Assembly (NCBI GenBank): GCA_026126215.1
Contig: JAHCJQ010000004.1
Location: forward strand, 1 to 64,000
Reading direction: 5' to 3'
DNA from: Alphaproteobacteria bacterium
GTDB lineage: Bacteria; Pseudomonadota; Alphaproteobacteria; Ferrovibrionales; Ferrovibrionaceae
DNA: 64,000 nt
In this document: positions 1 to 64,000 of the stretch, in pieces
Position numbering within the stretch: position 1 is the first letter of the stretch
Layout of the letters: each line of letters begins with the position of its first letter
Position numbers and translations under genes: made by a program
Notes under the pieces: generated by a model
What the model saw: only the letters and a program-made list of their open reading frames with translations
Database searches by the model: none
Told to the model about the DNA's origin: nothing

Positions 1-1788
1 TTCCGCAACGTCGAGGACCGATTTCATGTGGTCGCCGCCGACGGTGCCGAACCGGAATTCGTGCGCTTCATCCAGCAGCATCCCATACCGCTTGCCTATG
101 GCACTTTGGTGGGCCGGGTCGGCCTGGAGCGGCGCACCATCTACTTCGAGGATGCGGCAACCGATCCAAGGTACACCTGGCGGGAAGCGCTGCGCAGGGG
201 TGGCTTCCGTTCCAACCTCGGCGTCCCCCTGATGCGCAAGGGGGCGGTCGTCGGCGTAATAAACCTGTTCGGCGGAGCGCCGTCGATGTTCTCGGACAAC
301 CAGATCCGGTTGGTCGAGACTTTCGCGGAACAGGCGGTCATCGCCATGGAGAATGTGCGGCTGTTCGAGGAACTGCGCCAGCGAACCGACGATCTGGCCG
401 AAGCCTTGCAACAGCAGACGGCTACCTCCGAAGTGCTGAAAGTGATCAGCCGATCGACGTTCGATCTGCCCTCGCTGCTTTCCACGCTGGTTGAATCGGC
501 GGCCCGCCTCAGCGACGCAGACAAGGCGACGATCACGCGCGAGATCGACGGCCGGTTCTATCGGGCCGAGGCTTACGGGTTCTCGCCGGAATTCCTCGAA
601 TTCGCCCGTCGGCAACCGGTGGAACGTGACCACCGGACCGTGACCGGGCGGGCGCTTGTTGAAGGCCGTGTCATTCATATTCCGGACGTCGATGCCGACC
701 CGGAGTATGATTTCGGCGAGGGCCGGCAGTTCGACAAGTTTCGCACCATCCTTGGCGTGCCGATGCTCAAGGAAGGCCGTGCAGTTGGCGTTTTTGCTCT
801 GACCAGGGTGGATGTGCGGCCGTTCACGGCGCGTCAGATCGAAATGGTCTCGACCTTCGCCGACCAGGCTGCCATCGCCATAGAGAATTCGCGGCTGTTC
901 GAGAGCGTGCAGGCGCGCACGAGAGAACTGGCACACTCGCTCGCCGAACTTCAGGCGGCACAGGATCGGCTCGTGCAGACGGAGAAGCTGGCATCGCTCG
1001 GCCAGCTTACCGCTGGCATCGCTCACGAGATCAAAAATCCCCTTAACTTCGTCAACAACTTCTCCTCCCTGTCGATCGAGCTGCTGGAGGAGATGAGCCA
1101 GATCCTGTCGGGCATGTCCGCCGGAGCCGGGCAACATGCCGAACTGGCGGAGATCGGCGAAATGCTGCGTGGCAACCTCGAGAAGATCGTCCAGCATGGC
1201 AAACGGGCGGACTCGATCATCCGCAACATGCTTCTTCATTCCCGGGCCGGGTCGGGCGAACGCCAGGAGGTCGAGATCAATGCCATCGTGGAGGAGGCGG
1301 TGAACCTCGCCTATCACGGCGCGCGCGCCGAGAAGCCGGGATTGACGGTTATTTTGCTGAGCGTGCTCGACCCGGCGGCGGGCAAGGTCGATGCGTTTCC
1401 CCAGGAACTCACCCGCGTGCTGCTCAACCTTTTCTCGAACGGCTTGCATGCCACGGCGAAACGCCGGCAGCAGGACAACGACGCCAGGTACGAGCCAACG
1501 CTCACGGTGAGCACGCGGGATCTGGGCGGTGAAGTTGAAATCCGCATTCGCGACAATGGCACGGGAATCCCGCTTGAGATCCAGGACAGGATCTTCAATC
1601 CGTTTTTCACGACCAAACCGCCGGGCGAGGGCACGGGACTTGGCCTGTCCCTCAGCCATGACATCGTGGTGAAGCAGCATGGCGGTTCCATCGCCTTCAG
1701 TTCGACGCCCGGCGAATACACCGAATTCCGGATCGTCCTGCCGCGAGGCGGCGTATCCGACGCCGGGAGAGCGAGGTCGGGACAATGA
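1..1788 (+). CDS. GAF-GAF sensor histidine kinase, 5' end outside window
   Basis: The reading frame is open from base 1, so the N-terminus lies upstream; 595 residues are visible. The first GAF domain is cut at its start (to about residue 115), a second spans about 150-300, and a short coiled linker leads to the kinase core. The H-box AHEIKNPLNF puts the phosphoacceptor His near visible residue 342. An N-box (NLFSNGLHAT), a G1 box (DNGTGIP) and a G2 box (GTGLGLSL) show a competent HATPase. No membrane segment is visible, so it is probably a cytoplasmic sensor of a small ligand or redox signal. Its stop overlaps the start of the response-regulator cyclase (ATGA), so the two are almost certainly a cognate pair. 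The signal is unknown. Confidence 0.9.
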   Translation, partial: FRNVEDRFHVVAADGAEPEFVRFIQQHPIPLAYGTLVGRVGLERRTIYFEDAATDPRYTWREALRRGGFRSNLGVPLMRKGAVVGVINLFGGAPSMFSDNQIRLVETFAEQAVIAMENVRLFEELRQRTDDLAEALQQQTATSEVLKVISRSTFDLPSLLSTLVESAARLSDADKATITREIDGRFYRAEAYGFSPEFLEFARRQPVERDHRTVTGRALVEGRVIHIPDVDADPEYDFGEGRQFDKFRTILGVPMLKEGRAVGVFALTRVDVRPFTARQIEMVSTFADQAAIAIENSRLFESVQARTRELAHSLAELQAAQDRLVQTEKLASLGQLTAGIAHEIKNPLNFVNNFSSLSIELLEEMSQILSGMSAGAGQHAELAEIGEMLRGNLEKIVQHGKRADSIIRNMLLHSRAGSGERQEVEINAIVEEAVNLAYHGARAEKPGLTVILLSVLDPAAGKVDAFPQELTRVLLNLFSNGLHATAKRRQQDNDARYEPTLTVSTRDLGGEVEIRIRDNGTGIPLEIQDRIFNPFFTTKPPGEGTGLGLSLSHDIVVKQHGGSIAFSSTPGEYTEFRIVLPRGGVSDAGRARSGQ

Positions 1789-3032
1789 CGAGGGTCCTCT
1801 TTGTCGACGACGAACCAGACCTTGAGGCGCTGATCCGGCAGAAGTTCCGGCGCAAGATACTCGACGGTACGGTGAGTTTCCTGTTTGCCCATGACGGTAT
1901 CGAGGCGCTGGCCCTCCTGGCGCAGCATGGCGATGTGGACATGGTGGTGAGCGATCTGAACATGCCGCGCATGGACGGGCTGTCGCTGCTCCAGCGCCTG
2001 CAGGAGGCGGACGAGAAGCTTTCCACCATCATCGTCTCGGCCTATGGCGACATGGCGAACATCCGGACCGCGATGAATCGCGGCGCCTTCGACTTCCTGA
2101 CCAAGCCCATCGATTTCGGCGATCTCGAAACCACCATCGACAAGACCGTGCGCCATGTCGAGGCACTGCGCGAGGCGCGGCGGCGGCAATCGGCGGCGGA
2201 GCGCGCGCGGGCGAGCCTGGCGCGTTATTTCTCGCCCAATCTTGCCGAGAAACTCGCGAGCGACGGAGAGGCGGTCGATCTCGGCGGACAAAGGCGCGAC
2301 GTGGCGGCGCTCTTCACCGATATCAGCGGCTTCACCACGCTGGTCGAGACCCTGGAGCCGGAAACCCTTGGGCCGCTGCTGAACGAGTATTTTGGCGCCA
2401 TGGCCGATGTCGTCTTTGCCCATGACGGGACGCTGGCGAAGATCATCGGCGACGCGCTGCACATCCTGTTCGGCGCGCCGGGCGAACAGCCTGACCATGC
2501 CTCCCGTGCGATTTCCTGCGCACTGGCACTCGATGCCTGTGCGCAATCCTTCCGCGAACGCTGGCGCGCGCGAGGAATAGGGCTCGGCGTAACGCGCATC
2601 GGGCTGCATGACGGACCGGCCATCGTCGGCAATTTCGGTGGTCAGCGCTTCTTCGACTACACCGCTTATGGCGATACGATCAACATCGCCGCGCGGCTCG
2701 AGGCTGCGAACAAGCCGCTAGGCACGCGGATCTGCGCAAGCGGTCGGGTGGTGGAGCAGGTGGACGGGTTTCTTGGGCGCCCGATCGGCGAGCTCATGCT
2801 GCGTGGCAGGGCCGAGCCGATTGCGGCGTTCGAGCCCGTGGCACCCGAGTTCCATGATCCGGAGGCCAGCGACAGCTACGGCCGTGCCTTCACCCTGATG
2901 CGCGAAGGCGACCCCGAAGCGGTCGCCGCGTTCGCCGCCCATGTGGGCGCCCATCCGGGTGATCAGCTCGCGACGTTTCATCTCAAGCGCCTGCTCAATG
3001 GCGCGAGCGGCGTGCGGATCCTGCTCGACTGA
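1785..3032 (+). CDS. Response regulator with class III adenylate/guanylate cyclase output
   Basis: 415 residues. The receiver domain (about 1-125) has the acidic pair in VDDEPD, the phosphorylatable Asp57 in VVSDLNMP and the conserved Lys in TKPIDF. A linker helix leads to a class III cyclase domain (about 165-350) with the metal aspartates in FTDISGFT and KIIGDALHILFG and the transition-state Asn/Arg in INIAARLE. The Lys before GD fits ATP as substrate, so cAMP is the likelier product. It overlaps the upstream kinase by 4 bases, so the pair probably turns a GAF-sensed signal into cyclic nucleotide. Its last 38 bases overlap the convergent Rrf2 gene. Confidence 0.9.
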   Translation: MTRVLFVDDEPDLEALIRQKFRRKILDGTVSFLFAHDGIEALALLAQHGDVDMVVSDLNMPRMDGLSLLQRLQEADEKLSTIIVSAYGDMANIRTAMNRGAFDFLTKPIDFGDLETTIDKTVRHVEALREARRRQSAAERARASLARYFSPNLAEKLASDGEAVDLGGQRRDVAALFTDISGFTTLVETLEPETLGPLLNEYFGAMADVVFAHDGTLAKIIGDALHILFGAPGEQPDHASRAISCALALDACAQSFRERWRARGIGLGVTRIGLHDGPAIVGNFGGQRFFDYTAYGDTINIAARLEAANKPLGTRICASGRVVEQVDGFLGRPIGELMLRGRAEPIAAFEPVAPEFHDPEASDSYGRAFTLMREGDPEAVAAFAAHVGAHPGDQLATFHLKRLLNGASGVRILLD

Positions 3033-3480
3033 AACCGCCGGCCGGGCGCGGTTCGAGCATGAGCAATGCCGCAAGCTGGCGCCCCGGCGCCCCAAGGTCG
3101 GCGAGGGCGTATTCGTTCATCTGATCGAGGAATGCTTCGAGGCTGCGGCGCACAGCCGTTTTCAGCACGGAGTGCGGGATGAGCGGGCAGCTTCCCTCGC
3201 TGCCGAAACATTCCACGAGGTCGAGATCGGGTTCCGTTGTCCGCACGACATCGCCGAGCCGGATCAGTTCAGGCGACCTGGCCAGGCGCATCCCGCCGCC
3301 CTTGCCGCGGACGGTCTCCACGAGGCCCGCGACGCCCAGTTCATGCACCACTTTCATCAGGTGGTTTTGCGAGATCCGGTAACGGCCGGCCACCTCCTGG
3401 ATGGTCGAGAGTTCGTCGCCCTTGAGCGCGAGAAACATGAGCGTCCGCAGGGCATAGTCGGTGTAACGGGTGAGGCGCAT
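2995..3480 (-). CDS. Rrf2-family regulator, NsrR-like, one cluster cysteine replaced
   Basis: 161 residues. The N-terminal winged helix begins MRLTRYTDYALRTLMFLAL, typical of NsrR-type Rrf2 repressors that sense nitric oxide through a [4Fe-4S] cluster, and Asp8 (a cluster ligand in Streptomyces NsrR) is present. In the cluster loop the protein has Cys91 and Cys98, but the third expected cysteine, near 104, is Ser (codon TCC). The C-terminal 30 residues overlap the cyclase gene on the other strand and are Arg/Ala-rich. The gene follows two small membrane-protein genes on the same strand, the nearer ending 15 bases upstream. Family assignment is sure; NO sensing is doubtful because of the missing ligand. 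Confidence 0.85.
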   Translation of the reverse strand: MRLTRYTDYALRTLMFLALKGDELSTIQEVAGRYRISQNHLMKVVHELGVAGLVETVRGKGGGMRLARSPELIRLGDVVRTTEPDLDLVECFGSEGSCPLIPHSVLKTAVRRSLEAFLDQMNEYALADLGAPGRQLAALLMLEPRPAGGFSRAGSARRSRH

Positions 3481-3495
3481 GGCGCGGCGATCCGA

Positions 3496-3819
3496 TCAGT
3501 ACTGGGCTTCGATGACGGGCAGCCACACCATCGCGGCGAGTCCGACCACGTTCACCGCCCAGGCGACGGTGAGCGCGCGGGCGAGCGGCGCCGACGTGAT
3601 GTTGTAGGCACAGCGCCAGATGCTGACCAGGATCCAGATCGCTTAGAGCGTGCCGCCTGCCAGGATGACAAAAGTGGCGGTGGGTCCGACCAATCCCGTG
3701 CCGACAGCGAGCAGGATGAGCAGCGCGATGCTGCTGCTGCCAAGGACCCCGTGGAGCCAGTAGACCCGCCAGAGCGGACCTTCGCCTCGCCAGTACTGCC
3801 CAATCGTCAAGGCGGACAT
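3496..3819 (-). pseudogene. Small membrane protein gene with an in-frame TAA stop
   Basis: Read from ATG at 3819 on the minus strand, the frame gives a 107-residue protein beginning MSALTIGQYWRGEGPLW, with two to three hydrophobic segments, and ends normally at 3496. A TAA at 3643-3645 interrupts it at codon 59. The residues on both sides (VILAGGTL before, AIWILVSIWRCAYN after) read as one continuous membrane protein. I recall similar WRGE-PLW / IW-VS-WRCAYN proteins of unknown function in proteobacteria, where a Tyr at this point would be usual. A single base change could explain the stop. It lies directly upstream of the Rrf2 gene. A sequencing error is possible. Confidence 0.7.
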
Positions 3820-3898
3820 GGATACTTCCCTTATCGTCGGCGAACGACGGGTCCGGAGCTCAACCGATGGGCACGATCCGGTCGCTGGCCATCGGCGG

Positions 3899-4036
3899 TC
3901 AGATGGCGATCAGTCCCATGACGGCAAGACCGATCGCCAGTGTGGCCGGGATGAGCAGGATCTGGATCGCCGCCTCGGTGATCGCGAGCGGACCAGTCCA
4001 CGTATCGATGAGCCGCCGCCCGGAAGCTCTGCTCAT
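3899..4036 (-). CDS. 45-residue membrane protein, unknown function
   Basis: A short frame from ATG at 4036 to TGA at 3899, beginning MSRASGRRLIDTWTGPLA. It has a basic N-terminus followed by one hydrophobic helix of about 25 residues (ITEAAIQILLIPATLAIGL), so a single-pass inner-membrane microprotein is predicted. It lies upstream of the broken membrane-protein gene and the Rrf2 gene on the same strand, with an AT-rich stretch (4040-4080) before it that could carry their promoter. I recognise no family, and the call rests on composition and context only. Confidence 0.4.
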   Translation of the reverse strand: MSRASGRRLIDTWTGPLAITEAAIQILLIPATLAIGLAVMGLIAI

Positions 4037-4082
4037 CTGAAACGTAAACTATTCTGTGTATATCTTTGAAAACGAATAAATA

Positions 4083-5264
4083 TCAGGCGGAAGATTCGAC
4101 GGCATGCAGTTCGTCTAACAGGCGCTGGCGATGCTCATCGAGCGCCGGTGCCGGATGGCGTGATTCGGGATCGGCGAACCCGGAGAGCTTGATCGGATTG
4201 CCGGCCATGGTGACGCGCCCGACATCGGGATCGTCGGCGTGGCAGACCATGTTGCGGCTGAGCACATGCGGATCGCTCAGAACCTGCGCCACGTTGTTGA
4301 TGCGTGCTGCCGGAACACCAGCCGCTTCGAGGATGCCGAGCCAATGTTCGGTACCGGCAGTCTTCAGGCTCTTTTCCATCTCGACCTTTAACGCATCGTG
4401 GTTCTGCGTCCGGTTCGGATTGCTGTCGAAGCGCGGATCGGCCGGGAGATCCGGGCGGCCAAGCGCCCGCCCGAGGCTGCGGAAAAGAGAGTCATTGCCG
4501 GCGGCAATGATGATCCAGCCATCTGCGGTCTCGTAGGCTTCGAACGGCGTGATCGAGGGATGACGGGCGCCGAGCGGCCCCGGAATCTCGCCGGTCGCCG
4601 TAAAACGGGCGATGGCGTTTTCCAGGATCGCCACCTGGCAGTCGAGCATTCCCACATCGACCTTGCGGCCCTGTCCGCTGTGCTGGCGCTCGAACAGGGC
4701 GGAGGCGATACCTATGGCGGTGAACAGCCCGGCGGTGATGTCCCCGACCGAGGTGCCGACCCGGGTCGGCGGACCGCCCGGATGGCCGGTCAGGCTCATC
4801 ACGCCGCCCATGCCCTGGACCACCATGTCGTAGGCCGCGCGTTTCATGTATGGCCCGCTATGGCCGAAACCGGACGCGGCGGCATAGATCAGGCGCGGGT
4901 AGCGCGGGGCGAGCGCCTCGAAGCCATAACCGAGCTTCTCCATGGTGCCGCCACGGTAATTCTCGATCAGCACATCGGCCTGTGCCAGCAGCCGCTCGAA
5001 CAATGCGCGATCAGGCGCGGCCTTGAGGTCGAGGGCAATCGATTCCTTGTTGCGGTTGATGGACATGAAGTAGGCCGACTTGCCCTTGATGAACGGGCCG
5101 ATATGGCGGCTGTCATCGCCGGTATCGGGATGCTCGACCTTGATCACCCGGGCGCCGAGATCGGCAAGGACCATCGTGCAGTAGGGGCCAGCTAGAACGC
5201 GCGTCAGGTCGATGACGGTGACGCCGTTGAGCGGTCCGGCGACGGTCGATGGTTTCAGCGGCAC
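4083..5264 (-). CDS. CaiB/BaiF (family III) CoA-transferase
   Basis: 393 residues. The N-terminus GVTVIDLTRVLAGPYCTMVLADLG and KVEHPDTGDDSRHIGPF are classic family III features; the enzyme moves CoA between carboxylic acids through an aspartyl-CoA intermediate. The catalytic Asp is probably the one in VGTSVGDITAG. The C-terminal linker (GVPAARINNVAQVLSDPHV) is complete and the length is usual. The substrate cannot be told from sequence. Its start region faces the iron-binding protein gene across a 168-base divergent intergenic region. Confidence 0.9.
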   Translation of the reverse strand: MPLKPSTVAGPLNGVTVIDLTRVLAGPYCTMVLADLGARVIKVEHPDTGDDSRHIGPFIKGKSAYFMSINRNKESIALDLKAAPDRALFERLLAQADVLIENYRGGTMEKLGYGFEALAPRYPRLIYAAASGFGHSGPYMKRAAYDMVVQGMGGVMSLTGHPGGPPTRVGTSVGDITAGLFTAIGIASALFERQHSGQGRKVDVGMLDCQVAILENAIARFTATGEIPGPLGARHPSITPFEAYETADGWIIIAAGNDSLFRSLGRALGRPDLPADPRFDSNPNRTQNHDALKVEMEKSLKTAGTEHWLGILEAAGVPAARINNVAQVLSDPHVLSRNMVCHADDPDVGRVTMAGNPIKLSGFADPESRHPAPALDEHRQRLLDELHAVESSA

Positions 5265-5367
5265 GGCAATCTCCCCCCGAAATTCCTTGAGCGGTCTGGT
5301 TTCTATCCCGGGGCAGGGGGCACATCAACCGGCTTGGGGTTTCCATGGTCACGTGGCAATTCCGCTG

Positions 5368-5417
5368 TTGACAATCATTCGCAAATGTAGTGTCCTGCGA
5401 GTGAGAATAGTTCTTAA
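5368..5417 (+). promoter_or_regulatory. Candidate iron-regulated promoter with ICE-like dyad
   Basis: A consensus -35 box, TTGACA, lies at 5368-5373; the -10 is weak. At 5402-5417 is TGAGAATAGTTCTTAA, with the perfect inverted core AGAA-TAG-TTCT. This resembles the iron control element (TTTAGAA-N3-TTCTAAA) bound by Irr in alphaproteobacteria. It sits 16 bases before the ATG of the iron-binding protein, where a bound regulator would block transcription. Assignment to Irr rather than RirA or Fur is inference. Confidence 0.45.
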
Positions 5418-5432
5418 TAATAGCGAGCCGAC

Positions 5433-6476
5433 ATGATCACGCACACGACTTCCCGCCGTTTTCTCCTCGGCCTGACCGCCGCCGCGCTCACCGGCGCGCT
5501 CGGCCTGCCGGCGATGTCACAGGAGCAAGTGCTGAACCTCTATTCCGCGCGCCACTACCAGACGGACGAGGCGCTCTACGCCAACTTCACCAGGCAGACC
5601 GGGATCAGGATCAACCGGATCGAGGCGAAGGAGGACGAGATCATCGAGCGGATCCGCAACGAGGGTGCCAACAGCCCTGCGGACGTGCTGCTGACCGTCG
5701 ATGTCGGGCGCCTGTGGCGCGCCGATCAGTTCGGGCTGTTCGCGCCGGTCAAGTCGGCGGTGCTCGAGAGCCGCATTCCTGCTCACCTGCGCCATCCCGA
5801 CGGACACTGGTTCGGCTTCTCCACGCGCGCGCGCGTCATCTTCTACAACAAGGACAAGGTGGGGCAGGGCGAGGTGGCGAATTACGAGGATCTCGCCGAT
5901 CCCAAGCACAAGGGCAAGGTGTGCATCCGCAGCGGCGGCAATATCTACAATCTCTCGCTGCTTTCGGCGCTGATCCAGCATTGGGGCGAGGCTAAGGCGG
6001 AAGCCTGGGCGCGCGGCGTGGTGGCGAACTTCGCCCGCCCCCCCAAGGGCGGCGACACCGACCAGATCAAGGCCGTGGCAAGCGGCGAATGCGCCCTCGC
6101 CGTGGCAAACACCTACTACTTCGTCCGCCTTATGCGATCCGACAAGCCGGAGGACAAGGCGGTCGTATCCAGGATCGGCGTCGTGTTTCCCAATCAGGCG
6201 AAGCAGGGCACCCATGTCAATGTCGCGGGCGGCGGCCTCGTCAAGACCGCGCCGAACCGCGAGGCGGCGGTCAGGTTCCTCGAGTATCTGGCGAGCGACG
6301 AGGCGCAGGCCTATTTCGCCAACGGCAACAACGAGTATCCGGTGGTGGCGCGCGTGCTCGACAATGCCGAGCTTTCCAGCCTCGGGGATTTCAACACTGA
6401 CAAGCTGAACGTGGACTTCCTGGGTCGCAACCAGCCGAAGGCGCAGATGATCTTCGACCGCGTCGGCTGGAAGTAG
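5433..6476 (+). CDS. Iron(III) ABC transporter periplasmic binding protein (FutA/FbpA type)
   Basis: 347 residues. The N-terminus has twin arginines before a hydrophobic stretch (SRRFLLGLTAAALTGALG), so Tat or Sec export to the periplasm is likely. The mature protein begins VLNLYSARHYQTDEALYANF, the signature of FutA/IdiA-type ferric-binding proteins; the tyrosines here and the Tyr pair in ANTYYFVRL are the expected iron ligands. It is preceded by an iron-box-like dyad and followed by a strong terminator, so it is probably transcribed alone. The matching permease is convergent at 6538-8217; no ATPase gene is adjacent. Confidence 0.92.
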   Translation: MITHTTSRRFLLGLTAAALTGALGLPAMSQEQVLNLYSARHYQTDEALYANFTRQTGIRINRIEAKEDEIIERIRNEGANSPADVLLTVDVGRLWRADQFGLFAPVKSAVLESRIPAHLRHPDGHWFGFSTRARVIFYNKDKVGQGEVANYEDLADPKHKGKVCIRSGGNIYNLSLLSALIQHWGEAKAEAWARGVVANFARPPKGGDTDQIKAVASGECALAVANTYYFVRLMRSDKPEDKAVVSRIGVVFPNQAKQGTHVNVAGGGLVKTAPNREAAVRFLEYLASDEAQAYFANGNNEYPVVARVLDNAELSSLGDFNTDKLNVDFLGRNQPKAQMIFDRVGWK

Positions 6477-6496
6477 TTTCCTCCTGAAGGTGATGC

Positions 6497-6531
6497 GGGG
6501 CGCCGGTCTCCGGACCGGCGCCCCCTCTTTT
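6497..6531 (+). terminator. Rho-independent terminator after the iron-binding protein
   Basis: A perfect 12-bp stem (6497-6508 with 6513-6524) closes a TCCG loop and is followed by CTCTTTT on the plus strand. It lies 20 bases after the stop codon and also separates this unit from the convergent permease gene. Confidence 0.85.
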
Positions 6532-6537
6532 ATTCTT

Positions 6538-8217
6538 TCATTCCGGCTCCCGCGCGCCCGGGCGGACCTGACGCATGGAGCGGCTGACGATGAGCACGGG
6601 AACGAGGCCGACCGCGACGATGGCAAGCGCGGCGGTCGAGGCCTCCGCAAGCCGCTCGTCGCTGGCGAGGTTGTAGGCCTGGACTGCCAGCGTGTCGAAG
6701 TTGAAGGGCCGCATCAGCAGCGTCGCCGGCAGTTCCTTCATCACGTCCACGAACACGATCAGGAAGGCCGAGAGCATGCCGCCTGAAAGCAGGGGCCGAT
6801 GGACCCGCCAGAGGGTTCCGGCGGCGCTGGCACCGAGTGCGCGCGCGGCATGGTCGATGGACGGCGGGATCTTGGCGAGGCTGGCCTCGACACTTTGCAG
6901 TGAGATGGCGAGGAAGCGGACATTGTAGGCATAGACCAGCCCGAAAATGCCGCCGGTCAGCAGCAGGCCGGTCGAGATGCCGAGGCCGGCCCGCGCCCAG
7001 CCGTCGATGAGATTGTCCAGGCTGGCCAGCGGGATGAGGACGCCGACCGCGATGATCGAGCCCGGGATGGCATAACCCATTCCGGCGAGCCGGCCGGCAA
7101 TCGTCACGATCAGGCCCGCCTTGAGCCGCATGCCGTAACCGATCAGCGTGGCCAGGGTGACGGCGATTGCGGCGGCGATGCCGGCCAGCGTGACGGAATT
7201 CGCCACCAGCCCGAGATAGCGCGCACCGAACTGCGCGTCGCCGCCGGCGAAAGCAAGGCGCAGCAGGGTGAGGGCAGGCAGGATGAAGCCGATGGCAAGC
7301 GGCAGCAGGCAGACGGCCAGCGCGGCGAGTGCCTGCGCGCGTCCGAGATGGAAGGGTTGGATCGGCCGATAGCGCTGCGTCGTGTGATGATAGCGCGCCT
7401 GGCCGCGACTCCAGCGCTCGAAGGCGAGGACGGAGATGGCAAAGAGCAGCAGCATGCAGGAGAGTTTGCCTGCCGCCACGCGGTCACCCATGGAGAACCA
7501 GGCGCGATAGATGCCGGTTGTGAAGGTCTGCAGGCCAAAATAGGAGACGGTGCCGAAATCGGCGAGCGTTTCCATCAGCGCAAGGGCGACGCCACCAGCA
7601 ATCGCCGGCCGGGCCAGCGGCAGGGCGACGCGGAAGAAACTGCCCCAGGGCGTGCAGCCAAGCGTCCGGCTCACATCGATGACGCAGATCGACTGTTCCA
7701 GGAAAGCTGCGCGCGCCAGAAGATAGACGTAAGGGTAGAGGACGGCGATGAACATCAGAATGGCGCCGCCCAGCGAATGGATCTCCGGAAACCAGTATTC
7801 GCCCGGCCCCCACCCGGTGGCCGCGCGCAGCGCTGACTGTACCGGACCGGAGAATTGCAGCATGTCGGTATAGAGATAGGCGATGACATAGGCCGGCATG
7901 GCGAGCGGCAGCACAAGCGCCCATTCCATGATCCGCCGGCCGGGAAAGCGGCACATGGTGACCGTCCAGGCGGTCGCGGTGCCGACCATGAACGTGCCGA
8001 GGGCGACGCCAAGGACGAGCCAGATCGTGTTGGCGATATAGTCGCCGAGCACGGTCCCGGCCAGATGGGCGATGGTGCCCCGGTCGGGTTCGAACAGGCT
8101 CGCCAGCACCCCCAGCACCGGCACGGCGAGCAGGAGGGCAACGAGCCCGGCCGCCAGGCGCAGCGGCCCAAGGCCACGCCCGGCGGCGCTTCGCGCCATG
8201 ATGTTCGCCGCGGTCAT
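6538..8217 (-). CDS. Iron(III) ABC transporter permease, two fused MetI domains (FbpB/FutB type)
   Basis: 559 residues with about twelve hydrophobic segments in two homologous halves, as in FbpB-type ferric permeases where a single chain forms the whole channel. The start MTAANIMARSAAGRGLGPLRLAAGL leads into the first membrane helix, and EAA-type coupling loops appear in both halves (SRTLGCTPWGSFFRVALPLARPA; HAARALGASAAGTLWRVHRPLL). It should pass iron delivered by the convergent binding protein into the cytoplasm. The ATPase must be encoded elsewhere. Confidence 0.9.
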   Translation of the reverse strand: MTAANIMARSAAGRGLGPLRLAAGLVALLLAVPVLGVLASLFEPDRGTIAHLAGTVLGDYIANTIWLVLGVALGTFMVGTATAWTVTMCRFPGRRIMEWALVLPLAMPAYVIAYLYTDMLQFSGPVQSALRAATGWGPGEYWFPEIHSLGGAILMFIAVLYPYVYLLARAAFLEQSICVIDVSRTLGCTPWGSFFRVALPLARPAIAGGVALALMETLADFGTVSYFGLQTFTTGIYRAWFSMGDRVAAGKLSCMLLLFAISVLAFERWSRGQARYHHTTQRYRPIQPFHLGRAQALAALAVCLLPLAIGFILPALTLLRLAFAGGDAQFGARYLGLVANSVTLAGIAAAIAVTLATLIGYGMRLKAGLIVTIAGRLAGMGYAIPGSIIAVGVLIPLASLDNLIDGWARAGLGISTGLLLTGGIFGLVYAYNVRFLAISLQSVEASLAKIPPSIDHAARALGASAAGTLWRVHRPLLSGGMLSAFLIVFVDVMKELPATLLMRPFNFDTLAVQAYNLASDERLAEASTAALAIVAVGLVPVLIVSRSMRQVRPGAREPE

Positions 8218-8305
8218 GGCGATGTGCTACAGAACGGCGCGGCGGCGCGCAACCGCCAAGTCCGCAAACTGGTCATGTGCGCATGACCGATCTGGAGTTC
8301 CAGCC

Positions 8306-9382
8306 ATGGCGAAATCAGGCGAAGCTTCGGTGAAGCGGATCAATCTCGCCCTGCAGGGCGGCGGGGCGCATGGCGCCTTCACCTGGGGCGTTCTCGACCG
8401 GCTACTGTCGGACGAGCGTATCGCCATCGACGGGCTGAGCGGAACTTCGGCCGGGGCCATGAATGCCGCGCTGGTGGTCGATGGCTGGGCCCGGGGCGGT
8501 CGCGATGGCGCGCGCGAGGCCCTCGATACGTTCTGGCGCCGCATTGGGGATGCCGGGCGCTTCAGCCCTCTGGCGCCGAGCCCGATCGAGCGCTGGTTCG
8601 GCGGCTGGAGCTATGATCGCGCGCCGGCGTTTGCCTGGTTCGACGCGATGACGCGTTTTCTTTCCCCCTACCAGACCAATCCGTTCAACTACAACCCGCT
8701 GCGCCGCATCCTTGAGCGCTCCATCGAATTCGACTGCCTGCGCGCCTGCACGGACATGCGTCTGTTCATCTCGGCCACCAACGTGCGCAAGGGCAAGAAC
8801 CGCATCTTCACCTCCGAGGAGATTGATATCGACGTGCTGCTGGCGTCCGCCTGCCTGCCGCATCTCTTTCATGCGGTCGAGATCGGCGAGCAGTCCTACT
8901 GGGATGGAGGATTTCTCGGCAATCCGGCGCTCTATCCCCTGATCTACAACTGCCAGTCCCGCGACATCGTGATCGTGCAGATCAATCCGCTGGAGATTCT
9001 CGAGACCCCGCGCTCGGCCGCCGCGATCCTCGACCGGATGAACGATATCAGTTTCAACGCTGCCCTGATCGCCGAGATCCGCGCCATCGACTTTGTCGGC
9101 CGCCAGCTCGACCAGCATCGGCTGCAGGAGGGACGCTACAAGCACATGCTGCTGCACATGATCGAGGCGGAAGGGGCACTGCGCGAGTTCGGCTATGCCA
9201 GCAAGATCGCCGCGGACCGGCATTTCCTTGAACACTTGCGCGGCATCGGCGAACGGGCGGCGGATGCGTGGCTCGCGGCGAACTTCGAGCGCCTCGGCGC
9301 GGAGACCACGCTCCCGGTCGAGCGCTTCCTGAGCGCCGACCAGCGCCAGCCCGCCCGGGTGGCGGGAGCGCCCTCGCGTTGA
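8306..9382 (+). CDS. Patatin-like phospholipase (RssA/YchK type)
   Basis: 358 residues from ATG at 8306, chosen because GGAG precedes it at 8294-8297 and because it places the fold at the usual position; the frame is open further upstream. The oxyanion loop is GGGAHG (18-23), the nucleophile elbow GTSAG has Ser48, and the catalytic Asp is in WDGGFLGNPALYPL. These form the Ser-Asp dyad of bacterial patatins, which hydrolyse acyl esters. No signal peptide is present, so it is cytoplasmic. The substrate is unknown. It starts 89 bases from the divergent permease and lies just before the valine genes. Confidence 0.9.
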   Translation: MAKSGEASVKRINLALQGGGAHGAFTWGVLDRLLSDERIAIDGLSGTSAGAMNAALVVDGWARGGRDGAREALDTFWRRIGDAGRFSPLAPSPIERWFGGWSYDRAPAFAWFDAMTRFLSPYQTNPFNYNPLRRILERSIEFDCLRACTDMRLFISATNVRKGKNRIFTSEEIDIDVLLASACLPHLFHAVEIGEQSYWDGGFLGNPALYPLIYNCQSRDIVIVQINPLEILETPRSAAAILDRMNDISFNAALIAEIRAIDFVGRQLDQHRLQEGRYKHMLLHMIEAEGALREFGYASKIAADRHFLEHLRGIGERAADAWLAANFERLGAETTLPVERFLSADQRQPARVAGAPSR

Positions 9383-9439
9383 CAGGGTGGCTCCGGTCCC
9401 ATAATCAAGTCGTCTCTTGCAGGAACGCGGACGGGAAAG

Positions 9440-10588
9440 ATGGATTTCCGACTGAGCGACGACCAGCTTGCCTTCCAGGCTTCGGCGCGCGCATTCGCCG
9501 TCGAGCGGATGGCGCCCAACGCCGCGCGCTGGGACGAGGAAAAGATCTTTCCCGAGGAGGTGCTTCGCGAGGCGGCGGCGCTGGGCTTTGCCGGCATCTA
9601 CGTGCAGGAGGATGTGGGCGGCTCTGGCCTTTCGCGTCTCGATGCCACCATCCTCTTCGAAGAACTGGCCGCCGCATGTCCGTCCACCGCCGCCTACATC
9701 TCGATCCACAACATGGCGGCCTGGATGATCGACCGCTTCGGCGACGGAGAACAGCGCCGGCGCTTCCTGCCCAAGCTCTGCACGATGGAACACTTCGCCA
9801 GCTATTGCCTGACCGAGCCTGGTTCCGGTTCGGATGCGGCGTCGTTGCGCACGCGCGCCGTGCGCGATGGCGAGCATTATGTCCTGAACGGCAGCAAGGC
9901 ATTCATCTCCGGCGGCGGCCGGTCGGACATCTATGTCTGCATGGTGCGAACGGGCGGGGACGGGCCGGGCGGGGTTTCCTGCATCGTGGTGGAGAAGGGC
10001 ACGCCGGGGCTCGCCTTCGGCGCGCAGGAGCGCAAGCTCGGCTGGAACAGCCAGCCGACCGCGATGGTGATCTTCGAGGATTGTCGTGTTCCCGTCGCCA
10101 ACCGGATCGGCGCCGAGGGGCAAGGGTTCCGCATCGCCATGATGGGGCTCGATGGCGGACGGCTCAATATCGGCGCCTGCTCGATCGGCGCGGCGCGGGC
10201 CGCGCTCGAGTTTTCGCGGGAACATGTGTCGGTGCGCAGCCAGTTCGGCCGGCCGCTCGCCTCCTTCCAGGCGCTGCAGTTCAAGCTTGCCGACATGGCG
10301 ACGGAACTTGAGGCGGCGCGCCTCATGATCCGGCAGGGGGCCTTCGCGCTGGACCGTGCCGATCCGGACGCCACCATGCTCTGCGCGATGGCCAAGCGAT
10401 TCGCCACCGACGCCGGCTTCGCCATCTGCAACGAGGCGTTGCAGCTCCATGGCGGTTATGGCTATCTCAAGGACTACCCGATCGAGCGCCTGATGCGCGA
10501 TCTGCGCGTGCACCAGATCCTCGAGGGCACCAACGAGATCATGCGGGTGATCGTGGCGCGCCGGCTGCTCGAACAGCGTAACCAGTAA
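9440..10588 (+). CDS. Acyl-CoA dehydrogenase, probably isobutyryl-CoA dehydrogenase
   Basis: 382 residues of standard acyl-CoA dehydrogenase architecture: N-terminal helical domain, FAD-binding middle ([18 protein letters not shown]) and C-terminal helices. The catalytic base is the Glu in the ending [18 protein letters not shown], the site used by isobutyryl/short-chain enzymes. It is the first gene of a run followed by 3-hydroxyisobutyryl-CoA hydrolase and 3-hydroxyisobutyrate dehydrogenase, so oxidation of isobutyryl-CoA to methacrylyl-CoA in valine degradation is the likely reaction. The substrate is inferred from context. Confidence 0.88.
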
Positions 10589-10607
10589 CGACGGACCCGA
10601 CCTTCCC

Positions 10608-11663
10608 ATGACCGAACAGGAAATTCTCTTTGGCCGCGACGGCCGGCTGGCGCATGTGTTGCTCAACCGTCCGAAGGCGCTGAACGCGCTGACGCATGGG
10701 ATGTGCCTGGCTTTCGCCGCGCAGCTCAGGGAGTGGGAGGGCGATGACCGGATCGGAGCGGTGCTGATCCGGGGCGCTGGCGGCAAGGCGTTCTGCGCCG
10801 GCGGCGACATCCGCAAGCTTTACGAGGAGGGGCGCGCGGGCGGCGCGTATCCCTACCGGTTCTATGGCGACGAATATCGGCTCAATGCGCATATCAAGCG
10901 ATTCGCCAAGCCCTACATCGCCTTCATGGATGGCATTACTATGGGCGGTGGCGTGGGCTTTTCCGTGCATGGCCGGCGTCGCATCGTTACCGAGAATACC
11001 GTCTTTGCCATGCCGGAGACGGGCATCGGCCTGTTTCCAGACGTGGGCGGGACGCATTTCCTTTCCCGCTGTCCGGGCGGCATCGGCATGTATCTGGCGC
11101 TGACCGGCGCGCGCATGAAGGCGGCGGACTGCCTGCATGCTCGCGTTGCGGACGCCTTCGTGCCGGCGGCGCGTCTCGACGAACTGGCGGCGGCGCTGGC
11201 GCGGAGCGCGCTTCGGGGCGACGTTGCCGAAATCGATGCCATGGTTGCGACTTTTGCCGGCGATCCCGGGCCATCGGAGCTGGCCCGGCACCGCGCGACG
11301 ATCGACCAATGCTTTGCCGGAGACTCGGTCGAGGCAATCCTCGGCAATCTGGAGCGGGCAGGCACCGAATTCGCCGCCGATTGCGCGCGCGTCATCCGTA
11401 CCAAGTCGCCCACGAGCTGCAAGATCGCCTTCCGTCAGGTGCGCGCTGGTGCGAACCTGTCGATGGATGAGTGCATGCGTCTGGAGTGGCGCGTGGTAAC
11501 CCGGGTCATCCGTGGTCACGACTTTTATGAGGGCGTGCGCGCGGTAATTATCGACAAGGACCAGAAGCCGCGCTGGAACCCGGCGCGGTTCGAGGATGTA
11601 AGCGACGCGGAGATCGATCGTTACTTCGCGCCGCCGGAAGAGGGGGAGCTGCCGCTGCCCTGA
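10608..11663 (+). CDS. 3-hydroxyisobutyryl-CoA hydrolase (crotonase fold)
   Basis: 351 residues, longer than a simple enoyl-CoA hydratase and matching the HIBCH group. The CoA-binding loop FCAGGDIRKLYEEGR and the oxyanion segment TMGGGVGFSVHGRRRIVTE are present, and PETGIGLFPDVGGTHFL carries the Glu and Asp typical of the hydrolases. The enzyme releases 3-hydroxyisobutyrate from its CoA ester. It starts 19 bases after the acyl-CoA dehydrogenase and precedes the dehydrogenase that uses its product, so the three steps are consecutive in valine catabolism. Confidence 0.9.
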   Translation: MTEQEILFGRDGRLAHVLLNRPKALNALTHGMCLAFAAQLREWEGDDRIGAVLIRGAGGKAFCAGGDIRKLYEEGRAGGAYPYRFYGDEYRLNAHIKRFAKPYIAFMDGITMGGGVGFSVHGRRRIVTENTVFAMPETGIGLFPDVGGTHFLSRCPGGIGMYLALTGARMKAADCLHARVADAFVPAARLDELAAALARSALRGDVAEIDAMVATFAGDPGPSELARHRATIDQCFAGDSVEAILGNLERAGTEFAADCARVIRTKSPTSCKIAFRQVRAGANLSMDECMRLEWRVVTRVIRGHDFYEGVRAVIIDKDQKPRWNPARFEDVSDAEIDRYFAPPEEGELPLP

Positions 11664-11695
11664 AAGGGCGGCGCGGCGCATGGCAGGAGGCGGAC

Positions 11696-12589
11696 ATGAC
11701 GGCAATCGGTTTCATCGGCGTCGGCAACATGGGCGGGCCGATGGCGCAGAACCTCGTCAAGGCAGGCCACGACGTGAAAGCGTTCGACCTGGCGAAAGAG
11801 GCTCTGCAGAAGGCAGTTTCGGCCGGCGCACGCGCCGCGACGTCCGCCCAGGACGCTGCGCGCGACGTGGAAGTGGTGATCACGATGCTGCCCGCGGGCC
11901 AGCACGTAAAGGCGACCTATCTGGGCCCCGGTGGCATTCTCGGCGCGGCGCGCAAGGGCACGCTCTTCATCGACTCCTCGACCATCGACGTGGACAGTGC
12001 CCGCGAGGTGGCGAAAGCCGCCGACACCGCCGGCATGCTGATGATCGACGCACCCGTCTCGGGCGGCACCGGCGGCGCGGCCGCGGCGACGCTCACTTTC
12101 ATGGTGGGCGGCAGCGAGGCAGCCTTCGCCAGGGCGCTGCCGATCCTCGAGAAGATGGGCAAGACCATCGTCCATGCCGGCGGCGCCGGCAATGGCCAGG
12201 CGGCCAAGATCTGCAACAACATGATCCTCGGCATTTCCATGATCGCAGTGTCGGAGGCGTTTGTCCTGGCGGAGAAACTCGGCCTCGATCACCAGAAGCT
12301 CTTCGACATCGCCTCGAAATCCTCGGGCCAGTGCTGGTCGCTCACCACCTATTGCCCGGTTCCGGGGCCGGTGCCGACCTCGCCGGCCAACCGGGACTAT
12401 CAGCCCGGGTTCACGGCCGACATGATGCTGAAGGACCTCAAGCTCGCCCAGCAGGCGGCGACGGCCGTTGCCGCCGCTACGCCGCTCGGCGCGGATGCGG
12501 CGCGTGTCTATTCCGATTTCTCGGAAGCCGGGAATGGCGCTGTCGATTTCTCGGGGATCATCCGCATGCTGCGGGCGGCGAAACGCTGA
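11696..12589 (+). CDS. mmsB: 3-hydroxyisobutyrate dehydrogenase
   Basis: 297 residues. The Rossmann motif is GFIGVGNMGGPMA; FIDSSTIDVDSAREV and DAPVSGGTGGAAAATLTFMVGG are the substrate-binding signatures of the beta-hydroxyacid dehydrogenase family, and the catalytic Lys is in NGQAAKICNN. It oxidises 3-hydroxyisobutyrate to methylmalonate semialdehyde with NAD+. An ATG preceded by an AGGAGG-like site (around 11684-11690) fixes the start. The next enzyme of the pathway, methylmalonate-semialdehyde dehydrogenase (mmsA), is not in the window. Confidence 0.93.
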   Translation: MTAIGFIGVGNMGGPMAQNLVKAGHDVKAFDLAKEALQKAVSAGARAATSAQDAARDVEVVITMLPAGQHVKATYLGPGGILGAARKGTLFIDSSTIDVDSAREVAKAADTAGMLMIDAPVSGGTGGAAAATLTFMVGGSEAAFARALPILEKMGKTIVHAGGAGNGQAAKICNNMILGISMIAVSEAFVLAEKLGLDHQKLFDIASKSSGQCWSLTTYCPVPGPVPTSPANRDYQPGFTADMMLKDLKLAQQAATAVAAATPLGADAARVYSDFSEAGNGAVDFSGIIRMLRAAKR

Positions 12590-12599
12590 CGAACGCCGC

Positions 12600-13232
12600 A
12601 TGGATGCCCATATCCTGATCTCGGCTGCCCTCGCCGGAGCGCTGGTCGTACTGACGCCGGGGCCGGGCGTTCTGGCGGTGCTCGGTATCGGCGCGGCGCA
12701 GGGCCGGCGCGCGGGCGCGGGGTTCCTGTTCGGGCATCTGGCCGGCGACCTGCTCTGGGCGGTTCTGGCGCTGGTGGCGCTGGTCTGGGCGAGCCTGCTC
12801 TCGCCGGACTTCTTCCGGGTTCTGGCTCTGGTCTGCGCGCTCTATCTCGGTTGGCTCGGCCTGCGCGCGCTGCTGGTGAAGCGGAGCGCGCTGGGCGCGG
12901 CGGGCGGCGCGCTGCGTGTGGAGCGGCCATGGATGCGTGGTCTGCTGTTTGGGCTCAGCAATCCGAAAAGCTACCCCGTCACCCTGTCCATCTTTGCAGC
13001 GCTTCTTGGCGGAAGTCTCGACAAGCTTACGCCCGGGAATGCGCCGCTGCTGCTGGCGGCCTGCTTCGTCGGCTTCTTCCTCGCCGACCTGGTGCTGATC
13101 TGGCTGGTCGGGCTCGGTGCGCTGCGCGCGCTCTACCGGCGACACGAAATCTGGGTGCTGCGTGGCACCGGCCTGATGTTCATCGGCTTCGCGCTCGGCA
13201 CCCTGCATCATGCGTTGAATGGCGGCACCTGA
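12600..13232 (+). CDS. LysE/RhtB-family amino-acid exporter
   Basis: 210 residues from ATG at 12600, with about six membrane helices. The N-terminal LTPGPGVLAVLGIGAAQGRRAGAGFLFGHLAGDL is the hallmark of LysE/RhtB translocators, and SNPKSYPVTLSIF matches the conserved NPK loop. The family exports amino acids or related compounds. It begins 11 bases after mmsB, so it is probably co-transcribed with the valine genes and might relieve excess branched-chain amino acid. The substrate is not determinable. Confidence 0.88.
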   Translation: MDAHILISAALAGALVVLTPGPGVLAVLGIGAAQGRRAGAGFLFGHLAGDLLWAVLALVALVWASLLSPDFFRVLALVCALYLGWLGLRALLVKRSALGAAGGALRVERPWMRGLLFGLSNPKSYPVTLSIFAALLGGSLDKLTPGNAPLLLAACFVGFFLADLVLIWLVGLGALRALYRRHEIWVLRGTGLMFIGFALGTLHHALNGGT

Positions 13233-13253
13233 AAATCGAAGGAGGGCGGGATC

Positions 13254-14042
13254 TTGAGCTACGTGAGTATCGAAAGGTCTGGCCGCATCGCCGTCGTCCG
13301 CTTCGATCGCGGCGACGGTCGTAACGCGCTGTCGCGGGCACTGATCCGCGAACTGACCGCGGCGGCGCGGAGTTTCGAGGAGGATGGCGAGGTTTCGGCC
13401 GTCATCCTGACCGGATCGGCGCAGGCGTTTTCCGTCGGTTACGACTTGAAGGATCCTTCCGTGGCCGAGGCGTCCCGGGCCGGGCTGATGCAGAAGCGAC
13501 TGTTGCAGCAATCCGGTCCGAGGCTCTGCCGGGCCTTCGAGGAGATCGACGCGGTGACTATCTGCGCCATCGAGGGCTGGTGCATCGGCGGCGGCGTGGC
13601 ACTGGCGGTGGCCTGCGACTTCCGCGTGGCGGCGCGCGATGCGACCTTCTACGTACCGGAGATAGAGCGCGGCATGAACATGAGCTGGCAGTCCCTGCCG
13701 CGCATGGTCGCGCTGATGGGACCGGCCCGCACCAAGCAGCTTGCCATCCTGGCGGAGAAGGTTCCGGCGGAACAGGCGCTTGCCTGGGGCCTGATCGAGG
13801 AGACGACCGAGCCTGGTGGTGCGCTTTCCCGCGCCATGGCGATGGCGGAGCGGATCGCGGCCCTGCCTCCGGTTCCGGTGCGCATGATCAAGCGCGGGGT
13901 CAGCATCGCGGCCGGCGCACTCGGTCATGCGACGAGCTATATGGATGCCGACCAGTTCGTGCTGGCCCAGACCGGCGAGGATTTCGCCGAAGGCGTAAAT
14001 TCGTTTCTCGAACGGCGCAAGCCGCGCTTCACCGGGCGCTGA
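13254..14042 (+). CDS. Enoyl-CoA hydratase/isomerase family protein
   Basis: 262 residues starting at TTG 13254, supported by a strong AAGGAGGG site at 13239-13246. Crotonase fold: the CoA pocket is AFSVGYDLKD, the oxyanion segment is IEGWCIGGGVALAVACDF, and a conserved acidic residue lies in VPEIERGMNMSWQSLPRM. The usual first AGAD-type loop is altered to SVGYD, so the exact reaction (hydratase, isomerase or hydrolase) is uncertain. It lies in the acyl-CoA catabolic run 22 bases after the exporter. Confidence 0.82.
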   Translation: MSYVSIERSGRIAVVRFDRGDGRNALSRALIRELTAAARSFEEDGEVSAVILTGSAQAFSVGYDLKDPSVAEASRAGLMQKRLLQQSGPRLCRAFEEIDAVTICAIEGWCIGGGVALAVACDFRVAARDATFYVPEIERGMNMSWQSLPRMVALMGPARTKQLAILAEKVPAEQALAWGLIEETTEPGGALSRAMAMAERIAALPPVPVRMIKRGVSIAAGALGHATSYMDADQFVLAQTGEDFAEGVNSFLERRKPRFTGR

Positions 14043-14122
14043 GGCGCGCCGGCGCTTGACCTTTGCCCGGCCCGATCCGACCATGCGGGTCGTCTTCGGT
14101 TTTTGATCCAGGGAGCAGGCCC

Positions 14123-14887
14123 GTGTCCAGCATGTTTCGTCTCGACGGCAAGACAGCCCTTGTCACCGGCGCGTCATCGGGCCTCGGCGCGCGCTTCGCC
14201 GAGGTACTGGCGCGGGCCGGAGCGCGGGTTGCGCTGGCGGCGCGCCGGACCGACCGGCTTGGCGCGCTTGCGGAGCGCATCGCAGGCTTCGACGGGCGCG
14301 CCATGCCGGTGCGCTGCGACGTCACCGACCGCGCCAGCATCGCCGAAGCCTTCGAGGCGGCGGAGACGGAACTCGGCCCTGTCGGAATCGTCATCAACAA
14401 TTCCGGCGTCAGCGTGCAGAAGAAGGCCGTCGATATCTCGGAGGCGGATTATGACCATGTCTTCGACACCAACACGCGCGGGGCTTTCTTCGTGGCGCAG
14501 GAGGGGGCGAGGCGGATGATCCGTCATGGGCTGGAAGGGCGGATCGTCAACATTGCCTCGGTCGCGGGACTCAAGGTTCTTGGCCAGCTCTCCGTCTACT
14601 GCATGTCGAAGGCTGCCGTGGTGCAGATGACGAGAGCGATGGCGCTCGAATGGGGCCGGCAGGGCATCAACGTCAACGCCATCTGTCCAGGCTATATCGA
14701 GACGGAGATCAATGCCGATTACTGGGGTACGGAAGGTGGCAAGCGGCTGGTGTCCATGCTGCCGCGCCGGCGGGTCGGCGATCCGAAGGACCTGGATGGG
14801 ATCCTGCTGATGCTGGCGGCCGGTGAGGAATCCCGTTTCATCAATGGGGCGATCATTCCGGTCGATGACGGCCTGACGCTCGCCTGA
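14123..14887 (+). CDS. Short-chain dehydrogenase/reductase (classical SDR)
   Basis: 254 residues from GTG 14123, chosen for the AGGGAG site at 14110-14115; an ATG at 14132 is possible. The cofactor motif is TGASSGLG, followed by the NNSGVS motif, catalytic Ser in NIASVAG, and YCMSK with the Tyr/Lys pair. Like other SDRs in CoA-ester clusters it may act on a 3-hydroxyacyl substrate or a related alcohol. The substrate is unknown. It is followed 22 bases later by the flavin monooxygenase. Confidence 0.85.
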   Translation: MSSMFRLDGKTALVTGASSGLGARFAEVLARAGARVALAARRTDRLGALAERIAGFDGRAMPVRCDVTDRASIAEAFEAAETELGPVGIVINNSGVSVQKKAVDISEADYDHVFDTNTRGAFFVAQEGARRMIRHGLEGRIVNIASVAGLKVLGQLSVYCMSKAAVVQMTRAMALEWGRQGINVNAICPGYIETEINADYWGTEGGKRLVSMLPRRRVGDPKDLDGILLMLAAGEESRFINGAIIPVDDGLTLA

Positions 14888-14909
14888 GCGACCTCGGGGA
14901 GCCGGCACG

Positions 14910-16244
14910 ATGGAGCCGCGGACGGATCGTATTCTCGTGATCGGGGCGGGGCCGGTGGGACTTGCGGTCGCCAAGGCCCTGAAGGATCGTGCCATACCTT
15001 ACGATCAGGTCGATGCCGATGGCGGGGTCGGCGGCAACTGGCGGCATGGCGTCTGGAACACGGCGCACATCATTTCGTCGCGACGAACCACGGAGTATGC
15101 CGATTTTCCGATGCCGGAGAGTTATCCGGACTTTCCGAGCCGGCGGCAGATGCTCGACTATCTCGAATCCTACGCGCGGGTTTTCGGCCTGATAGGGGCA
15201 ATCGAGTTCCGCAGCAAGGTGGTAGAGGTCCGACCCGTGGAGGCCAATCTCTGGCATGTCCGCTTCGAAGATGGGCGCGAGCGGCGTTACAAGGGTGTGG
15301 CCGTCTGCAACGGCCATCACTGGGACCGGCGCTGGCCGGATTATCCGGGGCAGTTCACCGGTCTTTACATGCATTCAAAGGACTTCAAGGAACCCGACCA
15401 GTTCAGGGGCAAGCGGGTGCTCGTGATCGGCGGAGGCAATTCTGCCTGCGACGTCGCCTCGGAGGCGGCTCGCGTCGGCCGTTCCTGCGACCTTTCGCTT
15501 AGGCGCGGCTACTGGTTCATGCCGAAGACGCTCTTCGGCGTTCCGACCGTGGAACTGATCCGGCCGTGGATACCTGTGGCGGTGCAGCGGCTGCTCCTCA
15601 AGGCTGCGCTGCGCATCGTCGTCGGACCCTATGCCCGCTATGGCCTGCCGGAGCCCGATCACGACATCTTCGAGCATCATCCGACGATCAACAGCGAATT
15701 GCTGCATTACATCAAGCACGGTCGGGTGCAACCACGACCCGATATCCGCCGTTTCGTCGGCAGACGGGTCGAATTCGTCGATGGCACGGCGATGGACTAT
15801 GACGTCGTGGTCTGCGCCACCGGCTATCATGTGAGGCTTCCCTTCCTGCCCGACGGCCTCGTCGAGGTGAAAGGCGCGGTGCCGCAGGTCTATGGCGGTT
15901 CGATGCTGGAGAATTACCGGCATCTCTATATCGTTGGCTGGGCGCAGGTGCGTTATGGCTTCGGCCCGCTGGTCACGCCGGCGGCCGAACTGCTCGCCCT
16001 CATGATCGAACTGCAGGACGGCCTGGCGCATCCCCTCGGCCGCGTGCTCAAGGCGATGGGTGAGAGGCCGCCGCGCTCGCATCTGATCGATCCGCATGCG
16101 GCGCTGCGCCGGATGCAGCGGGTCAGGCGGTATTTCCCGCTGCTTGCATGGCGGGCGAAGCGGGCCCTTGACGGGCCGCCGAGCGACAATCCGGTGCTGG
16201 AGCCGGCGAAGCCCTTGCTCAACCGGCCGCTCACCGTCTACTGA
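14910..16244 (+). CDS. Flavin-containing monooxygenase (FMO/Baeyer-Villiger-like)
   Basis: 444 residues. An N-terminal FAD-binding motif (VIGAGPVGLAVAKAL) and a central NADPH-binding motif (VIGGGNSACDVASEAARV) flank FTGLYMHSKDFKE, which corresponds to the FMO fingerprint FxGxxxHxxxY/F. These flavoproteins insert one oxygen atom from O2 into soft nucleophiles or ketones. The C-terminal part has a hydrophobic, positively charged stretch. The substrate is unknown; its place among acyl-CoA and CoA-transferase genes suggests catabolism of an exogenous compound. Confidence 0.85.
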   Translation: MEPRTDRILVIGAGPVGLAVAKALKDRAIPYDQVDADGGVGGNWRHGVWNTAHIISSRRTTEYADFPMPESYPDFPSRRQMLDYLESYARVFGLIGAIEFRSKVVEVRPVEANLWHVRFEDGRERRYKGVAVCNGHHWDRRWPDYPGQFTGLYMHSKDFKEPDQFRGKRVLVIGGGNSACDVASEAARVGRSCDLSLRRGYWFMPKTLFGVPTVELIRPWIPVAVQRLLLKAALRIVVGPYARYGLPEPDHDIFEHHPTINSELLHYIKHGRVQPRPDIRRFVGRRVEFVDGTAMDYDVVVCATGYHVRLPFLPDGLVEVKGAVPQVYGGSMLENYRHLYIVGWAQVRYGFGPLVTPAAELLALMIELQDGLAHPLGRVLKAMGERPPRSHLIDPHAALRRMQRVRRYFPLLAWRAKRALDGPPSDNPVLEPAKPLLNRPLTVY

Positions 16245-16286
16245 TCGCCTGGGCGGCGTCAGCCGGCCAGCTTCCGGGAGACCAAC

Positions 16287-17477
16287 ATGAAGCCGCTTTC
16301 CGGCATCCGCATCCTCGATTGCGCCACCTTCATCGCGGCGCCGTTCTCCGCCGCGATCTGCGGCGAGTTCGGCGCGGAGGTCATCAAGGTGGAGCAGCCC
16401 GGCGGCGGCGATGCGCTGCGCAGGTTCGGCACGCCGACCGAACGCGACGGCGACACGCTGGCCTGGCTGTCGGAAGGCCGCAACAAGAATTCGGTCACGC
16501 TCGACCTGCGACGGCCTGAAGGCCGGGAGCTGTTCCTCGGGCTGGTGGCGAAATCCGACGTGGTGGCGGAGAATTTCCGGCCCGGCACCTTGGAGAAATG
16601 GGGTCTCGGCTGGGATGTGCTTTCGGGCGTCAATCCGGGATTGATCCTGCTGCGCGTCTCAGGCTACGGCCAGACCGGCCCGAAGCGCGACCTGCCCGGC
16701 TTCGCCCGCATCGCACATGCCTTCGGCGGGCTCACCTATCTTGCCGGCATGCCGGGCGGTCCACCGGTGACACCCGGCTCGACCTCGCTCGCCGACTATA
16801 TCGCCGGCCTCTACGGCGCGGTCGGCATGCTGATGGCGCTGCGCCATCGCGATGCGACCGGCAAAGGTCAGGTAATCGACATCGCGCTCTACGAGGCGAT
16901 CTTCCGCGTGCTCGACGAGATCGCGCCCGTCCATGCCCGGACCGGCCGGGTGCGCGAACGGGAGGGGGCGGGCACGCTCAATGCCTGTCCGCACGGGCAT
17001 TTCGAATGCGCCGACGGGAAATGGGTGGCGGTGGCCTGCACCTCCGACAAGATGTTCGAGCGGCTGGCGCGCGTCATGGGGCGCCCCGATCTGGCGGAAC
17101 GTTTCCCGCGTACCGCCGACCGGCTGCGCCACCGGGGTATCGTCGACGGCGAGGTTGCCGCATGGACCGGCGCGCGCGCGCAGGCCGAAGTGCTGGCAGA
17201 GACCGCGGCGGGCGAAGTTCCTTGCGGCCCGGTCAATTCCATCGCCGACATCTTCGCCGACGAGCAGTTCGCGGCGCGCGGCAATCTGCTCCGCTTTCCA
17301 CATCCCGAAATCGGCGAGGTGGTGGTTCCCAACGTGCTGCCGCTGCTCTCGCTGACACCGGGGTCCGTGCAGAGCCTCGGCCCCCGGCTCGGCGAGGGAA
17401 ACGAGGAGGTCTATTCCCGGCTGCTCGGACTGTCGGCGGAACGCATCGCGGCGCTGCGCGCCTCGGGCGTGATCTGA
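16287..17477 (+). CDS. CaiB/BaiF (family III) CoA-transferase
   Basis: 396 residues, starting MKPLSGIRILDCATFIAAPFSAAICGEFGAEVIKVE, the family III N-terminus, with the catalytic Asp in SLADYIAGLYGAVG. Complete at both ends. It is the second member of the family in the window and only distantly similar to the one at 4083-5264. It ends the plus-strand catabolic run that began at 9440, and the palindromic repeat array begins 14 bases after its stop. Confidence 0.9.
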   Translation: MKPLSGIRILDCATFIAAPFSAAICGEFGAEVIKVEQPGGGDALRRFGTPTERDGDTLAWLSEGRNKNSVTLDLRRPEGRELFLGLVAKSDVVAENFRPGTLEKWGLGWDVLSGVNPGLILLRVSGYGQTGPKRDLPGFARIAHAFGGLTYLAGMPGGPPVTPGSTSLADYIAGLYGAVGMLMALRHRDATGKGQVIDIALYEAIFRVLDEIAPVHARTGRVREREGAGTLNACPHGHFECADGKWVAVACTSDKMFERLARVMGRPDLAERFPRTADRLRHRGIVDGEVAAWTGARAQAEVLAETAAGEVPCGPVNSIADIFADEQFAARGNLLRFPHPEIGEVVVPNVLPLLSLTPGSVQSLGPRLGEGNEEVYSRLLGLSAERIAALRASGVI

Positions 17478-17490
17478 ACCGCTGGCGCTT

Positions 17491-17829
17491 GGCCCTCACC
17501 CCGGCCCTCTCCCACTTTGTGGGAGAGGGAGAAGAAAGAGAGCCCTCTCCGGCACGCGGGAGAGGGTTGGGTGAGGGCGGCGATGGAAGGTGAAGAATAG
17601 GCCCTCGCCCACTTCAGTGGGAGCGGGTTGGGTGAGGGCGGCGATGGAAGGTGAAGAATAGGCCCTCCCCCGCACGCGGGAGAGGGTTGGGTGAGGGCGG
17701 CGATGGAAGGTGAAGAATAGGCCCTCTCCGGCACGCGGGAGAGGGTTGGGTGAGGGCGGCGATGGAAGGTGAAGAATAGGCCCTCTCCCGCACGCGGGAG
17801 AGGGTTGGGTGAGGGCGGCGATGGAAGGT
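17491..17829. repeat. Tandem array of palindromic ~59-bp repeats (REP-like)
   Basis: A perfect 11-bp hairpin (17505-17515 with 17519-17529, loop TTT) leads into five tandem units starting at 17543, 17602, 17663, 17722 and 17781 (59, 61, 59, 59 and a truncated 49 bases). Each unit has a CCCTC...GAGGG hairpin, then GGTTGGGTGAGGGCGGCGA and TGGAAGGTGAAGAATAGG. Unit 2 carries a different arm (GCCCACTTCAGTGGGAGC), which still folds but imperfectly. This resembles the dispersed intergenic palindromes of alphaproteobacteria, here amplified in tandem. Minus-strand frames over it encode the artefactual SIAALTQPSPA repeat and are not genes. The block fills most of the 17478-17892 gap. Confidence 0.85.
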
Positions 17830-17892
17830 TTGAGCTCGCATCGAAGGGCGCTAGAATGCGGACCGCCGCCGCCACAACCGAGGCTCCACGAC

Positions 17893-19101
17893 TTGTCCCG
17901 TCCTGCATCGCTTCTGACTACCGGCTTCGCCGGCGTTGCGCATAGCTTCTCCCATCTGTTCACGCTGCTCTATGCCACCGTCGTCCTGGTGCTGGAGCGC
18001 GAATGGGGCCTTTCCTATGGCGAGCTGATCGCGCTGTCCTTGCCTGGCATGATCATGTTCGGTCTCGGTGCCCTGCCGGCTGGCTGGCTCGGCGACCGCT
18101 GGAGTGCATCGGGCATGATCGCCGTCTTTTATTTCGGTGTCGGCCTGTCCTCGATCGCCACCGGCCTCGCCACGGGGCCGCTTTCCATCGCCATCGGTCT
18201 GGCGCTGATCGGGACCTTTGCCTCGATCTATCATCCGGTCGGCATTCCCTGGCTGGTCAGGCATGCGCTCAATCGCGGCCGCGCTCTCGGTATCAATGGC
18301 GTGTTTGGTTCGGCAGGGACGGCTGCGGCCGGCATCGTGGCGGGGGCGCTCGCCGCATGGCTTGGCTGGCGTGCCGCTTTCATCCTGCCCGGCGTCGTCT
18401 CGCTTCTGATTGGTCTCGGTTTCCTGTGGGCCATGCGCGGCGGCTTCATCGTCGAAGGCGGGCAGGACGCGGCGCCCGAACCGGCGCCGGCGCGCGCCGA
18501 CATCAAGCGCACCTTCATCGTGCTGTCCTTTACCATGCTGCTGACCGGCCTGATCTACCAGTGCACGGCCTTCGCCCTGCCCAAGCTGTTCGATGAGCGC
18601 CTGTCGGGCATCGGTCTCGATGTTGCCGCCATTGGCGGACTGGTGACGCTCTGCTACACCGTGAGCGCGCTTTCGCAGGTGGCCGGCGGCGAGCTGGCCG
18701 ACCGGTTCAGCCTGAAGGGCGTCTATATCTGGGCGCAGGTGTTCCAGATCCCCGTCATCGCCTTTGCCTTCACCCTTTACAGTCCGGCCCTGGTCGGCGC
18801 TGCGGCGCTGATGATCAGCCTCAATCTGGCCGGCCAGCCGGCGGAGAACGCATTGCTGGCGCGCTATACGCCGCCCGCCTGGCGGGGCAGGGCTTTCGGG
18901 GCCAAGTTCGTGCTGGCGCTTGGCATTGGCTCGCTCGGACCGGTCATCATCGCCCTGCTTTACGAGGTGACGGGCGCGCTCGACGTGCTGTTCGCGGCAC
19001 TGCTGCTTTTTGCCGCCGGCACGGCCATCGTCGCGCTCTGGCTGCCGGGACGGCGCGAGGCGGCGATCACTGGGACCAGCCCGGCGACCGCCGCCGAATA
19101 G
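17893..19101 (+). CDS. Major facilitator superfamily transporter
   Basis: 402 residues from TTG 17893, chosen because GAGG precedes it at 17880-17883 and because upstream in-frame starts (17809, 17821) lie inside the repeat array. About twelve membrane helices; GAGxxxHxxSH-like N-terminus (FAGVAHSFSHLFTLLYATV) and the loop AGWLGDRWSASG match the MFS group that contains fosmidomycin-resistance (Fsr) carriers. The substrate is unknown. If the repeats carry transcription signals, this gene is the one they would affect. Confidence 0.82.
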   Translation: MSRPASLLTTGFAGVAHSFSHLFTLLYATVVLVLEREWGLSYGELIALSLPGMIMFGLGALPAGWLGDRWSASGMIAVFYFGVGLSSIATGLATGPLSIAIGLALIGTFASIYHPVGIPWLVRHALNRGRALGINGVFGSAGTAAAGIVAGALAAWLGWRAAFILPGVVSLLIGLGFLWAMRGGFIVEGGQDAAPEPAPARADIKRTFIVLSFTMLLTGLIYQCTAFALPKLFDERLSGIGLDVAAIGGLVTLCYTVSALSQVAGGELADRFSLKGVYIWAQVFQIPVIAFAFTLYSPALVGAAALMISLNLAGQPAENALLARYTPPAWRGRAFGAKFVLALGIGSLGPVIIALLYEVTGALDVLFAALLLFAAGTAIVALWLPGRREAAITGTSPATAAE

Positions 19102-19115
19102 CGCCGCGCCGCTGG

Positions 19116-20402
19116 TCAGCCCTTGGCCAGCGCCTGGTCGAGATCGGCGATGATATCTTCGACATTCTCGATGCCGACGGAAAGGCGCACCACGTCCGGA
19201 CCCGCGCCAGCGGCGGCAAGCTGTTCGGCCGAGAGCTGGCGATGGGTGGTCGAGGCCGGGTGGATGATCAGGCTGCGCGTGTCGCCGATATTGGCGAGAT
19301 GGGAGAACAGCTCCACCGATTCCACCAGCTTGACGCCGGTCTCATAGCCACCCTTGACGCCGAAGGTGAAGACCGATCCGGCCCCGCGCGGCAGATACTT
19401 GCGCGCCAGCGCATGATACTTGTCGCCCGGCAGCCCGGCATACGAAACCCATGCGACTTTCGGATGCTTCGAGAGGAACTCGGCCACCTTCTGGGCGTTC
19501 TGGCAGTGGCGTTCCATGCGCAAGGGCAGGGTTTCGACACCGGCAAGCGACAGGAAGGCGTTGAGCGGCGCCATGGTCGGTCCGAGATCGCGCAGGCCGA
19601 CGGCGCGCGTGGCTACGGCGAAAGCCATGTCGCCGAAGGTCTCGTAGAAACGCAGGCCATGATAGGAGGGTGTCGGCTCGGTCAGGGCCGGGTATTTGCG
19701 CGGCCCCTTGCTCCAGTCGAACTTGCCGGCTTCGACGATGACGCCGCCCATGGAATTGCCATGGCCGCTGATGAATTTCGTCGTCGAATGGATGACGATG
19801 TCGGCGCCGTGCTCGATCGGCCGGCAGAGCCAGGGCGAGGCCATGGTGTTGTCGACGATCAAGGGGACGCCCGCCGCGTGCGCCACCTCGGAGATGGCGG
19901 CGATGTCGCAGACGATGCCGCCCGGATTGGCCAGGCTCTCGACGAAGATCGCCTTGCATTTCGGCGTCATGGCGCGCGCGAAGTTCTGCGGATCGTCGGG
20001 ATCGACGAAGATGACGTTCCAGCCGAACTTCCTGAAGCTGTGGCTGAACTGGGTGATCGATCCGCCATAGAGACGCCTGGAGGCCAGGAATTCATCGCCC
20101 GGCTCCATCAGCGTATGGAAGGCAAGAAGCTGCGCCGCATGACCGGAGGCCGTGGCGACTGCCGCGCGGCCGCCCTCGAGCGCGGCGATGCGCTCCTCGA
20201 ACACCGACACGGTCGGGTTGGTCAGCCGCGAATAGATGTTGCCGAAAGCCTGCAGGTTGAAGAGGGAGGCGGCGTGGTCGACATCGTCGAATACGAAAGC
20301 CGTCGTCTGGAAGATCGGCGTGATGCGCGCTCCGGTTGTCGGATCCGGCGCGGCGCCGGCATGGATGGCCAGGGTTTCGAAACCGGGTTTGCGATTGCTC
20401 AT
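19116..20402 (-). CDS. metY: O-acetylhomoserine sulfhydrylase (aminocarboxypropyltransferase)
   Basis: 428 residues, the length of MetY. The N-terminus FETLAIHAGAAPDPTTGARITPIFQTTAF and the PLP-lysine segment HSTTKFISGHGNSMGGVIV are diagnostic. It makes homocysteine from O-acetylhomoserine and sulfide in the cytoplasm, a direct route to methionine. Its start overlaps the CoA-binding protein gene by 4 bases, so the two are co-transcribed. The window also has hom, which supplies homoserine, about 18 kb away. Confidence 0.95.
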   Translation of the reverse strand: MSNRKPGFETLAIHAGAAPDPTTGARITPIFQTTAFVFDDVDHAASLFNLQAFGNIYSRLTNPTVSVFEERIAALEGGRAAVATASGHAAQLLAFHTLMEPGDEFLASRRLYGGSITQFSHSFRKFGWNVIFVDPDDPQNFARAMTPKCKAIFVESLANPGGIVCDIAAISEVAHAAGVPLIVDNTMASPWLCRPIEHGADIVIHSTTKFISGHGNSMGGVIVEAGKFDWSKGPRKYPALTEPTPSYHGLRFYETFGDMAFAVATRAVGLRDLGPTMAPLNAFLSLAGVETLPLRMERHCQNAQKVAEFLSKHPKVAWVSYAGLPGDKYHALARKYLPRGAGSVFTFGVKGGYETGVKLVESVELFSHLANIGDTRSLIIHPASTTHRQLSAEQLAAAGAGPDVVRLSVGIENVEDIIADLDQALAKG

Positions 20403-20887
20403 GACTTCACCACTTTCTTTCGCTTCGAGGAAATGACGCCGGTATTGACGCCCATCCAGCCGATCTCGCCGGACAGGCGGCCGAACTCGATCTTGGGGCA
20501 GCGGTTCATCACCACCTTGAGGCCCGCCGCTTCCGCCCGCGCGGCCGCCTCGTCGTTGCGCACGCCGAGTTGCATCCAGAGAACCTTGGCGCCGATCGCG
20601 ATGGCTTCTTGGGCGATCGGCGGGATCGCGGCCGAATTGCGGAAGCAGTCCACCATGTCGACCGGCACTGGAATATCCTTCAGCGATGCATGGCAGGTCT
20701 CGCCCAGGATCGTTTCACCTGCGGCGGCGGGGTTGACCGGAATGACGCGGTAGCCCTTCTCCTGCAGATACTTCATCGCGAAGTAGGAGGGGCGGTTCCA
20801 GTTCGGACTGGCGCCGACCATGGCGATGGTGCGCACCTCGCGCAGGATCTGCAGGATGTAGCTGTCGGGATAGCTGTCGTGGTTCAT
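20399..20887 (-). CDS. CoA-binding domain protein (YccU type)
   Basis: 162 residues with a Rossmann-like CoA-binding domain: IAMVGASPNWNRPSYFAMKYL at the start, GYRVIPVNP, and VLWMQLGVRNDEAAARAEAAGLKVVMNRCPKIE near the end. Proteins of this kind bind CoA but have no settled reaction. It overlaps metY by ATGA, a pairing I recall from other alphaproteobacteria, suggesting a link to sulfur metabolism. Complete and of usual length. Confidence 0.88.
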   Translation of the reverse strand: MNHDSYPDSYILQILREVRTIAMVGASPNWNRPSYFAMKYLQEKGYRVIPVNPAAAGETILGETCHASLKDIPVPVDMVDCFRNSAAIPPIAQEAIAIGAKVLWMQLGVRNDEAAARAEAAGLKVVMNRCPKIEFGRLSGEIGWMGVNTGVISSKRKKVVKS

Positions 20888-20900
20888 GCCGTCCTTCGCA

Positions 20901-21692
20901 TCATTGCCCGGGCCAGCAGGGCGGGCGTTTCTCGAGGAAGGCGTCGATGCCCTCCGCCGCGTCGTCGGCCATCATGTTGCGGGTCATGACGGCGCTGGCG
21001 TACTCGTAAGCCTCGGCGAGCGGCATTTCAAGCTGCCGGTAGAAGGCCTCCTTGCCGATGCGCAGGCTGACCGGAGACTTGGAGAGAATGAGGCCGGCGA
21101 GCGCATCGACCTCGTGGTCGAGTGCGTCCGCCGGGACGACCCGATTGACCAGGCCGAGTTCCCGGGCGCGTGCGGCATCGACCGTTTCGCCGGTGAGCAG
21201 CATTTCCATGGCCTGCTTGCGCCCCACATTGCGGGCAAGCGCCACCATCGGCGTCGAGCAGAACAGGCCGATATTGACGCCAGGAGTGGAGAAGCTGGCG
21301 CCGTCTGCCGCCACCGCCAGATCGGCGCTTGCCACGAGTTGGCAGCCGGCGGCGCTTGCCGGTCCCTGGACCCGTGCGATCACGGGCTGGGGCAGGCGGA
21401 CGATGCTCTGCATCATCCGGCTGCACTGGGCGAAGGTTGCACGGATTTCCGCCTCGCCGGGATGGGCGCGCATTTCGCGCAGGTCGTGGCCGGCGCAGAA
21501 TGCGGGCCCTCTCGCGCCGAGGATCACGATCTTCACCGTCGGGTCGGCCGCGATTTCGTCCAGTGCCTTCTGCAGGGCGTTCATGAGGGCGCGGCTCAGC
21601 GCGTTGCGGGCCCTGGGCCGGTTCATGGTCAGGCGCGCGATTCCCTGCCCGCGCGCCACCTCAAGGATCGTCGATTCCGCCCCGCCATCCAT
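20901..21692 (-). CDS. Enoyl-CoA hydratase/isomerase family protein
   Basis: 263 residues from ATG 21692; the frame is open upstream, but this start has an AAGGG site and fits the family. Motifs: FCAGHDLREMRAHPGEAEI and VQGPASAAGCQLVASADLAVA, with HDL in the CoA loop and a GCQLV oxyanion segment, as in the crotonase subgroup annotated as ECHDC3-like. The C-terminus EGIDAFLEKRPPCWPGQ is usual. It ends 13 bases before the CoA-binding gene, so it may lead the metY transcript. The substrate is unknown. Confidence 0.85.
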   Translation of the reverse strand: MDGGAESTILEVARGQGIARLTMNRPRARNALSRALMNALQKALDEIAADPTVKIVILGARGPAFCAGHDLREMRAHPGEAEIRATFAQCSRMMQSIVRLPQPVIARVQGPASAAGCQLVASADLAVAADGASFSTPGVNIGLFCSTPMVALARNVGRKQAMEMLLTGETVDAARARELGLVNRVVPADALDHEVDALAGLILSKSPVSLRIGKEAFYRQLEMPLAEAYEYASAVMTRNMMADDAAEGIDAFLEKRPPCWPGQ

Positions 21693-21828
21693 GACATGCC
21701 CTTTCCGCACCCATGTGATGCGGCAGGATAGCGGCCTGGGCCGGTCGGGAACAGGGGCGGAGGGGCCTCTTGGATCGTCGCGGCCTGCTGCGCTAAGGTG
21801 CGGGCCGTTTCCGTCGAGAGAGCCCGCC

Positions 21829-22263
21829 ATGACCGCCGCGCGCCAGCCGATAATGAACGAAAAGGACTTGCAGGACTTCCTCGCGCGCGAGTTTCCGCAG
21901 GTGCGCCATCTAGACATGCGGGTCGAGCAGGTGGACGCCCACGCGATTCGCATCCGCATGCCGGTGGAGGACCGCCATCTGCGGCCGGGCGGCACGGTGT
22001 CGGGGCCGACGCTGATGACCCTGGCGGATGCGGGTACCTATCTGCTGATCCTGGCCCAGATCGGCCCCGTGGCCCTCGCCGTGACCACCAGCCTGACCAT
22101 CAACTTCCTGCGCAAGCCCGCGGCGACCCAGGACATCCTGGTGGAGGCACGCCTGCTCAAGCTCGGCCGCCGGCTGGCGGTGGGCGAGGTCTCGCTTTTC
22201 AGCGAGGGAGTGGCCGAACCGGTCGCGCATGCCACGGTCACCTACAGCATTCCTCCGAAATAG
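21829..22263 (+). CDS. PaaI-family hotdog thioesterase
   Basis: 144 residues from ATG 21829. The hotdog fold signature is HLRPGGTVSGPTLMTLADAGTYLLILAQIG followed by VTTSLTINFLRKPAATQDILVEARLLKLGRRLAVGEV. These enzymes cleave acyl-CoA esters in the cytoplasm. The longer frame upstream of this ATG is the shadow of the divergent hydratase gene. It faces that gene across 136 bases, and both may act on acyl-CoA. Confidence 0.87.
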   Translation: MTAARQPIMNEKDLQDFLAREFPQVRHLDMRVEQVDAHAIRIRMPVEDRHLRPGGTVSGPTLMTLADAGTYLLILAQIGPVALAVTTSLTINFLRKPAATQDILVEARLLKLGRRLAVGEVSLFSEGVAEPVAHATVTYSIPPK

Positions 22264-22380
22264 AGGCGCGGGGTTCAGGTTTTCTTCCTGTTGCCAGTTG
22301 ACTTGGCTCGCGGTGGTTGAAAGGATTGGTCAGCCATTCGGCCTACCTCTCGCAGAAGAGGAACTGGACAGGAGGAAACG

Positions 22381-23625
22381 ATGCATCGCTTCTGGAAGCG
22401 TTCGATACTTGGTATGGCGGCGGCCGGCATTATGGCCTGGGGTGCCGCGGCACAGGACACGATCAAGATCGCCTATATCGATCCGCTATCGGGCGGCGGC
22501 GCCTCGATCGGCGAGCATGGTCTCAAGCACTTCAACTACATCGCCGACATGGTCAACGCGAAAGGTGGGGTGCTCGGGCGCAAGCTCGAAATCCTGCCTT
22601 ACGACAACAAGACCAATCCGCAGGAATCCCTGCTCCAGGCGCAGAAGGCGATCGATGCCGGGGCACGCATCCTGACCCAGGGCAACGGCTCCTCGGTCGC
22701 AGCGGCGCTGAGCGATTTCGTCGCAAAGCACAACGAGCGCAATCCCGGCAAGGAAGTCATCTACCTCAACTACGCCGCGGTCGATCCGGTCCTGACCAAC
22801 GACAAGTGCAATTTCTGGCATTTCCGCTGGGATGCCAACTCGGACATCAAGATGGAAGCCCTGACCAATTTCATGAAGGACAGGCCGGCCATCAAGAAGA
22901 TCTACCTGATCAACCAGGATTATTCCTTCGGTCAGGCGGTGCGCTCGCAGGCGGTAACCATGCTCAAGGCCAAGCGGCCGGATATCCAGATCGTCGGCGA
23001 TGAGCTGCATCCGCTGCTGAGAATCACCGACTTCGCCCCCTACGTGGCGAAGATCAAGGCATCCGGCGCCGACAGCGTGATCACCGGCAACTGGGGCCAG
23101 GACATGGCGCTGCTGCTCAAGGCGGCGGCCGATGCGGGTCTGCAGGTCGACTGGTACACCTACTATGCCGGCGGCGCGGGCGGTCCGACGGCGATCAAGC
23201 AGACCGGCCTTTCGCATCGCGTCTTCGCCATCGTCGAGGGCCACGCCAACGTGCCGCACGAGGCGGCGCAGAAGACGGAAGCGGAATTCCGCGCCAGGAC
23301 CGGCCTCGGCGTCTGGTATCCGCGCGTCTTCAACCAGATGGCCATGCTCGTCGCGGCCATCGAGAAGGCCAAGTCGGCCGATCCGGTGAAGATCGGCAAG
23401 GCGCTGGAAGGCATGGAGCATGCGACCTTCACCGGCGGCAAGGGCTTCATGCGCGCCGACGATCATCAGTTCTTCCAGGACATGTACATCGCGAGCTTCG
23501 GACCGCTGGAAGGCGGCGCCAAGTTCGACGAGGAAAAGACCGGCTGGGGCTGGAAGACGGTGGGCAAGATCGACACGGCAAATACGATCCTGCCGACCAC
23601 CTGCAAGATGCAGCGTCCCTCCTAG
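22381..23625 (+). CDS. Branched-chain amino-acid-type ABC transporter binding protein (LivK type)
   Basis: 414 residues. A signal peptide (WKRSILGMAAAGIMAWGAAAQ) is followed by TIKIAYIDPLSGGGASIGEHGLKHF, the start of a type I periplasmic binding protein of the leucine/amide/urea group. AGGAGG at 22371-22376 supports the ATG. It captures substrate in the periplasm for the permeases and ATPases encoded downstream. Binding residues cannot be assigned to a particular ligand; amino acids, amides or aromatic acids are all possible. Confidence 0.92.
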   Translation: MHRFWKRSILGMAAAGIMAWGAAAQDTIKIAYIDPLSGGGASIGEHGLKHFNYIADMVNAKGGVLGRKLEILPYDNKTNPQESLLQAQKAIDAGARILTQGNGSSVAAALSDFVAKHNERNPGKEVIYLNYAAVDPVLTNDKCNFWHFRWDANSDIKMEALTNFMKDRPAIKKIYLINQDYSFGQAVRSQAVTMLKAKRPDIQIVGDELHPLLRITDFAPYVAKIKASGADSVITGNWGQDMALLLKAAADAGLQVDWYTYYAGGAGGPTAIKQTGLSHRVFAIVEGHANVPHEAAQKTEAEFRARTGLGVWYPRVFNQMAMLVAAIEKAKSADPVKIGKALEGMEHATFTGGKGFMRADDHQFFQDMYIASFGPLEGGAKFDEEKTGWGWKTVGKIDTANTILPTTCKMQRPS

Positions 23626-23639
23626 GCCGTGACGTGGCA

Positions 23640-23672
23640 CGGGCGCGTCGGGAGTCAAACCCGGCGCGCCCG
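23640..23672 (+). other. Intercistronic hairpin between livK- and livH-type genes
   Basis: A 13-bp stem with one G-U pair (23640-23652 with 23660-23672) encloses the 7-base loop AGTCAAA, 14 bases after the livK-type stop. There is no T-run after it, so it is more likely an mRNA-stabilising or attenuating structure than a full terminator. It would let the binding protein be made in excess over the membrane proteins. Confidence 0.6.
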
Positions 23673-23731
23673 GCACCGCGCGCGCTCCATGCGGCCCGTC
23701 CGCCCGCCAGGCTTCGCCTTCCGGTGGCCTC

Positions 23732-24667
23732 ATGCTTGAACTGGTGATCTTCTCCTCGCTGAACGGCGTGCTGTACGGCATGCTGCTGTTCATGCTGGCC
23801 AGCGGCCTCACGCTGATCTTCAGCATGATGGGCGTGCTGAACTTCGCCCATGCCAGCTTCTACATGCTCGGCGCCTATTTCGGCTTCGAGATCAGCCGCC
23901 GCATCGGATTCTGGCCTGGCTTCGTGGTGGCGCCCCTCCTGGTCGGCGCGGTCGGTGCCCTGGTCGAGCGCTATGGCCTGCGGCAGGTGCACCGGCACGG
24001 TCATGTGGCGGAGCTGCTTTTCACCTTCGGCCTCGCCTTCGTGATCGAGGAACTGGTGCAGATGTTCTGGGGCAAGCTGCCGGTCGACTACCGGGTGCCG
24101 GCGAGCCTCGATTTCACCGCCTTCACCCTGTTCCAGACCACCTATCCCGCCTACCGGATGTTCATGCTGCTGGTCGCGGTCGGCATGTTCGTCTTCCTGC
24201 TCGCCATCCTGACCCGTACCCGCGTCGGCCTGATCATCCAGGCGGCGCTCACGCACCCGAATACTGTGGCGATGCTGGGTCACGACGTGCCGCGCATCTT
24301 CATGATGGTTTTCGGCGTTGGCTCCGCGCTGGCCGGGCTTGCCGGCGTGATCGCCGGCCCGGCGCTGGTGACGCAGCCCAGCATGGCGGCGCTGCTGGGT
24401 CCGATCCTGTTCGTGGTGGTGGTGGTGGGCGGGCTCGGATCGCTGCCCGGCGCCTTTGTCGCCTCGCTTCTCATCGGCCTGATCCAGACCTTTGCCGTGG
24501 CCATCAACCTGTCACTTTCCGACATCTTCGGTTCCGGCGGCGCGGCGATCTTCGGGGATCTCTGGCAGGCGACGGTAGCGCAGCTCGCGCCGGTCATCCC
24601 GTATCTGCTGCTGGTGCTGATCCTGATCTTCCGGCCCACCGGCCTGATGGGGACGCGCGAGACATGA
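23732..24667 (+). CDS. Branched-chain amino-acid-type ABC permease (LivH type)
   Basis: 311 residues, eight or so membrane helices. GLTLIFSMMGVLNFAHASFYMLGAY is the signature of LivH, and the coupling loop is in NTVAMLGHDVPRIFMMVFGVGSALAGLAG. It forms one half of the transmembrane channel. Its stop overlaps the LivM-type start by ATGA. An ATG follows 106 bases after the binding protein gene, past the hairpin. Confidence 0.92.
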   Translation: MLELVIFSSLNGVLYGMLLFMLASGLTLIFSMMGVLNFAHASFYMLGAYFGFEISRRIGFWPGFVVAPLLVGAVGALVERYGLRQVHRHGHVAELLFTFGLAFVIEELVQMFWGKLPVDYRVPASLDFTAFTLFQTTYPAYRMFMLLVAVGMFVFLLAILTRTRVGLIIQAALTHPNTVAMLGHDVPRIFMMVFGVGSALAGLAGVIAGPALVTQPSMAALLGPILFVVVVVGGLGSLPGAFVASLLIGLIQTFAVAINLSLSDIFGSGGAAIFGDLWQATVAQLAPVIPYLLLVLILIFRPTGLMGTRET

Positions 24668-25923
24668 GAAGCAGTCTCGGCCGCTACGCACTCTGGATCG
24701 GACTGGCGATCCTTTTCGCCGCCCTGCCGCACATATTCACCAGCGGCACCTCGCTCACGAAGATGAGCCTGATGGGCATCATGATCATCTTCGCGCTGAG
24801 CTACAACATGCTGCTCGGGCAGACCGGGATGCTTTCCTTCGGGCATGCGGTCTATTACGGCCTTGCAGGCTTCATGGTGGTGCATTTCATCAACCGCGCG
24901 AGCGGTGGGGCCTGGCCGGTCTGGCTCCCCTTCGTGCCACTAATCGGCGGCCTGACCGGCCTCACCTTCGGCATCATATTCGGCTGGGTCTCGACCACAC
25001 GGGCCGGCACCGCCTTCGCCATGATCTCGCTCGGTCTGGGCGAGTTGGTGGCGGCCTGCTCGCTGATCCTGCGGGGATTCTTCGGCGGCGAGGAGGGCAT
25101 CACCACCAACCGGACGCGGCTGCTGCGGCTGTTCGGCTACAATTTCGGACCGCAAGTCCAGGTCTATTACCTGATCGCCGCCTGGTGCCTCATCTGCATC
25201 GCGGCGATGTATGCGATCACGCGCACGCCGCTCGGGCGCATGAGCAACGCGGTGCGCGAGAACCCGGAGCGCGCGCAGTTCGTGGGCTACAGCACCCAGA
25301 TGGTTCGCTTCCTGAGCTTCTGCCTGTCGGGTTTCTTCGCCGGCATCGCCGGCGCGCTCGCCGCGATCAATTTCGAGATCATGAACTTCCTCAGCGTCAG
25401 TGCCGTCCAGTCAGGCACGGTGCTGCTGATGACCTATATCGGCGGCGTCGGCCATTTCTTCGGACCGATCCTCGGCGCCGTGCTGATCACCTGGCTGCAA
25501 AGCTCGCTGAGTGACCTGACCGGCGCCTGGATGCTCTATTTCGGCCTGCTTTTCATCTTCGTCATCATGTTCTCGCCCGGCGGCATCGCCGGCTGGATCA
25601 TGCTGCACGAGCCGCTGGCGCGCGCCGGTCTGCTGATGCGCCTGCTGCCTGCCTATCTGCTGATTGCCGTGCCGGTCCTGATTGCGCTGGCCGGCATCGT
25701 CGGCCTGATCGAGTTCGGCCACCATTACCTGGTCAAGGGCGCAACCGACGGCACGGTGGTGCGGGTGCTTGGCGTGGCGCTCGATACGGCCGGACCATGG
25801 CCCTGGCTGATCTCGGTCGGCCTGCTGGCGGCCGGCCTCATCCTGGGGCGGCGGCTCTGGCCCGTGGTGACGGACGCCTGGAACGGGGCAAGCGCCGAGT
25901 TGAAGCGGAGGATCTCGGCATGA
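24664..25923 (+). CDS. Branched-chain amino-acid-type ABC permease (LivM type), long C-terminus
   Basis: 419 residues. NMLLGQTGMLSFGHAVYYGLAGF is the LivM signature and GRMSNAVRENPERAQFVGYS the coupling loop. The canonical part ends near residue 310; a further ~110 residues contain two extra hydrophobic segments (about 322-345 and 378-398) that ordinary LivM proteins lack. The second half of the channel. It overlaps both neighbours by ATGA, so translation of the four genes is coupled. Confidence 0.9.
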   Translation: MRSSLGRYALWIGLAILFAALPHIFTSGTSLTKMSLMGIMIIFALSYNMLLGQTGMLSFGHAVYYGLAGFMVVHFINRASGGAWPVWLPFVPLIGGLTGLTFGIIFGWVSTTRAGTAFAMISLGLGELVAACSLILRGFFGGEEGITTNRTRLLRLFGYNFGPQVQVYYLIAAWCLICIAAMYAITRTPLGRMSNAVRENPERAQFVGYSTQMVRFLSFCLSGFFAGIAGALAAINFEIMNFLSVSAVQSGTVLLMTYIGGVGHFFGPILGAVLITWLQSSLSDLTGAWMLYFGLLFIFVIMFSPGGIAGWIMLHEPLARAGLLMRLLPAYLLIAVPVLIALAGIVGLIEFGHHYLVKGATDGTVVRVLGVALDTAGPWPWLISVGLLAAGLILGRRLWPVVTDAWNGASAELKRRISA

Positions 25924-26675
25924 GCGCCGTTGCCCTCTCGCTCAAGGACATCCACAAGAGCTTCGGCAACACCCCGATCATCCGCGGCGTCTCGCTCGAC
26001 GTGCCGGTCGGCGAGCGCCATGCCATCATCGGTCCGAACGGCGCGGGGAAGTCGACGCTCTTTCACCTGATCAGCGGCCGCTTCCCGGTTTCCGCCGGGC
26101 GCATCCTGCTCAGGGGCGAGGACATAACAGGCCTTCCGCCCTACCAGATCAACCGGCGCGGACTCTCGCGCAGCTTCCAGGTGACCAACATCTTCCCCCG
26201 GCTCAGCGTGTTCGAGAACCTGCGCTGCGGGGTGCTCTGGTCGCTGGGCTATCGCTACTCCTTCTGGCGCTTCGTCGAAGGGTTGCGCGATGCACGCGAG
26301 CGGACGGAAGAGGTGATGGAGCAGATCGGCATGACGGCACGCCGTGCCATTCCGGCCGGAGTGCTGACCTACGCCGAGCAGCGGGCGCTCGAAATCGGCA
26401 TCACCATCGCCGGTGGCGCCAACGTCATCATGCTGGACGAGCCGACCGCCGGCATGAGCCGTTCGGAGACCGAGAATGCAGTGGAACTGATCCGCAAGGT
26501 CTCACAAGGCCGGACACTGATCATGGTCGAACATGACATGAGTGTCGTCTTCGGTCTCGCCGATACCATCTCGGTGCTGGTCTATGGCCAGATCATCGCG
26601 ACCGGCGCGCCCGCCGCCATCCGGCAGAACCGGGAAGTGCGCGAAGCCTATCTCGGCCAGGCGGAGGAGCATTGA
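25920..26675 (+). CDS. Branched-chain amino-acid-type ABC ATPase (LivG type)
   Basis: 251 residues from ATG 25920, which overlaps the LivM-type stop. Walker A is GPNGAGKST, Walker B VIMLDEPTAGM, and the signature motif is the degenerate VLTYAEQRALEIG usual for this family. The switch His is in MVEHDMSVV. One of two nucleotide-binding subunits; all catalytic residues look intact, so it could carry the ATPase activity of the complex. Confidence 0.92.
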   Translation: MSAVALSLKDIHKSFGNTPIIRGVSLDVPVGERHAIIGPNGAGKSTLFHLISGRFPVSAGRILLRGEDITGLPPYQINRRGLSRSFQVTNIFPRLSVFENLRCGVLWSLGYRYSFWRFVEGLRDARERTEEVMEQIGMTARRAIPAGVLTYAEQRALEIGITIAGGANVIMLDEPTAGMSRSETENAVELIRKVSQGRTLIMVEHDMSVVFGLADTISVLVYGQIIATGAPAAIRQNREVREAYLGQAEEH

Positions 26676-27382
26676 TGGGCGAACCCATGCTTCAGGTGCG
26701 CGACCTGCACGCCTACTATGGCAAGAGCCATATCCTGCAGGGCGTCACTTTCGATGTGGGAGAGGGGGAGATCGTCTCCCTGCTGGGCCGCAACGGCGTC
26801 GGCCGCTCCACCACGATCAAGGCGATCATGGGCGACGTGCCGCCCAGCGGCTCGATCCGCTTCAAGGGTCGCGAGATCGTCGGCTTGAAGCCGCACCAGG
26901 TGGCGCGCCTCGGCCTCGGCTACGTGCCGGAGAACCGAGACATCTTTCCCGGCCTCACGGTGCGCCAGAACCTCCTCCTCGGGCAGAAATCGACCCGCCA
27001 CAAGGGACGTTGGAGTGTCGAGGACCTGTTCGAGGTCTTTCCGCGCCTGAAGGAGCGGGCGGACACGCCAGGCGGCGTGCTCTCCGGCGGCGAGCAGCAG
27101 ATGCTGACCATCTGCCGCACGCTGATGGGCGATCCGGACCTCATCATGATCGACGAGCCCACGGAGGGGCTGTCGCCGATGATGGTGGAGCTGGTAGGCA
27201 AGCTGCTGGCGGAGATCGCCGAGCGGGGTGTCTCCATCCTGCTGGTGGAACAGAAGCTCACCATTGCGCTGCGCATCAGCCACCGACTTTACGTGATGGG
27301 ACACGGCCATATCGTGTTCGAGGGTACGCCGGCCGCGCTCAATGCCGATGCCGCCGTCCGCAAGGAGTGGCTCGAGGTCTGA
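26675..27382 (+). CDS. Branched-chain amino-acid-type ABC ATPase (LivF type), Walker A Lys replaced
   Basis: 235 residues from ATG 26675, sharing TGATG with the LivG-type stop. LSGGEQQM and Walker B (LIMIDEPTEGLSP) are canonical, and LLVEQKLTI replaces the switch His as in LivF. Walker A reads GRNGVGRSTT: the catalytic lysine is Arg (codon CGC at 26805-26807 region). I recall Arg variants in some LivF groups, so this may be a subfamily trait rather than damage. Hydrolysis would then rest on the LivG-type partner. Confidence 0.9.
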   Translation: MGEPMLQVRDLHAYYGKSHILQGVTFDVGEGEIVSLLGRNGVGRSTTIKAIMGDVPPSGSIRFKGREIVGLKPHQVARLGLGYVPENRDIFPGLTVRQNLLLGQKSTRHKGRWSVEDLFEVFPRLKERADTPGGVLSGGEQQMLTICRTLMGDPDLIMIDEPTEGLSPMMVELVGKLLAEIAERGVSILLVEQKLTIALRISHRLYVMGHGHIVFEGTPAALNADAAVRKEWLEV

Positions 27383-27465
27383 ATTGGCAACCGCTTGCAG
27401 GTGTTTAGGACTAAGGTAAAATAATACCGTTTTCTAAATCCCCTTATTCATGGCCGGATTTGCCG

Positions 27466-27493
27466 TTGACAGGGGTGGTTCTTCTGTTATTTT
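27466..27493 (+). promoter_or_regulatory. Candidate sigma70 promoter for rplM-rpsI
   Basis: TTGACA at 27466-27471, a 16-base spacer and TATTTT at 27488-27493, placing transcription start about 50 bases before the rplM ATG at 27549. It lies in an AT-rich stretch after the transporter operon. Confidence 0.6.
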
Positions 27494-27548
27494 CCGCGCC
27501 TCTGTCGGGCCGGCTCCAGCCGGCGCGCGTTCCATGCACGGACTGGAC

Positions 27549-28016
27549 ATGAAGACCTTCAACCTCAAGCCTGCCGAGGTGACGAAGAAGTGGGTGGTGG
27601 TGGATGCCGAGGGGATGATCCTTGGCCGGCTCGCCGCCTTCGTCGCCACCAGGCTGCGCGGCAAGCACCTGCCGACCTATACGCCGCATGTGGATTGCGG
27701 CGATAACGTCATCGTCGTCAATGCCGCCAAGGTGCAACTCACCGGCCGCAAGCGGGAGCAGGAAAGCTTTTACTGGCATACCGGCCACCCCGGCGGCATC
27801 AAAGGCCGGACCTTCGGCCAGATCCTCGACGGGCGCTTTCCGGAACGGCTGGTCGAGAAGGCAGTCGAGCGCATGCTGCCCAAGGACAGCCCGCTGGCCC
27901 GCCAGCAGATGAAGAACCTGCGGGTCTATCCGGGCGCCGAGCATCCGCACGAGGCGCAGCAGCCGGCGAAACTCGATCTCGCCGCGCGGAATCGCAAGAA
28001 CAAGAGGAGCGCGTAA
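27549..28016 (+). CDS. rplM: 50S ribosomal protein L13
   Basis: 155 residues from ATG 27549; the frame extends upstream but family members begin MKTFxxKPAEVxKKWxxVDAEG, which is exactly what follows this [38 protein letters not shown] and the C-terminal [13 protein letters not shown] are conserved. Part of the large ribosomal subunit. It precedes rpsI by 2 bases, the widespread rplM-rpsI pair. Confidence 0.97.
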
Positions 28017-28018
28017 CG

Positions 28019-28486
28019 ATGGCCAAGACTTTGGCTGATCTCAAGGCTGTGACACAGGCCGCGAGCGACGCGACCGAGGCGCAGCCCAAGATCGACAAGT
28101 TCGGGCGCGCCTACGCGACCGGCAAGCGCAAGAACGCCATCGCCCGCGTCTGGATCAAGCCCGGCAAGGGCGACTTCGTGGTCAACGACAAGAAGAGCGA
28201 CGCGTATTTCGCGCGGCCCGTGCTGCGGATGCTCATCCAGCAGCCCTTCCTCGTCGCCGACCGGGTCGGCCAGTTCGATGTCTGGTGCACGGTGTCGGGC
28301 GGCGGCCTTTCGGGCCAGGCGGGCGCTGTGCGCCATGGCGTCTCCAAGGCGCTCACCTATTACGAACCCGCCCTGCGGGCGATCCTGAAGGCTGGCGGCT
28401 TCATGACGCGCGATTCGCGAGTGGTCGAGCGAAAGAAGTACGGCCGTGCCGGCGCCCGCCGCAGCTTCCAGTTCTCCAAGCGTTAA
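28019..28486 (+). CDS. rpsI: 30S ribosomal protein S9
   Basis: 155 residues with the alphaproteobacterial N-terminal extension of about 30 residues before [38 protein letters not shown] and the basic end [17 protein letters not shown], whose tail reaches the P site, are intact. Co-transcribed with rplM and followed by a strong terminator. Confidence 0.97.
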
Positions 28487-28510
28487 TCCGCGGGAGAATA
28501 TCGGTCTCGG

Positions 28511-28541
28511 GAAGGGCGCCCAGCGGGCGCCCTTCTTTTTT
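28511..28541 (+). terminator. Rho-independent terminator after rpsI
   Basis: A perfect 11-bp stem (28511-28521 with 28525-28535), loop AGC, followed directly by six T residues. It closes the ribosomal protein operon. Confidence 0.92.
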
Positions 28542-28607
28542 GTCCGGCCGGCTGCGGCCGGCCGGTGTTTCCTGTAAAGTTGAACGATCCTTGCGAGGAG
28601 ATGTGCG

Positions 28608-29660
28608 ATGACGAACGAGGCGAAGAAAGTCCGGGTCGCGATTCTTGGCGCCAGCGGCTATACCGGCGCCGAACTGCTGCGGCTTCTGCTGCGCCATCCG
28701 ATGGTGCGCATCGTGGCGCTTTCCGCCGACCGTCGCGCGGGCGAGAGCATCGAATCGGTCTTCCCGCATCTGGGCGGTTTCGGCCTGCCGCAGCTTGTTA
28801 CCCACGACCAGGTAGACTGGAGCGGCGTCGACGTCGTCTTCTGCGGCCTTCCGCATGGCACCACGCAGGAGATCATCGCCAGGCTGCCCCGGCATTTGAA
28901 GATCATCGACCTTTCGGCCGATTTCCGGCTGACCGACCTCGATTCCTATAACAAGTGGTACGGCCATCCGCACCGGGCGCCGGAACTGCAGAAGGAAGCG
29001 GTCTATGGCCTGACCGAGTTCAAGCGGGCGGAGGTGCGGGAAGCGCGCCTCGTGGCCAACCCCGGCTGCTATCCGACCTCGGCGCAGTTGCCGCTGGTGC
29101 CGCTGCTGAAGAACGGGCTGATCGAGGAAGAGGCGATCATCATCGATGCCAAGTCCGGCGTCTCCGGCGCCGGCCGCGCGGCGAAAGAGAGCAGCCTCTA
29201 TACCGAGGTGACGGAAGGCATCCATCCCTACAGCATCGCCTCGCACCGGCACGGTCCGGAAATCGAGCAGGAACTCTCCGCCGCCGTCGGTCGGGACGTG
29301 CAGGTGAACTTTACTGCCCACCTGATGCCGATGAGCCGTGGAATTCTCTCCACCATCTACGTGAAGATGAGCAACGGTCATACCGTCGAGGACCTGCGCG
29401 CGGCCCTTAACCGGCAGTTCCATGACGAGACCTTCGTGCGCGTGCTGCCGCAGGGCCAGGCGCCGGCCACGCGTCATGTGCGTGGGTCGAACAACTGCCT
29501 GATCGGCGTCTTCGCCGACCGGTTGCCGGGCCGGGCCATCGTCTTTTCCGTGATCGACAATCTTGTCAAGGGCGCGTCCGGCCAGGCGGTGCAGAACATG
29601 AACGTGATGCTTGGTCTGCCGGAAGCGACCGGGCTGGAGCAGGCGGCGCTCTTCCCCTGA
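28608..29660 (+). CDS. argC: N-acetyl-gamma-glutamyl-phosphate reductase
   Basis: 350 residues, the long form of ArgC. The cofactor motif is ILGASGYTGAELLRLLLRHP and the catalytic Cys lies in VANPGCYPTSAQLPL. It reduces N-acetylglutamyl phosphate to the semialdehyde in arginine biosynthesis, in the cytoplasm. GAGGAG at 28595-28600 supports the start. It follows rpsI after a terminator, an arrangement also found in other alphaproteobacteria, and probably has its own promoter in 28542-28607. Confidence 0.95.
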   Translation: MTNEAKKVRVAILGASGYTGAELLRLLLRHPMVRIVALSADRRAGESIESVFPHLGGFGLPQLVTHDQVDWSGVDVVFCGLPHGTTQEIIARLPRHLKIIDLSADFRLTDLDSYNKWYGHPHRAPELQKEAVYGLTEFKRAEVREARLVANPGCYPTSAQLPLVPLLKNGLIEEEAIIIDAKSGVSGAGRAAKESSLYTEVTEGIHPYSIASHRHGPEIEQELSAAVGRDVQVNFTAHLMPMSRGILSTIYVKMSNGHTVEDLRAALNRQFHDETFVRVLPQGQAPATRHVRGSNNCLIGVFADRLPGRAIVFSVIDNLVKGASGQAVQNMNVMLGLPEATGLEQAALFP

Positions 29661-29675
29661 TCGGGGAGGGAGGGT

Positions 29676-31370
29676 TCAGGCCCAGGTCTCGGCGTAACCC
29701 TGGCGGTGCGCGTTGCGCGCCGCCGGGCGGCCGCTTTTTGCCTGGCTCGCGCTGTCCAGGCCATGTTCCGTCGAGGGGCGCCCGAACAGGTAGCCCTGGC
29801 CGAAATCGATGCCGAGTTCGAGCAGGCGTTCGGCCTGGACGTTCTGCTCGATCATCTCGGCGATGGTGCCGATCGAGAGATCGCGGCAGAGACCGGAGAT
29901 CGCCTTGAGGATCGCCTGTTCGCGGCGGCCTTCGCTGATGCGATGGATATAGTTGCCGTCGATCTTGACGAACTCGACCGAGAGCGCCTGCAGGTACTGG
30001 AATGATGCGGCGCCGGCGCCGAAATCGTCGAGGCAGATGCGATGCCCGTCGGCGCGGAACTGTTGCAGGATGCGCTCCGCCGCTTCGAGATCGCGGATCT
30101 GCATTGATTCCGTAATCTCCAGCAACAGGTTGCGCCGGAGCCGGCCGAGCGGGGCCATCATCTTCCGGAAGCTGCCGATGAAGATGTCGCTTTCCAGCGA
30201 GGCGGCCGAGATATTGACGGCGATCTGCACCGGCGCGTTGCGCGCCTCCGCATTCTGGATCAGCTCCACCACCCGGCGGCAGACCATCAGATCGAAATCC
30301 TGCACCATGCCGATCAGTTCGGCGAAGCCCACGACTTCGGCCGGCGACTGCCCGCCGGCGGGCCGGGCAAGGGCTTCGTAGTGATGCACCTTGCGGCTGG
30401 AAAGCATCACGATCGGCTGCAGCGCGATCTTGAGATCGGGGCTTTGCACGGTTTCGCGCAAGCGAGTGACGCGGGTGACCGTCTCCGCCATCATGCTCTG
30501 CATGCCATCGGCAAGCGAGGCGATGCGGAAATCTTCCGGCGCGCATTCGCTGAAGCGCTTGATCGTGTAGATGAGGACCTTGGCGGCATCGTCGTTGGAA
30601 AGCTGCCGCGATGGGACCTCGACGGTCGCGTGCGACACCTCGAAACCTTCGTGCGCCGGGTCCTTTGCGCGGCTGATCTCGCTGACGTCGAGCCGGATGT
30701 CCTCGGCCCTGACTTCGGGGCGATGCAGCACGCCGAAACGGTCCTCGCCGAGCCGCCCGGCGGTCGCGCCGTCGATGGACTGGGCGCGCAGCAATCCCGC
30801 GATCTCGTTGAGGGCCATGGCGGCATTGCCATTGCCCATGCGCAGGCGGGCCTGTTCGAGGTTGGCGAAGGTAATGAAGGTGAGCTTGCTGTCGCCGCCC
30901 GTCTTGTGCATCACCGTGGCGTTCTGCGCCACGGCGGCGGAGAAGGCATCGGCATTGAGCAGGCCGGTCGCCGGGTCACGCTGGTCGATGAGCTGCCGCG
31001 CGGTCGGCCAGACTGCGGCGCGGGAAAGGGTGAGGTAGTAGCAGCGATGGCCCTGGTCCATGCGATAGCCGGCAAGAACCAGCGGTTGCGCGCCTTCGCC
31101 CTGGACCTGGATCAGCACGGGATTCATGCGCGCGGCATCGGCGAGCTTGGTCAGCGCCGCCGTGACCATGACCTGATCCACGCGCGCTATCCAGTCGGTG
31201 AGCTGGGTGCCCAGGATCCGGCCGGGCGGGGCGCCAAGCAGGCTCTGCGTCGCGCCCGAGACATACTGCACGCGCCAGTCCTCGCCGACCTCGATGAGAA
31301 CGTCGGCGTTCACGAAGGAGAAGGCCAGCAGTCTTTCCTTGATGGTCGGTTGGTTGAGGAGGCCCGACAT
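29676..31370 (-). CDS. EAL-domain cyclic-di-GMP phosphodiesterase with degenerate GGDEF
   Basis: 564 residues. An N-terminal PAS-like region (about 15-120), a central GGDEF-like region that has lost its GG[D/E]EF motif, and a C-terminal EAL domain (about 315-550). EAL residues are in place: Glu in HYEALARP, Asn in VNISAASL, Glu in LEITES, the Asp pair in CLDDFGAG, Lys in VKIDGNYI and Glu in IAEMIEQ. It should therefore hydrolyse c-di-GMP. No membrane segments or signal peptide. Unusually, the EAL box reads EALAR. It ends 15 bases from convergent argC. Confidence 0.88.
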   Translation of the reverse strand: MSGLLNQPTIKERLLAFSFVNADVLIEVGEDWRVQYVSGATQSLLGAPPGRILGTQLTDWIARVDQVMVTAALTKLADAARMNPVLIQVQGEGAQPLVLAGYRMDQGHRCYYLTLSRAAVWPTARQLIDQRDPATGLLNADAFSAAVAQNATVMHKTGGDSKLTFITFANLEQARLRMGNGNAAMALNEIAGLLRAQSIDGATAGRLGEDRFGVLHRPEVRAEDIRLDVSEISRAKDPAHEGFEVSHATVEVPSRQLSNDDAAKVLIYTIKRFSECAPEDFRIASLADGMQSMMAETVTRVTRLRETVQSPDLKIALQPIVMLSSRKVHHYEALARPAGGQSPAEVVGFAELIGMVQDFDLMVCRRVVELIQNAEARNAPVQIAVNISAASLESDIFIGSFRKMMAPLGRLRRNLLLEITESMQIRDLEAAERILQQFRADGHRICLDDFGAGAASFQYLQALSVEFVKIDGNYIHRISEGRREQAILKAISGLCRDLSIGTIAEMIEQNVQAERLLELGIDFGQGYLFGRPSTEHGLDSASQAKSGRPAARNAHRQGYAETWA

Positions 31371-31476
31371 GTCCGCCTGTTTCCCACAAGGGCTGCGCCG
31401 CAGGTTCTGCGCGAAGCGCGCCGAACCACCTTGGACATTATCCCTGCGGTCGTAAACAAATGCCTAACTTCTCAAC

Positions 31477-32703
31477 TCAAGGTCGGGTTGCCGGTCCGGC
31501 ACGCCAGCGTGTCCAGACATGGCAAAGAAGGCCGAGCGACATGAAGCCAAAGAGCATGGCGGCGACGGGCCAGAGGCTGTTGTCCTGCAACCTGCTGACG
31601 ATCTGCGTTGCGATTCCGCCCGCGGTCATTTGCAGGAAGCCGACCAGCCCGGAGGCGGCCCCGGCGAGCCGGGGCTGTGTGCTGATGGCCGCGGCAGTGC
31701 CGGAAGGCTGGCAGAGGCCATTGCCGAGTGCGATTCCTGTCATCGGCAGGAAGAGGGCGATCAGGCTCGGGCCTGACACTGCCGCCGCCAGCAGCATGGC
31801 CAGCGCGGAGGGCACGCCGATCCCCAGTCCGATCCAGATCAGCCGATCGATGCCGATGCGAACCGAGAGGCGGCCGGTCAGGAAGCTGCCAACCATGTAG
31901 GAGCCGGCGACCGAGGTAAAGCAGAGCGCAAAAGTCAGAGGGCTGAGTTCGAGTACAGTGATGGTGACGTAGGGCGCGCCGCCGAGGAAAGTGAAGAAGG
32001 CGGCCGAGGTGGTCGTCACCATGCTCGTGTAGCCGACAAAGGCGCGGGAGCGGAACAGCGCGCGGTGCGACTGGACGAGGCCGGGGAGCGAGATCTCCGT
32101 CACGGGATGACGATTGGTCTCGTGCGCTGCGCGAAGGCACCAGACAAAGACGCAGGCGGTGAAGACCAGCATGGCGATGAAGCAGGCGCGCCAGCCGAAC
32201 CATTCGTCGAGCAGCCCGCCGATGGACGGCGCCACGGCCGGCACCACCACCATCGCCATGGTGACATAACCCAGCATCGAGGCGGACTGGTCGCGGCCGA
32301 AGCTGTCGCGGACCATGGCACGACCGAGGACCGTGCCGGCGCAGAGGCCGAGCCCCTGCAGGACGCGGCCAGCATTGAGCAGCTCGGCGCTTGGCGCGAA
32401 CACGCAGAGCGCGCTTGCTGCCAGCGCCAGCACGAGGCCGAAGAGCAGCGGCGGGCGCCGCCCGAACCGATCCGACAGGGGACCATAGACGAGCTGGCCC
32501 GTGGCAAGCCCGGCAAGAAACAGGGTCAGCGTGAGCTGTGCCGTCGCGAGATCGGTGCCGAAATAGCCGACGATGCCTGGGATCGAGGGAATGAACGAGT
32601 TCATGGCGAATGGCGCCAGGGCCGTCATCGCGACCAGCAGGAAGAGGGGGGGCTTGGCTATCCGGGAAGCAGGGCCGGACTGGCCCTCGGCGGGTGACGA
32701 CAT
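31477..32703 (-). CDS. Bcr/CflA-family MFS drug exporter
   Basis: 408 residues from ATG 32703 (an in-frame ATG at 32754 also exists; neither has a clear ribosome site). Twelve membrane helices; FAMNSFIPSIPGIVGYFGTD, the motif GPLSDRFGRRPPLLFG and VLQGLGLCAGTVLGRAMVRD are typical of the Bcr/CflA 12-helix drug:proton antiporters. Located in the inner membrane; substrate unknown. It is divergent from the carbonic anhydrase gene across 216 bases in which I see no clear site. Confidence 0.87.
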   Translation of the reverse strand: MSSPAEGQSGPASRIAKPPLFLLVAMTALAPFAMNSFIPSIPGIVGYFGTDLATAQLTLTLFLAGLATGQLVYGPLSDRFGRRPPLLFGLVLALAASALCVFAPSAELLNAGRVLQGLGLCAGTVLGRAMVRDSFGRDQSASMLGYVTMAMVVVPAVAPSIGGLLDEWFGWRACFIAMLVFTACVFVWCLRAAHETNRHPVTEISLPGLVQSHRALFRSRAFVGYTSMVTTTSAAFFTFLGGAPYVTITVLELSPLTFALCFTSVAGSYMVGSFLTGRLSVRIGIDRLIWIGLGIGVPSALAMLLAAAVSGPSLIALFLPMTGIALGNGLCQPSGTAAAISTQPRLAGAASGLVGFLQMTAGGIATQIVSRLQDNSLWPVAAMLFGFMSLGLLCHVWTRWRAGPATRP

Positions 32704-32919
32704 GTCGCGATATTGGCACACGGCGCCTGCTTCGCGTAATGCGTGAACATGCATGGCAGGACTGCTGCCGGCCTTGCCGCGCCGCGCAGTCTTGCGAACT
32801 CGTCCCGTTCATACCATGTTCTGACGGACAGAAGATTCCGCTCGTTCAAAGCTCCCGGTGGGAGATGGCCGGGGCGAGGGAGGAGCGGAGCAGGTGTATC
32901 TCGAAGATGGAGCAAAATC

Positions 32920-33462
32920 TTGGGCGGAACGCTGCTCTCGTATCGCGGAATGCGTCCGGTGTTGGGCCAGCGTGTCTTCGTCGCCGATGGGGCACGCATC
33001 ATCGGCGATGTCGAGATCGGTGCCGAGGCCGGCATCTGGTTCAACTGTGTGCTGCGCGGCGATGTCAATTATATCCGCGTAGGACCGCGCACCAACATCC
33101 AGGACGGCACCATCGTACATGTCAACCGCCGCCTCTATCCGTGCCTGATCGGTGCCGACATTACCATCGGTCACAAGGCGCTGATCCATGCCTGCACGCT
33201 GATGGATGGCTGCTTCATCGGCATGGGGGCGACGGTGATGGACGGCGCGGTGGTCGAAAGCGGCGCCATGGTGGCGGCCGGCGCCCTCGTGCCTCCGGGC
33301 AAGTGCGTGCCGGCCGGCGAGGTCTGGGCCGGATCGCCGGCCCGGCGCATGCGGGATGTGACGGATGCCGATCGGACCGTCTTTGCCGAGACGGCGCGGC
33401 ACTACGTGGCGCTGGCGGCGAGCTACCTCGACGCAGGCAGCGAAATCAGCTTCGCACCTTGA
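32920..33462 (+). CDS. Gamma-class carbonic anhydrase family protein (left-handed beta helix)
   Basis: 180 residues from TTG 32920, preferred because GGAG lies at 32909-32912 and because MGGTLLSYRG aligns with the N-terminus of the family; ATG 32950 is the alternative. Hexapeptide repeats (VIGDVEIGAEAGIWFNCVLRGDVNYIRVG and onwards) form the beta helix. The three zinc-ligand histidines are the one in IVHVN and the two in GHKALIHAC. Members are carbonic anhydrases or uncharacterised (YrdA/PaaY-like). Its last 17 bases overlap the convergent phaC gene. Confidence 0.85.
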   Translation: MGGTLLSYRGMRPVLGQRVFVADGARIIGDVEIGAEAGIWFNCVLRGDVNYIRVGPRTNIQDGTIVHVNRRLYPCLIGADITIGHKALIHACTLMDGCFIGMGATVMDGAVVESGAMVAAGALVPPGKCVPAGEVWAGSPARRMRDVTDADRTVFAETARHYVALAASYLDAGSEISFAP

Positions 33463-35239
33463 CGTAGGAGCCGGGTGCGTCCTCGATCACCTTGAGCTTG
33501 CCATCGCCCGGGCGCCGCGCGGGCACTTTCGGCCCGGAATGCCTGGACAGCCAGCCGTCCCAGTCTTCCCACCAAGAGCCCGGCACCTCGCGCGCGCCGG
33601 CGAACCATTCCTCGGGGGTCGGCGGATACTTCTTCGTTTCGCCGATCCAGTGCTGATACTTGCGCGCCGCCGGCGGATTGATCACGCCGGCGATATGGCC
33701 CGAGCCGGCAAGCATGAGACGCACCGGGCCGCTATAGAGATGCACCGCCTTGTATACCGAGCGGAAGGGAGCGATATGGTCTTCCTTCGAGCATTGCAGA
33801 TAGACCGGGATGCGGATCCTGGTCAGGTCGATCGGCACACCCCGGATCTCGATGCCGCCGGGCCGGGAAAGGCGGTTCTCCTGATACATCTTGCGCAGAT
33901 AGAAGCTGTGCATCTTGCCCGGCATCCGCGTCGCGTCGGCATTCCAGTAGAGAAGGTCGAAGGGGAAGGGTTCCTTGCCGAGCAGGTAGTTGTTGACGAC
34001 GAAAGACCAGATCAGGTCGTTGGCGCGCAGCATGTTGAAGGTCGTCGCCATTTCGGAGCCGTCGAGGTAGCCGCGCTCGGCCATGCGGCCCTCGATGTAC
34101 TGTAGCTGCTCCTCGTCGATGAAGACCTGCAATTCGCCGGCCTCGGAAAAGTCCACCTGCGCGGCGAAGAACGTCACCGCCTTGACGCGGCTGTCGCCCC
34201 TGGCCGCCATGTAGGCAAGCGCCGTGGCGGTCAGGGTTCCGCCGATGCAGTAGCCGATCATGGTGACTTCTTTTTCACCGGTCGCCTTCTCGACCGCGTC
34301 GATGGCATCGAAGATGCCCTCGAACATATAGTCGTCGAAGCCCTTGTCGGCGTGACGCTCGTCCGGATTGACCCAGGAGACGACGAAGACGGTGTAGCCC
34401 TTCGCCACGGCCCACTTTATGAAGGAATTTTCCGCCTTGAGATCGAGGATGTAGAACTTGTTGATCCAGGGCGGAACGATCAGCAGCGGGCGCTTGTAGA
34501 CCTGTTCGGTGGTCGGTTCGTACTGAATGAGCTGGATCAGTTCGTTCTGGTAGACCACCTTGCCCGGCGTCACCGCCACGTTGACGCCGAGCTGGAATGC
34601 CTCCATGTCGGTCATCTTGATGGCGAGCTGTCCCTTGCCGCGCTCCAGGTCCTTGAGCATGTTTTCCAGGCCCTTGACCAGGTTCTCGCCGTTCGACTCC
34701 ACCGTCGCGCGCAGGACTTCGGGATTGGTCAGGATGAAGTTGGAGGGCGCCATCGCGTCGACGAACTGACGCGTGTAGAAATCCACCTTCTTGGCGGTCT
34801 TGTTGTCGAGGCCATCCACTTTGCGAACGGTGTCCTGCAGCCAGCGCGCGGTCAGCAGGTAGGACTGCTTGATGAAGTTGAAGACATGGTTTTCGTCCCA
34901 GGCGGCGTCCTTGAAGCGCCGGTCCGTCTTCTCCGCCTGGACCAGGGGTTTCTCTTCCTGGCCAAGGAAACGGGCGGTCGTGTTCTGGAGCAGGTTGAGG
35001 TAGTTCTGCCAGAGTTCCACCTGCGCCGCGACGAGCTGGCGGGGGTCGGACATCATCTTGGACGTCATTTCGAGGAATGCCGCGCCGACATTGAGCGGAT
35101 CGACCGGCTGGCCCTGCTCCTGCTGGCGGCCCAGAAAGTCGCTGACCAGTTTCTGGCTCTGGGTTGCGATGGTCACCAGGTTCTTCGCGAACTCCTGCGG
35201 ATCCGGTAACTTGATCTCATCGCCCGGTTTCTTTTCCAT
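33446..35239 (-). CDS. phaC: Class I polyhydroxyalkanoate synthase
   Basis: 597 residues from ATG 35239, where AAGGA lies upstream. The lipase-like box is GYCIGG, with Cys as nucleophile; the Asp and His of the triad are in KEDHIAPFRSVY and GSGHIAGVINPP. The N-terminal domain (about 1-200, FLGRQQEQGQPVDPLN) is that of class I enzymes, which polymerise short-chain 3-hydroxyacyl-CoA on cytoplasmic granules. No phaA, phaB, phasin or phaR gene is adjacent. It is divergent from the OmpA lipoprotein gene. Confidence 0.95.
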   Translation of the reverse strand: MEKKPGDEIKLPDPQEFAKNLVTIATQSQKLVSDFLGRQQEQGQPVDPLNVGAAFLEMTSKMMSDPRQLVAAQVELWQNYLNLLQNTTARFLGQEEKPLVQAEKTDRRFKDAAWDENHVFNFIKQSYLLTARWLQDTVRKVDGLDNKTAKKVDFYTRQFVDAMAPSNFILTNPEVLRATVESNGENLVKGLENMLKDLERGKGQLAIKMTDMEAFQLGVNVAVTPGKVVYQNELIQLIQYEPTTEQVYKRPLLIVPPWINKFYILDLKAENSFIKWAVAKGYTVFVVSWVNPDERHADKGFDDYMFEGIFDAIDAVEKATGEKEVTMIGYCIGGTLTATALAYMAARGDSRVKAVTFFAAQVDFSEAGELQVFIDEEQLQYIEGRMAERGYLDGSEMATTFNMLRANDLIWSFVVNNYLLGKEPFPFDLLYWNADATRMPGKMHSFYLRKMYQENRLSRPGGIEIRGVPIDLTRIRIPVYLQCSKEDHIAPFRSVYKAVHLYSGPVRLMLAGSGHIAGVINPPAARKYQHWIGETKKYPPTPEEWFAGAREVPGSWWEDWDGWLSRHSGPKVPARRPGDGKLKVIEDAPGSYVKVRS

Positions 35240-35423
35240 CCGGCAGATCCTTATACCTACACGCGAATTTTGTTGTCGGGCCGGCAAGGCTGGGTTATCA
35301 AGCCTAGCAATCTGGACGCTTTCTCCCTTGCCCGCCCTATACCATATTTAGGGCGCCGAGGGGAATTCGCAGGGCCCCTCGCGCGGGTCCGGTTTGGTTC
35401 GCGGCGGCCGCTGGGGAGGCTAC

Positions 35424-36371
35424 ATGCGGAAGTCGATATCTGTTCGCATTTCCGATCGCACCCGACGCGGCAGTTTCGCCCTGCTCCTGCTGTTTGGCGG
35501 GCTGGGCGGCCTGGCTGGCTGTGCCTGGTTCGAGGATGACGAGCTATCGCCGACGGCCTCCGGCGCCAGCGCCGAAGCGCGCGGCGCGGCCGAGCGGGCA
35601 TCGCAGTCCGGCGCGCCAAATCTCGGTTCGGTGCCGGCGCGGCCGACGCCGAGCAGCGTTTCCGACCGGCAGGCACTGCAGCGCGGCCTGCAGGCGGACC
35701 GGGAGGCTGCCCGATACACCGACGATACCTTGCGAGGACGCGAGGCCGCCGGACCGCCGCCCGCGCCCGCTTCCGAGGCTGCCTATCCGCCCCCGGGGCC
35801 GCAGGCCGGCCCGCCGCCGCCCGCGACCCCGCCCGCCGCGGCACCCTATCCGCAGCCGCCCGCTTCGGCGGGCTTCCAGGGCCAGGAGACGGTGGAGCAG
35901 GTCTATGCGCGCCAGATCCGGCAATCCTCGGCCACTTCGATCAGCCAGGAAGGGGGCGGCGCGGGAACCCAGGCCGCCATGCCGACGCCGCCGCGCTTCG
36001 AGGGGCTGCCGGCGCAACGCATGCACGTCGCGACCATCGTCTATGGCAACGCCTCCTACGCGCTCTCGGCCAGCGACCGGCAGATCATTGCCGCGGTTGC
36101 TGCCGAACAGCGGCGCGCTGGCGGAAGCGTCCGGGTCATCGGCCATGCCTCCAGCCGCACCCGCGACATGTTGGTCGGGCGGCACCAGCTCACCAACTAC
36201 GAACTTTCGATGCGCCGCGCCCAGGCGGTCGCCAACGCCCTGGTCCGCCAGGGCGTGCCGGAGGCCAATGTCTTCTTCGAGGGACGGGGCGATTCCGAAC
36301 CGGTCTTCCATGAATCGATGCCGATGGCGGAAGCCTACAACCGGCGCACGGAAATATTCTTGGAGCGCTGA
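35424..36371 (+). CDS. OmpA-family lipoprotein
   Basis: 315 residues from ATG 35424, with GGGGAGG at 35413-35419. The lipoprotein signal FALLLLFGGLGGLAGC ends in lipobox LAGC. A long Pro/Ala-rich linker (about 35-175) would span the periplasm. The C-terminal OmpA domain (about 215-315) has RVIGHASSRTRD and NYELSMRRAQAVANALVRQGV and should bind peptidoglycan. It probably tethers the outer membrane to the wall. It is not next to the tol-pal genes, so it is not Pal itself. Confidence 0.88.
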   Translation: MRKSISVRISDRTRRGSFALLLLFGGLGGLAGCAWFEDDELSPTASGASAEARGAAERASQSGAPNLGSVPARPTPSSVSDRQALQRGLQADREAARYTDDTLRGREAAGPPPAPASEAAYPPPGPQAGPPPPATPPAAAPYPQPPASAGFQGQETVEQVYARQIRQSSATSISQEGGGAGTQAAMPTPPRFEGLPAQRMHVATIVYGNASYALSASDRQIIAAVAAEQRRAGGSVRVIGHASSRTRDMLVGRHQLTNYELSMRRAQAVANALVRQGVPEANVFFEGRGDSEPVFHESMPMAEAYNRRTEIFLER

Positions 36372-36477
36372 CATCTGTTAAGGTAAAGGATGCTACCTTC
36401 GCCCGCCCGGGCCCCGGTCCGGCAGGTCGCGTCGGCCGTCCGCCGGAGGCCCGGCTTCCGTCCGGCGACCACCACTC

Positions 36478-36503
36478 TCAGGCTCTGTCGATCAGGCTCT
36501 GTC
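36478..36503 (+). repeat. 12-bp direct repeat just before the aminotransferase start
   Basis: TCAGGCTCTGTC occurs at 36478-36489 and again at 36492-36503, separated by GA, ending directly before ATG 36504. No ribosome-binding site is visible here. Confidence 0.8.
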
Positions 36504-37724
36504 ATGGATACCGATTTCCACCGCATCAAGCGCCTGCCGCCCTACGTTTTCGAGGAAGTCAACCGGATGAAGGCCAAGGCACGGGCCGCCGGCGAGGACA
36601 TCATCGATTTCGGCATGGGCAATCCCGACATGCCGACGCCGCAGCATATCGTCGACAAGATGGTCGAGGCCGTCCGGAACCCGCGCACGCATCGCTATTC
36701 CTCATCGCGCGGCATACCGGGGCTGCGGCGGGCCATCGCCGGCTACTATGGCCGGCGCTTCGGCGTCGAGATCGATCCCGAGCGCGAGACCATCGTCACG
36801 CTTGGCTCGAAGGAGGGTCTCGCCAACCTGGCGCAGGCGATAACGGCTCCGGGCGACACGATCATCGTGCCCAATCCGTCCTATCCGATCCATCCCTTCG
36901 GATTCATAATCGCCGGCGCCAACCTGCGCCACGTGCAGATCGGCCCCGATATCGACTTCATGTCCGGCCTCTCGCGCGCCGTGCGCCATAGCGTGCCGGC
37001 GCCGGTGGCCCTGGTGGTGAGCTTTCCCGCCAACCCGACTGCGATGACGGTCGGGCTTGACTTCTACCGCGAGATCGTCGAGTTCGCGCGCCGCAGCGGC
37101 CTGTTCGTGATTTCCGACATCGCCTACTCGGAGATCTACTTCGATGGCGAGCCGCCGCCATCGATCCTGCAGGTTCCCGGCGCCAAGGATGTGGCGATCG
37201 AGTTCACCTCCCTCAGCAAAACCTACAACATGCCCGGCTGGCGCGTGGGCTTCGCCACGGGCAATGCGCGCCTCGTGCACGCGCTGACGCGCATCAAGTC
37301 CTATCTCGACTACGGTGCCTTCACGCCGATCCAGGTGGCGGCGACGGCGGCACTGAACGGCCCGCAGGACTGCGTGAGCGAGATCCGCGGCATTTACCGC
37401 CAGCGGCGCGACACGCTGATCGCCGGGCTCCGCCAGGCCGGCTGGCAGGTGCCCGCGCCGCCCGCCTCGATGTTCGCCTGGGCGCCGATACCGGAACCGT
37501 TCCGCGCGCTGGGCTCGGTCGAGTTCGCGAAGCTTTTGCTGACGGAAGCCAAGGTCGCCGTCGCGCCGGGCCTGGGCTTCGGCGAGTATGGCGACGGCCA
37601 TGTGCGCATCGCATTGGTCGAGAACGAGCACCGCATCCGCCAGGCATGCAAGAGCATCAGGCGGTTCATGGCCGATAGCGGACGGATCCTGGAACTCGCG
37701 GACCGCCGGGCGCTGGCATCCTGA
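36504..37724 (+). CDS. PLP-dependent aminotransferase (AlaC/AspC-like)
   Basis: 406 residues from ATG 36504. Fold type I class I/II aminotransferase: FGMGNPDMPTPQHIVDKM, SSRGIPGLRRAIAGYYGRRFG, the PLP Lys in SLSKTYNMPGWRVGF and the carboxylate-binding Arg near the C-terminus (GHVRIALVENEHRIRQA). Closest in style to alanine aminotransferase AlaC or LL-diaminopimelate-type enzymes. It overlaps hom by TGATG, the usual alphaproteobacterial pair, consistent with amino-acid biosynthesis. An upstream in-frame ATG at 36390 would add 38 unlikely residues. Confidence 0.88.
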   Translation: MDTDFHRIKRLPPYVFEEVNRMKAKARAAGEDIIDFGMGNPDMPTPQHIVDKMVEAVRNPRTHRYSSSRGIPGLRRAIAGYYGRRFGVEIDPERETIVTLGSKEGLANLAQAITAPGDTIIVPNPSYPIHPFGFIIAGANLRHVQIGPDIDFMSGLSRAVRHSVPAPVALVVSFPANPTAMTVGLDFYREIVEFARRSGLFVISDIAYSEIYFDGEPPPSILQVPGAKDVAIEFTSLSKTYNMPGWRVGFATGNARLVHALTRIKSYLDYGAFTPIQVAATAALNGPQDCVSEIRGIYRQRRDTLIAGLRQAGWQVPAPPASMFAWAPIPEPFRALGSVEFAKLLLTEAKVAVAPGLGFGEYGDGHVRIALVENEHRIRQACKSIRRFMADSGRILELADRRALAS

Positions 37725-39016
37725 TGAAGGCGATCAGACTGGGCATCGCCGGCCTCGGCACGGTCGGCGCCGGACTGGCAAGGCTTCTGCGCCAGCAGCA
37801 GGACCTGTTGCGCCGGCGCGCCGACGCGGCCTTTCCGATCGTCGCCGTCTCGGCCCGTGACCGCAGCAAGCCGCGCGACGCCGAACTGGGTTCGGCGCGC
37901 TGGCACGACGATCCGGTGGCGCTGGCGCACGATCCGGAGGTCGATGTGGTGGTCGAACTGATCGGCGGCGCGGGCGGCCCCGCGCTCGCTCTCGTGGAGG
38001 CTGCCATTGCTGCCGGCAAGCCGGTGGTGACCGCGAACAAGGCGATGCTGGCCGAACATGGCACGCGCCTCGCGCGCCTCGCCGAGGCGCGCGGGGTGCC
38101 CCTGCATTTCGAGGCCGCTGTCGCCGGCGGCATCCCCATCGTCAAGGCGCTGCGCGAGGGACTGGCCGGCAATCGCATCGAACGGGTTTTCGGCATCCTG
38201 AACGGTACCTGCAACTACATCCTGACCCAGATGCAGGAGAGCGGCCGCGAGTTCACGGCGGTGCTGGACGAGGCGCAGGCGCTGGGCTACGCGGAGGCGG
38301 ATCCGAGTTTCGACGTCGACGGGATCGACGCCGCGCACAAGCTCGCCATCCTCACCGCGCTTGCCTTCAACTGCCCGACCGATTTCGCCTCGGTGCATGT
38401 GGAAGGTATCCGCCATGTCAGCGCGCTCGACATCCAGTATGCGCGCGAACTTGGCTTCCGCATCAAGCTGCTGGCCATCGCCAAACGCACGCCGGAAGGG
38501 ATCGAGCAGCGGGTGCATCCCTGCATGATCGATGCGGAAGCGCCGATCGCCCATGTGGACGGCGTGTTCAATGCCGTGGTGGCCGAGGGCGACTTCGTCG
38601 ACCGCACGATGTTCTCCGGCCGCGGCGCCGGCGCCGGGCCGACGGCGTCCGCGGTGGCGGCGGACATTCTCGACATCGCCGCCGGGCGCAATGCGCCGAC
38701 ATTCGGCATGCGGGCCGACCGGCTGGAGAAGATCGCTGCCTCGCCGCTGCAGCATCATGTGGGGCGCTATTACATCCGCCTCATGGTCCAGGACCGTCCC
38801 GGCGTCATCGCCGACGTTGCGGCGGTGCTGCGCGACGAGCGCATCTCCATCGAATCGCTGCTGCAGCGCGGCCGAGCCTCGGCCGGCGAGGCGGTGCCGG
38901 TCGTGCTGATCAGTCACGAAGCCAAGGAAGCCTCGGTCAACCGCGCGCTCGCCGCCATAGCGCGTACCAGCGCGGTGATGGAGCCGCCGCGCATGATCCG
39001 CATCGAACAACTCTGA
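37724..39016 (+). CDS. hom: Homoserine dehydrogenase
   Basis: 430 residues. N-terminal Rossmann domain with GIAGLGTVGAGLARLL, the catalytic region VTANKAMLAEHG and NGTCNYILTQM, and a C-terminal ACT domain (about 350-430, RLMVQDRPGVIADVAAVL), which suggests feedback inhibition by threonine. It reduces aspartate semialdehyde to homoserine for threonine and methionine; the metY gene in this window uses an acetylated product of it. Second gene of the run ending in recJ. Confidence 0.95.
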   Translation: MKAIRLGIAGLGTVGAGLARLLRQQQDLLRRRADAAFPIVAVSARDRSKPRDAELGSARWHDDPVALAHDPEVDVVVELIGGAGGPALALVEAAIAAGKPVVTANKAMLAEHGTRLARLAEARGVPLHFEAAVAGGIPIVKALREGLAGNRIERVFGILNGTCNYILTQMQESGREFTAVLDEAQALGYAEADPSFDVDGIDAAHKLAILTALAFNCPTDFASVHVEGIRHVSALDIQYARELGFRIKLLAIAKRTPEGIEQRVHPCMIDAEAPIAHVDGVFNAVVAEGDFVDRTMFSGRGAGAGPTASAVAADILDIAAGRNAPTFGMRADRLEKIAASPLQHHVGRYYIRLMVQDRPGVIADVAAVLRDERISIESLLQRGRASAGEAVPVVLISHEAKEASVNRALAAIARTSAVMEPPRMIRIEQL

Positions 39017-39039
39017 ACGAGAGACGAACGGGGAAGAGA

Positions 39040-40002
39040 ATGGCCAAGAAGCCGTGGATGGAACGCAACCTCATTCTGGAGGCCGTGCGTGTCACGGAAG
39101 CCGCCGCCATCGCCGCGTCGCGCTGGATGGGCAGCGGCGACGAGAAATCCGCCGATCAGGCGGCGGTTGACGCCATGCGCAAGGCGCTGAACAGCATGGA
39201 TGTCGATGCCACGGTGGTGATCGGCGAGGGCGAGCGCGACGAGGCGCCGATGCTCTATATCGGCGAGAGGGTCGGGACCGGCAAGGGCACCAAGATCGAC
39301 ATCGCCCTCGATCCGCTGGAAGGAACCACGCTTACCGCCAAGGGCGGGCCGAATGCGCTGGCGGTGCTGGCTTTCGCCGAGGCCGGCGGTTTCCTCAACG
39401 CGCCCGATGTCTATATGGACAAGATCGCGGTGGGCGGCGGCCTGCCGAAGAACCTCGTCGATCTCGATGCCAGCCCGGCGGAGAACATCGCCGCCGTGGC
39501 GAAGGCAAAGAAGATCCCGGTCAGCAACGTGGTCGCCTGCATCCTCGACCGGCCGCGCCATGCCGAGCTGATCAGCGCGGTCCGCGCCTCGGGCGCGCGC
39601 GTCAAGCTCATCACCGACGGCGACGTGGCCGGCGTGATCGCCACCGCCGATCCGGCAACCGGCGTCGATATCTACATGGGGCAGGGCGGCGCGCCGGAAG
39701 GCGTGCTGGCGGCGGCGGCGCTGCGCTGCATCGGCGGCCAGATGCAGGGCCGTCTCATCTTCCGTAACGAAGACGAGCGGGGCCGCGCGGTCCGTCTCGG
39801 CATCGCGGACTTCAACCGGAAATATTCCATGACCGATCTTGCCGGCGGCGACGTGATGTTCGCCGCGACCGGCGTCACCGATGGTTCGATGCTGGAAGGC
39901 GTGCGCCGGGTGAGCGGTGGCGTCACCACGCATTCCATCGCCATGCGTTCGCATACCGGCACGGTGCGCTGGGTCAAGGCGCGGCATCGCATCAAGCTCT
40001 GA
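39040..40002 (+). CDS. glpX: Class II fructose-1,6-bisphosphatase
   Basis: 320 residues. VVIGEGERDEAPMLYIGERVG and DPLEGTTLTAKGGPNALAVLAFAE give the metal ligands of the lithium-sensitive class II enzymes, and GGAPEGVLAAAALRCIGGQMQGRL is the conserved C-terminal segment. It dephosphorylates fructose-1,6-bisphosphate in gluconeogenesis. It lies 23 bases after hom and 7 bases before recJ, an order common in alphaproteobacteria. Confidence 0.95.
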   Translation: MAKKPWMERNLILEAVRVTEAAAIAASRWMGSGDEKSADQAAVDAMRKALNSMDVDATVVIGEGERDEAPMLYIGERVGTGKGTKIDIALDPLEGTTLTAKGGPNALAVLAFAEAGGFLNAPDVYMDKIAVGGGLPKNLVDLDASPAENIAAVAKAKKIPVSNVVACILDRPRHAELISAVRASGARVKLITDGDVAGVIATADPATGVDIYMGQGGAPEGVLAAAALRCIGGQMQGRLIFRNEDERGRAVRLGIADFNRKYSMTDLAGGDVMFAATGVTDGSMLEGVRRVSGGVTTHSIAMRSHTGTVRWVKARHRIKL

Positions 40003-40009
40003 AGGACAG

Positions 40010-41785
40010 ATGGACGCGGAGACGGCGCGGGCTTTCCTTGGTATCGAACGTTCGCTGACCGGACGGCGCTGGCGCGCGCGCGCGGAGAACGAGCGCCTTG
40101 CCATGGCCATCGCGCAGCGTCTCGGTCTGCCGGAACTGGTCGGCCGGCTGCTGGCCGGACGCGACGTATCGCTCGAGGATTGCGAACGTTATCTCGATCC
40201 GACGCTCCGCGACCATTTGCCGGACCCCTCGCGCTTCGTCGACATGGACCGCGCGGCAACGCGCCTGGCGCGGGCTGTGCTGGATGGGGAGCGCATCGGC
40301 ATTTTCGGCGATTACGACGTGGATGGCGCCACCTCGACGGCGCTGCTGGGCCGTTATCTCCGCACGCTGGACCGGGAACCGCTGATCCATATTCCCGACC
40401 GCCTGCGCGAGGGCTACGGGCCGAACACCCCGGCGTTGCTTGCGCTCGGCGCGAAGGGCGCGCGCGTCGTGGTCACGGTCGATTGCGGGACCTTGAGCTT
40501 CGAGCCGCTGGCCCGCGCCCGCGCCGCCGGGATCGACGTCATCGTTGCCGATCATCATCTGGCCGAAGCGGCATTGCCCGAGGCGGCGGCCATCGTCAAT
40601 CCAAACCGGCTCGACGATGCCTCCGGCGCGCGTCAGCTTGCCGCTGTCGGCGTCGTCTTCCTGCTGGCGGTCGCGGTCAATCGCGAATTGCGCGCGGCCG
40701 GCTTCTTCGCCAGCCGGGACGAGCCCGATCTGCGGCACCTGCTCGATCTCGTCGCCCTCGGCACCGTGGCGGACGTGGTGCCGCTCACCGGCGTCAACCG
40801 CGCGCTCGTCGCCCAGGGGCTCAGGGTGCTGGCCCGGCGCGCCAATGCGGGTCTTGCCGCGCTCTGCGACGTGGCCGGCCTGGATGAGCCGCCGGGGGCT
40901 TATCACCTGGGCTTCCTGCTGGGGCCGCGGGTCAATGCGGGCGGGCGGGTCGGGCGCGCCGATCTCGGAGCCCGGCTGCTCATGACCGACGATGCGCAGG
41001 AGGCCCGGTCGATCGCCGCCGAACTGAACCGGCTGAACGCGGAACGCCAGTCGATCGAGGCCATTGTGCTCGAGGATGCCATCGCGGCGGCAGGCGTGCC
41101 GGCGGCGGGCGAGCCGCTCGTCATGGTGGCGCGCGAGGGCTGGCACCCGGGCGTCATCGGCATCGTGGCGGCGCGGCTCAAGGAGCGCTTCGAGCGGCCG
41201 GCCATCGTGGTCGCGCTGGAAGGCGGGCTGGGCAAGGGCTCGGGCCGTTCGGTGCCGGGCGTCGATCTCGGCGCGGCGGTGACGGCGGCGCGACAGGCGG
41301 GCTTTCTGGTCAATGGTGGCGGCCATGCCATGGCGGCCGGCCTGACGGTGCGAGCCGAGGCGCTGGCGCCGCTCCGGGAGTTTCTGGCGGAACGCCTGGC
41401 CGGGCCGATGGCGCATCGCGCCGGCCGCGCCTCGCTCGGGCTCGACGGGGCGATCAGCGTGCGCGGCGCCAATGCCGAACTGCTCGAAGTGCTGGAGCGG
41501 GCCGGCCCCTATGGTGCGGGGCACCCGGAGCCGCGCCTGGCGCTCACCTCCTGCCGGGTCGTGAATGCCGGCGTGGTCGGCGAGCGGCATGTGCGCTGCT
41601 TCCTGACCGGGGCGGACGGCGCGCGGATCAAGGCCATCGCCTTCCGCGCCATCGACAACGGCCTGGGCGAGGCGCTGCTCGGTGCCGCCGGCGCCAGCCT
41701 CCATGTTGCGGGAACACTGCGCGCCGACTGGTGGCGGGGCGAGCGCCGGATCCAGTTCGTGATCGAGGATGCCGCCCGCCTCTGA
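40010..41785 (+). CDS. recJ: Single-stranded-DNA-specific exonuclease RecJ
   Basis: 591 residues from ATG 40010, 7 bases after glpX. The DHH domain has IFGDYDVDGATSTALL and IVADHHLAEAALPEA; the DHHA1 domain has VNGGGHAMAAGLTV; an OB-like C-terminal region follows (about 480-590). RecJ degrades single-stranded DNA 5' to 3' in recombination and repair. Complete. Confidence 0.95.
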   Translation: MDAETARAFLGIERSLTGRRWRARAENERLAMAIAQRLGLPELVGRLLAGRDVSLEDCERYLDPTLRDHLPDPSRFVDMDRAATRLARAVLDGERIGIFGDYDVDGATSTALLGRYLRTLDREPLIHIPDRLREGYGPNTPALLALGAKGARVVVTVDCGTLSFEPLARARAAGIDVIVADHHLAEAALPEAAAIVNPNRLDDASGARQLAAVGVVFLLAVAVNRELRAAGFFASRDEPDLRHLLDLVALGTVADVVPLTGVNRALVAQGLRVLARRANAGLAALCDVAGLDEPPGAYHLGFLLGPRVNAGGRVGRADLGARLLMTDDAQEARSIAAELNRLNAERQSIEAIVLEDAIAAAGVPAAGEPLVMVAREGWHPGVIGIVAARLKERFERPAIVVALEGGLGKGSGRSVPGVDLGAAVTAARQAGFLVNGGGHAMAAGLTVRAEALAPLREFLAERLAGPMAHRAGRASLGLDGAISVRGANAELLEVLERAGPYGAGHPEPRLALTSCRVVNAGVVGERHVRCFLTGADGARIKAIAFRAIDNGLGEALLGAAGASLHVAGTLRADWWRGERRIQFVIEDAARL

Positions 41786-41824
41786 CCAGGGCGGCGCCTG
41801 GCTGGCCGGATTCGGCTTTCGCGC

Positions 41825-41853
41825 TTGCCTTTTGCGGCTTCTGCCGATACATC
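41825..41853 (+). promoter_or_regulatory. Candidate sigma70 promoter for tRNA-Glu
   Basis: TTGCCT at 41825-41830, a 17-base spacer and TACATC at 41848-41853, so transcription would begin some 10 bases before the tRNA. Confidence 0.4.
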
Positions 41854-41870
41854 GATGCCACCTTCGGCCC

Positions 41871-41946
41871 GACCCCATCGTCTAGAGGCCTAGGACGTCA
41901 CCCTTTCACGGTGAAGACACGGGTTCGACTCCCGTTGGGGTCGCCA
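41871..41946 (+). tRNA. tRNA-Glu (anticodon TTC)
   Basis: 76 bases including encoded CCA. The acceptor stem GACCCCA pairs perfectly with TGGGGTC. The anticodon stem TCACC/GGTGA closes the loop CTTTCAC, with anticodon TTC at 41905-41907. The T arm contains GGTTCGACTCC and the D arm is short, as in bacterial tRNA-Glu. It also serves heme synthesis through glutamyl-tRNA in organisms with that route. Confidence 0.97.
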
Positions 41947-41972
41947 GTTTTGGACGCGCTTTCTAAAACTGG
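41944..41972. repeat. 8-bp inverted repeat spanning the tRNA-Glu 3' end
   Basis: CCAGTTTT (41944-41951) and AAAACTGG (41965-41972) are perfectly inverted around 13 bases. The left arm begins with the CCA end of the tRNA. It may be a weak terminator, or the remains of an integration site. No integrase is present. Confidence 0.5.
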
Positions 41973-42113
41973 AAAATGAAACAATGCTTTGCCGGTTGAT
42001 TCTTCTGCATTTCCCTGACATGAGCCTGTTGACCTAGGTCATGGAAGGGAAGCGGGCGCCGGGTTAGGTATCTGCCAGTCCGAAGCCCCAATTCATGCCG
42101 GAGGAAACCCGCC

Positions 42114-42569
42114 ATGCCGGTTCGCCGCAAGCGCCGCCTGATCGTCGTGTTCGATGGTGCCGTCGCCAGGCTGCTCGAACAGGAGCCCAAGGGCTTCCGC
42201 GAGATCGGGACCCTCAAATCCGATGCGTCCCACAAGCCATCGCGCGAGGTCTTCGCCGACCGCCCGACCAAGGGCGCCGACCGGGCCACCGGCCGGCGTT
42301 TCGGCATCCAGGCAAAGAGCGATCCGCAGCGCGAAGCCAAGCGCGAGTTCGCCGCCAGCCTCGCCGCGCGGCTCGATGCCGAGGCCTCGGGTGGCAAGGG
42401 GCTGGACGGCATCGTCCTCGTCGCGGCGCCGCGCAGCCTCGGCGATCTGCGTCGCTGTATCGGCCGCCCCACCATGGCACTTGTCGAGGCGCAGTTCGCC
42501 AAGGACCTGACCAAGGAGCCGAAGCTCGCGCTGGCCAACCATCTCAGCCGCATGCTTGCAGCCCGCTGA
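42114..42569 (+). CDS. Host-attachment family protein
   Basis: 151 residues, complete. The N-terminus RRLIVVFDGAVARLLEQEPKGFREIGTL, the middle DRATGRRFGIQAKSDPQREAKREFAASLAARL and GLDGIVLVAAPRSLGDLRRCI match the proteobacterial family named from Agrobacterium attachment to plant cells. The family resembles ribosome-associated/eRF1-like domains and its real function is unclear. GGAGGAAA at 42099-42107 supports the start. No signal peptide. Confidence 0.85.
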   Translation: MPVRRKRRLIVVFDGAVARLLEQEPKGFREIGTLKSDASHKPSREVFADRPTKGADRATGRRFGIQAKSDPQREAKREFAASLAARLDAEASGGKGLDGIVLVAAPRSLGDLRRCIGRPTMALVEAQFAKDLTKEPKLALANHLSRMLAAR

Positions 42570-42591
42570 GCGCGGCGGACCAGCCAGCCGG

Positions 42592-44106
42592 ATGTTGCGG
42601 CACCTGCTCCTCCTCGCATGGCTGTTGGTGGTGGCCATGCTGCTCCCGCTTCCCGTCGCCGCCCCGGGCTTCGCGGCTGCGGCGGTGGGCTGCGCCGTGA
42701 TGCCATCCCAGCTCGCCGCCGCGCCTCAGCCGGCCGCACCCAGGCCGACCGCCGGACTGCCGGATCTGTCTGCACGAGACCTGGCGGAGCTGCGCGCGGC
42801 CGTGGCCGCAGCCGGCACCCATGGCCTCGATCCGCGCGACTATCCGTTGCCGGAGAGCGGCGGCGGCGGGTCCGCCGGCGGTGCGCTGGCGCTACGCCTC
42901 GCGAGCGATCTGCGCGATGGCAGGATCGCACCGGCAGAGGGTGATCCGCGCTGGTATCTGACCGAACAGCGCGAGCCACTCTCGAGCGGGCTTTCGCCGG
43001 CGCTGGCTTCGGGGCGGCTCGCCTCCTTTCTCGAGGATCAGGTACCGCCCCATGCGGAGTACCGCGCCCTTCGGGGGGCGCTGGCACGGCTCGGTCAAGG
43101 CGGCGCGTTGACCCCGGTCGCGCCCGGGGCGGAGATCGTTCCCTGGTCGGCCGATCCGCGCTGGCCCGACGTGATCTCGCGCCTCATGCAGGAGGGCCAT
43201 CTGGCGCCTGCCGCGCGGGATGAGCCGGCGGCGGTGGCGCAGGCGATCCGGGATTTTCAGCGCGCGCAGGGCCTGGCGACGGACGGGCGGATCGGTCCGC
43301 GCACGCTCGCCGCGCTGGGCGAGAGCCGGGAGATGCGTCGGGCGCGCATCGTCGCCAATATGGAACGCTGGCGGTGGATGCCCCGGCAGATACCGCGATA
43401 CCACGTCATGGCGAGCGTGGCGGAACAGTCCCTCCGCGTGGTCGAGGACGGCACGGTCCGGCTCGCCATGCCGGTGGTGGTCGGGCGGGTCGCGACGCCG
43501 ACGCCAAGCTTTTCGGCCCGCATCTCGGGCCTGGTGATCAATCCGGCCTGGAACATCCCGACCGGCATCGCCCGCAACGAAATCCTGCCGCGGCTGCGGC
43601 GCGATCCGGCCTACCTCGCGAAGCACGGGATGCGCCTGCTGAACGGCCCGCCGGACGATCCGCATGGCCTCGGCATCGACTGGCGGGCCTTGCCGTCCGG
43701 GCGGTTTCCCTACCTGCTCCAGCAGGTGCCCGGGCCGGCCAATCCGCTGGGCGCGGTCCGCTTCGACATGCCGAACCCGCACGACATCTTCCTGCACGAC
43801 ACGCCACTGCGTGCCGCCTTCGCGCGGCAGGACCGGGCGCTGAGCCATGGCTGCGTGCGCCTGTCCGATGCGGCCGCACTGGCGGAACTGCTGGCGGGAC
43901 TGCCACCTGGCGCCTTCGCGGACCTGCTGGCGGAGGCACGCGCGCGTGGCGCCAGCGAGAATCGCCCCCTGGCGCGCGCAGTTCCGGTCTTCGTCGTCTA
44001 CCTCACTGCCTTTGCCGACGAGGCAGGGCAAATTCGCTTCGCCCCCGATATCTATGGACGCGACGCAAGGCTCATGGCGGCGCTGGACGCGCGCGCCCGA
44101 CCCTGA
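42592..44106 (+). CDS. L,D-transpeptidase with peptidoglycan-binding domain (YcbB/LdtD-like)
   Basis: 504 residues from ATG 42592. A signal peptide or N-terminal anchor (MLRHLLLLAWLLVVAMLL) leads to an N-terminal region, a peptidoglycan-binding domain near 215-245 (QAIRDFQRAQGLATDGRIGPRTLAALG) and a YkuD catalytic domain near 270-440 ending in the motif SHGCVRLSDAAALAELL with the active-site Cys. Such enzymes make 3-3 crosslinks in the wall. It is followed 42 bases later by a YcbK-type protein, the same pair as ycbB-ycbK in enterobacteria. Confidence 0.9.
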   Translation: MLRHLLLLAWLLVVAMLLPLPVAAPGFAAAAVGCAVMPSQLAAAPQPAAPRPTAGLPDLSARDLAELRAAVAAAGTHGLDPRDYPLPESGGGGSAGGALALRLASDLRDGRIAPAEGDPRWYLTEQREPLSSGLSPALASGRLASFLEDQVPPHAEYRALRGALARLGQGGALTPVAPGAEIVPWSADPRWPDVISRLMQEGHLAPAARDEPAAVAQAIRDFQRAQGLATDGRIGPRTLAALGESREMRRARIVANMERWRWMPRQIPRYHVMASVAEQSLRVVEDGTVRLAMPVVVGRVATPTPSFSARISGLVINPAWNIPTGIARNEILPRLRRDPAYLAKHGMRLLNGPPDDPHGLGIDWRALPSGRFPYLLQQVPGPANPLGAVRFDMPNPHDIFLHDTPLRAAFARQDRALSHGCVRLSDAAALAELLAGLPPGAFADLLAEARARGASENRPLARAVPVFVVYLTAFADEAGQIRFAPDIYGRDARLMAALDARARP

Positions 44107-44148
44107 TATCAGCCTCGCGAGGGGTCTGGTCAGGATGCAGGAAAGCCG

Positions 44149-44718
44149 ATGACAAACGAGCACAACCCCCGGGTTTCGCGGCGCGGCCTGCTGGGGATGG
44201 CGCTGGCGGTTGCCGGCGGCGGATTACTGATGTCCGCCCCGTTTCGCCCGGCACAGGCGGCCATTCCCAGGCCTTCGCCGCGTGCGATTGCCTTCGAGAA
44301 CATGCATACGGGCGAGCGACTGGAACTCACCTATTGGCGCGATGGGGCGGCGCTGCCCGACGCGATGCGCCGGATCGACCATCTGTTCCGCGACCACCGA
44401 GCCAATGCCGTGCACGGCATCGCGCCGCAACTGATCGATCTCCTGCATGATCTGCGCATGGCGCTCGACAGCCGGGCGCCGCTGCAGATCATCTCCGGCT
44501 ACCGCTCGCCCGGCACCAATGCAAGCCTTGCGAAGGCGAGCGCCGGAGTGGCCACGGGCAGCCTGCATATGCGCGGCATGGCGGTGGATATCCGTCTGCC
44601 AGGGTGCGATATGGCCGCGGTGCGGGATGCCGCCATCGCGCTCGGCCGCGGCGGCGTCGGATTCTATCCGCGCTCCGATTTTGTGCATGTCGATATCGGG
44701 CGCGTTCGGCGCTGGTAG
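44149..44718 (+). CDS. DUF882/YcbK-type M15 peptidase-like protein
   Basis: 189 residues with a twin-arginine signal (VSRRGLLGMALAVAGGGLL). The zinc-peptidase-like fold shows SGYRSPGTNASL, the His/Asp pair of SLHMRGMAVDI and the second His of DFVHVDIG, matching the M15A/DUF882 family. Exported, probably by Tat, to act on peptidoglycan. The partner transpeptidase gene is immediately upstream, so both belong to wall remodelling. Confidence 0.88.
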   Translation: MTNEHNPRVSRRGLLGMALAVAGGGLLMSAPFRPAQAAIPRPSPRAIAFENMHTGERLELTYWRDGAALPDAMRRIDHLFRDHRANAVHGIAPQLIDLLHDLRMALDSRAPLQIISGYRSPGTNASLAKASAGVATGSLHMRGMAVDIRLPGCDMAAVRDAAIALGRGGVGFYPRSDFVHVDIGRVRRW

Positions 44719-44733
44719 GCGCCGCCGGCAGCT

Positions 44734-45627
44734 TCATCCGCTGCCGGGCGCTCCGAGAAACTCGATGAGCGCCGCGAGGAACGCATCGAGCCGGTCGTGA
44801 TGGACCCAGTGCCCGGCGCCGGCGAAACTCACCACCCGGGCGTTCGGAAAATGCGCGGCGCGACCATCGGCCAGCGGGTTCGAGGCCCAGCTTTCATCGC
44901 CATAGACCAGCAGGGTCGGACAGGCGATGCGTGCCCAGAGTTCCTCGATCTCGCGGCGCGTCATGTCATAGGGCGGCCAGGCACGGACATAGTTGTCGAA
45001 CTTCCAGCTATAGGTCCCGTCCTCGTTCTGGGCCACGCCATGGCGCGTCAGGTGCAGGGCCTGTTCCGCCGAGAGATGGCGGTTCTCCTCGCGCATGCGG
45101 GCCAGCGCCTCGTCGAGGCTGGCATAGCGACGCGGCGCGCGGGCCGATAGCGCCCGCACTTCCTCGATCCAGTCGCGCATGCGCCGGTCGATGCCGCGCC
45201 CGGCCTGTTCCGCCTGGGCCTTGGGCGAGGGACCAAGCCCCTCGATGGCCACCAGCTTGCGCACATTCTCGGGATAGATCCCCGCATAGCGGAGCGCGAT
45301 GTTGCCGCCAAGCGAATGGCCGACCAGGGTCAACGGTGCCAGCCGCTGCTGATGCACCAGCTGGGCCAGATCGTAGATATAGGCGGCCATGGTGTAGCTG
45401 CCGTCCGGCGAGTGCTGGCTGTCGCCATGGCCGCGCAGGTCGGGCGCGATGACGTGCCAGTCCCGGCGCAGGCAGGCCGCGATCCAGTCCCAGTTCCTGG
45501 AGTGATCGCGCGTGCCATGCAGCAGAAGCAGCGGCGGCGCCTGTTCGTTGCCCCAGTCGACATAATGCAAACGCAGCCGCTGGGAGTAGTAGCTCCGCGA
45601 GACCGGTCCTGGGGTGTCGTCGTTCAT
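44734..45627 (-). CDS. Alpha/beta-hydrolase
   Basis: 297 residues from ATG 45627; the frame is open upstream, but homologues begin near SYYSQRLRLHYVDWGN. LLLLHGTRDHSRNWDW holds the oxyanion residues, the nucleophile elbow is LVGHSLGGNIALRYAGI with Ser, and the His is in GAGHWVHHDRLDAFLAAL. Cytoplasmic esterase or lipase of unknown substrate. It ends 15 bases from the convergent YcbK-type gene. Confidence 0.87.
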   Translation of the reverse strand: MNDDTPGPVSRSYYSQRLRLHYVDWGNEQAPPLLLLHGTRDHSRNWDWIAACLRRDWHVIAPDLRGHGDSQHSPDGSYTMAAYIYDLAQLVHQQRLAPLTLVGHSLGGNIALRYAGIYPENVRKLVAIEGLGPSPKAQAEQAGRGIDRRMRDWIEEVRALSARAPRRYASLDEALARMREENRHLSAEQALHLTRHGVAQNEDGTYSWKFDNYVRAWPPYDMTRREIEELWARIACPTLLVYGDESWASNPLADGRAAHFPNARVVSFAGAGHWVHHDRLDAFLAALIEFLGAPGSG

Positions 45628-45942
45628 CTGCGCCACTCGTCCGGCATGCTGCGTTTTCTCATTGGGCCTGGCCTCCTCCGGGTGGCGCAGGATAGCCGGC
45701 GCGTCGGGGCGTGTCAGGATACGCGCGTTCTGTCGCAGTGCATCGGACCAGCGCCCTGTCAGAGCCCCGGTTGGATCGCGGTGGAGCGATACCATCGCTT
45801 CACACGGCTGTGGATATCAACCATGAGGCTTTTGGATCCTCGTCCTGTCAACCGTCAATAATTTCGACGCCGATTCGTAAAGAAAGCTGACAGAGCATCT
45901 GCGACACCTTGTCTAAGTAGCTGAACTGTAAGGAATGCTGAA
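45628..45942. other. Divergent intergenic region before the PEP-CTERM gene
   Basis: 315 bases between two divergent genes, turning AT-rich after 45850. It contains AAGGA at 45930-45934, a ribosome site for the 45943 start. A CTTGTC occurs at 45908-45913. I see no clear promoter, repeat or small gene here. Confidence 0.5.
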
Positions 45943-46659
45943 ATGGCATATGGATTGCTTGATAAAGGATTAAGAATTGTGGGTGTCGCAGAGGCGAGGT
46001 GGCTCATGACCAGCGAAAAGTTGAGGTCCCGTCTGCTCGGTACCGTCTTCGGGGCGGCGCTGGTGGCTTTCGGTCCAGGTTTCGCTGCGGCGCACACGCT
46101 GCCCACATCAATCCTGCAGGGGGGTGATTCCTACGGTTTTGAGGATCCCTGCGACTCCGGCGGAGGCACCGGCAGCGGTTGCGAGCCAGGGCCGAACGAC
46201 ATGGAAGGCAACGAGCCGGAGGACGGCGGCAGCAACCCATTCGATCAGAAGACAAATCTCTCGCTGTTCGGTTCCTCGGGCACCGGCACGGGCGGTGGTG
46301 GCGGCGGCTCCGGTGGCGGCGGTGGCGGATCCGGCGGCGGCGGCGGGGGTGAAGCCGGCGGCGGCGGAGGTGGAGCCGGCGGCGGTGACGGCGAAGGGGA
46401 TGGTGAAGGCGACGGCGAGGAGAATACCAAGGGCGGGCCGGAGGGCGAGGAGAATCCAATCCCGCCGCTGGCTTTGCTTACGCTCGACCCGCTGAACGAA
46501 GAGGGCGAGGAAACCGACGGCGAGCAGCAGACCAACCTGCGCACCTCGGTGGTGCCGGAGCCGGGCACGCTCTCTCTGCTTGGCTTGGCCTTGCTTGGCC
46601 TCGGCGGTTTGATGATGGGGCGGCGCCGATTGCTGGCGCGGCGGGTGAAATCCGACTGA
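45943..46659 (+). CDS. PEP-CTERM sorting-domain protein, Gly/Glu-rich
   Basis: 238 residues from ATG 45943, or 217 from ATG 46006; both have a plausible ribosome site (AAGGA at 45930-45934; GAGG at 45995-45998). An N-terminal signal sequence (LLGTVFGAALVAFGPGFAAA) precedes a long low-complexity middle (about 55-185) made of GGGGGGS-like and GDGEGDGEE-like stretches with no recognised domain. The C-terminus VPEPGTLSLLGLALLGLGG followed by RRRLLARR is a textbook PEP-CTERM signal: PEP, transmembrane helix, basic cluster. Such proteins are sorted by an exosortase to the envelope or exopolysaccharide. No exosortase gene is in the window. A terminator follows. Confidence 0.88.
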   Translation: MAYGLLDKGLRIVGVAEARWLMTSEKLRSRLLGTVFGAALVAFGPGFAAAHTLPTSILQGGDSYGFEDPCDSGGGTGSGCEPGPNDMEGNEPEDGGSNPFDQKTNLSLFGSSGTGTGGGGGGSGGGGGGSGGGGGGEAGGGGGGAGGGDGEGDGEGDGEENTKGGPEGEENPIPPLALLTLDPLNEEGEETDGEQQTNLRTSVVPEPGTLSLLGLALLGLGGLMMGRRRLLARRVKSD

Positions 46660-46691
46660 AACCGGTTCGACTGGTCCGATGACCTTATCAG

Positions 46692-46720
46692 GGCGGCGGG
46701 GTTCCCGCCGCCTTTACTTT
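46692..46720 (+). terminator. Rho-independent terminator after the PEP-CTERM gene
   Basis: A perfect 9-bp G/C stem (46692-46700 with 46704-46712) with loop GTT, followed by TTTACTTT. Confidence 0.8.
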
Positions 46721-46828
46721 GTGTCGGCGACGGAACTCGCCGTCACTGCATCGTGATCCGGCGTTATTTGTCCGCTTTCCGGACTAGGTCCAATCTCCGG
46801 CGAGAGCAACTGCATCGCTGGGCGGACC

Positions 46829-47617
46829 GTGATCGACAAGGCTTCAAGGCGCCTGCGCGCCTTTTACCGAACCCACCTGCGCTATCCGCTCTGGCGGTTG
46901 CGCAACTGGCGCCGACCCTACAGCGACTATTATGTCGACGTGGTCATGGGCAAGCTCAATGCCGGCTTGCAGCATCCGGCCATCGGTTCCGACGTGGTTG
47001 CCCATTCGACGCCGATGGAAATGTTCGATTTCCTGGCGCCGCTTGGCCTGCGCCCCGACCATTGCGTCGTGGATTATGGCTGCGGCAGCCTGCGGCTCGG
47101 GCGGCCGTTCATCGAGTATCTCGATGCCGGGAAATACTGGGGCTACGAGGTGACGCCGGAGTTTCTGCGCATCGGCCGGGACAAGCTGCCGCCCGAACTG
47201 CTTGAGGTCAAGCGGCCCAATTTGCGGGTGATCGACGAACACACTTTGGCGGAGGGGCGGGCGGCGAACCCCGAATTCATCGCCTGCTGGAAGGTGGTGA
47301 GCAAGGTACCGGAACATCTGCTCGACGAATTTTTCCGTAACTTGACCGGCTTGCTGCGTCCAGGCGGACGGATCCTGCTTGAATTCTCGGAAAGCGCTCA
47401 CCGGGTCAAGGTCTCGCCGATGTCCTGGGCCAATCCGCGCTCGCTCCTGCTCGACCATCTCGAGCGGGCCATGCCCGGCCTCGAAATCCGGATCCACCGG
47501 TTGAGCGGCGGTGCGCCGCCGGTAATCCAGAAGTCGGTGATGGAGATCGCGCTTGTGACCGGCCAGCAAGGCGGGGCTGCCGGAAGCGCGAGAGCACTGG
47601 CGGAGGTTGAGGCCTGA
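46829..47617 (+). CDS. SAM-dependent class I methyltransferase
   Basis: 262 residues from a GTG at 46829 with no clear ribosome site, so the start is uncertain. A basic N-terminus is followed by the SAM-binding motif VVDYGCGSLRLGRPFIEYL, then YWGYEVTPEFLRIGRDKL, and a methyltransferase motif PGGRILLEFSESAHR. The substrate is unknown. It lies between a terminator and a 259-base gap before the kinase gene. Its product could modify a surface compound or a signal, but I see no evidence either way. Confidence 0.8.
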   Translation: MIDKASRRLRAFYRTHLRYPLWRLRNWRRPYSDYYVDVVMGKLNAGLQHPAIGSDVVAHSTPMEMFDFLAPLGLRPDHCVVDYGCGSLRLGRPFIEYLDAGKYWGYEVTPEFLRIGRDKLPPELLEVKRPNLRVIDEHTLAEGRAANPEFIACWKVVSKVPEHLLDEFFRNLTGLLRPGGRILLEFSESAHRVKVSPMSWANPRSLLLDHLERAMPGLEIRIHRLSGGAPPVIQKSVMEIALVTGQQGGAAGSARALAEVEA

Positions 47618-47876
47618 CTTGACGCTTGACCCGGAATCGAGCGCTAAGTTCTTGTGGTTGGATACCAAAGTAGTTTTACAATCGCAGTTCGGTGAAAGCG
47701 GTCATATCCGCGAATTGCGCTGGCCCTATTTCTGGCATTCCGGCTAGCGCGGTGTCATTATTCATGCGTTGGTAACCATAGTCTTCGGCCCGAATTCGCG
47801 GGGGGCTTCGTGGGAGAGATGTGGGGTTAACCCGGCATTATCCATTTGATGCGAAGAGACAAGCGAGCGTCGGTCA

Positions 47877-49328
47877 ATGGCACCGGCGGGCCGTGGGGGC
47901 AAAATGACTGTGCCGCAACCTTTCGGGATCAAGCGCGATCTTGAATTGCAGACCGAACGGACCGCGGATGGCCGCCGGCCGTGGCATGGAATGGTCGCGG
48001 CATCGGCGCAGAAGGGCGCCGGAAGCGAGATCCGCTTCGAGCAGCTTGGTCAGACTCTTTCGAGCAGCATCTATGCGGTCGCGCTGGAAGCGGCGGCGGC
48101 ACTTCTGATCGTGCTCGGCCTCGGCGGCCTGGTGCCGCCAGCGGTGCTCGCCACCTGGTTCCTGCTGGTCTGGGGCCTCGCGGCGGCCCGCGCCATGCTT
48201 TGGTATCGCTACAAGCGGTGGTTCATCTCGGCGGATTCCATAGGGCAGGCGCAAGCCCTGCTTGTCTGCGTCAGTGCTGCGAGCGGCCTGCTTTGGGGCG
48301 GGGCGCTGGTCTTTCTCTGGCCGTTCGAGGCGAACGTACACCAGGTCTTCCTGGTGATGACCGCGGCGGCGATCGCGGCGGCCTCATCCGGCCTGATGCT
48401 GAGCCACCTTCCCTCCCTGATGGTCTTCATCGGCGCCGGGTTGCTGATGGTCGTCCTCGGCTATCCACGCAATGGCGGAGACAGCCTCTATGGGCTGATT
48501 GCCGGCTTCGCGCTGCCGTATGCGCTGATCCTTGGCCTCGTGGCACGCCATATCAACTCGATCCTTGTCAAGTCCCACATGCTGCGGCTCGAACTGGCAT
48601 CTGCCAAGGAAGAGGCGCAGGTGGCGAGCCGGGCCAAGTCGGAATTCATCTCCAGCATCAGTCACGAGTTGCGCACGCCGCTCAATGCGGTGATCGGTTT
48701 CTCCGAGATCATGATGCAGCAGATGTTCGGCCCCATCGGCAATGCCCAGTATCTGGACTATACCAAGGACATCCACCGCTCCGGCTCGCACCTGCTCGCC
48801 ATCATCAACGATATCCTCGACCTGACCAAGATCGAGGCCGGCAAGATGGTGGTGCATGAATCGGAGGTTGATGTCTCCGAGGTCGTCACCGCCACGGTCA
48901 GTATCCTGCGCGACAGCGCCGACAAGGCGGGGCTCGAGGTGGATTGCCGCTGGCCGGAGCCGGCGCCCCGACTCAAATGCGACGAGCGACTGCTCAAGCA
49001 GATGCTGCTCAACCTGATCTCTAACGCGATCAAGTTCACGCCGATCGGCGGCAAGGTAAGCATCACGGTGGAGCGGACGCCCGGGCGCGAAACGCTGATC
49101 GTTGTGCACGATACGGGCATCGGCATCGCGCCCGACGACATGGAGCTGGTCATGCAGGCGTTCGGCCAGGTCGAGGGGGCGATGACGCGGCAGCATTCCG
49201 GCACCGGCCTTGGTCTGCCCCTGGTGAAAGCCATGGCGGAACTGCATGGCGCCAGGTTCGAATTGCAAAGCACGGTCGATGTGGGCACGACGGCCACGCT
49301 TCGCTTTTCCGCCGCCAGTGCGGCCTGA
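47877..49328 (+). CDS. Membrane-bound histidine kinase, intact, no receiver
   Basis: 483 residues (ATG 47904 is an alternative). Five to six hydrophobic segments (about 63-225) form the sensor, with no obvious periplasmic domain. A short coiled stretch (LELASAKEEAQVASRAKSE) leads to HisKA with phosphoacceptor His in SHELRTPLNAVIGFSE. The HATPase has N-box NLISNAIKFTP, G1 DTGIGIAP and G2 SGTGLGLPLVKAM, all intact. No response regulator is adjacent. It is 344 bases upstream of, and on the same strand as, the autoinducer synthase. The neighbouring CqsS-like protein lacks these catalytic features, so this may be its working partner; that is inference. Confidence 0.9.
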   Translation: MAPAGRGGKMTVPQPFGIKRDLELQTERTADGRRPWHGMVAASAQKGAGSEIRFEQLGQTLSSSIYAVALEAAAALLIVLGLGGLVPPAVLATWFLLVWGLAAARAMLWYRYKRWFISADSIGQAQALLVCVSAASGLLWGGALVFLWPFEANVHQVFLVMTAAAIAAASSGLMLSHLPSLMVFIGAGLLMVVLGYPRNGGDSLYGLIAGFALPYALILGLVARHINSILVKSHMLRLELASAKEEAQVASRAKSEFISSISHELRTPLNAVIGFSEIMMQQMFGPIGNAQYLDYTKDIHRSGSHLLAIINDILDLTKIEAGKMVVHESEVDVSEVVTATVSILRDSADKAGLEVDCRWPEPAPRLKCDERLLKQMLLNLISNAIKFTPIGGKVSITVERTPGRETLIVVHDTGIGIAPDDMELVMQAFGQVEGAMTRQHSGTGLGLPLVKAMAELHGARFELQSTVDVGTTATLRFSAASAA

Positions 49329-49332
49329 CGGC

Positions 49333-49366
49333 GTTATCCACCGTTAACCAAGTTCTTGTGGATAAC
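49333..49366. repeat. 9-bp inverted repeat carrying two DnaA-box-like sites
   Basis: GTTATCCAC (49333-49341) and GTGGATAAC (49358-49366) are perfectly inverted around 16 bases. The right arm contains TGTGGATAA, the reverse complement of the consensus DnaA box TTATCCACA; the left arm gives TTATCCACC, one mismatch. No T-run follows, so a terminator is unlikely on the plus strand. Confidence 0.55.
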
Positions 49367-49405
49367 CTGGTCTTCGACAGACAAGGTATGGTGTCCTACC
49401 ACCAA

Positions 49406-49519
49406 CTTGTCGCAAATTTCTCACAAATTCATTTTGATTAATTGCTTAGTAAAAGGCCGCGACCAATAGGCAACACTTTATCTTGTCCAAATTTGAGACA
49501 AGTTATTGTCTTGTATAAT
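49406..49519 (+). promoter_or_regulatory. cqsA promoter region with repeated CTTGTC/CAAATTT sites
   Basis: A perfect -10 box TATAAT lies at 49514-49519. Directly upstream, at 49482-49502, CTTGTC and GACAAG are inverted around CAAATTTGA (core palindrome CAAATTTG), covering where a -35 box would be (TTGAGA at 49493, short 15-base spacer). A second half copy, CTTGTC-G-CAAATTT, lies at 49406-49419, and a lone GACAAG at 49380-49385. Placement fits a repressor or autoregulator. The 344-base interval 49329-49672 is markedly AT-rich relative to its surroundings. A 6-bp hairpin (49547-49552 with 49560-49565) lies in the predicted leader. The regulator is unknown. Confidence 0.6.
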
Positions 49520-49672
49520 CCAAAAAATTGGATACCTTATTTTAGGATGTGCATCTCAAGCACATGTTAAGAAATAGTTATCGTAGTTGCGTCGCCATCG
49601 TTTTTGTCCTCAATGGCAACGAAGGTGGTTTGGCAGGCCGAATGTAATAGTAAAGAAGCGAGGCGGGGGCCA

Positions 49673-50926
49673 ATGTCGTTGCCGTTCGAGTGCGGAAGTT
49701 CTTCCGTTATTTCCAGACCTCGGGATTGGGGCGAACTTCCGGGCCTTACCTGGCGGATCGAACAGTATTTCGAGCGCTTCAAGGACGGACACGCGACGAA
49801 GGGCATTCCGCCAACGGCGAAGACCCTTATCTTTTCGAGTAACGACTATCTGTCGATCGGCGGCGATCCCCGGATCGTTGAGGCGCAGGTCCGGCGCCTT
49901 CGCGAGTTCGGGGATTCGGTGCTCATGTCGGCGGTATTCCTGCATTCCGAGACCGAGCAGCGCGCTTTCGAGCGCCGTATCGCCCGATTCATGGGCGCCG
50001 AAGATGCCGTGCTCTGCCAGTCCGGCTGGTGCGCCAATGACGGCCTGATCCAGACCCTGGCCGACCAGACGATCCCGATCTATTTCGACATGTTCGCGCA
50101 CATGTCCTTCTGGCAGGGCGCGCAGAGCGCCGGCGTCAAGGCGCGGCCATTCCGCCATAACAGCGTGGAGAACCTGGCGGCGCTGATCCGCAAGAACGGC
50201 CCGGGCATCGTCGGCGTCGATTCCGTCTATTCCACGACCGGCGATATCGCGCCGCTCGCGGAGCTGGCGGAGTTGTGCGAGGCGGAAGGTTGCCTGCTCA
50301 TCGTGGACGAGAGCCATTCCGCCGGTGTGTTCGGCGCGTCAGGCGAGGGACTGGTCGCCATGCTGGGCCTGCAGGACAGGGTGCCCTACCGAACCCTCAG
50401 CATGTCGAAGGCATTCGCCTCTCGTGCCGGCCTTGTGGTCGGGCCGTCACGCGCGCTCGAGTTCTACCGTTATGAGTCGCGGCCGGCGATCTTTTCCTCG
50501 GCGGTGGTGCCGCATGAGATTGCCGCTTTCGAGGCGTCGCTGGATGTGATCGAGGCGGAAGGCCCGCGCCGGACCCGCTTGCAGGAGAGTGCAAGTTATC
50601 TACGCAACAGGCTGGACGAACTGGGCTACAACGTCGATATCAGCCAGACACAGATCATTGCGCTGGAGGCGGGGACCGAGGCGGCGACCATCCGCCTGCG
50701 TCGGGCACTCGAGAGTCGCCACATCCAGGGTGCGGTCTTCTGCGCCCCCGCCACGCCAAAGAACCGGGCGCTGGTGCGTTTCTCGGTGACGGCTGCGCAT
50801 ACGCCCGAGCAACTCGACCGTGTCGCCGAGGTCTGCGCGGAGATCCGCGACGAGGTGGGAATGCGCGACTGGCCCTCGACCCAGCGCAAGAGCGTGCGCA
50901 GCCGCAGGCTCACGGTCGCCGCCTGA
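49673..50926 (+). CDS. cqsA: Alpha-hydroxyketone autoinducer synthase (CqsA/LqsA family)
   Basis: 417 residues from ATG 49673, chosen because LPGLTWRIEQYFERF aligns with the Vibrio N-terminus; ATG 49613 and TTG 49604 are in-frame alternatives. PLP alpha-oxoamine synthase fold, with PLP Lys near 246 in SMSKAF and the PLP-binding DESHSAGVFG. It matches V. cholerae CqsA, as I remember it, rather than 5-aminolevulinate or KBL enzymes at SNDYLSIGGD, SAVFLHSET, QSGWCANDGLIQT, IYFDMFAHMSFWQGA, GPGIVGVDSVYSTTGDIAPLAEL and RPAIFSSAVVPHE. CqsA joins an amino acid or SAM to an acyl-CoA to make an alpha-aminoketone, precursor of CAI-1-type signals. A CqsS-like receptor gene is 0.8 kb away. Confidence 0.92.
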   Translation: MSLPFECGSSSVISRPRDWGELPGLTWRIEQYFERFKDGHATKGIPPTAKTLIFSSNDYLSIGGDPRIVEAQVRRLREFGDSVLMSAVFLHSETEQRAFERRIARFMGAEDAVLCQSGWCANDGLIQTLADQTIPIYFDMFAHMSFWQGAQSAGVKARPFRHNSVENLAALIRKNGPGIVGVDSVYSTTGDIAPLAELAELCEAEGCLLIVDESHSAGVFGASGEGLVAMLGLQDRVPYRTLSMSKAFASRAGLVVGPSRALEFYRYESRPAIFSSAVVPHEIAAFEASLDVIEAEGPRRTRLQESASYLRNRLDELGYNVDISQTQIIALEAGTEAATIRLRRALESRHIQGAVFCAPATPKNRALVRFSVTAAHTPEQLDRVAEVCAEIRDEVGMRDWPSTQRKSVRSRRLTVAA

Positions 50927-50942
50927 CGCAGCGGCGTTCGGT

Positions 50943-51716
50943 TCAGCCCTGGACCGAATATCCGCCATCGACCGGGATGGCCGTCCCGGTGACGAAATCC
51001 GAAGCGGCGCTGGCGAGGAACACGGCGATCCCCGCATGATCCTCCGGCCGGCCCCAGCGGCCCGCCGGCGTGCGCGCCAGGACGCGCTCGTGCAGGCCGG
51101 GAACGTCGCTACGGGCGCGGCGCGTCAGATCCGTGTCGATCCAGCCCGGCAGCACCGCATTGACCTGGATGTTGTCTGCGGCCCAGGCGCTTGCCAGCGC
51201 GCGCGTCAGTTGCACGATGCCGCCCTTGCTGGCGGCATAGGGGCCGGCAAAGGAAGCGCCGAAGATCGACATCATGGAGCCGATATTGATGATCTTGCCA
51301 CCACCGGCCCGCTTCATCGCCGGATAGGCCGCCTGCGCGGCGATGAAGGCGCTGGTCAGATTGGTGTCGAGGATCTGCCGCCATTCCGCGAGAGCGTATT
51401 CCTCCGGCCGCTTGCGGATGTTGATGCCGGCATTGTTGATCAGGATATCGAGGCGCAGGTGGCGTTGCTCGATCTCCGCGACCACGCGCTTCAGATCGGC
51501 TTCGCTCGTGACGTCGCCCTGATGCGCCGATGCCGGCCGGCCCAGCGCGGCCAACGAGGCAAGCGCGGCCTCGTTCTTGTCGCGGTTCCGGCCGAGAATG
51601 GCGACCGTGGCACCGGCTTCGGCAAGTCCTTTGGCCATGCCGAGACCTATCCCGCCATTGCCGCCGGTCACCAGCGCGACGCGGGCGGTCAGATCGAAAG
51701 CCTTCATGGAAATCAA
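50943..51716 (-). CDS. Short-chain dehydrogenase/reductase in the receptor operon
   Basis: 257 residues. Classical SDR: cofactor motif TGGNGGIGLGMA, NNAGIN, catalytic Ser in NIGSMMS, and YAASK with Tyr/Lys. The C-terminus WIDTDLTRRARSDVPGLHERVLARTPAGRWG resembles gluconate 5-dehydrogenase or 3-ketoacyl reductase-like SDRs. It starts 16 bases after the CqsS-like gene stops, so they share a transcript, and it ends 16 bases from convergent cqsA. A role in converting the CqsA product is attractive: I recall that a Vibrio SDR (VC1059) has been linked to CAI-1 maturation. That role here is inference; a general metabolic SDR is the alternative. Confidence 0.85.
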   Translation of the reverse strand: MISMKAFDLTARVALVTGGNGGIGLGMAKGLAEAGATVAILGRNRDKNEAALASLAALGRPASAHQGDVTSEADLKRVVAEIEQRHLRLDILINNAGINIRKRPEEYALAEWRQILDTNLTSAFIAAQAAYPAMKRAGGGKIINIGSMMSIFGASFAGPYAASKGGIVQLTRALASAWAADNIQVNAVLPGWIDTDLTRRARSDVPGLHERVLARTPAGRWGRPEDHAGIAVFLASAASDFVTGTAIPVDGGYSVQG

Positions 51717-51732
51717 GTTAGCGCAAGTGGGC

Positions 51733-53085
51733 TCAGGCCACCACCCGCGGCACGGCGCGCAGCGGCGAGCGCTTCACGGCCGGCAAGTGGAGCTGGAACT
51801 CCGTGAAGCGCCCGTATTCGGAGCGGCAGAAGATCTCGCCCGAGAAGCCCTCCACCACCGCCTTGCAGAACGCAAGGCCACCGGAGGAAGCAATCGTCGG
51901 ATCTACGTAACTGCTGGCACCCTCGAAGATCGCCGAAGTCTGCGCCGCCGGAATCCCGAAACCCGTTTCGCGTATGAATAGATAGTTCTCCTCCGCGCCG
52001 GTGCCGATGCGGATGCTGATTTCGCCCTTGCCGGCGCGTGTCACGCTGTAGAGCGAATTCTTGATCAGCATCATCAGAACGCGGATCATCAGGCTATCGT
52101 TGCCGAGGAAGCTGAAATCGCCGTCGCGCTTCCAGACGATGCGCTGGCGCTCACGGTCGCTGCGGAAAGGATAGGTCTGCAAGGCCGCATCGACGCAGTC
52201 GGCGATCGAGCGGACGTTGAACGTATTGGGGTCGATGGTCACATTACGCGCATCGGCCGACGCCATCTCGAAGAGCGTGTTGACATGCTCCGCTTCCAGG
52301 CGAATACGCTCGACGACGCCTTCGAGCGCCACCAGTTCGCGCCGTTCGATGTTGGGTACCGGCAGGTTGCTATTGCGCGCGATCTGGTAGGCGCGGAGCA
52401 GGTCCGGCATGAACTTGGCAAGTCCGAGCATGCCGGCGCGCATGCCGTTGAGCGAGGGCCTCAGCTCGCGCGCGAGGTTCTGCCCGAATTCGTGCGCGGC
52501 GCGATGGCGTTCGCGTCGCAGCAGTTCGGACTTGTAGTTGAAGATGCTGCCGGCAATGAGCGCGAAGATGAAGATCGGCAGATACTCGCCATAACGGGCC
52601 AGCAGTTCCAGATTGCCGACACCGTTGTAGTAGGCAAAAGTCGCGGCGACGACCGTGCCGGCGGTGAAGAGAAGGAGCGAACTCAGCCAATCCACCAGCA
52701 TGACCAACAGCACGACGCTGATCAGGTTCGAGAGCAGCCAGATCACGGAAAATTCGTTCCGGATCAGCATGTAGTTGAAGAAGAAGGGCAGGCAGAAAAA
52801 GACGGAAAAGAACCAGTAGGCCGGAAAGAGGCCGCGCAGCTCGCGCGGCCAGCGGCTGTTCAGGGCCAGACCGAGACAGAGGATGGCGCCGGCCATGCGC
52901 AGGGAGAGGTTCTCGTAAGACTGCGGGACCAGCGCATACCATACGAAGTAGTAGAGTGGAAATCCGATGAAGCCGACCCAGCCGATGGCGCCGATATTGG
53001 GGCGTGCCTGTTCCAGCGATCGCGCGGCCAGGTCCCTGTACGCGCTCGCCCATTGCAGGGGCGATATGAGCTCGCGCTGGAACAT
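51733..53085 (-). CDS. CqsS-like autoinducer receptor, degenerate kinase, no receiver
   Basis: 450 residues. Six hydrophobic segments (about 30-185) match the CqsS sensor as I remember it: PNIGAIGWVGFIGFPLYYF, VPQSYENLSLR, FCLPFFFNYMLI, and SVIWLLS, whose Trp116 and Ser119 correspond to CqsS Trp104 and Ser107 of the ligand pocket. Phe182 sits where V. cholerae has Cys170. The H-box is ARELRPSL: Arg206 replaces the phosphoacceptor His194 of CqsS. The N-box Asn is kept (MLIKNSLYS), but G1 is ETGFGIP instead of DxGxG and G2 is SSGGLAF. It ends after the HATPase-like domain, whereas CqsS carries a receiver. It probably binds an alpha-hydroxyketone but cannot autophosphorylate normally. It leads into the SDR gene and follows the 77-residue gene. 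Confidence 0.88.
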   Translation of the reverse strand: MFQRELISPLQWASAYRDLAARSLEQARPNIGAIGWVGFIGFPLYYFVWYALVPQSYENLSLRMAGAILCLGLALNSRWPRELRGLFPAYWFFSVFFCLPFFFNYMLIRNEFSVIWLLSNLISVVLLVMLVDWLSSLLLFTAGTVVAATFAYYNGVGNLELLARYGEYLPIFIFALIAGSIFNYKSELLRRERHRAAHEFGQNLARELRPSLNGMRAGMLGLAKFMPDLLRAYQIARNSNLPVPNIERRELVALEGVVERIRLEAEHVNTLFEMASADARNVTIDPNTFNVRSIADCVDAALQTYPFRSDRERQRIVWKRDGDFSFLGNDSLMIRVLMMLIKNSLYSVTRAGKGEISIRIGTGAEENYLFIRETGFGIPAAQTSAIFEGASSYVDPTIASSGGLAFCKAVVEGFSGEIFCRSEYGRFTEFQLHLPAVKRSPLRAVPRVVA

Positions 53086-53113
53086 TGCTCTGCCTTGCGC
53101 CGTTCCCTCCGAC

Positions 53114-53347
53114 CTAGCGCCCTGCGACGCGACGCGCGAGCGGGACCACGTTGGCGGACCGCGGTTCTGCCGGCGCCGGTTCGCACACCGCCTCGAAATC
53201 CTGGTTCTCGATCAGCTCGGCCAAGCGCTCGAGCCGCGACCAGGTGGCGCGCAGCTCGCGTGCGACACCATCGTCCCACAGATCGACGGAGCGCAGGATC
53301 TCTGCCGCCTGCCGCAGGTCGCGAACCGCATTGTGACTGATCATCAT
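53114..53347 (-). CDS. 77-residue helical protein upstream of the CqsS-like gene
   Basis: Begins MMISHNAVRDLRQAAEIL; predicted helical to about residue 55 (LRATWSRLERLAELIENQDFEAV), then a Pro/Ala-rich tail ending in Arg. There is no signal peptide or membrane helix. An AGGGGG stretch precedes the ATG at 53347. It is the first gene of the receptor operon, 28 bases before the receptor start. It is about the right size for a phosphotransfer or adaptor protein but lacks an HPt motif (HxxKG). I recognise no family. Confidence 0.65.
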   Translation of the reverse strand: MMISHNAVRDLRQAAEILRSVDLWDDGVARELRATWSRLERLAELIENQDFEAVCEPAPAEPRSANVVPLARRVAGR

Positions 53348-53659
53348 GGCCCCCTATATCGCATCGGCCTGGAGAGTGCCGCGTCATCCCGGCATCGGAC
53401 TGGCTCTCCGCCCGATGGAGGCATCTTTGTCAGCAAGAAGTTAACAATCCTTCAAATTTCTTAGTTAATTCGCGCCAGATTTAGGCGATTCGTCCGGCAT
53501 GCAAAGTCATTTTATGGTTAATGCCGCGCATTTTCGGGGCAGAACGGGGCTCGTGCATTAGGATTGGTTGCCAATCTCTTCATGAATTCGGCACAAGGCA
53601 GGCGCCGCTTCCGGGAAATGCGATCATCTTCCCCGGTTACGATTTCGCGCCTTCCGCCT
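53348..53659. other. Intergenic region upstream of the receptor operon
   Basis: 312 bases between two minus-strand units, AT-rich at 53440-53520. It should hold the promoter of the 77-residue/receptor/SDR operon, but I find no convincing -10/-35 pair, and no CTTGTC-CAAATTT site like those before cqsA. Frames crossing it look spurious. Confidence 0.5.
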
Positions 53660-53866
53660 TCAGTGATCCTGGGCTTGCATCCAGCGCACGAGCGGCACGG
53701 CCGGCAGCAGCCAGAGCAGCCCGGCAAGCGGATAGAAAATCAGCTCGGCGAGCCAGTGATCGGGCAACGCCCTGACAGCGATCGTCACCATGAATGCGGC
53801 ATAGAGCAGCAGGCCGGCAAGCAATCCGGCAAGACCGAGGAACTTGCGGCCGCGCGGTCCGATCAT
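53660..53866 (-). CDS. DUF2842 membrane protein
   Basis: 68 residues with two membrane helices: LGLAGLLAGLLLYAAFMVTIAV and IFYPLAGLLWLLPAVPLVRWM, the pattern and length of the alphaproteobacterial DUF2842 family. Function unknown. It overlaps the upstream 76-residue gene by ATGA and is the last gene of the Mo-hydroxylase maturation operon. Confidence 0.85.
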   Translation of the reverse strand: MIGPRGRKFLGLAGLLAGLLLYAAFMVTIAVRALPDHWLAELIFYPLAGLLWLLPAVPLVRWMQAQDH

Positions 53867-54093
53867 GCCTCGCTTTCGCCAAGAGCGATGGTGGCGCGCT
53901 TGCCGGCGATACGCACGTCGATGACCGGCTTCCCGTCCACAGTGCGCTTGAAGTTCACCACGACCATGTTGTTTTCGAAGGCATTGACCACGTCCGCCTC
54001 TTCCATGCGCAGGGCGCCGGCGATGGCTTTCACCAGGGCGTTCATCTCATCGAAGAGCTCGGGCTTGGGGCTTCGTGATTTCATGCGTCTCAT
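53863..54093 (-). CDS. 76-residue conserved hypothetical protein
   Basis: Begins MRRMKSRSPKPELFDEMNALVKAIAGALRM, then an alpha-beta pattern, VVNAFENNMVVVNFKRTVDGKPVIDVRIAGKRATIALGE. Soluble, no cysteines and no known motif. It overlaps the SufU-like gene at its start and DUF2842 at its end by 4 bases each, so translation is coupled. I do not recognise the family. Confidence 0.75.
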   Translation of the reverse strand: MRRMKSRSPKPELFDEMNALVKAIAGALRMEEADVVNAFENNMVVVNFKRTVDGKPVIDVRIAGKRATIALGESEA

Positions 54094-54524
54094 TCCTTCC
54101 TTGCAGCCTTCTCCAGCGCCTCGGTAAGGGCACGGAATGGCAGCAGCACGCAGGCATGACGGCTGCGGATGCGGGCCGCCGGTTTCAGGGACTCGATGCC
54201 GCTCCAGCCCGGCGGGAGTTCGGTGGCATCAGGCTGTCGCAGCATGGCGGCCACGCTAGCCGCGGCTTCGTGCAATTCGGCCACCGTCCTTCCGGGCGCA
54301 TGGCGGCCGAGGAGGCTTGCCGATGCCTGGCAGAGCAGGCACGCCTTCACCTCGTGGCCGATGGCGCTTATCTTGCCGTCCGTCACTTCGAGATCGAGCG
54401 TGACACGATCGCCGCATAGCGGGTTGTCGGCGGTCACGCTGGCGGTTGGCGAGGTGAGCCGGCCATGGCCATGCGCATCGCCGGCCAGGCGCAGGAGATC
54501 CATCTGATAGATGTCGTCGCTCAT
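54090..54524 (-). CDS. NifU/SufU-like iron-sulfur scaffold
   Basis: 144 residues from ATG 54524. Three conserved cysteines are in DNPLCGDRV, KACLLCQASASLLG and RHACVLLPFRAL, the ligand set of IscU/SufU N-terminal scaffolds. In Gram-positive bacteria SufU is a zinc-dependent sulfur acceptor for SufS. It overlaps the desulfurase gene by 4 bases, so the two proteins very probably work together. It could serve cluster assembly or pass sulfur to the Mo cofactor. Confidence 0.88.
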   Translation of the reverse strand: MSDDIYQMDLLRLAGDAHGHGRLTSPTASVTADNPLCGDRVTLDLEVTDGKISAIGHEVKACLLCQASASLLGRHAPGRTVAELHEAAASVAAMLRQPDATELPPGWSGIESLKPAARIRSRHACVLLPFRALTEALEKAARKE

Positions 54525-55747
54525 CGGCCGAGCCTCGCCATGGCATCTTCGAGCCCCGTCAGCAGGGCATCGATATCGTCCGTGTCGTTGTAGCAGGCAA
54601 GGCTGGCCCTTGTCGTGCCAGCCACGCCGAAGGCATCCATCAGCGGCTGGGCGCAATGATGCCCGCCGCGCAGCGCGACGCCGTGCCGATCGAGGATCTG
54701 GCAGACATCGTGCGGATGCGCGCCATCGATGGCAAACGATACCACCGGATAACGCGCCTGAAGACCTTGCGGGCCGATCACGCGCAGCCTGCGAAAGCGG
54801 GCAAGTCCTTCGAGCAGCCGGCCGGTGAGGCGCGCGAGATGCGCATGCACGGCTTCCTGGTCGAGACCGGCGATCCAATTCGCCGCCGCGGCAAGGCCCA
54901 CCGCCTGGGCGATGGGCGGGGTGCCAGCCTCGAAGCGGCGCGGCACTTCGGCATAGCTCGTCCGCTCGATCGTGACCCGCTCGATCATCTCGCCACCGCC
55001 GAGGAAGGGGGGCATGGTCTCGAGCAGCTCCTTCCTTCCCCACAGCACGCCAACGCCGTTAGGGCCGAACATCTTGTGTCCGGAGAAGGCATAGAAATCG
55101 ATGCCCAGGCCGCGTACATCGAGCGGGCCATGCGGCGCGCGCTGCGCCCCGTCCAGAAAGACCCGCGCCCCCACCACGCGTGCTGCCGCCACCACCCGCG
55201 CCACGTCCGTCTCGGCACCGGTGACGTTCGAGACGTGGGTCAGGGCCATTAGGCGCGTGCGCTTTCCGAGAAGGCTCTCCATCCGGTCGAGGTCGAGGCG
55301 GCCTTCCGACGTGACCGGAATGGCCTTGAGCACGATGCCCCTTCGCTCGCGCAGCATCTGCCAGGGAACGATGTTGCTGTGATGTTCAAGCACCGAGATG
55401 AGGACCTCGTCCCCGGGATCGAGCCGCGAGCCGAAGCTGTGCGCCAGCAGGTTGATGGCGGCGGTGCAGCCGGAGGTGAGGATGATTTCGTCCGCATCTG
55501 CGGCGTTGAGATACGTCGCAAGCGTGTTTCTTGCCGCCTCGTAGGCCTCTGTCGCCGCTTCCGCCAGGTAATGGACGCTGCGCTTGACGTTGGCCCGCGC
55601 CCCGGTCTCATGGCGCAGGATGGCATCCAGCACCGCGCGCGGCACCTGCGCGGTGGCGCCGTTGTCGAGATAGTGCAGGGGCTGGCCATGCGGGCGCAGC
55701 GCCAGGATCGGGAACTCCGTGCGCAGGGCGGCGGGGTCGAAGTTCAT
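54521..55747 (-). CDS. Cysteine desulfurase, SufS/CsdA type
   Basis: 408 residues. The PLP Lys is in FYAFSGHKMFGPNGVGVLWG, the catalytic Cys in ALRGGHHCAQPLM, and the N-terminus has YLDNGATAQVPRAVLDA. It takes sulfur from cysteine to form a persulfide. The start overlaps the MocA-fusion gene by ATGA, so it sits inside the Mo-enzyme maturation operon. CO dehydrogenase and xanthine dehydrogenase-family Mo sites need a sulfido ligand, so this copy may be a dedicated sulfur donor. Its other possible role is general Fe-S assembly with the SufU-like neighbour. Confidence 0.92.
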   Translation of the reverse strand: MNFDPAALRTEFPILALRPHGQPLHYLDNGATAQVPRAVLDAILRHETGARANVKRSVHYLAEAATEAYEAARNTLATYLNAADADEIILTSGCTAAINLLAHSFGSRLDPGDEVLISVLEHHSNIVPWQMLRERRGIVLKAIPVTSEGRLDLDRMESLLGKRTRLMALTHVSNVTGAETDVARVVAAARVVGARVFLDGAQRAPHGPLDVRGLGIDFYAFSGHKMFGPNGVGVLWGRKELLETMPPFLGGGEMIERVTIERTSYAEVPRRFEAGTPPIAQAVGLAAAANWIAGLDQEAVHAHLARLTGRLLEGLARFRRLRVIGPQGLQARYPVVSFAIDGAHPHDVCQILDRHGVALRGGHHCAQPLMDAFGVAGTTRASLACYNDTDDIDALLTGLEDAMARLGR

Positions 55748-57372
55748 GCCGTGACCCCGGCGGCGCGCAGTGAGGCAAGGGCTTCCGGCGTATCCACGTC
55801 CACCAGAACACCGTTATCGTCCATGGCGACCTCGCAGACCAGTTCGCCATGCCGGCCAATCAGGTGCCGGGCGCCGGTATCGCCCGCGACGTCGCGCATC
55901 TCGGGCAGGAACATCGCGGCGAAGAGCACGGGGTTGCCACGCTTGCCGTTCCAGGTCGGCACGCAGATGGCACGGCCCTCGGTCGGATTGAAGGCGGCGA
56001 TGAGACGGTCGATATGCCGCGCGGTGACGCGGGGCATGTCGCCCAGGCAGATCATCACGCCGTCGCAATCCGGCGGGATGGCGGAGAGGCCGCGCCGCAG
56101 CGAGGAGCTGAGCCCTTGCGCGAAATCCTGGTTGTGGATCAGGGCGACGGGCCGGCCGCGCAGCAGCGAGCGCACCTCGTCCGCCTGATTGCCGGTCACG
56201 ACCACCACCGGGCGGGCCTGCGATTGCAGCACGGCATCGACGACGCGGCGGATCATAGGCTGGCCGTCGAGCTGCTCCAGCAGCTTGTTCGTGCCCATGC
56301 GCCGCGACTGACCCGCGGCGAGCACGATCGCGGCGATGCGCGGGGCGCGTGGCGCAACGGCTTCACCGCCCTGTTCGCGCGGCTGCGGCCGGGTGGCGAT
56401 CTCCTTGAGCAGGCCGCCAACGCCCATGCGCTGGATGTCGGTGCGGCCGACCGCGATGCCTGCCAGCATGCGTTGCAGAACCCAGTCGAAACCGTTGAGC
56501 TTGGGGGAGCGGGCGCAGCCGGGCACGCCGATGACCCGCCGCCCGCCGATGCGGCCGAGCAGGAGCAGGTTGCCCGGATCTACCGGCATGCCGAAATGCT
56601 CGACCTCGCCGCCGGCGGCCTCGATGCCGGCCGGGATCACGTCGCGACGGTCGACGATGGCCGATGCGCCGAAGACCAGCAGCGGCTCGCAATCCTCACG
56701 CGCGAGCGCCCCGAGCGCCCGGCCGACCGCCTCCGTCTCATGCCCGGTGATCTTGACCGCGGCGAGCTGGCTGCCCAGTTCCTCGACCCGCTGGCGGACA
56801 GAACCGGCCGTCTTCTCCACCACGCTGTCCTTGGTCTGGGGCAGGCGCGTGGCCAGCAGTCCGACACGGTGCGGCCGGAACGAAGCGACCGATACCAGTG
56901 GGCCGCCCTCACGCGCTATCGCACTGCATTCCGCGACGGCTTTCTCCGGCGCGGCGAACGGGATCACCTTGACGGTCGCCAGCATCTGGCCGGGCTCGAC
57001 CGCCTCGAACGGCGCCACGGTGGCGATGGTGAGCGCCTCATGCACGAGATTGAGACGGTCGACGCGCGCGGCATCGAGAAGCGCGATTCCATGCGCTTCC
57101 GCATAGAGATTGGCGCGGCCCGTGAAAGGCGCGTTGCGCCGCGTGCCGGGACCCGAAGCGGCGGCGGCGACGAGATCGGCCGCCTGATCCTCCGGCACAT
57201 CGCCGGCTTCCAGGCGTGCGGCGACGACATTGCGCAGGCCGGCCTCCGCAAGCCGCGCCAGGTCGCCGGCGCCGAGGCGATGCCCCTTCTTCAGGCGGAG
57301 ACCGCCCGCGGAGAGGCTGTGCGCCAGGATGGCGCCCTCCGCCTCGTCGAGTGAGAGGGGACCGAAGCGCAT
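55744..57372 (-). CDS. Fusion of MPT-binding (MoeA-like) domain and MocA-type cytidylyltransferase
   Basis: 542 residues. The N-terminal ~340 residues resemble a molybdopterin-binding domain (LVFGASAIVDRRDVIPAGI, GEVEHFGMPVDPGNLLLLGRIGGRRVIGVPG). The C-terminal ~200 residues are a nucleotidyltransferase of the MocA/MobA group: IVLAAGQSRRMGTNKLLEQLDGQP, VMICLGDMPRV and RGNPVLFAAMF. MocA adds CMP to the Mo cofactor, giving the MCD form used by xanthine oxidase-family enzymes such as CoxL. Placement between XdhC-type and desulfurase genes fits. It lies 3 bases after the preceding gene. Confidence 0.88.
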   Translation of the reverse strand: MRFGPLSLDEAEGAILAHSLSAGGLRLKKGHRLGAGDLARLAEAGLRNVVAARLEAGDVPEDQAADLVAAAASGPGTRRNAPFTGRANLYAEAHGIALLDAARVDRLNLVHEALTIATVAPFEAVEPGQMLATVKVIPFAAPEKAVAECSAIAREGGPLVSVASFRPHRVGLLATRLPQTKDSVVEKTAGSVRQRVEELGSQLAAVKITGHETEAVGRALGALAREDCEPLLVFGASAIVDRRDVIPAGIEAAGGEVEHFGMPVDPGNLLLLGRIGGRRVIGVPGCARSPKLNGFDWVLQRMLAGIAVGRTDIQRMGVGGLLKEIATRPQPREQGGEAVAPRAPRIAAIVLAAGQSRRMGTNKLLEQLDGQPMIRRVVDAVLQSQARPVVVVTGNQADEVRSLLRGRPVALIHNQDFAQGLSSSLRRGLSAIPPDCDGVMICLGDMPRVTARHIDRLIAAFNPTEGRAICVPTWNGKRGNPVLFAAMFLPEMRDVAGDTGARHLIGRHGELVCEVAMDDNGVLVDVDTPEALASLRAAGVTA

Positions 57373-57375
57373 CTC

Positions 57376-58074
57376 TCAAGCCGCCCGCTTGCGCAGCCGT
57401 TCCGTCGCCTGCGCCAGGATGGAGACGGCAATCTCCGCCGGGGAACGTGCGCCGATATCAAGCCCGGCAGGCCCTTGGATACGGGAGAGTTCGTGTTCGG
57501 GAAAGCCGGCCGTGCGCAGCCGGTCGAGCCGCCTCGCATGGGTGCGGATCGAACCGAGGGCGCCGATATAGAAGGCATCGGAGCGCAGCGCGGCGGCCAG
57601 CGCCGGATCGTCGAGCTTCGGGTCGTGGGTGAGGGTCACCACCGCCGTCCGCAGGTCGGGCGCGAAAGCCGCCATGGCCTCATCCGGCCAGGCATGGGAG
57701 AGATGCACGCCGGGAAAGCGTTCGCCGGTGGCGAAGGCACGGCGCGGATCGACGACGCTCACGTCGTAGCCCGCAAGTGCCGCCATGGGCGCGAGGGACT
57801 GGGAGATATGCACCGCGCCGATCACGATCATGCGCAGCGGCGGATTGAAGACATTGAGGAAGACCGGGCCTTCGGCCGTCTCGATGGTGGTGGAGCGATC
57901 GGCGAGGAGCGCGGCGCGCGCCGCCTCCGCGACCTGGTGCGGCCAGCCCCTGGCACCTTTCTTGCCCTGCAGGTAGAGGAGGGTCTCCGCACCGGTCCGC
58001 AGGTTCTTGGCAAGCACTACGGGAACCTTGGCGGTCCGGTCTGCCTGCAACTGTTCAAAGGTCGTGCTCTGCAT
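57376..58074 (-). CDS. XdhC family protein, Rossmann domain
   Basis: 232 residues. A variable N-terminus (AKNLRTGAETLLYLQ, HQVAEAARAALLADRSTT) is followed by the XdhC Rossmann fold: MIVIGAVHISQSLAPMAALAGYDVSVVDPR, TLTHDPKLDDPALAAALRSDAFYIGALGS and RIQGPAGLDIGARSPAEIAVSILA. XdhC binds Mo cofactor and hands it, sulfurated, to the apo-enzyme. It follows the separate XdhC_CoxI N-domain gene by 6 bases; together they correspond to the two parts of a CoxI/XdhC protein. Confidence 0.88.
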   Translation of the reverse strand: MQSTTFEQLQADRTAKVPVVLAKNLRTGAETLLYLQGKKGARGWPHQVAEAARAALLADRSTTIETAEGPVFLNVFNPPLRMIVIGAVHISQSLAPMAALAGYDVSVVDPRRAFATGERFPGVHLSHAWPDEAMAAFAPDLRTAVVTLTHDPKLDDPALAAALRSDAFYIGALGSIRTHARRLDRLRTAGFPEHELSRIQGPAGLDIGARSPAEIAVSILAQATERLRKRAA

Positions 58075-58080
58075 GGCCGT

Positions 58081-58407
58081 TCAGTCGAGTCGCTCCACAT
58101 AGACCTGGATTTTTCCGCCGCAGGCGAGGCCGACCTCCCAGGCCTGGTCGTCGGTCACGCCGAAATCGAGCATGCGCGGCTTGCCGTCGTGGATCGTGTC
58201 GACAGCCTCCTGCACGACGGCGCCCTCAATGCAGCCGCCGGAGACCGAGCCGACGAAGGCGCCGTCCTCGGTGATGGCAAGCTGGCTGCCAACCGGCCGG
58301 GGCGCCGAGCCCCAGGTGGTCACCACCGTGGCGATGGCGACGCCGCGCCCCTCGCGACGCCATTGGCCGGCCTGCTGCAACACGTCGGGATTCTGCGCGG
58401 ATGTCAT
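58081..58407 (-). CDS. XdhC_CoxI N-terminal-domain protein
   Basis: 108 residues. GVAIATVVTTWGSAPRPVGSQLAITEDG, FVGSVSGGCIEGAVVQEA and the C-terminal VGLACGGKIQVYVE are the XdhC_CoxI domain, whose cysteines help bind the sulfurated Mo cofactor. In many XdhC proteins this is fused to the Rossmann domain; here it is its own gene. It overlaps the VWA (CoxE) gene by 4 bases upstream. Confidence 0.88.
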   Translation of the reverse strand: MTSAQNPDVLQQAGQWRREGRGVAIATVVTTWGSAPRPVGSQLAITEDGAFVGSVSGGCIEGAVVQEAVDTIHDGKPRMLDFGVTDDQAWEVGLACGGKIQVYVERLD

Positions 58408-59615
58408 GCTGCTTTCTCCCTCACGGACAGGTCGCGTCGGGGGGCCGGTCTGCCCAGGGCGGCCGCAAGATCCTCAAGACTTTCCAGGTTGTGCACCGGC
58501 CTGAATTCGTCCACATGGGGCAATATAGTGCGGATTCCGATGGATTTCGGCTCGAAGCCCTCATAGCGCAGCAACGGGTTCAGCCAGACCAGCCGCCGGC
58601 AGGACATGCGCAGCCGCTCGATCTCGTGTTCGAGCCCGGCGCCGGCATCGCGGTCCAGCCCGTCGGAGATGAACAGCACGATGGCCCCCTGGCCCAGCAC
58701 CCGGCGCGACCAGTCGCGGTTGAACGCGTGGAGCGTAGCGCCGATCCGGGTGCCGCCCGACCAGTCCTGCACCACGGCGCCGATCTTCTGCATCGCCATG
58801 TCGATGTCGCGGAAGCGGAGCTGGCGCGTGACGTTGGTCAGGCGGGTGCCGAACAGGAACGTATGCACCCGGTCGCGGTCGTTGGTGATGGCATGCAGGA
58901 AATGCAGGAACACGCGGGAATAGCGGCTCATGGAGCCGGAAATGTCGCAGAGCACGACGAGCGGCGGATGCCGCGTCGCCGCCTCCCGGTGCTTCAGCGG
59001 AATGTGTCCCCCGCCCGAACGCAGCGCCGCGCGCAGGGTCGCGCGCATGTCGGCGCGCCGTCCGCGCGGGTCGGGATGGAAGCGGCGCGTCGGGACCTCG
59101 ACGATGGGCAGGCGCATCTGCGCGATGAGGCGCCGGGCCCGTCGCAGTTCTTCGGCGCTCATCGTCTCGAAATCCATCTTCTGCAGCAGCTCGCGGTCCG
59201 AGTAGGTGAGGGTGGCATCGATTTCCAGTTCCTCCTCCTGGCGACCGGCGCCTTTCGGATCGGCCGCGCCGAGACCGGGAAAGAACGCGTCCGCGAGCCG
59301 GCGGTTCTGCCGGCGCGAATCCATCTCGCCGCCCGGATCGATGGTGGGAAGCAGCAGGCCCATCATCTTTTCCAGAAGCTGCGGGTTGCGCCAGAAGATG
59401 TGGAAAGCCTGGTCGAACAGCTCCTTCTGGTCCTGCCGGTTGACCAGCACCGAATGAAGGGTCCAGTAGAGGTCGTCGCGCCGGCCGATTCCGGCCACCT
59501 CCACCGCCCGCACTGCATCGATGATCCGCCCCGGGCCGATCGGCAAGCCGGCGGCACGCAGCACGCGGCCGAAATACATGATGTTCTCGACCAGGCGGGC
59601 GGGGTCGTCGCTCAT
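58404..59615 (-). CDS. coxE: CoxE-family von Willebrand A domain protein
   Basis: 403 residues from ATG 59615, which overlaps the CoxD gene by 4 bases; the frame runs on upstream in shadow. The VWA-type domain has a MIDAS-like metal site DISGSMSRYSR, and FISDGLDRDAG near the end. CoxE works with the AAA+ protein CoxD, as a chelatase-like pair, in maturing the Mo-Cu or Mo site of CoxL-type enzymes. Confidence 0.88.
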   Translation of the reverse strand: MSDDPARLVENIMYFGRVLRAAGLPIGPGRIIDAVRAVEVAGIGRRDDLYWTLHSVLVNRQDQKELFDQAFHIFWRNPQLLEKMMGLLLPTIDPGGEMDSRRQNRRLADAFFPGLGAADPKGAGRQEEELEIDATLTYSDRELLQKMDFETMSAEELRRARRLIAQMRLPIVEVPTRRFHPDPRGRRADMRATLRAALRSGGGHIPLKHREAATRHPPLVVLCDISGSMSRYSRVFLHFLHAITNDRDRVHTFLFGTRLTNVTRQLRFRDIDMAMQKIGAVVQDWSGGTRIGATLHAFNRDWSRRVLGQGAIVLFISDGLDRDAGAGLEHEIERLRMSCRRLVWLNPLLRYEGFEPKSIGIRTILPHVDEFRPVHNLESLEDLAAALGRPAPRRDLSVREKAA

Positions 59616-60532
59616 CGCGGTCCGGCGGCCATCTCGGCCTGCACGCGATTGATGATGGCGGCCGCCTCGCTGCCCTGCACCTTGGCGATGTCGTCCTGGT
59701 ATTTGAGCAGCACGCCGATCGTGTCGTTGACGGTGCGCGGGTCGAGCGCGATGACGTTGAGCTGGATCAGCGCTTCCGCCCAGTCGATCGTCTCGGCGAT
59801 GCCGGGCAGCTTGAAGAGATCCATTCGGCGCAATTCCTGCACGAAGCCCACGACCTGTCGCGCGAGCCGCTGGTCGGCTCCCGGCACCTTGCGCGCGATG
59901 ATGCGCAGCTCCCGCTCGGCATCCGGATAGGCCACCCAATGATAGAGACAGCGCCGCTTGAGCGCGTCGTGGATTTCCCGGGTGCGGTTCGAGGTGATGA
60001 CGACGATCGGCGGCTCCGGTGCCTTGATGGTGCCGATTTCCGGAATGGTGATCTGGAAGTCGGACAGGATCTCCAGGAGGTAAGCCTCGAACGGCTCGTC
60101 GGTCCGGTCGAGTTCGTCGATCAGCAGGACCGGCGGGCCGGCCGCATCCGCCCGCAGCGCCTGCAGCAGCGGGCGCTCGATCAGGAAGCGCGAGGAGAAT
60201 ACGTCCTGGCCGATCTTGTCGCGGTCCTGGATGCCGGCCGCCTCTGCCAGGCGGATCTCGATCATCTGCCTCGCATAGTTCCATTCATAGACGGCGGAGG
60301 CGACGTCCAGCCCTTCGTAGCATTGCAGGCGCACCAGCCGGCGGCCGAGGGCGCGCGAGAGAACCTTGGCGATTTCGGTCTTGCCGACCCCGGCCTCGCC
60401 TTCGAGGAACAGCGGCCGGCGCAGGCTGAGCGCCAGAAACAGCGTCGTCGCCAGCGCGCGGTCGGCGACATAATCCTCGCCCGCGAGAAGGGCTTCCGTG
60501 GCATCGATTGTGGCGGGCAGGGGGGTGGACAT
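59612..60532 (-). CDS. coxD: MoxR-type AAA+ ATPase, CoxD family
   Basis: 306 residues. Walker A EGEAGVGKTEIAK, Walker B VLLIDELDRTDEPFEAYLLEIL, sensor 1 VVITSNRTREI, and the MoxR-specific RRCLYHWVAYPD. CoxD is required for assembling the active site of aerobic CO dehydrogenase, acting with CoxE encoded immediately downstream. It heads the tightly overlapped run to 53660, 37 bases after the CNT transporter gene. Confidence 0.92.
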   Translation of the reverse strand: MSTPLPATIDATEALLAGEDYVADRALATTLFLALSLRRPLFLEGEAGVGKTEIAKVLSRALGRRLVRLQCYEGLDVASAVYEWNYARQMIEIRLAEAAGIQDRDKIGQDVFSSRFLIERPLLQALRADAAGPPVLLIDELDRTDEPFEAYLLEILSDFQITIPEIGTIKAPEPPIVVITSNRTREIHDALKRRCLYHWVAYPDAERELRIIARKVPGADQRLARQVVGFVQELRRMDLFKLPGIAETIDWAEALIQLNVIALDPRTVNDTIGVLLKYQDDIAKVQGSEAAAIINRVQAEMAAGPR

Positions 60533-60569
60533 GGAGCGTTACTCTGACCTGACGGGCGGGAAGGCAATT

Positions 60570-61814
60570 CTACACGAAAAGGCCGATGACTGCGCCGGTC
60601 ATGCAGGTTGCCAGGGTGCCGGAGACCAGCGAGCGCAGTCCGAGTGCGACGATCTCCCCCCGACGCTCGGGCACCATGGTGCCGAGGCCGCCGATCATGA
60701 TGCCGAGGCTGCCGAAATTGGCGAATCCGCACAGGGCGTAGGTGAGGATCAGGCGGGACCGTGCCGAGAGCGCCTCGTCTCCGATGCCCGCCAGATCGAG
60801 ATAGGCGACGAACTCGTTCAGCACCGTCTTGGTGCCCATGAGCTGCCCGGCCAGCACCGCCTCGCTCCAGGGAATGCCCATCAGGAAGCAGATCGGTGCC
60901 ATGATCCAGCCGAGCAGGCGCTGCAGCGTCAGCGGCGCCCCAGCCACGTCCGGCGCGAGCGCGATGACCTGGTTCAGCAGGTGGACCAGTGCCACCAGCA
61001 CGATCAGCATGGCAACCACGTTGACGAGGAGCTGCACGCCCGAGAGCGTGCCACGCGTGATGGCGTCCATCGACGAGGTGGCGGGATCGGGAACCGCGAT
61101 ATCGCCCTCGGTGCCCGGCGCGCGGTCCGGGATCATGACCTGCGCGACCAGGATGGCCGCCGGGGCGCTGAGCAGCGAGGCCAGGACCAGATGGCCGCCG
61201 ACATCAGGAATGGCAGGGGCCAGGATCACGGCATAGAGCACGAGGACGGTACCTGCGATGGTCGCCATGCCCGCCGTCATCACCACGAAGAGTTCGCCCC
61301 GGCTCAGCCGCGCGAGGTAGGGGCGGGCGAAGAGCGGCGCCTCGACCATGCCGACGAAGATATTCGCCGCCGTGGCGACGCCCACCGCGCCGCCAGTGCC
61401 GAGCGTTCGCCGCAGCCCCCAGGCGAACGCCCGCACCAGCGCGGGCAGGATCCGCCAATGGAACAGCAGGCTCGATAGTGCGCTCATCACCAGGATCAGC
61501 GGCAGCGCCTGAAAGGCGAGGTTGAAGCTCGAGCCCGGACTCTTCTCGTCGAAAGGAAGGGGCCCGCCACCGATATAGCCGAAGACGAAAGATGTTCCCG
61601 CACGGGTCGCGGCGGCGATGGAGTTGACCGCGCCGGTGAGCGAGGCCAGAGCGGACTTGAGCGGCGGCAACGAGGTGAACAGCGCCGCAAGGACGATCTG
61701 GAGGAGGAGCGCGATGAGCAACGGTCGCCAGCGCAGGGCGCGGCGATCCTCGCTCAGAAGCCAGGCCAGCCCGAGAAGTCCGACCAACCCAGCTCCGCTT
61801 TGTATTAATTCCAT
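60570..61814 (-). CDS. CNT-family nucleoside transporter (NupC type)
   Basis: 414 residues, eight to ten membrane segments. GYIGGGPLPFD and LAFQALPLILVMSALSSLLFHW, ANIFVGMVEAPLFARPYL, MTAGMATIAGTVLVLYA and the C-terminal LCGFANFGSLGIMIGGLGTMVPERR are the concentrative nucleoside transporter signatures. It moves nucleosides into the cell with H+ or Na+. It lies between the CoxM and CoxD genes. If co-regulated, it hints that the Mo enzyme could act on purine-type substrates. Confidence 0.92.
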   Translation of the reverse strand: MELIQSGAGLVGLLGLAWLLSEDRRALRWRPLLIALLLQIVLAALFTSLPPLKSALASLTGAVNSIAAATRAGTSFVFGYIGGGPLPFDEKSPGSSFNLAFQALPLILVMSALSSLLFHWRILPALVRAFAWGLRRTLGTGGAVGVATAANIFVGMVEAPLFARPYLARLSRGELFVVMTAGMATIAGTVLVLYAVILAPAIPDVGGHLVLASLLSAPAAILVAQVMIPDRAPGTEGDIAVPDPATSSMDAITRGTLSGVQLLVNVVAMLIVLVALVHLLNQVIALAPDVAGAPLTLQRLLGWIMAPICFLMGIPWSEAVLAGQLMGTKTVLNEFVAYLDLAGIGDEALSARSRLILTYALCGFANFGSLGIMIGGLGTMVPERRGEIVALGLRSLVSGTLATCMTGAVIGLFV

Positions 61815-61852
61815 AATTATAACGGCTTAAAGATAATTCTTCATTAATCGCT

Positions 61853-61886
61853 TGAAAAGACGGCGAGGGGAGACGGACTCCCCTCG
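61853..61886 (-). terminator. Rho-independent terminator after the CoxM gene (minus strand)
   Basis: A perfect 9-bp stem (61864-61872 with 61878-61886), loop ACGGA, followed on the minus strand by CCGTCTTTTC. It lies 30 bases after the coxM stop, so the L-M genes and the downstream transporter/maturation genes are probably separate units. Confidence 0.75.
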
Positions 61887-61915
61887 CTCAGGGCTCACGA
61901 ATGACTCCCCGCCGG

Positions 61916-62710
61916 TCAGCCGCAGGCCGCCACCGCCCGGCGCGCCATGACGCCGATCAGATGCGCGCGATACTCCGCCGAGGCATGGATATCGGCGTTC
62001 AGTCCGTCTGCCTTTGCCTTGAGCCCGTCGAGCGCGCCGGCGGCGAAGCTCTTCCCCAGTGCCGCCTCTGCTTCCGTCCAGCGAAAGACCGAAGGCGCGG
62101 CCCCGGTAACTGCCACCCGCACGCCATTCGCCGTTTCGGCGACCAATACGCCCACGATGGCGTAGCGCGAGGCCGGGTTCTCGAACTTCTGGTAGGCCGC
62201 GCGCTTCGGCGCCGGAAAGGCCACCTTGACGATGATCTCGCCTTCTTCGAGGGCGGTCTCGAACATGCCGGTGAAGAACTTGTCGGCCGGGATCTGGCGC
62301 TTGCTGGTATGGATCGTCGCGCCGAGACCAAGGGCCGCGGCCGGATAGTCCGCCGCCGGATCGCTGTTGGCGATCGAGCCGCCGATGGTGCCCAGGTTGC
62401 GCACCTGCGGATCGCCGATACCGCCCGCCAGCGCGGCAAGGGCCGGAATGGCCTTTTTCACCTCGGCCGATGACGCCACCTCGCCATGCCTGGTCATGGC
62501 GCCGATGACGACACTGCCGCCTTCGACCTTGATGCCCTTGAGTTCGGCAATGCCGCCGAGGTCGATCACGTCGCCGGGCTGCGCCAGGCGCTGCTTGAGC
62601 GTCGGGATCAGGGTCTGGCCACCGGCCAATAGTTTCGCTTCCGTGTTGGCGGCGATCAGCTTGGTCGCCTCCGCGAGGCTGCCGGGACGATGATAGTTGA
62701 ACGCATACAT
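61916..62710 (-). CDS. coxM: CoxM-type FAD-binding subunit of a Mo hydroxylase
   Basis: 264 residues. YHRPGSLAEATKLI, LLAGGQTLIPTLKQRL and TIGGSIANSDPAADYPAA are the FAD-binding motifs of the medium subunit of CO dehydrogenase/xanthine dehydrogenase-type enzymes; electrons pass from the Mo site through Fe-S clusters to this FAD. It follows coxL by 18 bases. The Fe-S small subunit (coxS) gene is not visible in the window. Confidence 0.92.
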   Translation of the reverse strand: MYAFNYHRPGSLAEATKLIAANTEAKLLAGGQTLIPTLKQRLAQPGDVIDLGGIAELKGIKVEGGSVVIGAMTRHGEVASSAEVKKAIPALAALAGGIGDPQVRNLGTIGGSIANSDPAADYPAAALGLGATIHTSKRQIPADKFFTGMFETALEEGEIIVKVAFPAPKRAAYQKFENPASRYAIVGVLVAETANGVRVAVTGAAPSVFRWTEAEAALGKSFAAGALDGLKAKADGLNADIHASAEYRAHLIGVMARRAVAACG

Positions 62711-62728
62711 GTTCGGGTCCCCCTGTTC

Positions 62729-64000
<1,272 letters not shown>

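Follow-up and report, generated by a model that had tools for sequence, protein, structure and literature searches.

The locus analysed here raises the question of what a quorum-sensing receptor of CqsS/LqsS descent can do when an arginine occupies the site of its phosphoacceptor histidine. The receptor gene lies beside a gene for a synthase of alpha-hydroxyketone (AHK) quorum signals in the window, by which we mean the whole stretch of DNA that was analysed (64,000 nt), and its surroundings are summarized in Table 1. A sequence-only reading of this DNA had proposed a functional sensory pseudokinase, and this is still the best reading, with catalytic residues lost and the dead domains under purifying selection. 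The finding is real, and it is stronger than that reading stated.

Table 1 Features of the receptor locus in the window
Feature	Position	Strand	Remarks
Glycine-rich PEP-CTERM protein gene	45943..46659	+	Lies upstream of the kinase, with a methyltransferase gene nearby
Intact membrane HisKA-HATPase histidine kinase, candidate partner	47877..49328	+	Best NCBIfam match DivJ/PdhS-like, below cut-off
AHK quorum-sensing autoinducer synthase, CqsA/LqsA type (cqsA)	49604..50926	+	NF005526, 501 bits (cut-off 428)
Short-chain dehydrogenase/reductase (SDR)	50943..51716	-	16 nt downstream of the receptor gene
CqsS/LqsS-derived putative sensory pseudokinase gene	51733..53085	-	450 aa, ATG to stop; real ORF
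Receptor domains			Residues: membrane sensor ~9-186; DHp 187-290; degenerate CA 291-440
Arg206 codon	52468..52470	-	CGC; phosphoacceptor His site (CqsS H194)
76-aa ORF	53114..53344	-	Just upstream of the receptor gene; conserved in the congener, with the first 58 residues identical; no Pfam family

The receptor is a membrane AHK sensor homologous to CqsS. W116 and S119 align with W104 and S107, the ligand positions of CqsS (PMC3376566), and both residues are kept. It shares with CqsS of Vibrio and LqsS of Legionella a common descent, a six-TM-type sensor with Trp and Ser at the ligand positions, and linkage to cqsA/lqsA, the two genes being about 33 kb apart in Tistrella. With Pfam, an HATPase_c domain was recognized (42.6 bits) and neither a HisKA nor a PAS domain was found, and the top NCBIfam match is the LuxN kinase core, far under the cut-off. 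The predicted structure, based on 36 homologues (pLDDT 81), comprises a helical membrane bundle, a long helix running from TM6 into the DHp domain (159-238), a second DHp helix (248-279) and a CA fold, of which the ATP-lid stretch is poorly predicted. Structural matches to this model were the cytoplasmic portions of histidine kinases, among them HK853, DivL, and RetS.

The H-box reads NLARELRPSL, and alignment to His-bearing homologues places R206 at their His, as had been proposed from the motif ARELRPSL in comparison with His194 of CqsS. The glycine boxes (ETGFGIP and SSGGLAF) are altered, again as proposed: the Asp of G1 is replaced by Glu373 (D373E) and one Gly of G2 by Ser401 (G401S). Two further changes had been missed, namely the replacement of the first Asn of the N-box by Met339 (N339M) and the presence of Pro210 at the phosphatase position His+4, which is normally occupied by Thr or Asn. 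Neither the acceptor His nor the intact N, G1, and G2 boxes of the CqsS/LqsS kinases are therefore present. In Vibrio cholerae CqsS, the mutation H194Q abolishes autophosphorylation (PMC3310172), and this laboratory state occurs naturally in the homologue of genome G007. Judged from these residues, canonical kinase activity of the receptor is very unlikely, phosphatase activity is doubtful, and the status of pseudokinase is well supported. We file the receptor as a CqsS/LqsS-descended pseudokinase and not as a CqsS-type kinase, because the search for an acceptor His and for a cognate regulator beside the receptor found neither. The C-terminal receiver, whose absence had been counted among the losses, is indeed absent, but this is not special to the window protein and was rejected as a sign of damage, since the closest His-bearing relatives, which are of the LqsS type, also have no receiver and use a separate LqsR-like gene.

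A recent mutation or a sequencing error had been named as an alternative source of Arg206. For the window genome and for G001, the latter a MAG, the assemblies are drafts, but an error was rejected because the codon is CGC in both congeners, G000 and G001, amid synonymous differences around it. Three other alphaproteobacterial lineages exhibit Gln, Lys, or Arg at this site. These came from searches covering 61 relatives, 385 sampled genomes of the class and 398 of the phylum, together with GTDB contigs and plasmids, in which 56 homologous ORFs were recovered. The His is absent in seven genomes: G000 and G001 (Arg), G007 (Gln), G018 (Lys), and the three Tistrella-type genomes G050, G178, and G275 (Arg). 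The remaining homologues that were inspected have His at the acceptor site. Arg is shared with the congener, but it is not itself the conserved state, as Gln and Lys occur in sister lineages.

All seven His-less proteins form one clade with respect to 40 His-bearing relatives, with support of 100/98 on the full length (472 columns) and of 82/57 on the sensor columns alone. The simplest reading is a single loss of the His, and the clade probably represents one evolutionary event; having one origin, the losses that are linked to it are correlations and not independent replicates. In the class sample, the cqsA-bearing groups with a close CqsS homologue are the window genus, G018, and Tistrella, and all three are His-less. 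The orders of G018 and G050 yielded no further genomes, and the plasmid search added only one record to the clade, a Tistrella one; the match in G275 coincides with pTM3 of Tistrella mobilis KA081020-065.

The extent of the damage varies along the clade. The glycine boxes are kept in G018, which has Lys at the His site and Pro at His+4; they are altered in the window protein and destroyed in G007. The Tistrella-type receptors, with Arg at the His site and Met at His+1, are only about 297 aa long, end just past the DHp helices, and have no CA domain. This gradient bears on the possibility that the receptor is still a kinase, which would either use another acceptor residue or phosphorylate, through its CA domain, the His of a partner within a heterodimer. 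Recognition of HATPase_c in the window and G018 proteins fits such activity, as do His194 and His198, slightly upstream of the acceptor site in the window protein, but N339M, D373E, and G401S in that same protein do not. As G007 has no His at either of these places and its G boxes are gone, and as Tistrella has no CA domain, neither route could be common to the clade; migration of the acceptor to His194/His198 was rejected for the clade on the G007 protein. We therefore give a persisting kinase little probability.

The same gradient from G018 through the window and G007 to Tistrella could be taken to mean that the receptor is a decaying relic on its way to loss. The pattern of substitution largely refutes this. 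Between G000 and G001, the receptor gene shows 8 residue differences and 58 synonymous changes, distributed as 7 replacements versus 21 synonymous changes in the sensor half and 1 versus 37 in DHp+CA (Fisher p = 0.008 for the difference between the halves). Although catalytically dead, the DHp+CA half is therefore constrained, and between the two congeners purifying selection acts on it more strongly than on the sensor half. The proposal that selection preserved ligand binding and let the rest go was consequently not upheld; the sensor half is kept, as had been claimed, with W116 and S119 in place, but it is less conserved between congeners than the catalytic half. Even the truncated Tistrella receptor is constrained (dN/dS of 0.10, G178 versus G050), and the reading frame is open in all seven His-less genomes. 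Moreover, in the window genus, G007, and G018 the gene has stayed next to cqsA, and decay is extremely improbable. A fold that is kept, according to the prediction, together with lost catalytic residues and purifying selection, is what we would expect of a sensory histidine pseudokinase.

If the receptor has ceased to phosphorylate, the regulator that it once served should be considered. Using a profile built from the regulators adjoining His-bearing receptors, we found an LqsR-like gene next to the receptor at 22 loci, including 13 of 13 His-bearing relatives scoring at least 230 bits to the window protein and having a usable 3' flank (L031, L044-L046, L048, L049, L070-L074, L076, and L077). 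In Vibrio, the receiver is fused to the receptor (L079). At the His-less loci, most of which were read over as much as 20 kb, no LqsR-like gene was found, nor was any detected on Tistrella pTM3; the 64,000 nt of the window gave none that was convincing, with one negligible match of 11 bits. The window receptor thus has, at its locus, neither a fused receiver nor an adjacent LqsR-like regulator. An LqsR-like neighbour is also absent beside some distant His-bearing homologues. Between the receptor and cqsA ORFs, the gap narrows to 53 nt in G018 and to 30 nt in G007.

The receptor may nevertheless act on a response regulator, by binding, sequestering, or dephosphorylating one that is shared with the neighbouring kinase, much as DivL binds DivK~P. 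Histidine kinases can retain phosphatase activity without the His, the DHp and CA folds are predicted to be kept, the DHp domain is strongly constrained, and DivL structures are among the fold matches. Against it stand the Pro at His+4, the phosphatase position, in the window protein and in G018, and the Met at His+1 and the missing CA domain in Tistrella; in addition, no response-regulator gene is conserved across the His-less loci. We consider this explanation unlikely, albeit the one to be taken most seriously among the alternatives.

What does recur at the His-less loci is a kinase. In three of the four His-less lineages, represented by G000, G001, G018, and the three Tistrella-type genomes, an intact kinase related to that of the window adjoins either the receptor gene or cqsA, and such a kinase was found at 0 of 16 His-bearing loci searched, some of which had short flanks. 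At one of the His-bearing loci (L076), a dissimilar hybrid kinase lies beyond cqsA. The kinase gene of Tistrella is located upstream of the receptor gene, with 3-5 nt from its stop codon to the receptor ATG, and its product is only 38-40% identical to the window kinase. Adjacency is not universal, as G007 is an exception: its best match to the kinase (358 bits, well over the other kinases of that genome) is at an unlinked locus, next to genes that by inspection appear to be polyhydroxyalkanoate-synthase-like and RND-type. In the full-length tree, the partner kinases constitute one side of a split (86% bootstrap), and a single clade of the partner kinases of the four lineages was not rejected (AU p 0.945). 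Many membrane HisKA kinases of this kind occur in the class, and the association is therefore based on a small number of lineages. The window kinase matches DivJ with 221.7 bits (cut-off 1000) and PdhS with 197.7 bits (cut-off 2000), both over the kinase core only, and membership of either family was rejected as these scores are below the cut-offs.

The reverse assignment of roles would have the neighbouring kinase itself as the AHK receptor and the CqsS-like protein in another role, for example as a signal sink. In other alphaproteobacteria (a second locus of G018, as well as G203 and G373), cqsA has a membrane kinase of another kind as its partner gene, and in the latter two genomes no CqsS homologue was found at E 1e-20. 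A sink, however, would need no conserved DHp and CA body, and the CqsS-like protein has retained the ligand residues W116 and S119, which makes this assignment most improbable.

The best explanation, and a reasonably probable one, is in our view a pseudokinase that senses AHK and controls the kinase encoded next to it. According to this model, an ancestral CqsS/LqsS receptor kinase would have been rewired from phosphorylating LqsR to acting on a kinase. AHK made by the adjacent synthase CqsA would bind the membrane sensor of the receptor, which would not autophosphorylate and is probably also unable to dephosphorylate a regulator. The bound signal would instead shift the conformation of the DHp/CA body, and this body would raise or lower the activity of the neighbouring kinase within a hetero-complex in the membrane. 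The kinase would in turn pass the signal to a response regulator of its own, possibly one of DivK/PleD type. Ligand binding, contact with the kinase, the direction of the effect, and the nature of the regulator are inferred, and all of the evidence pointing to the receptor-kinase partnership lies in the gene neighbourhood. Signalling through another kinase, as previously suggested, is the best-supported route, with a candidate kinase adjoining; the absent response-regulator gene, the recurring kinase, and the His-less clade go beyond what the sequence-only reading had in view. The truncated Tistrella protein suggests that a sensor and dimerisation helices can suffice. More tentatively, an AHK receptor kinase may have become an obligate sensory pseudokinase that discarded its regulator and relays the quorum signal to a DivJ/PdhS-like kinase through protein contact, by which route a DivK/PleD-type pathway may receive information on cell density, with Tistrella as the natural minimal form made of sensor and dimerisation helices.

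Unlike CqsS and LqsS, the window receptor has no acceptor His, no fused receiver, no adjoining LqsR gene, and altered ATP boxes, and the His-less receptors usually adjoin an unrelated kinase. A literature search that took in few subscription journals found no published AHK receptor pseudokinase, and the nearest parallels are found in other systems. In group A Streptococcus, the six-TM pseudokinase RocA interacts with CovS (PMC7028121), and RocA without its CA domain, according to Jain 2017 as cited there, complements a rocA mutant, which resembles the natural CA-less form of Tistrella. RocA differs in having a dispensable His (H246), in belonging to another phylum, and in not being known as a quorum-signal receptor. 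The Caulobacter protein DivL is an alphaproteobacterial kinase homologue whose acceptor His is replaced; it has no kinase or phosphatase activity and acts on a second kinase, CckA (PMC4211667, PMC9491836). DivL, however, has PAS sensor domains and a Tyr at the acceptor site, neither of which is present in the window receptor, a membrane AHK sensor from a clade with Arg, Lys, or Gln there. A pseudokinase variant of ChrS likewise alters signalling through a second kinase, HrrS (PMC9491836), but is laboratory-evolved and concerns heme sensing. In the RetS-GacS pair (PMC5992135), one sensor kinase also controls another, although RetS accepts phosphoryl groups from GacS and dephosphorylates it, and the window receptor has no residues for this.

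If the model is true, the clade would be an example from nature of a receptor kinase for quorum sensing that has become a purely allosteric input, with intermediates preserved. The series from G018 through the window and G007 to Tistrella makes the minimal part of a kinase that is needed for controlling another kinase directly testable, and AHK signalling in alphaproteobacteria gains an identifiable candidate kinase.

Several other observations concern AHK synthesis. The placement of an SDR gene between cqsA and the receptor gene is seen only in the window genus. CAI-1 synthesis includes an NADPH-dependent dehydrogenase step (PMC3376566), and it is speculative that the SDR catalyses the last step of AHK synthesis by reducing a dione intermediate. 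In Tistrella (L083, L142 of G178, and pTM3, NC_017958), about 33 kb separates cqsA from the kinase-receptor pair; contig C4 of G275 carries both and matches pTM3, a plasmid typed as conjugative. In a second arrangement, cqsA is divergent from a membrane histidine kinase (L144, 9159-11976; L168, 7797-10990; L169, 7948-11119); these kinases belong to a different clade (SH-aLRT 99), and a CqsS-like gene was not seen at these loci. Locus L170 of G296 exhibits two synthase genes. The first cqsA (8523-9935, +) starts with a remnant of an IS5 transposase and precedes an ORF of 1191 aa (9938-13510, +), in which an MMPL/HAE3-type RND transporter (residues ~59-782) is fused to a complete AHK synthase (residues 809-1173; NF005526, 498.6 bits), possibly forming an exporter-synthase for the signal.
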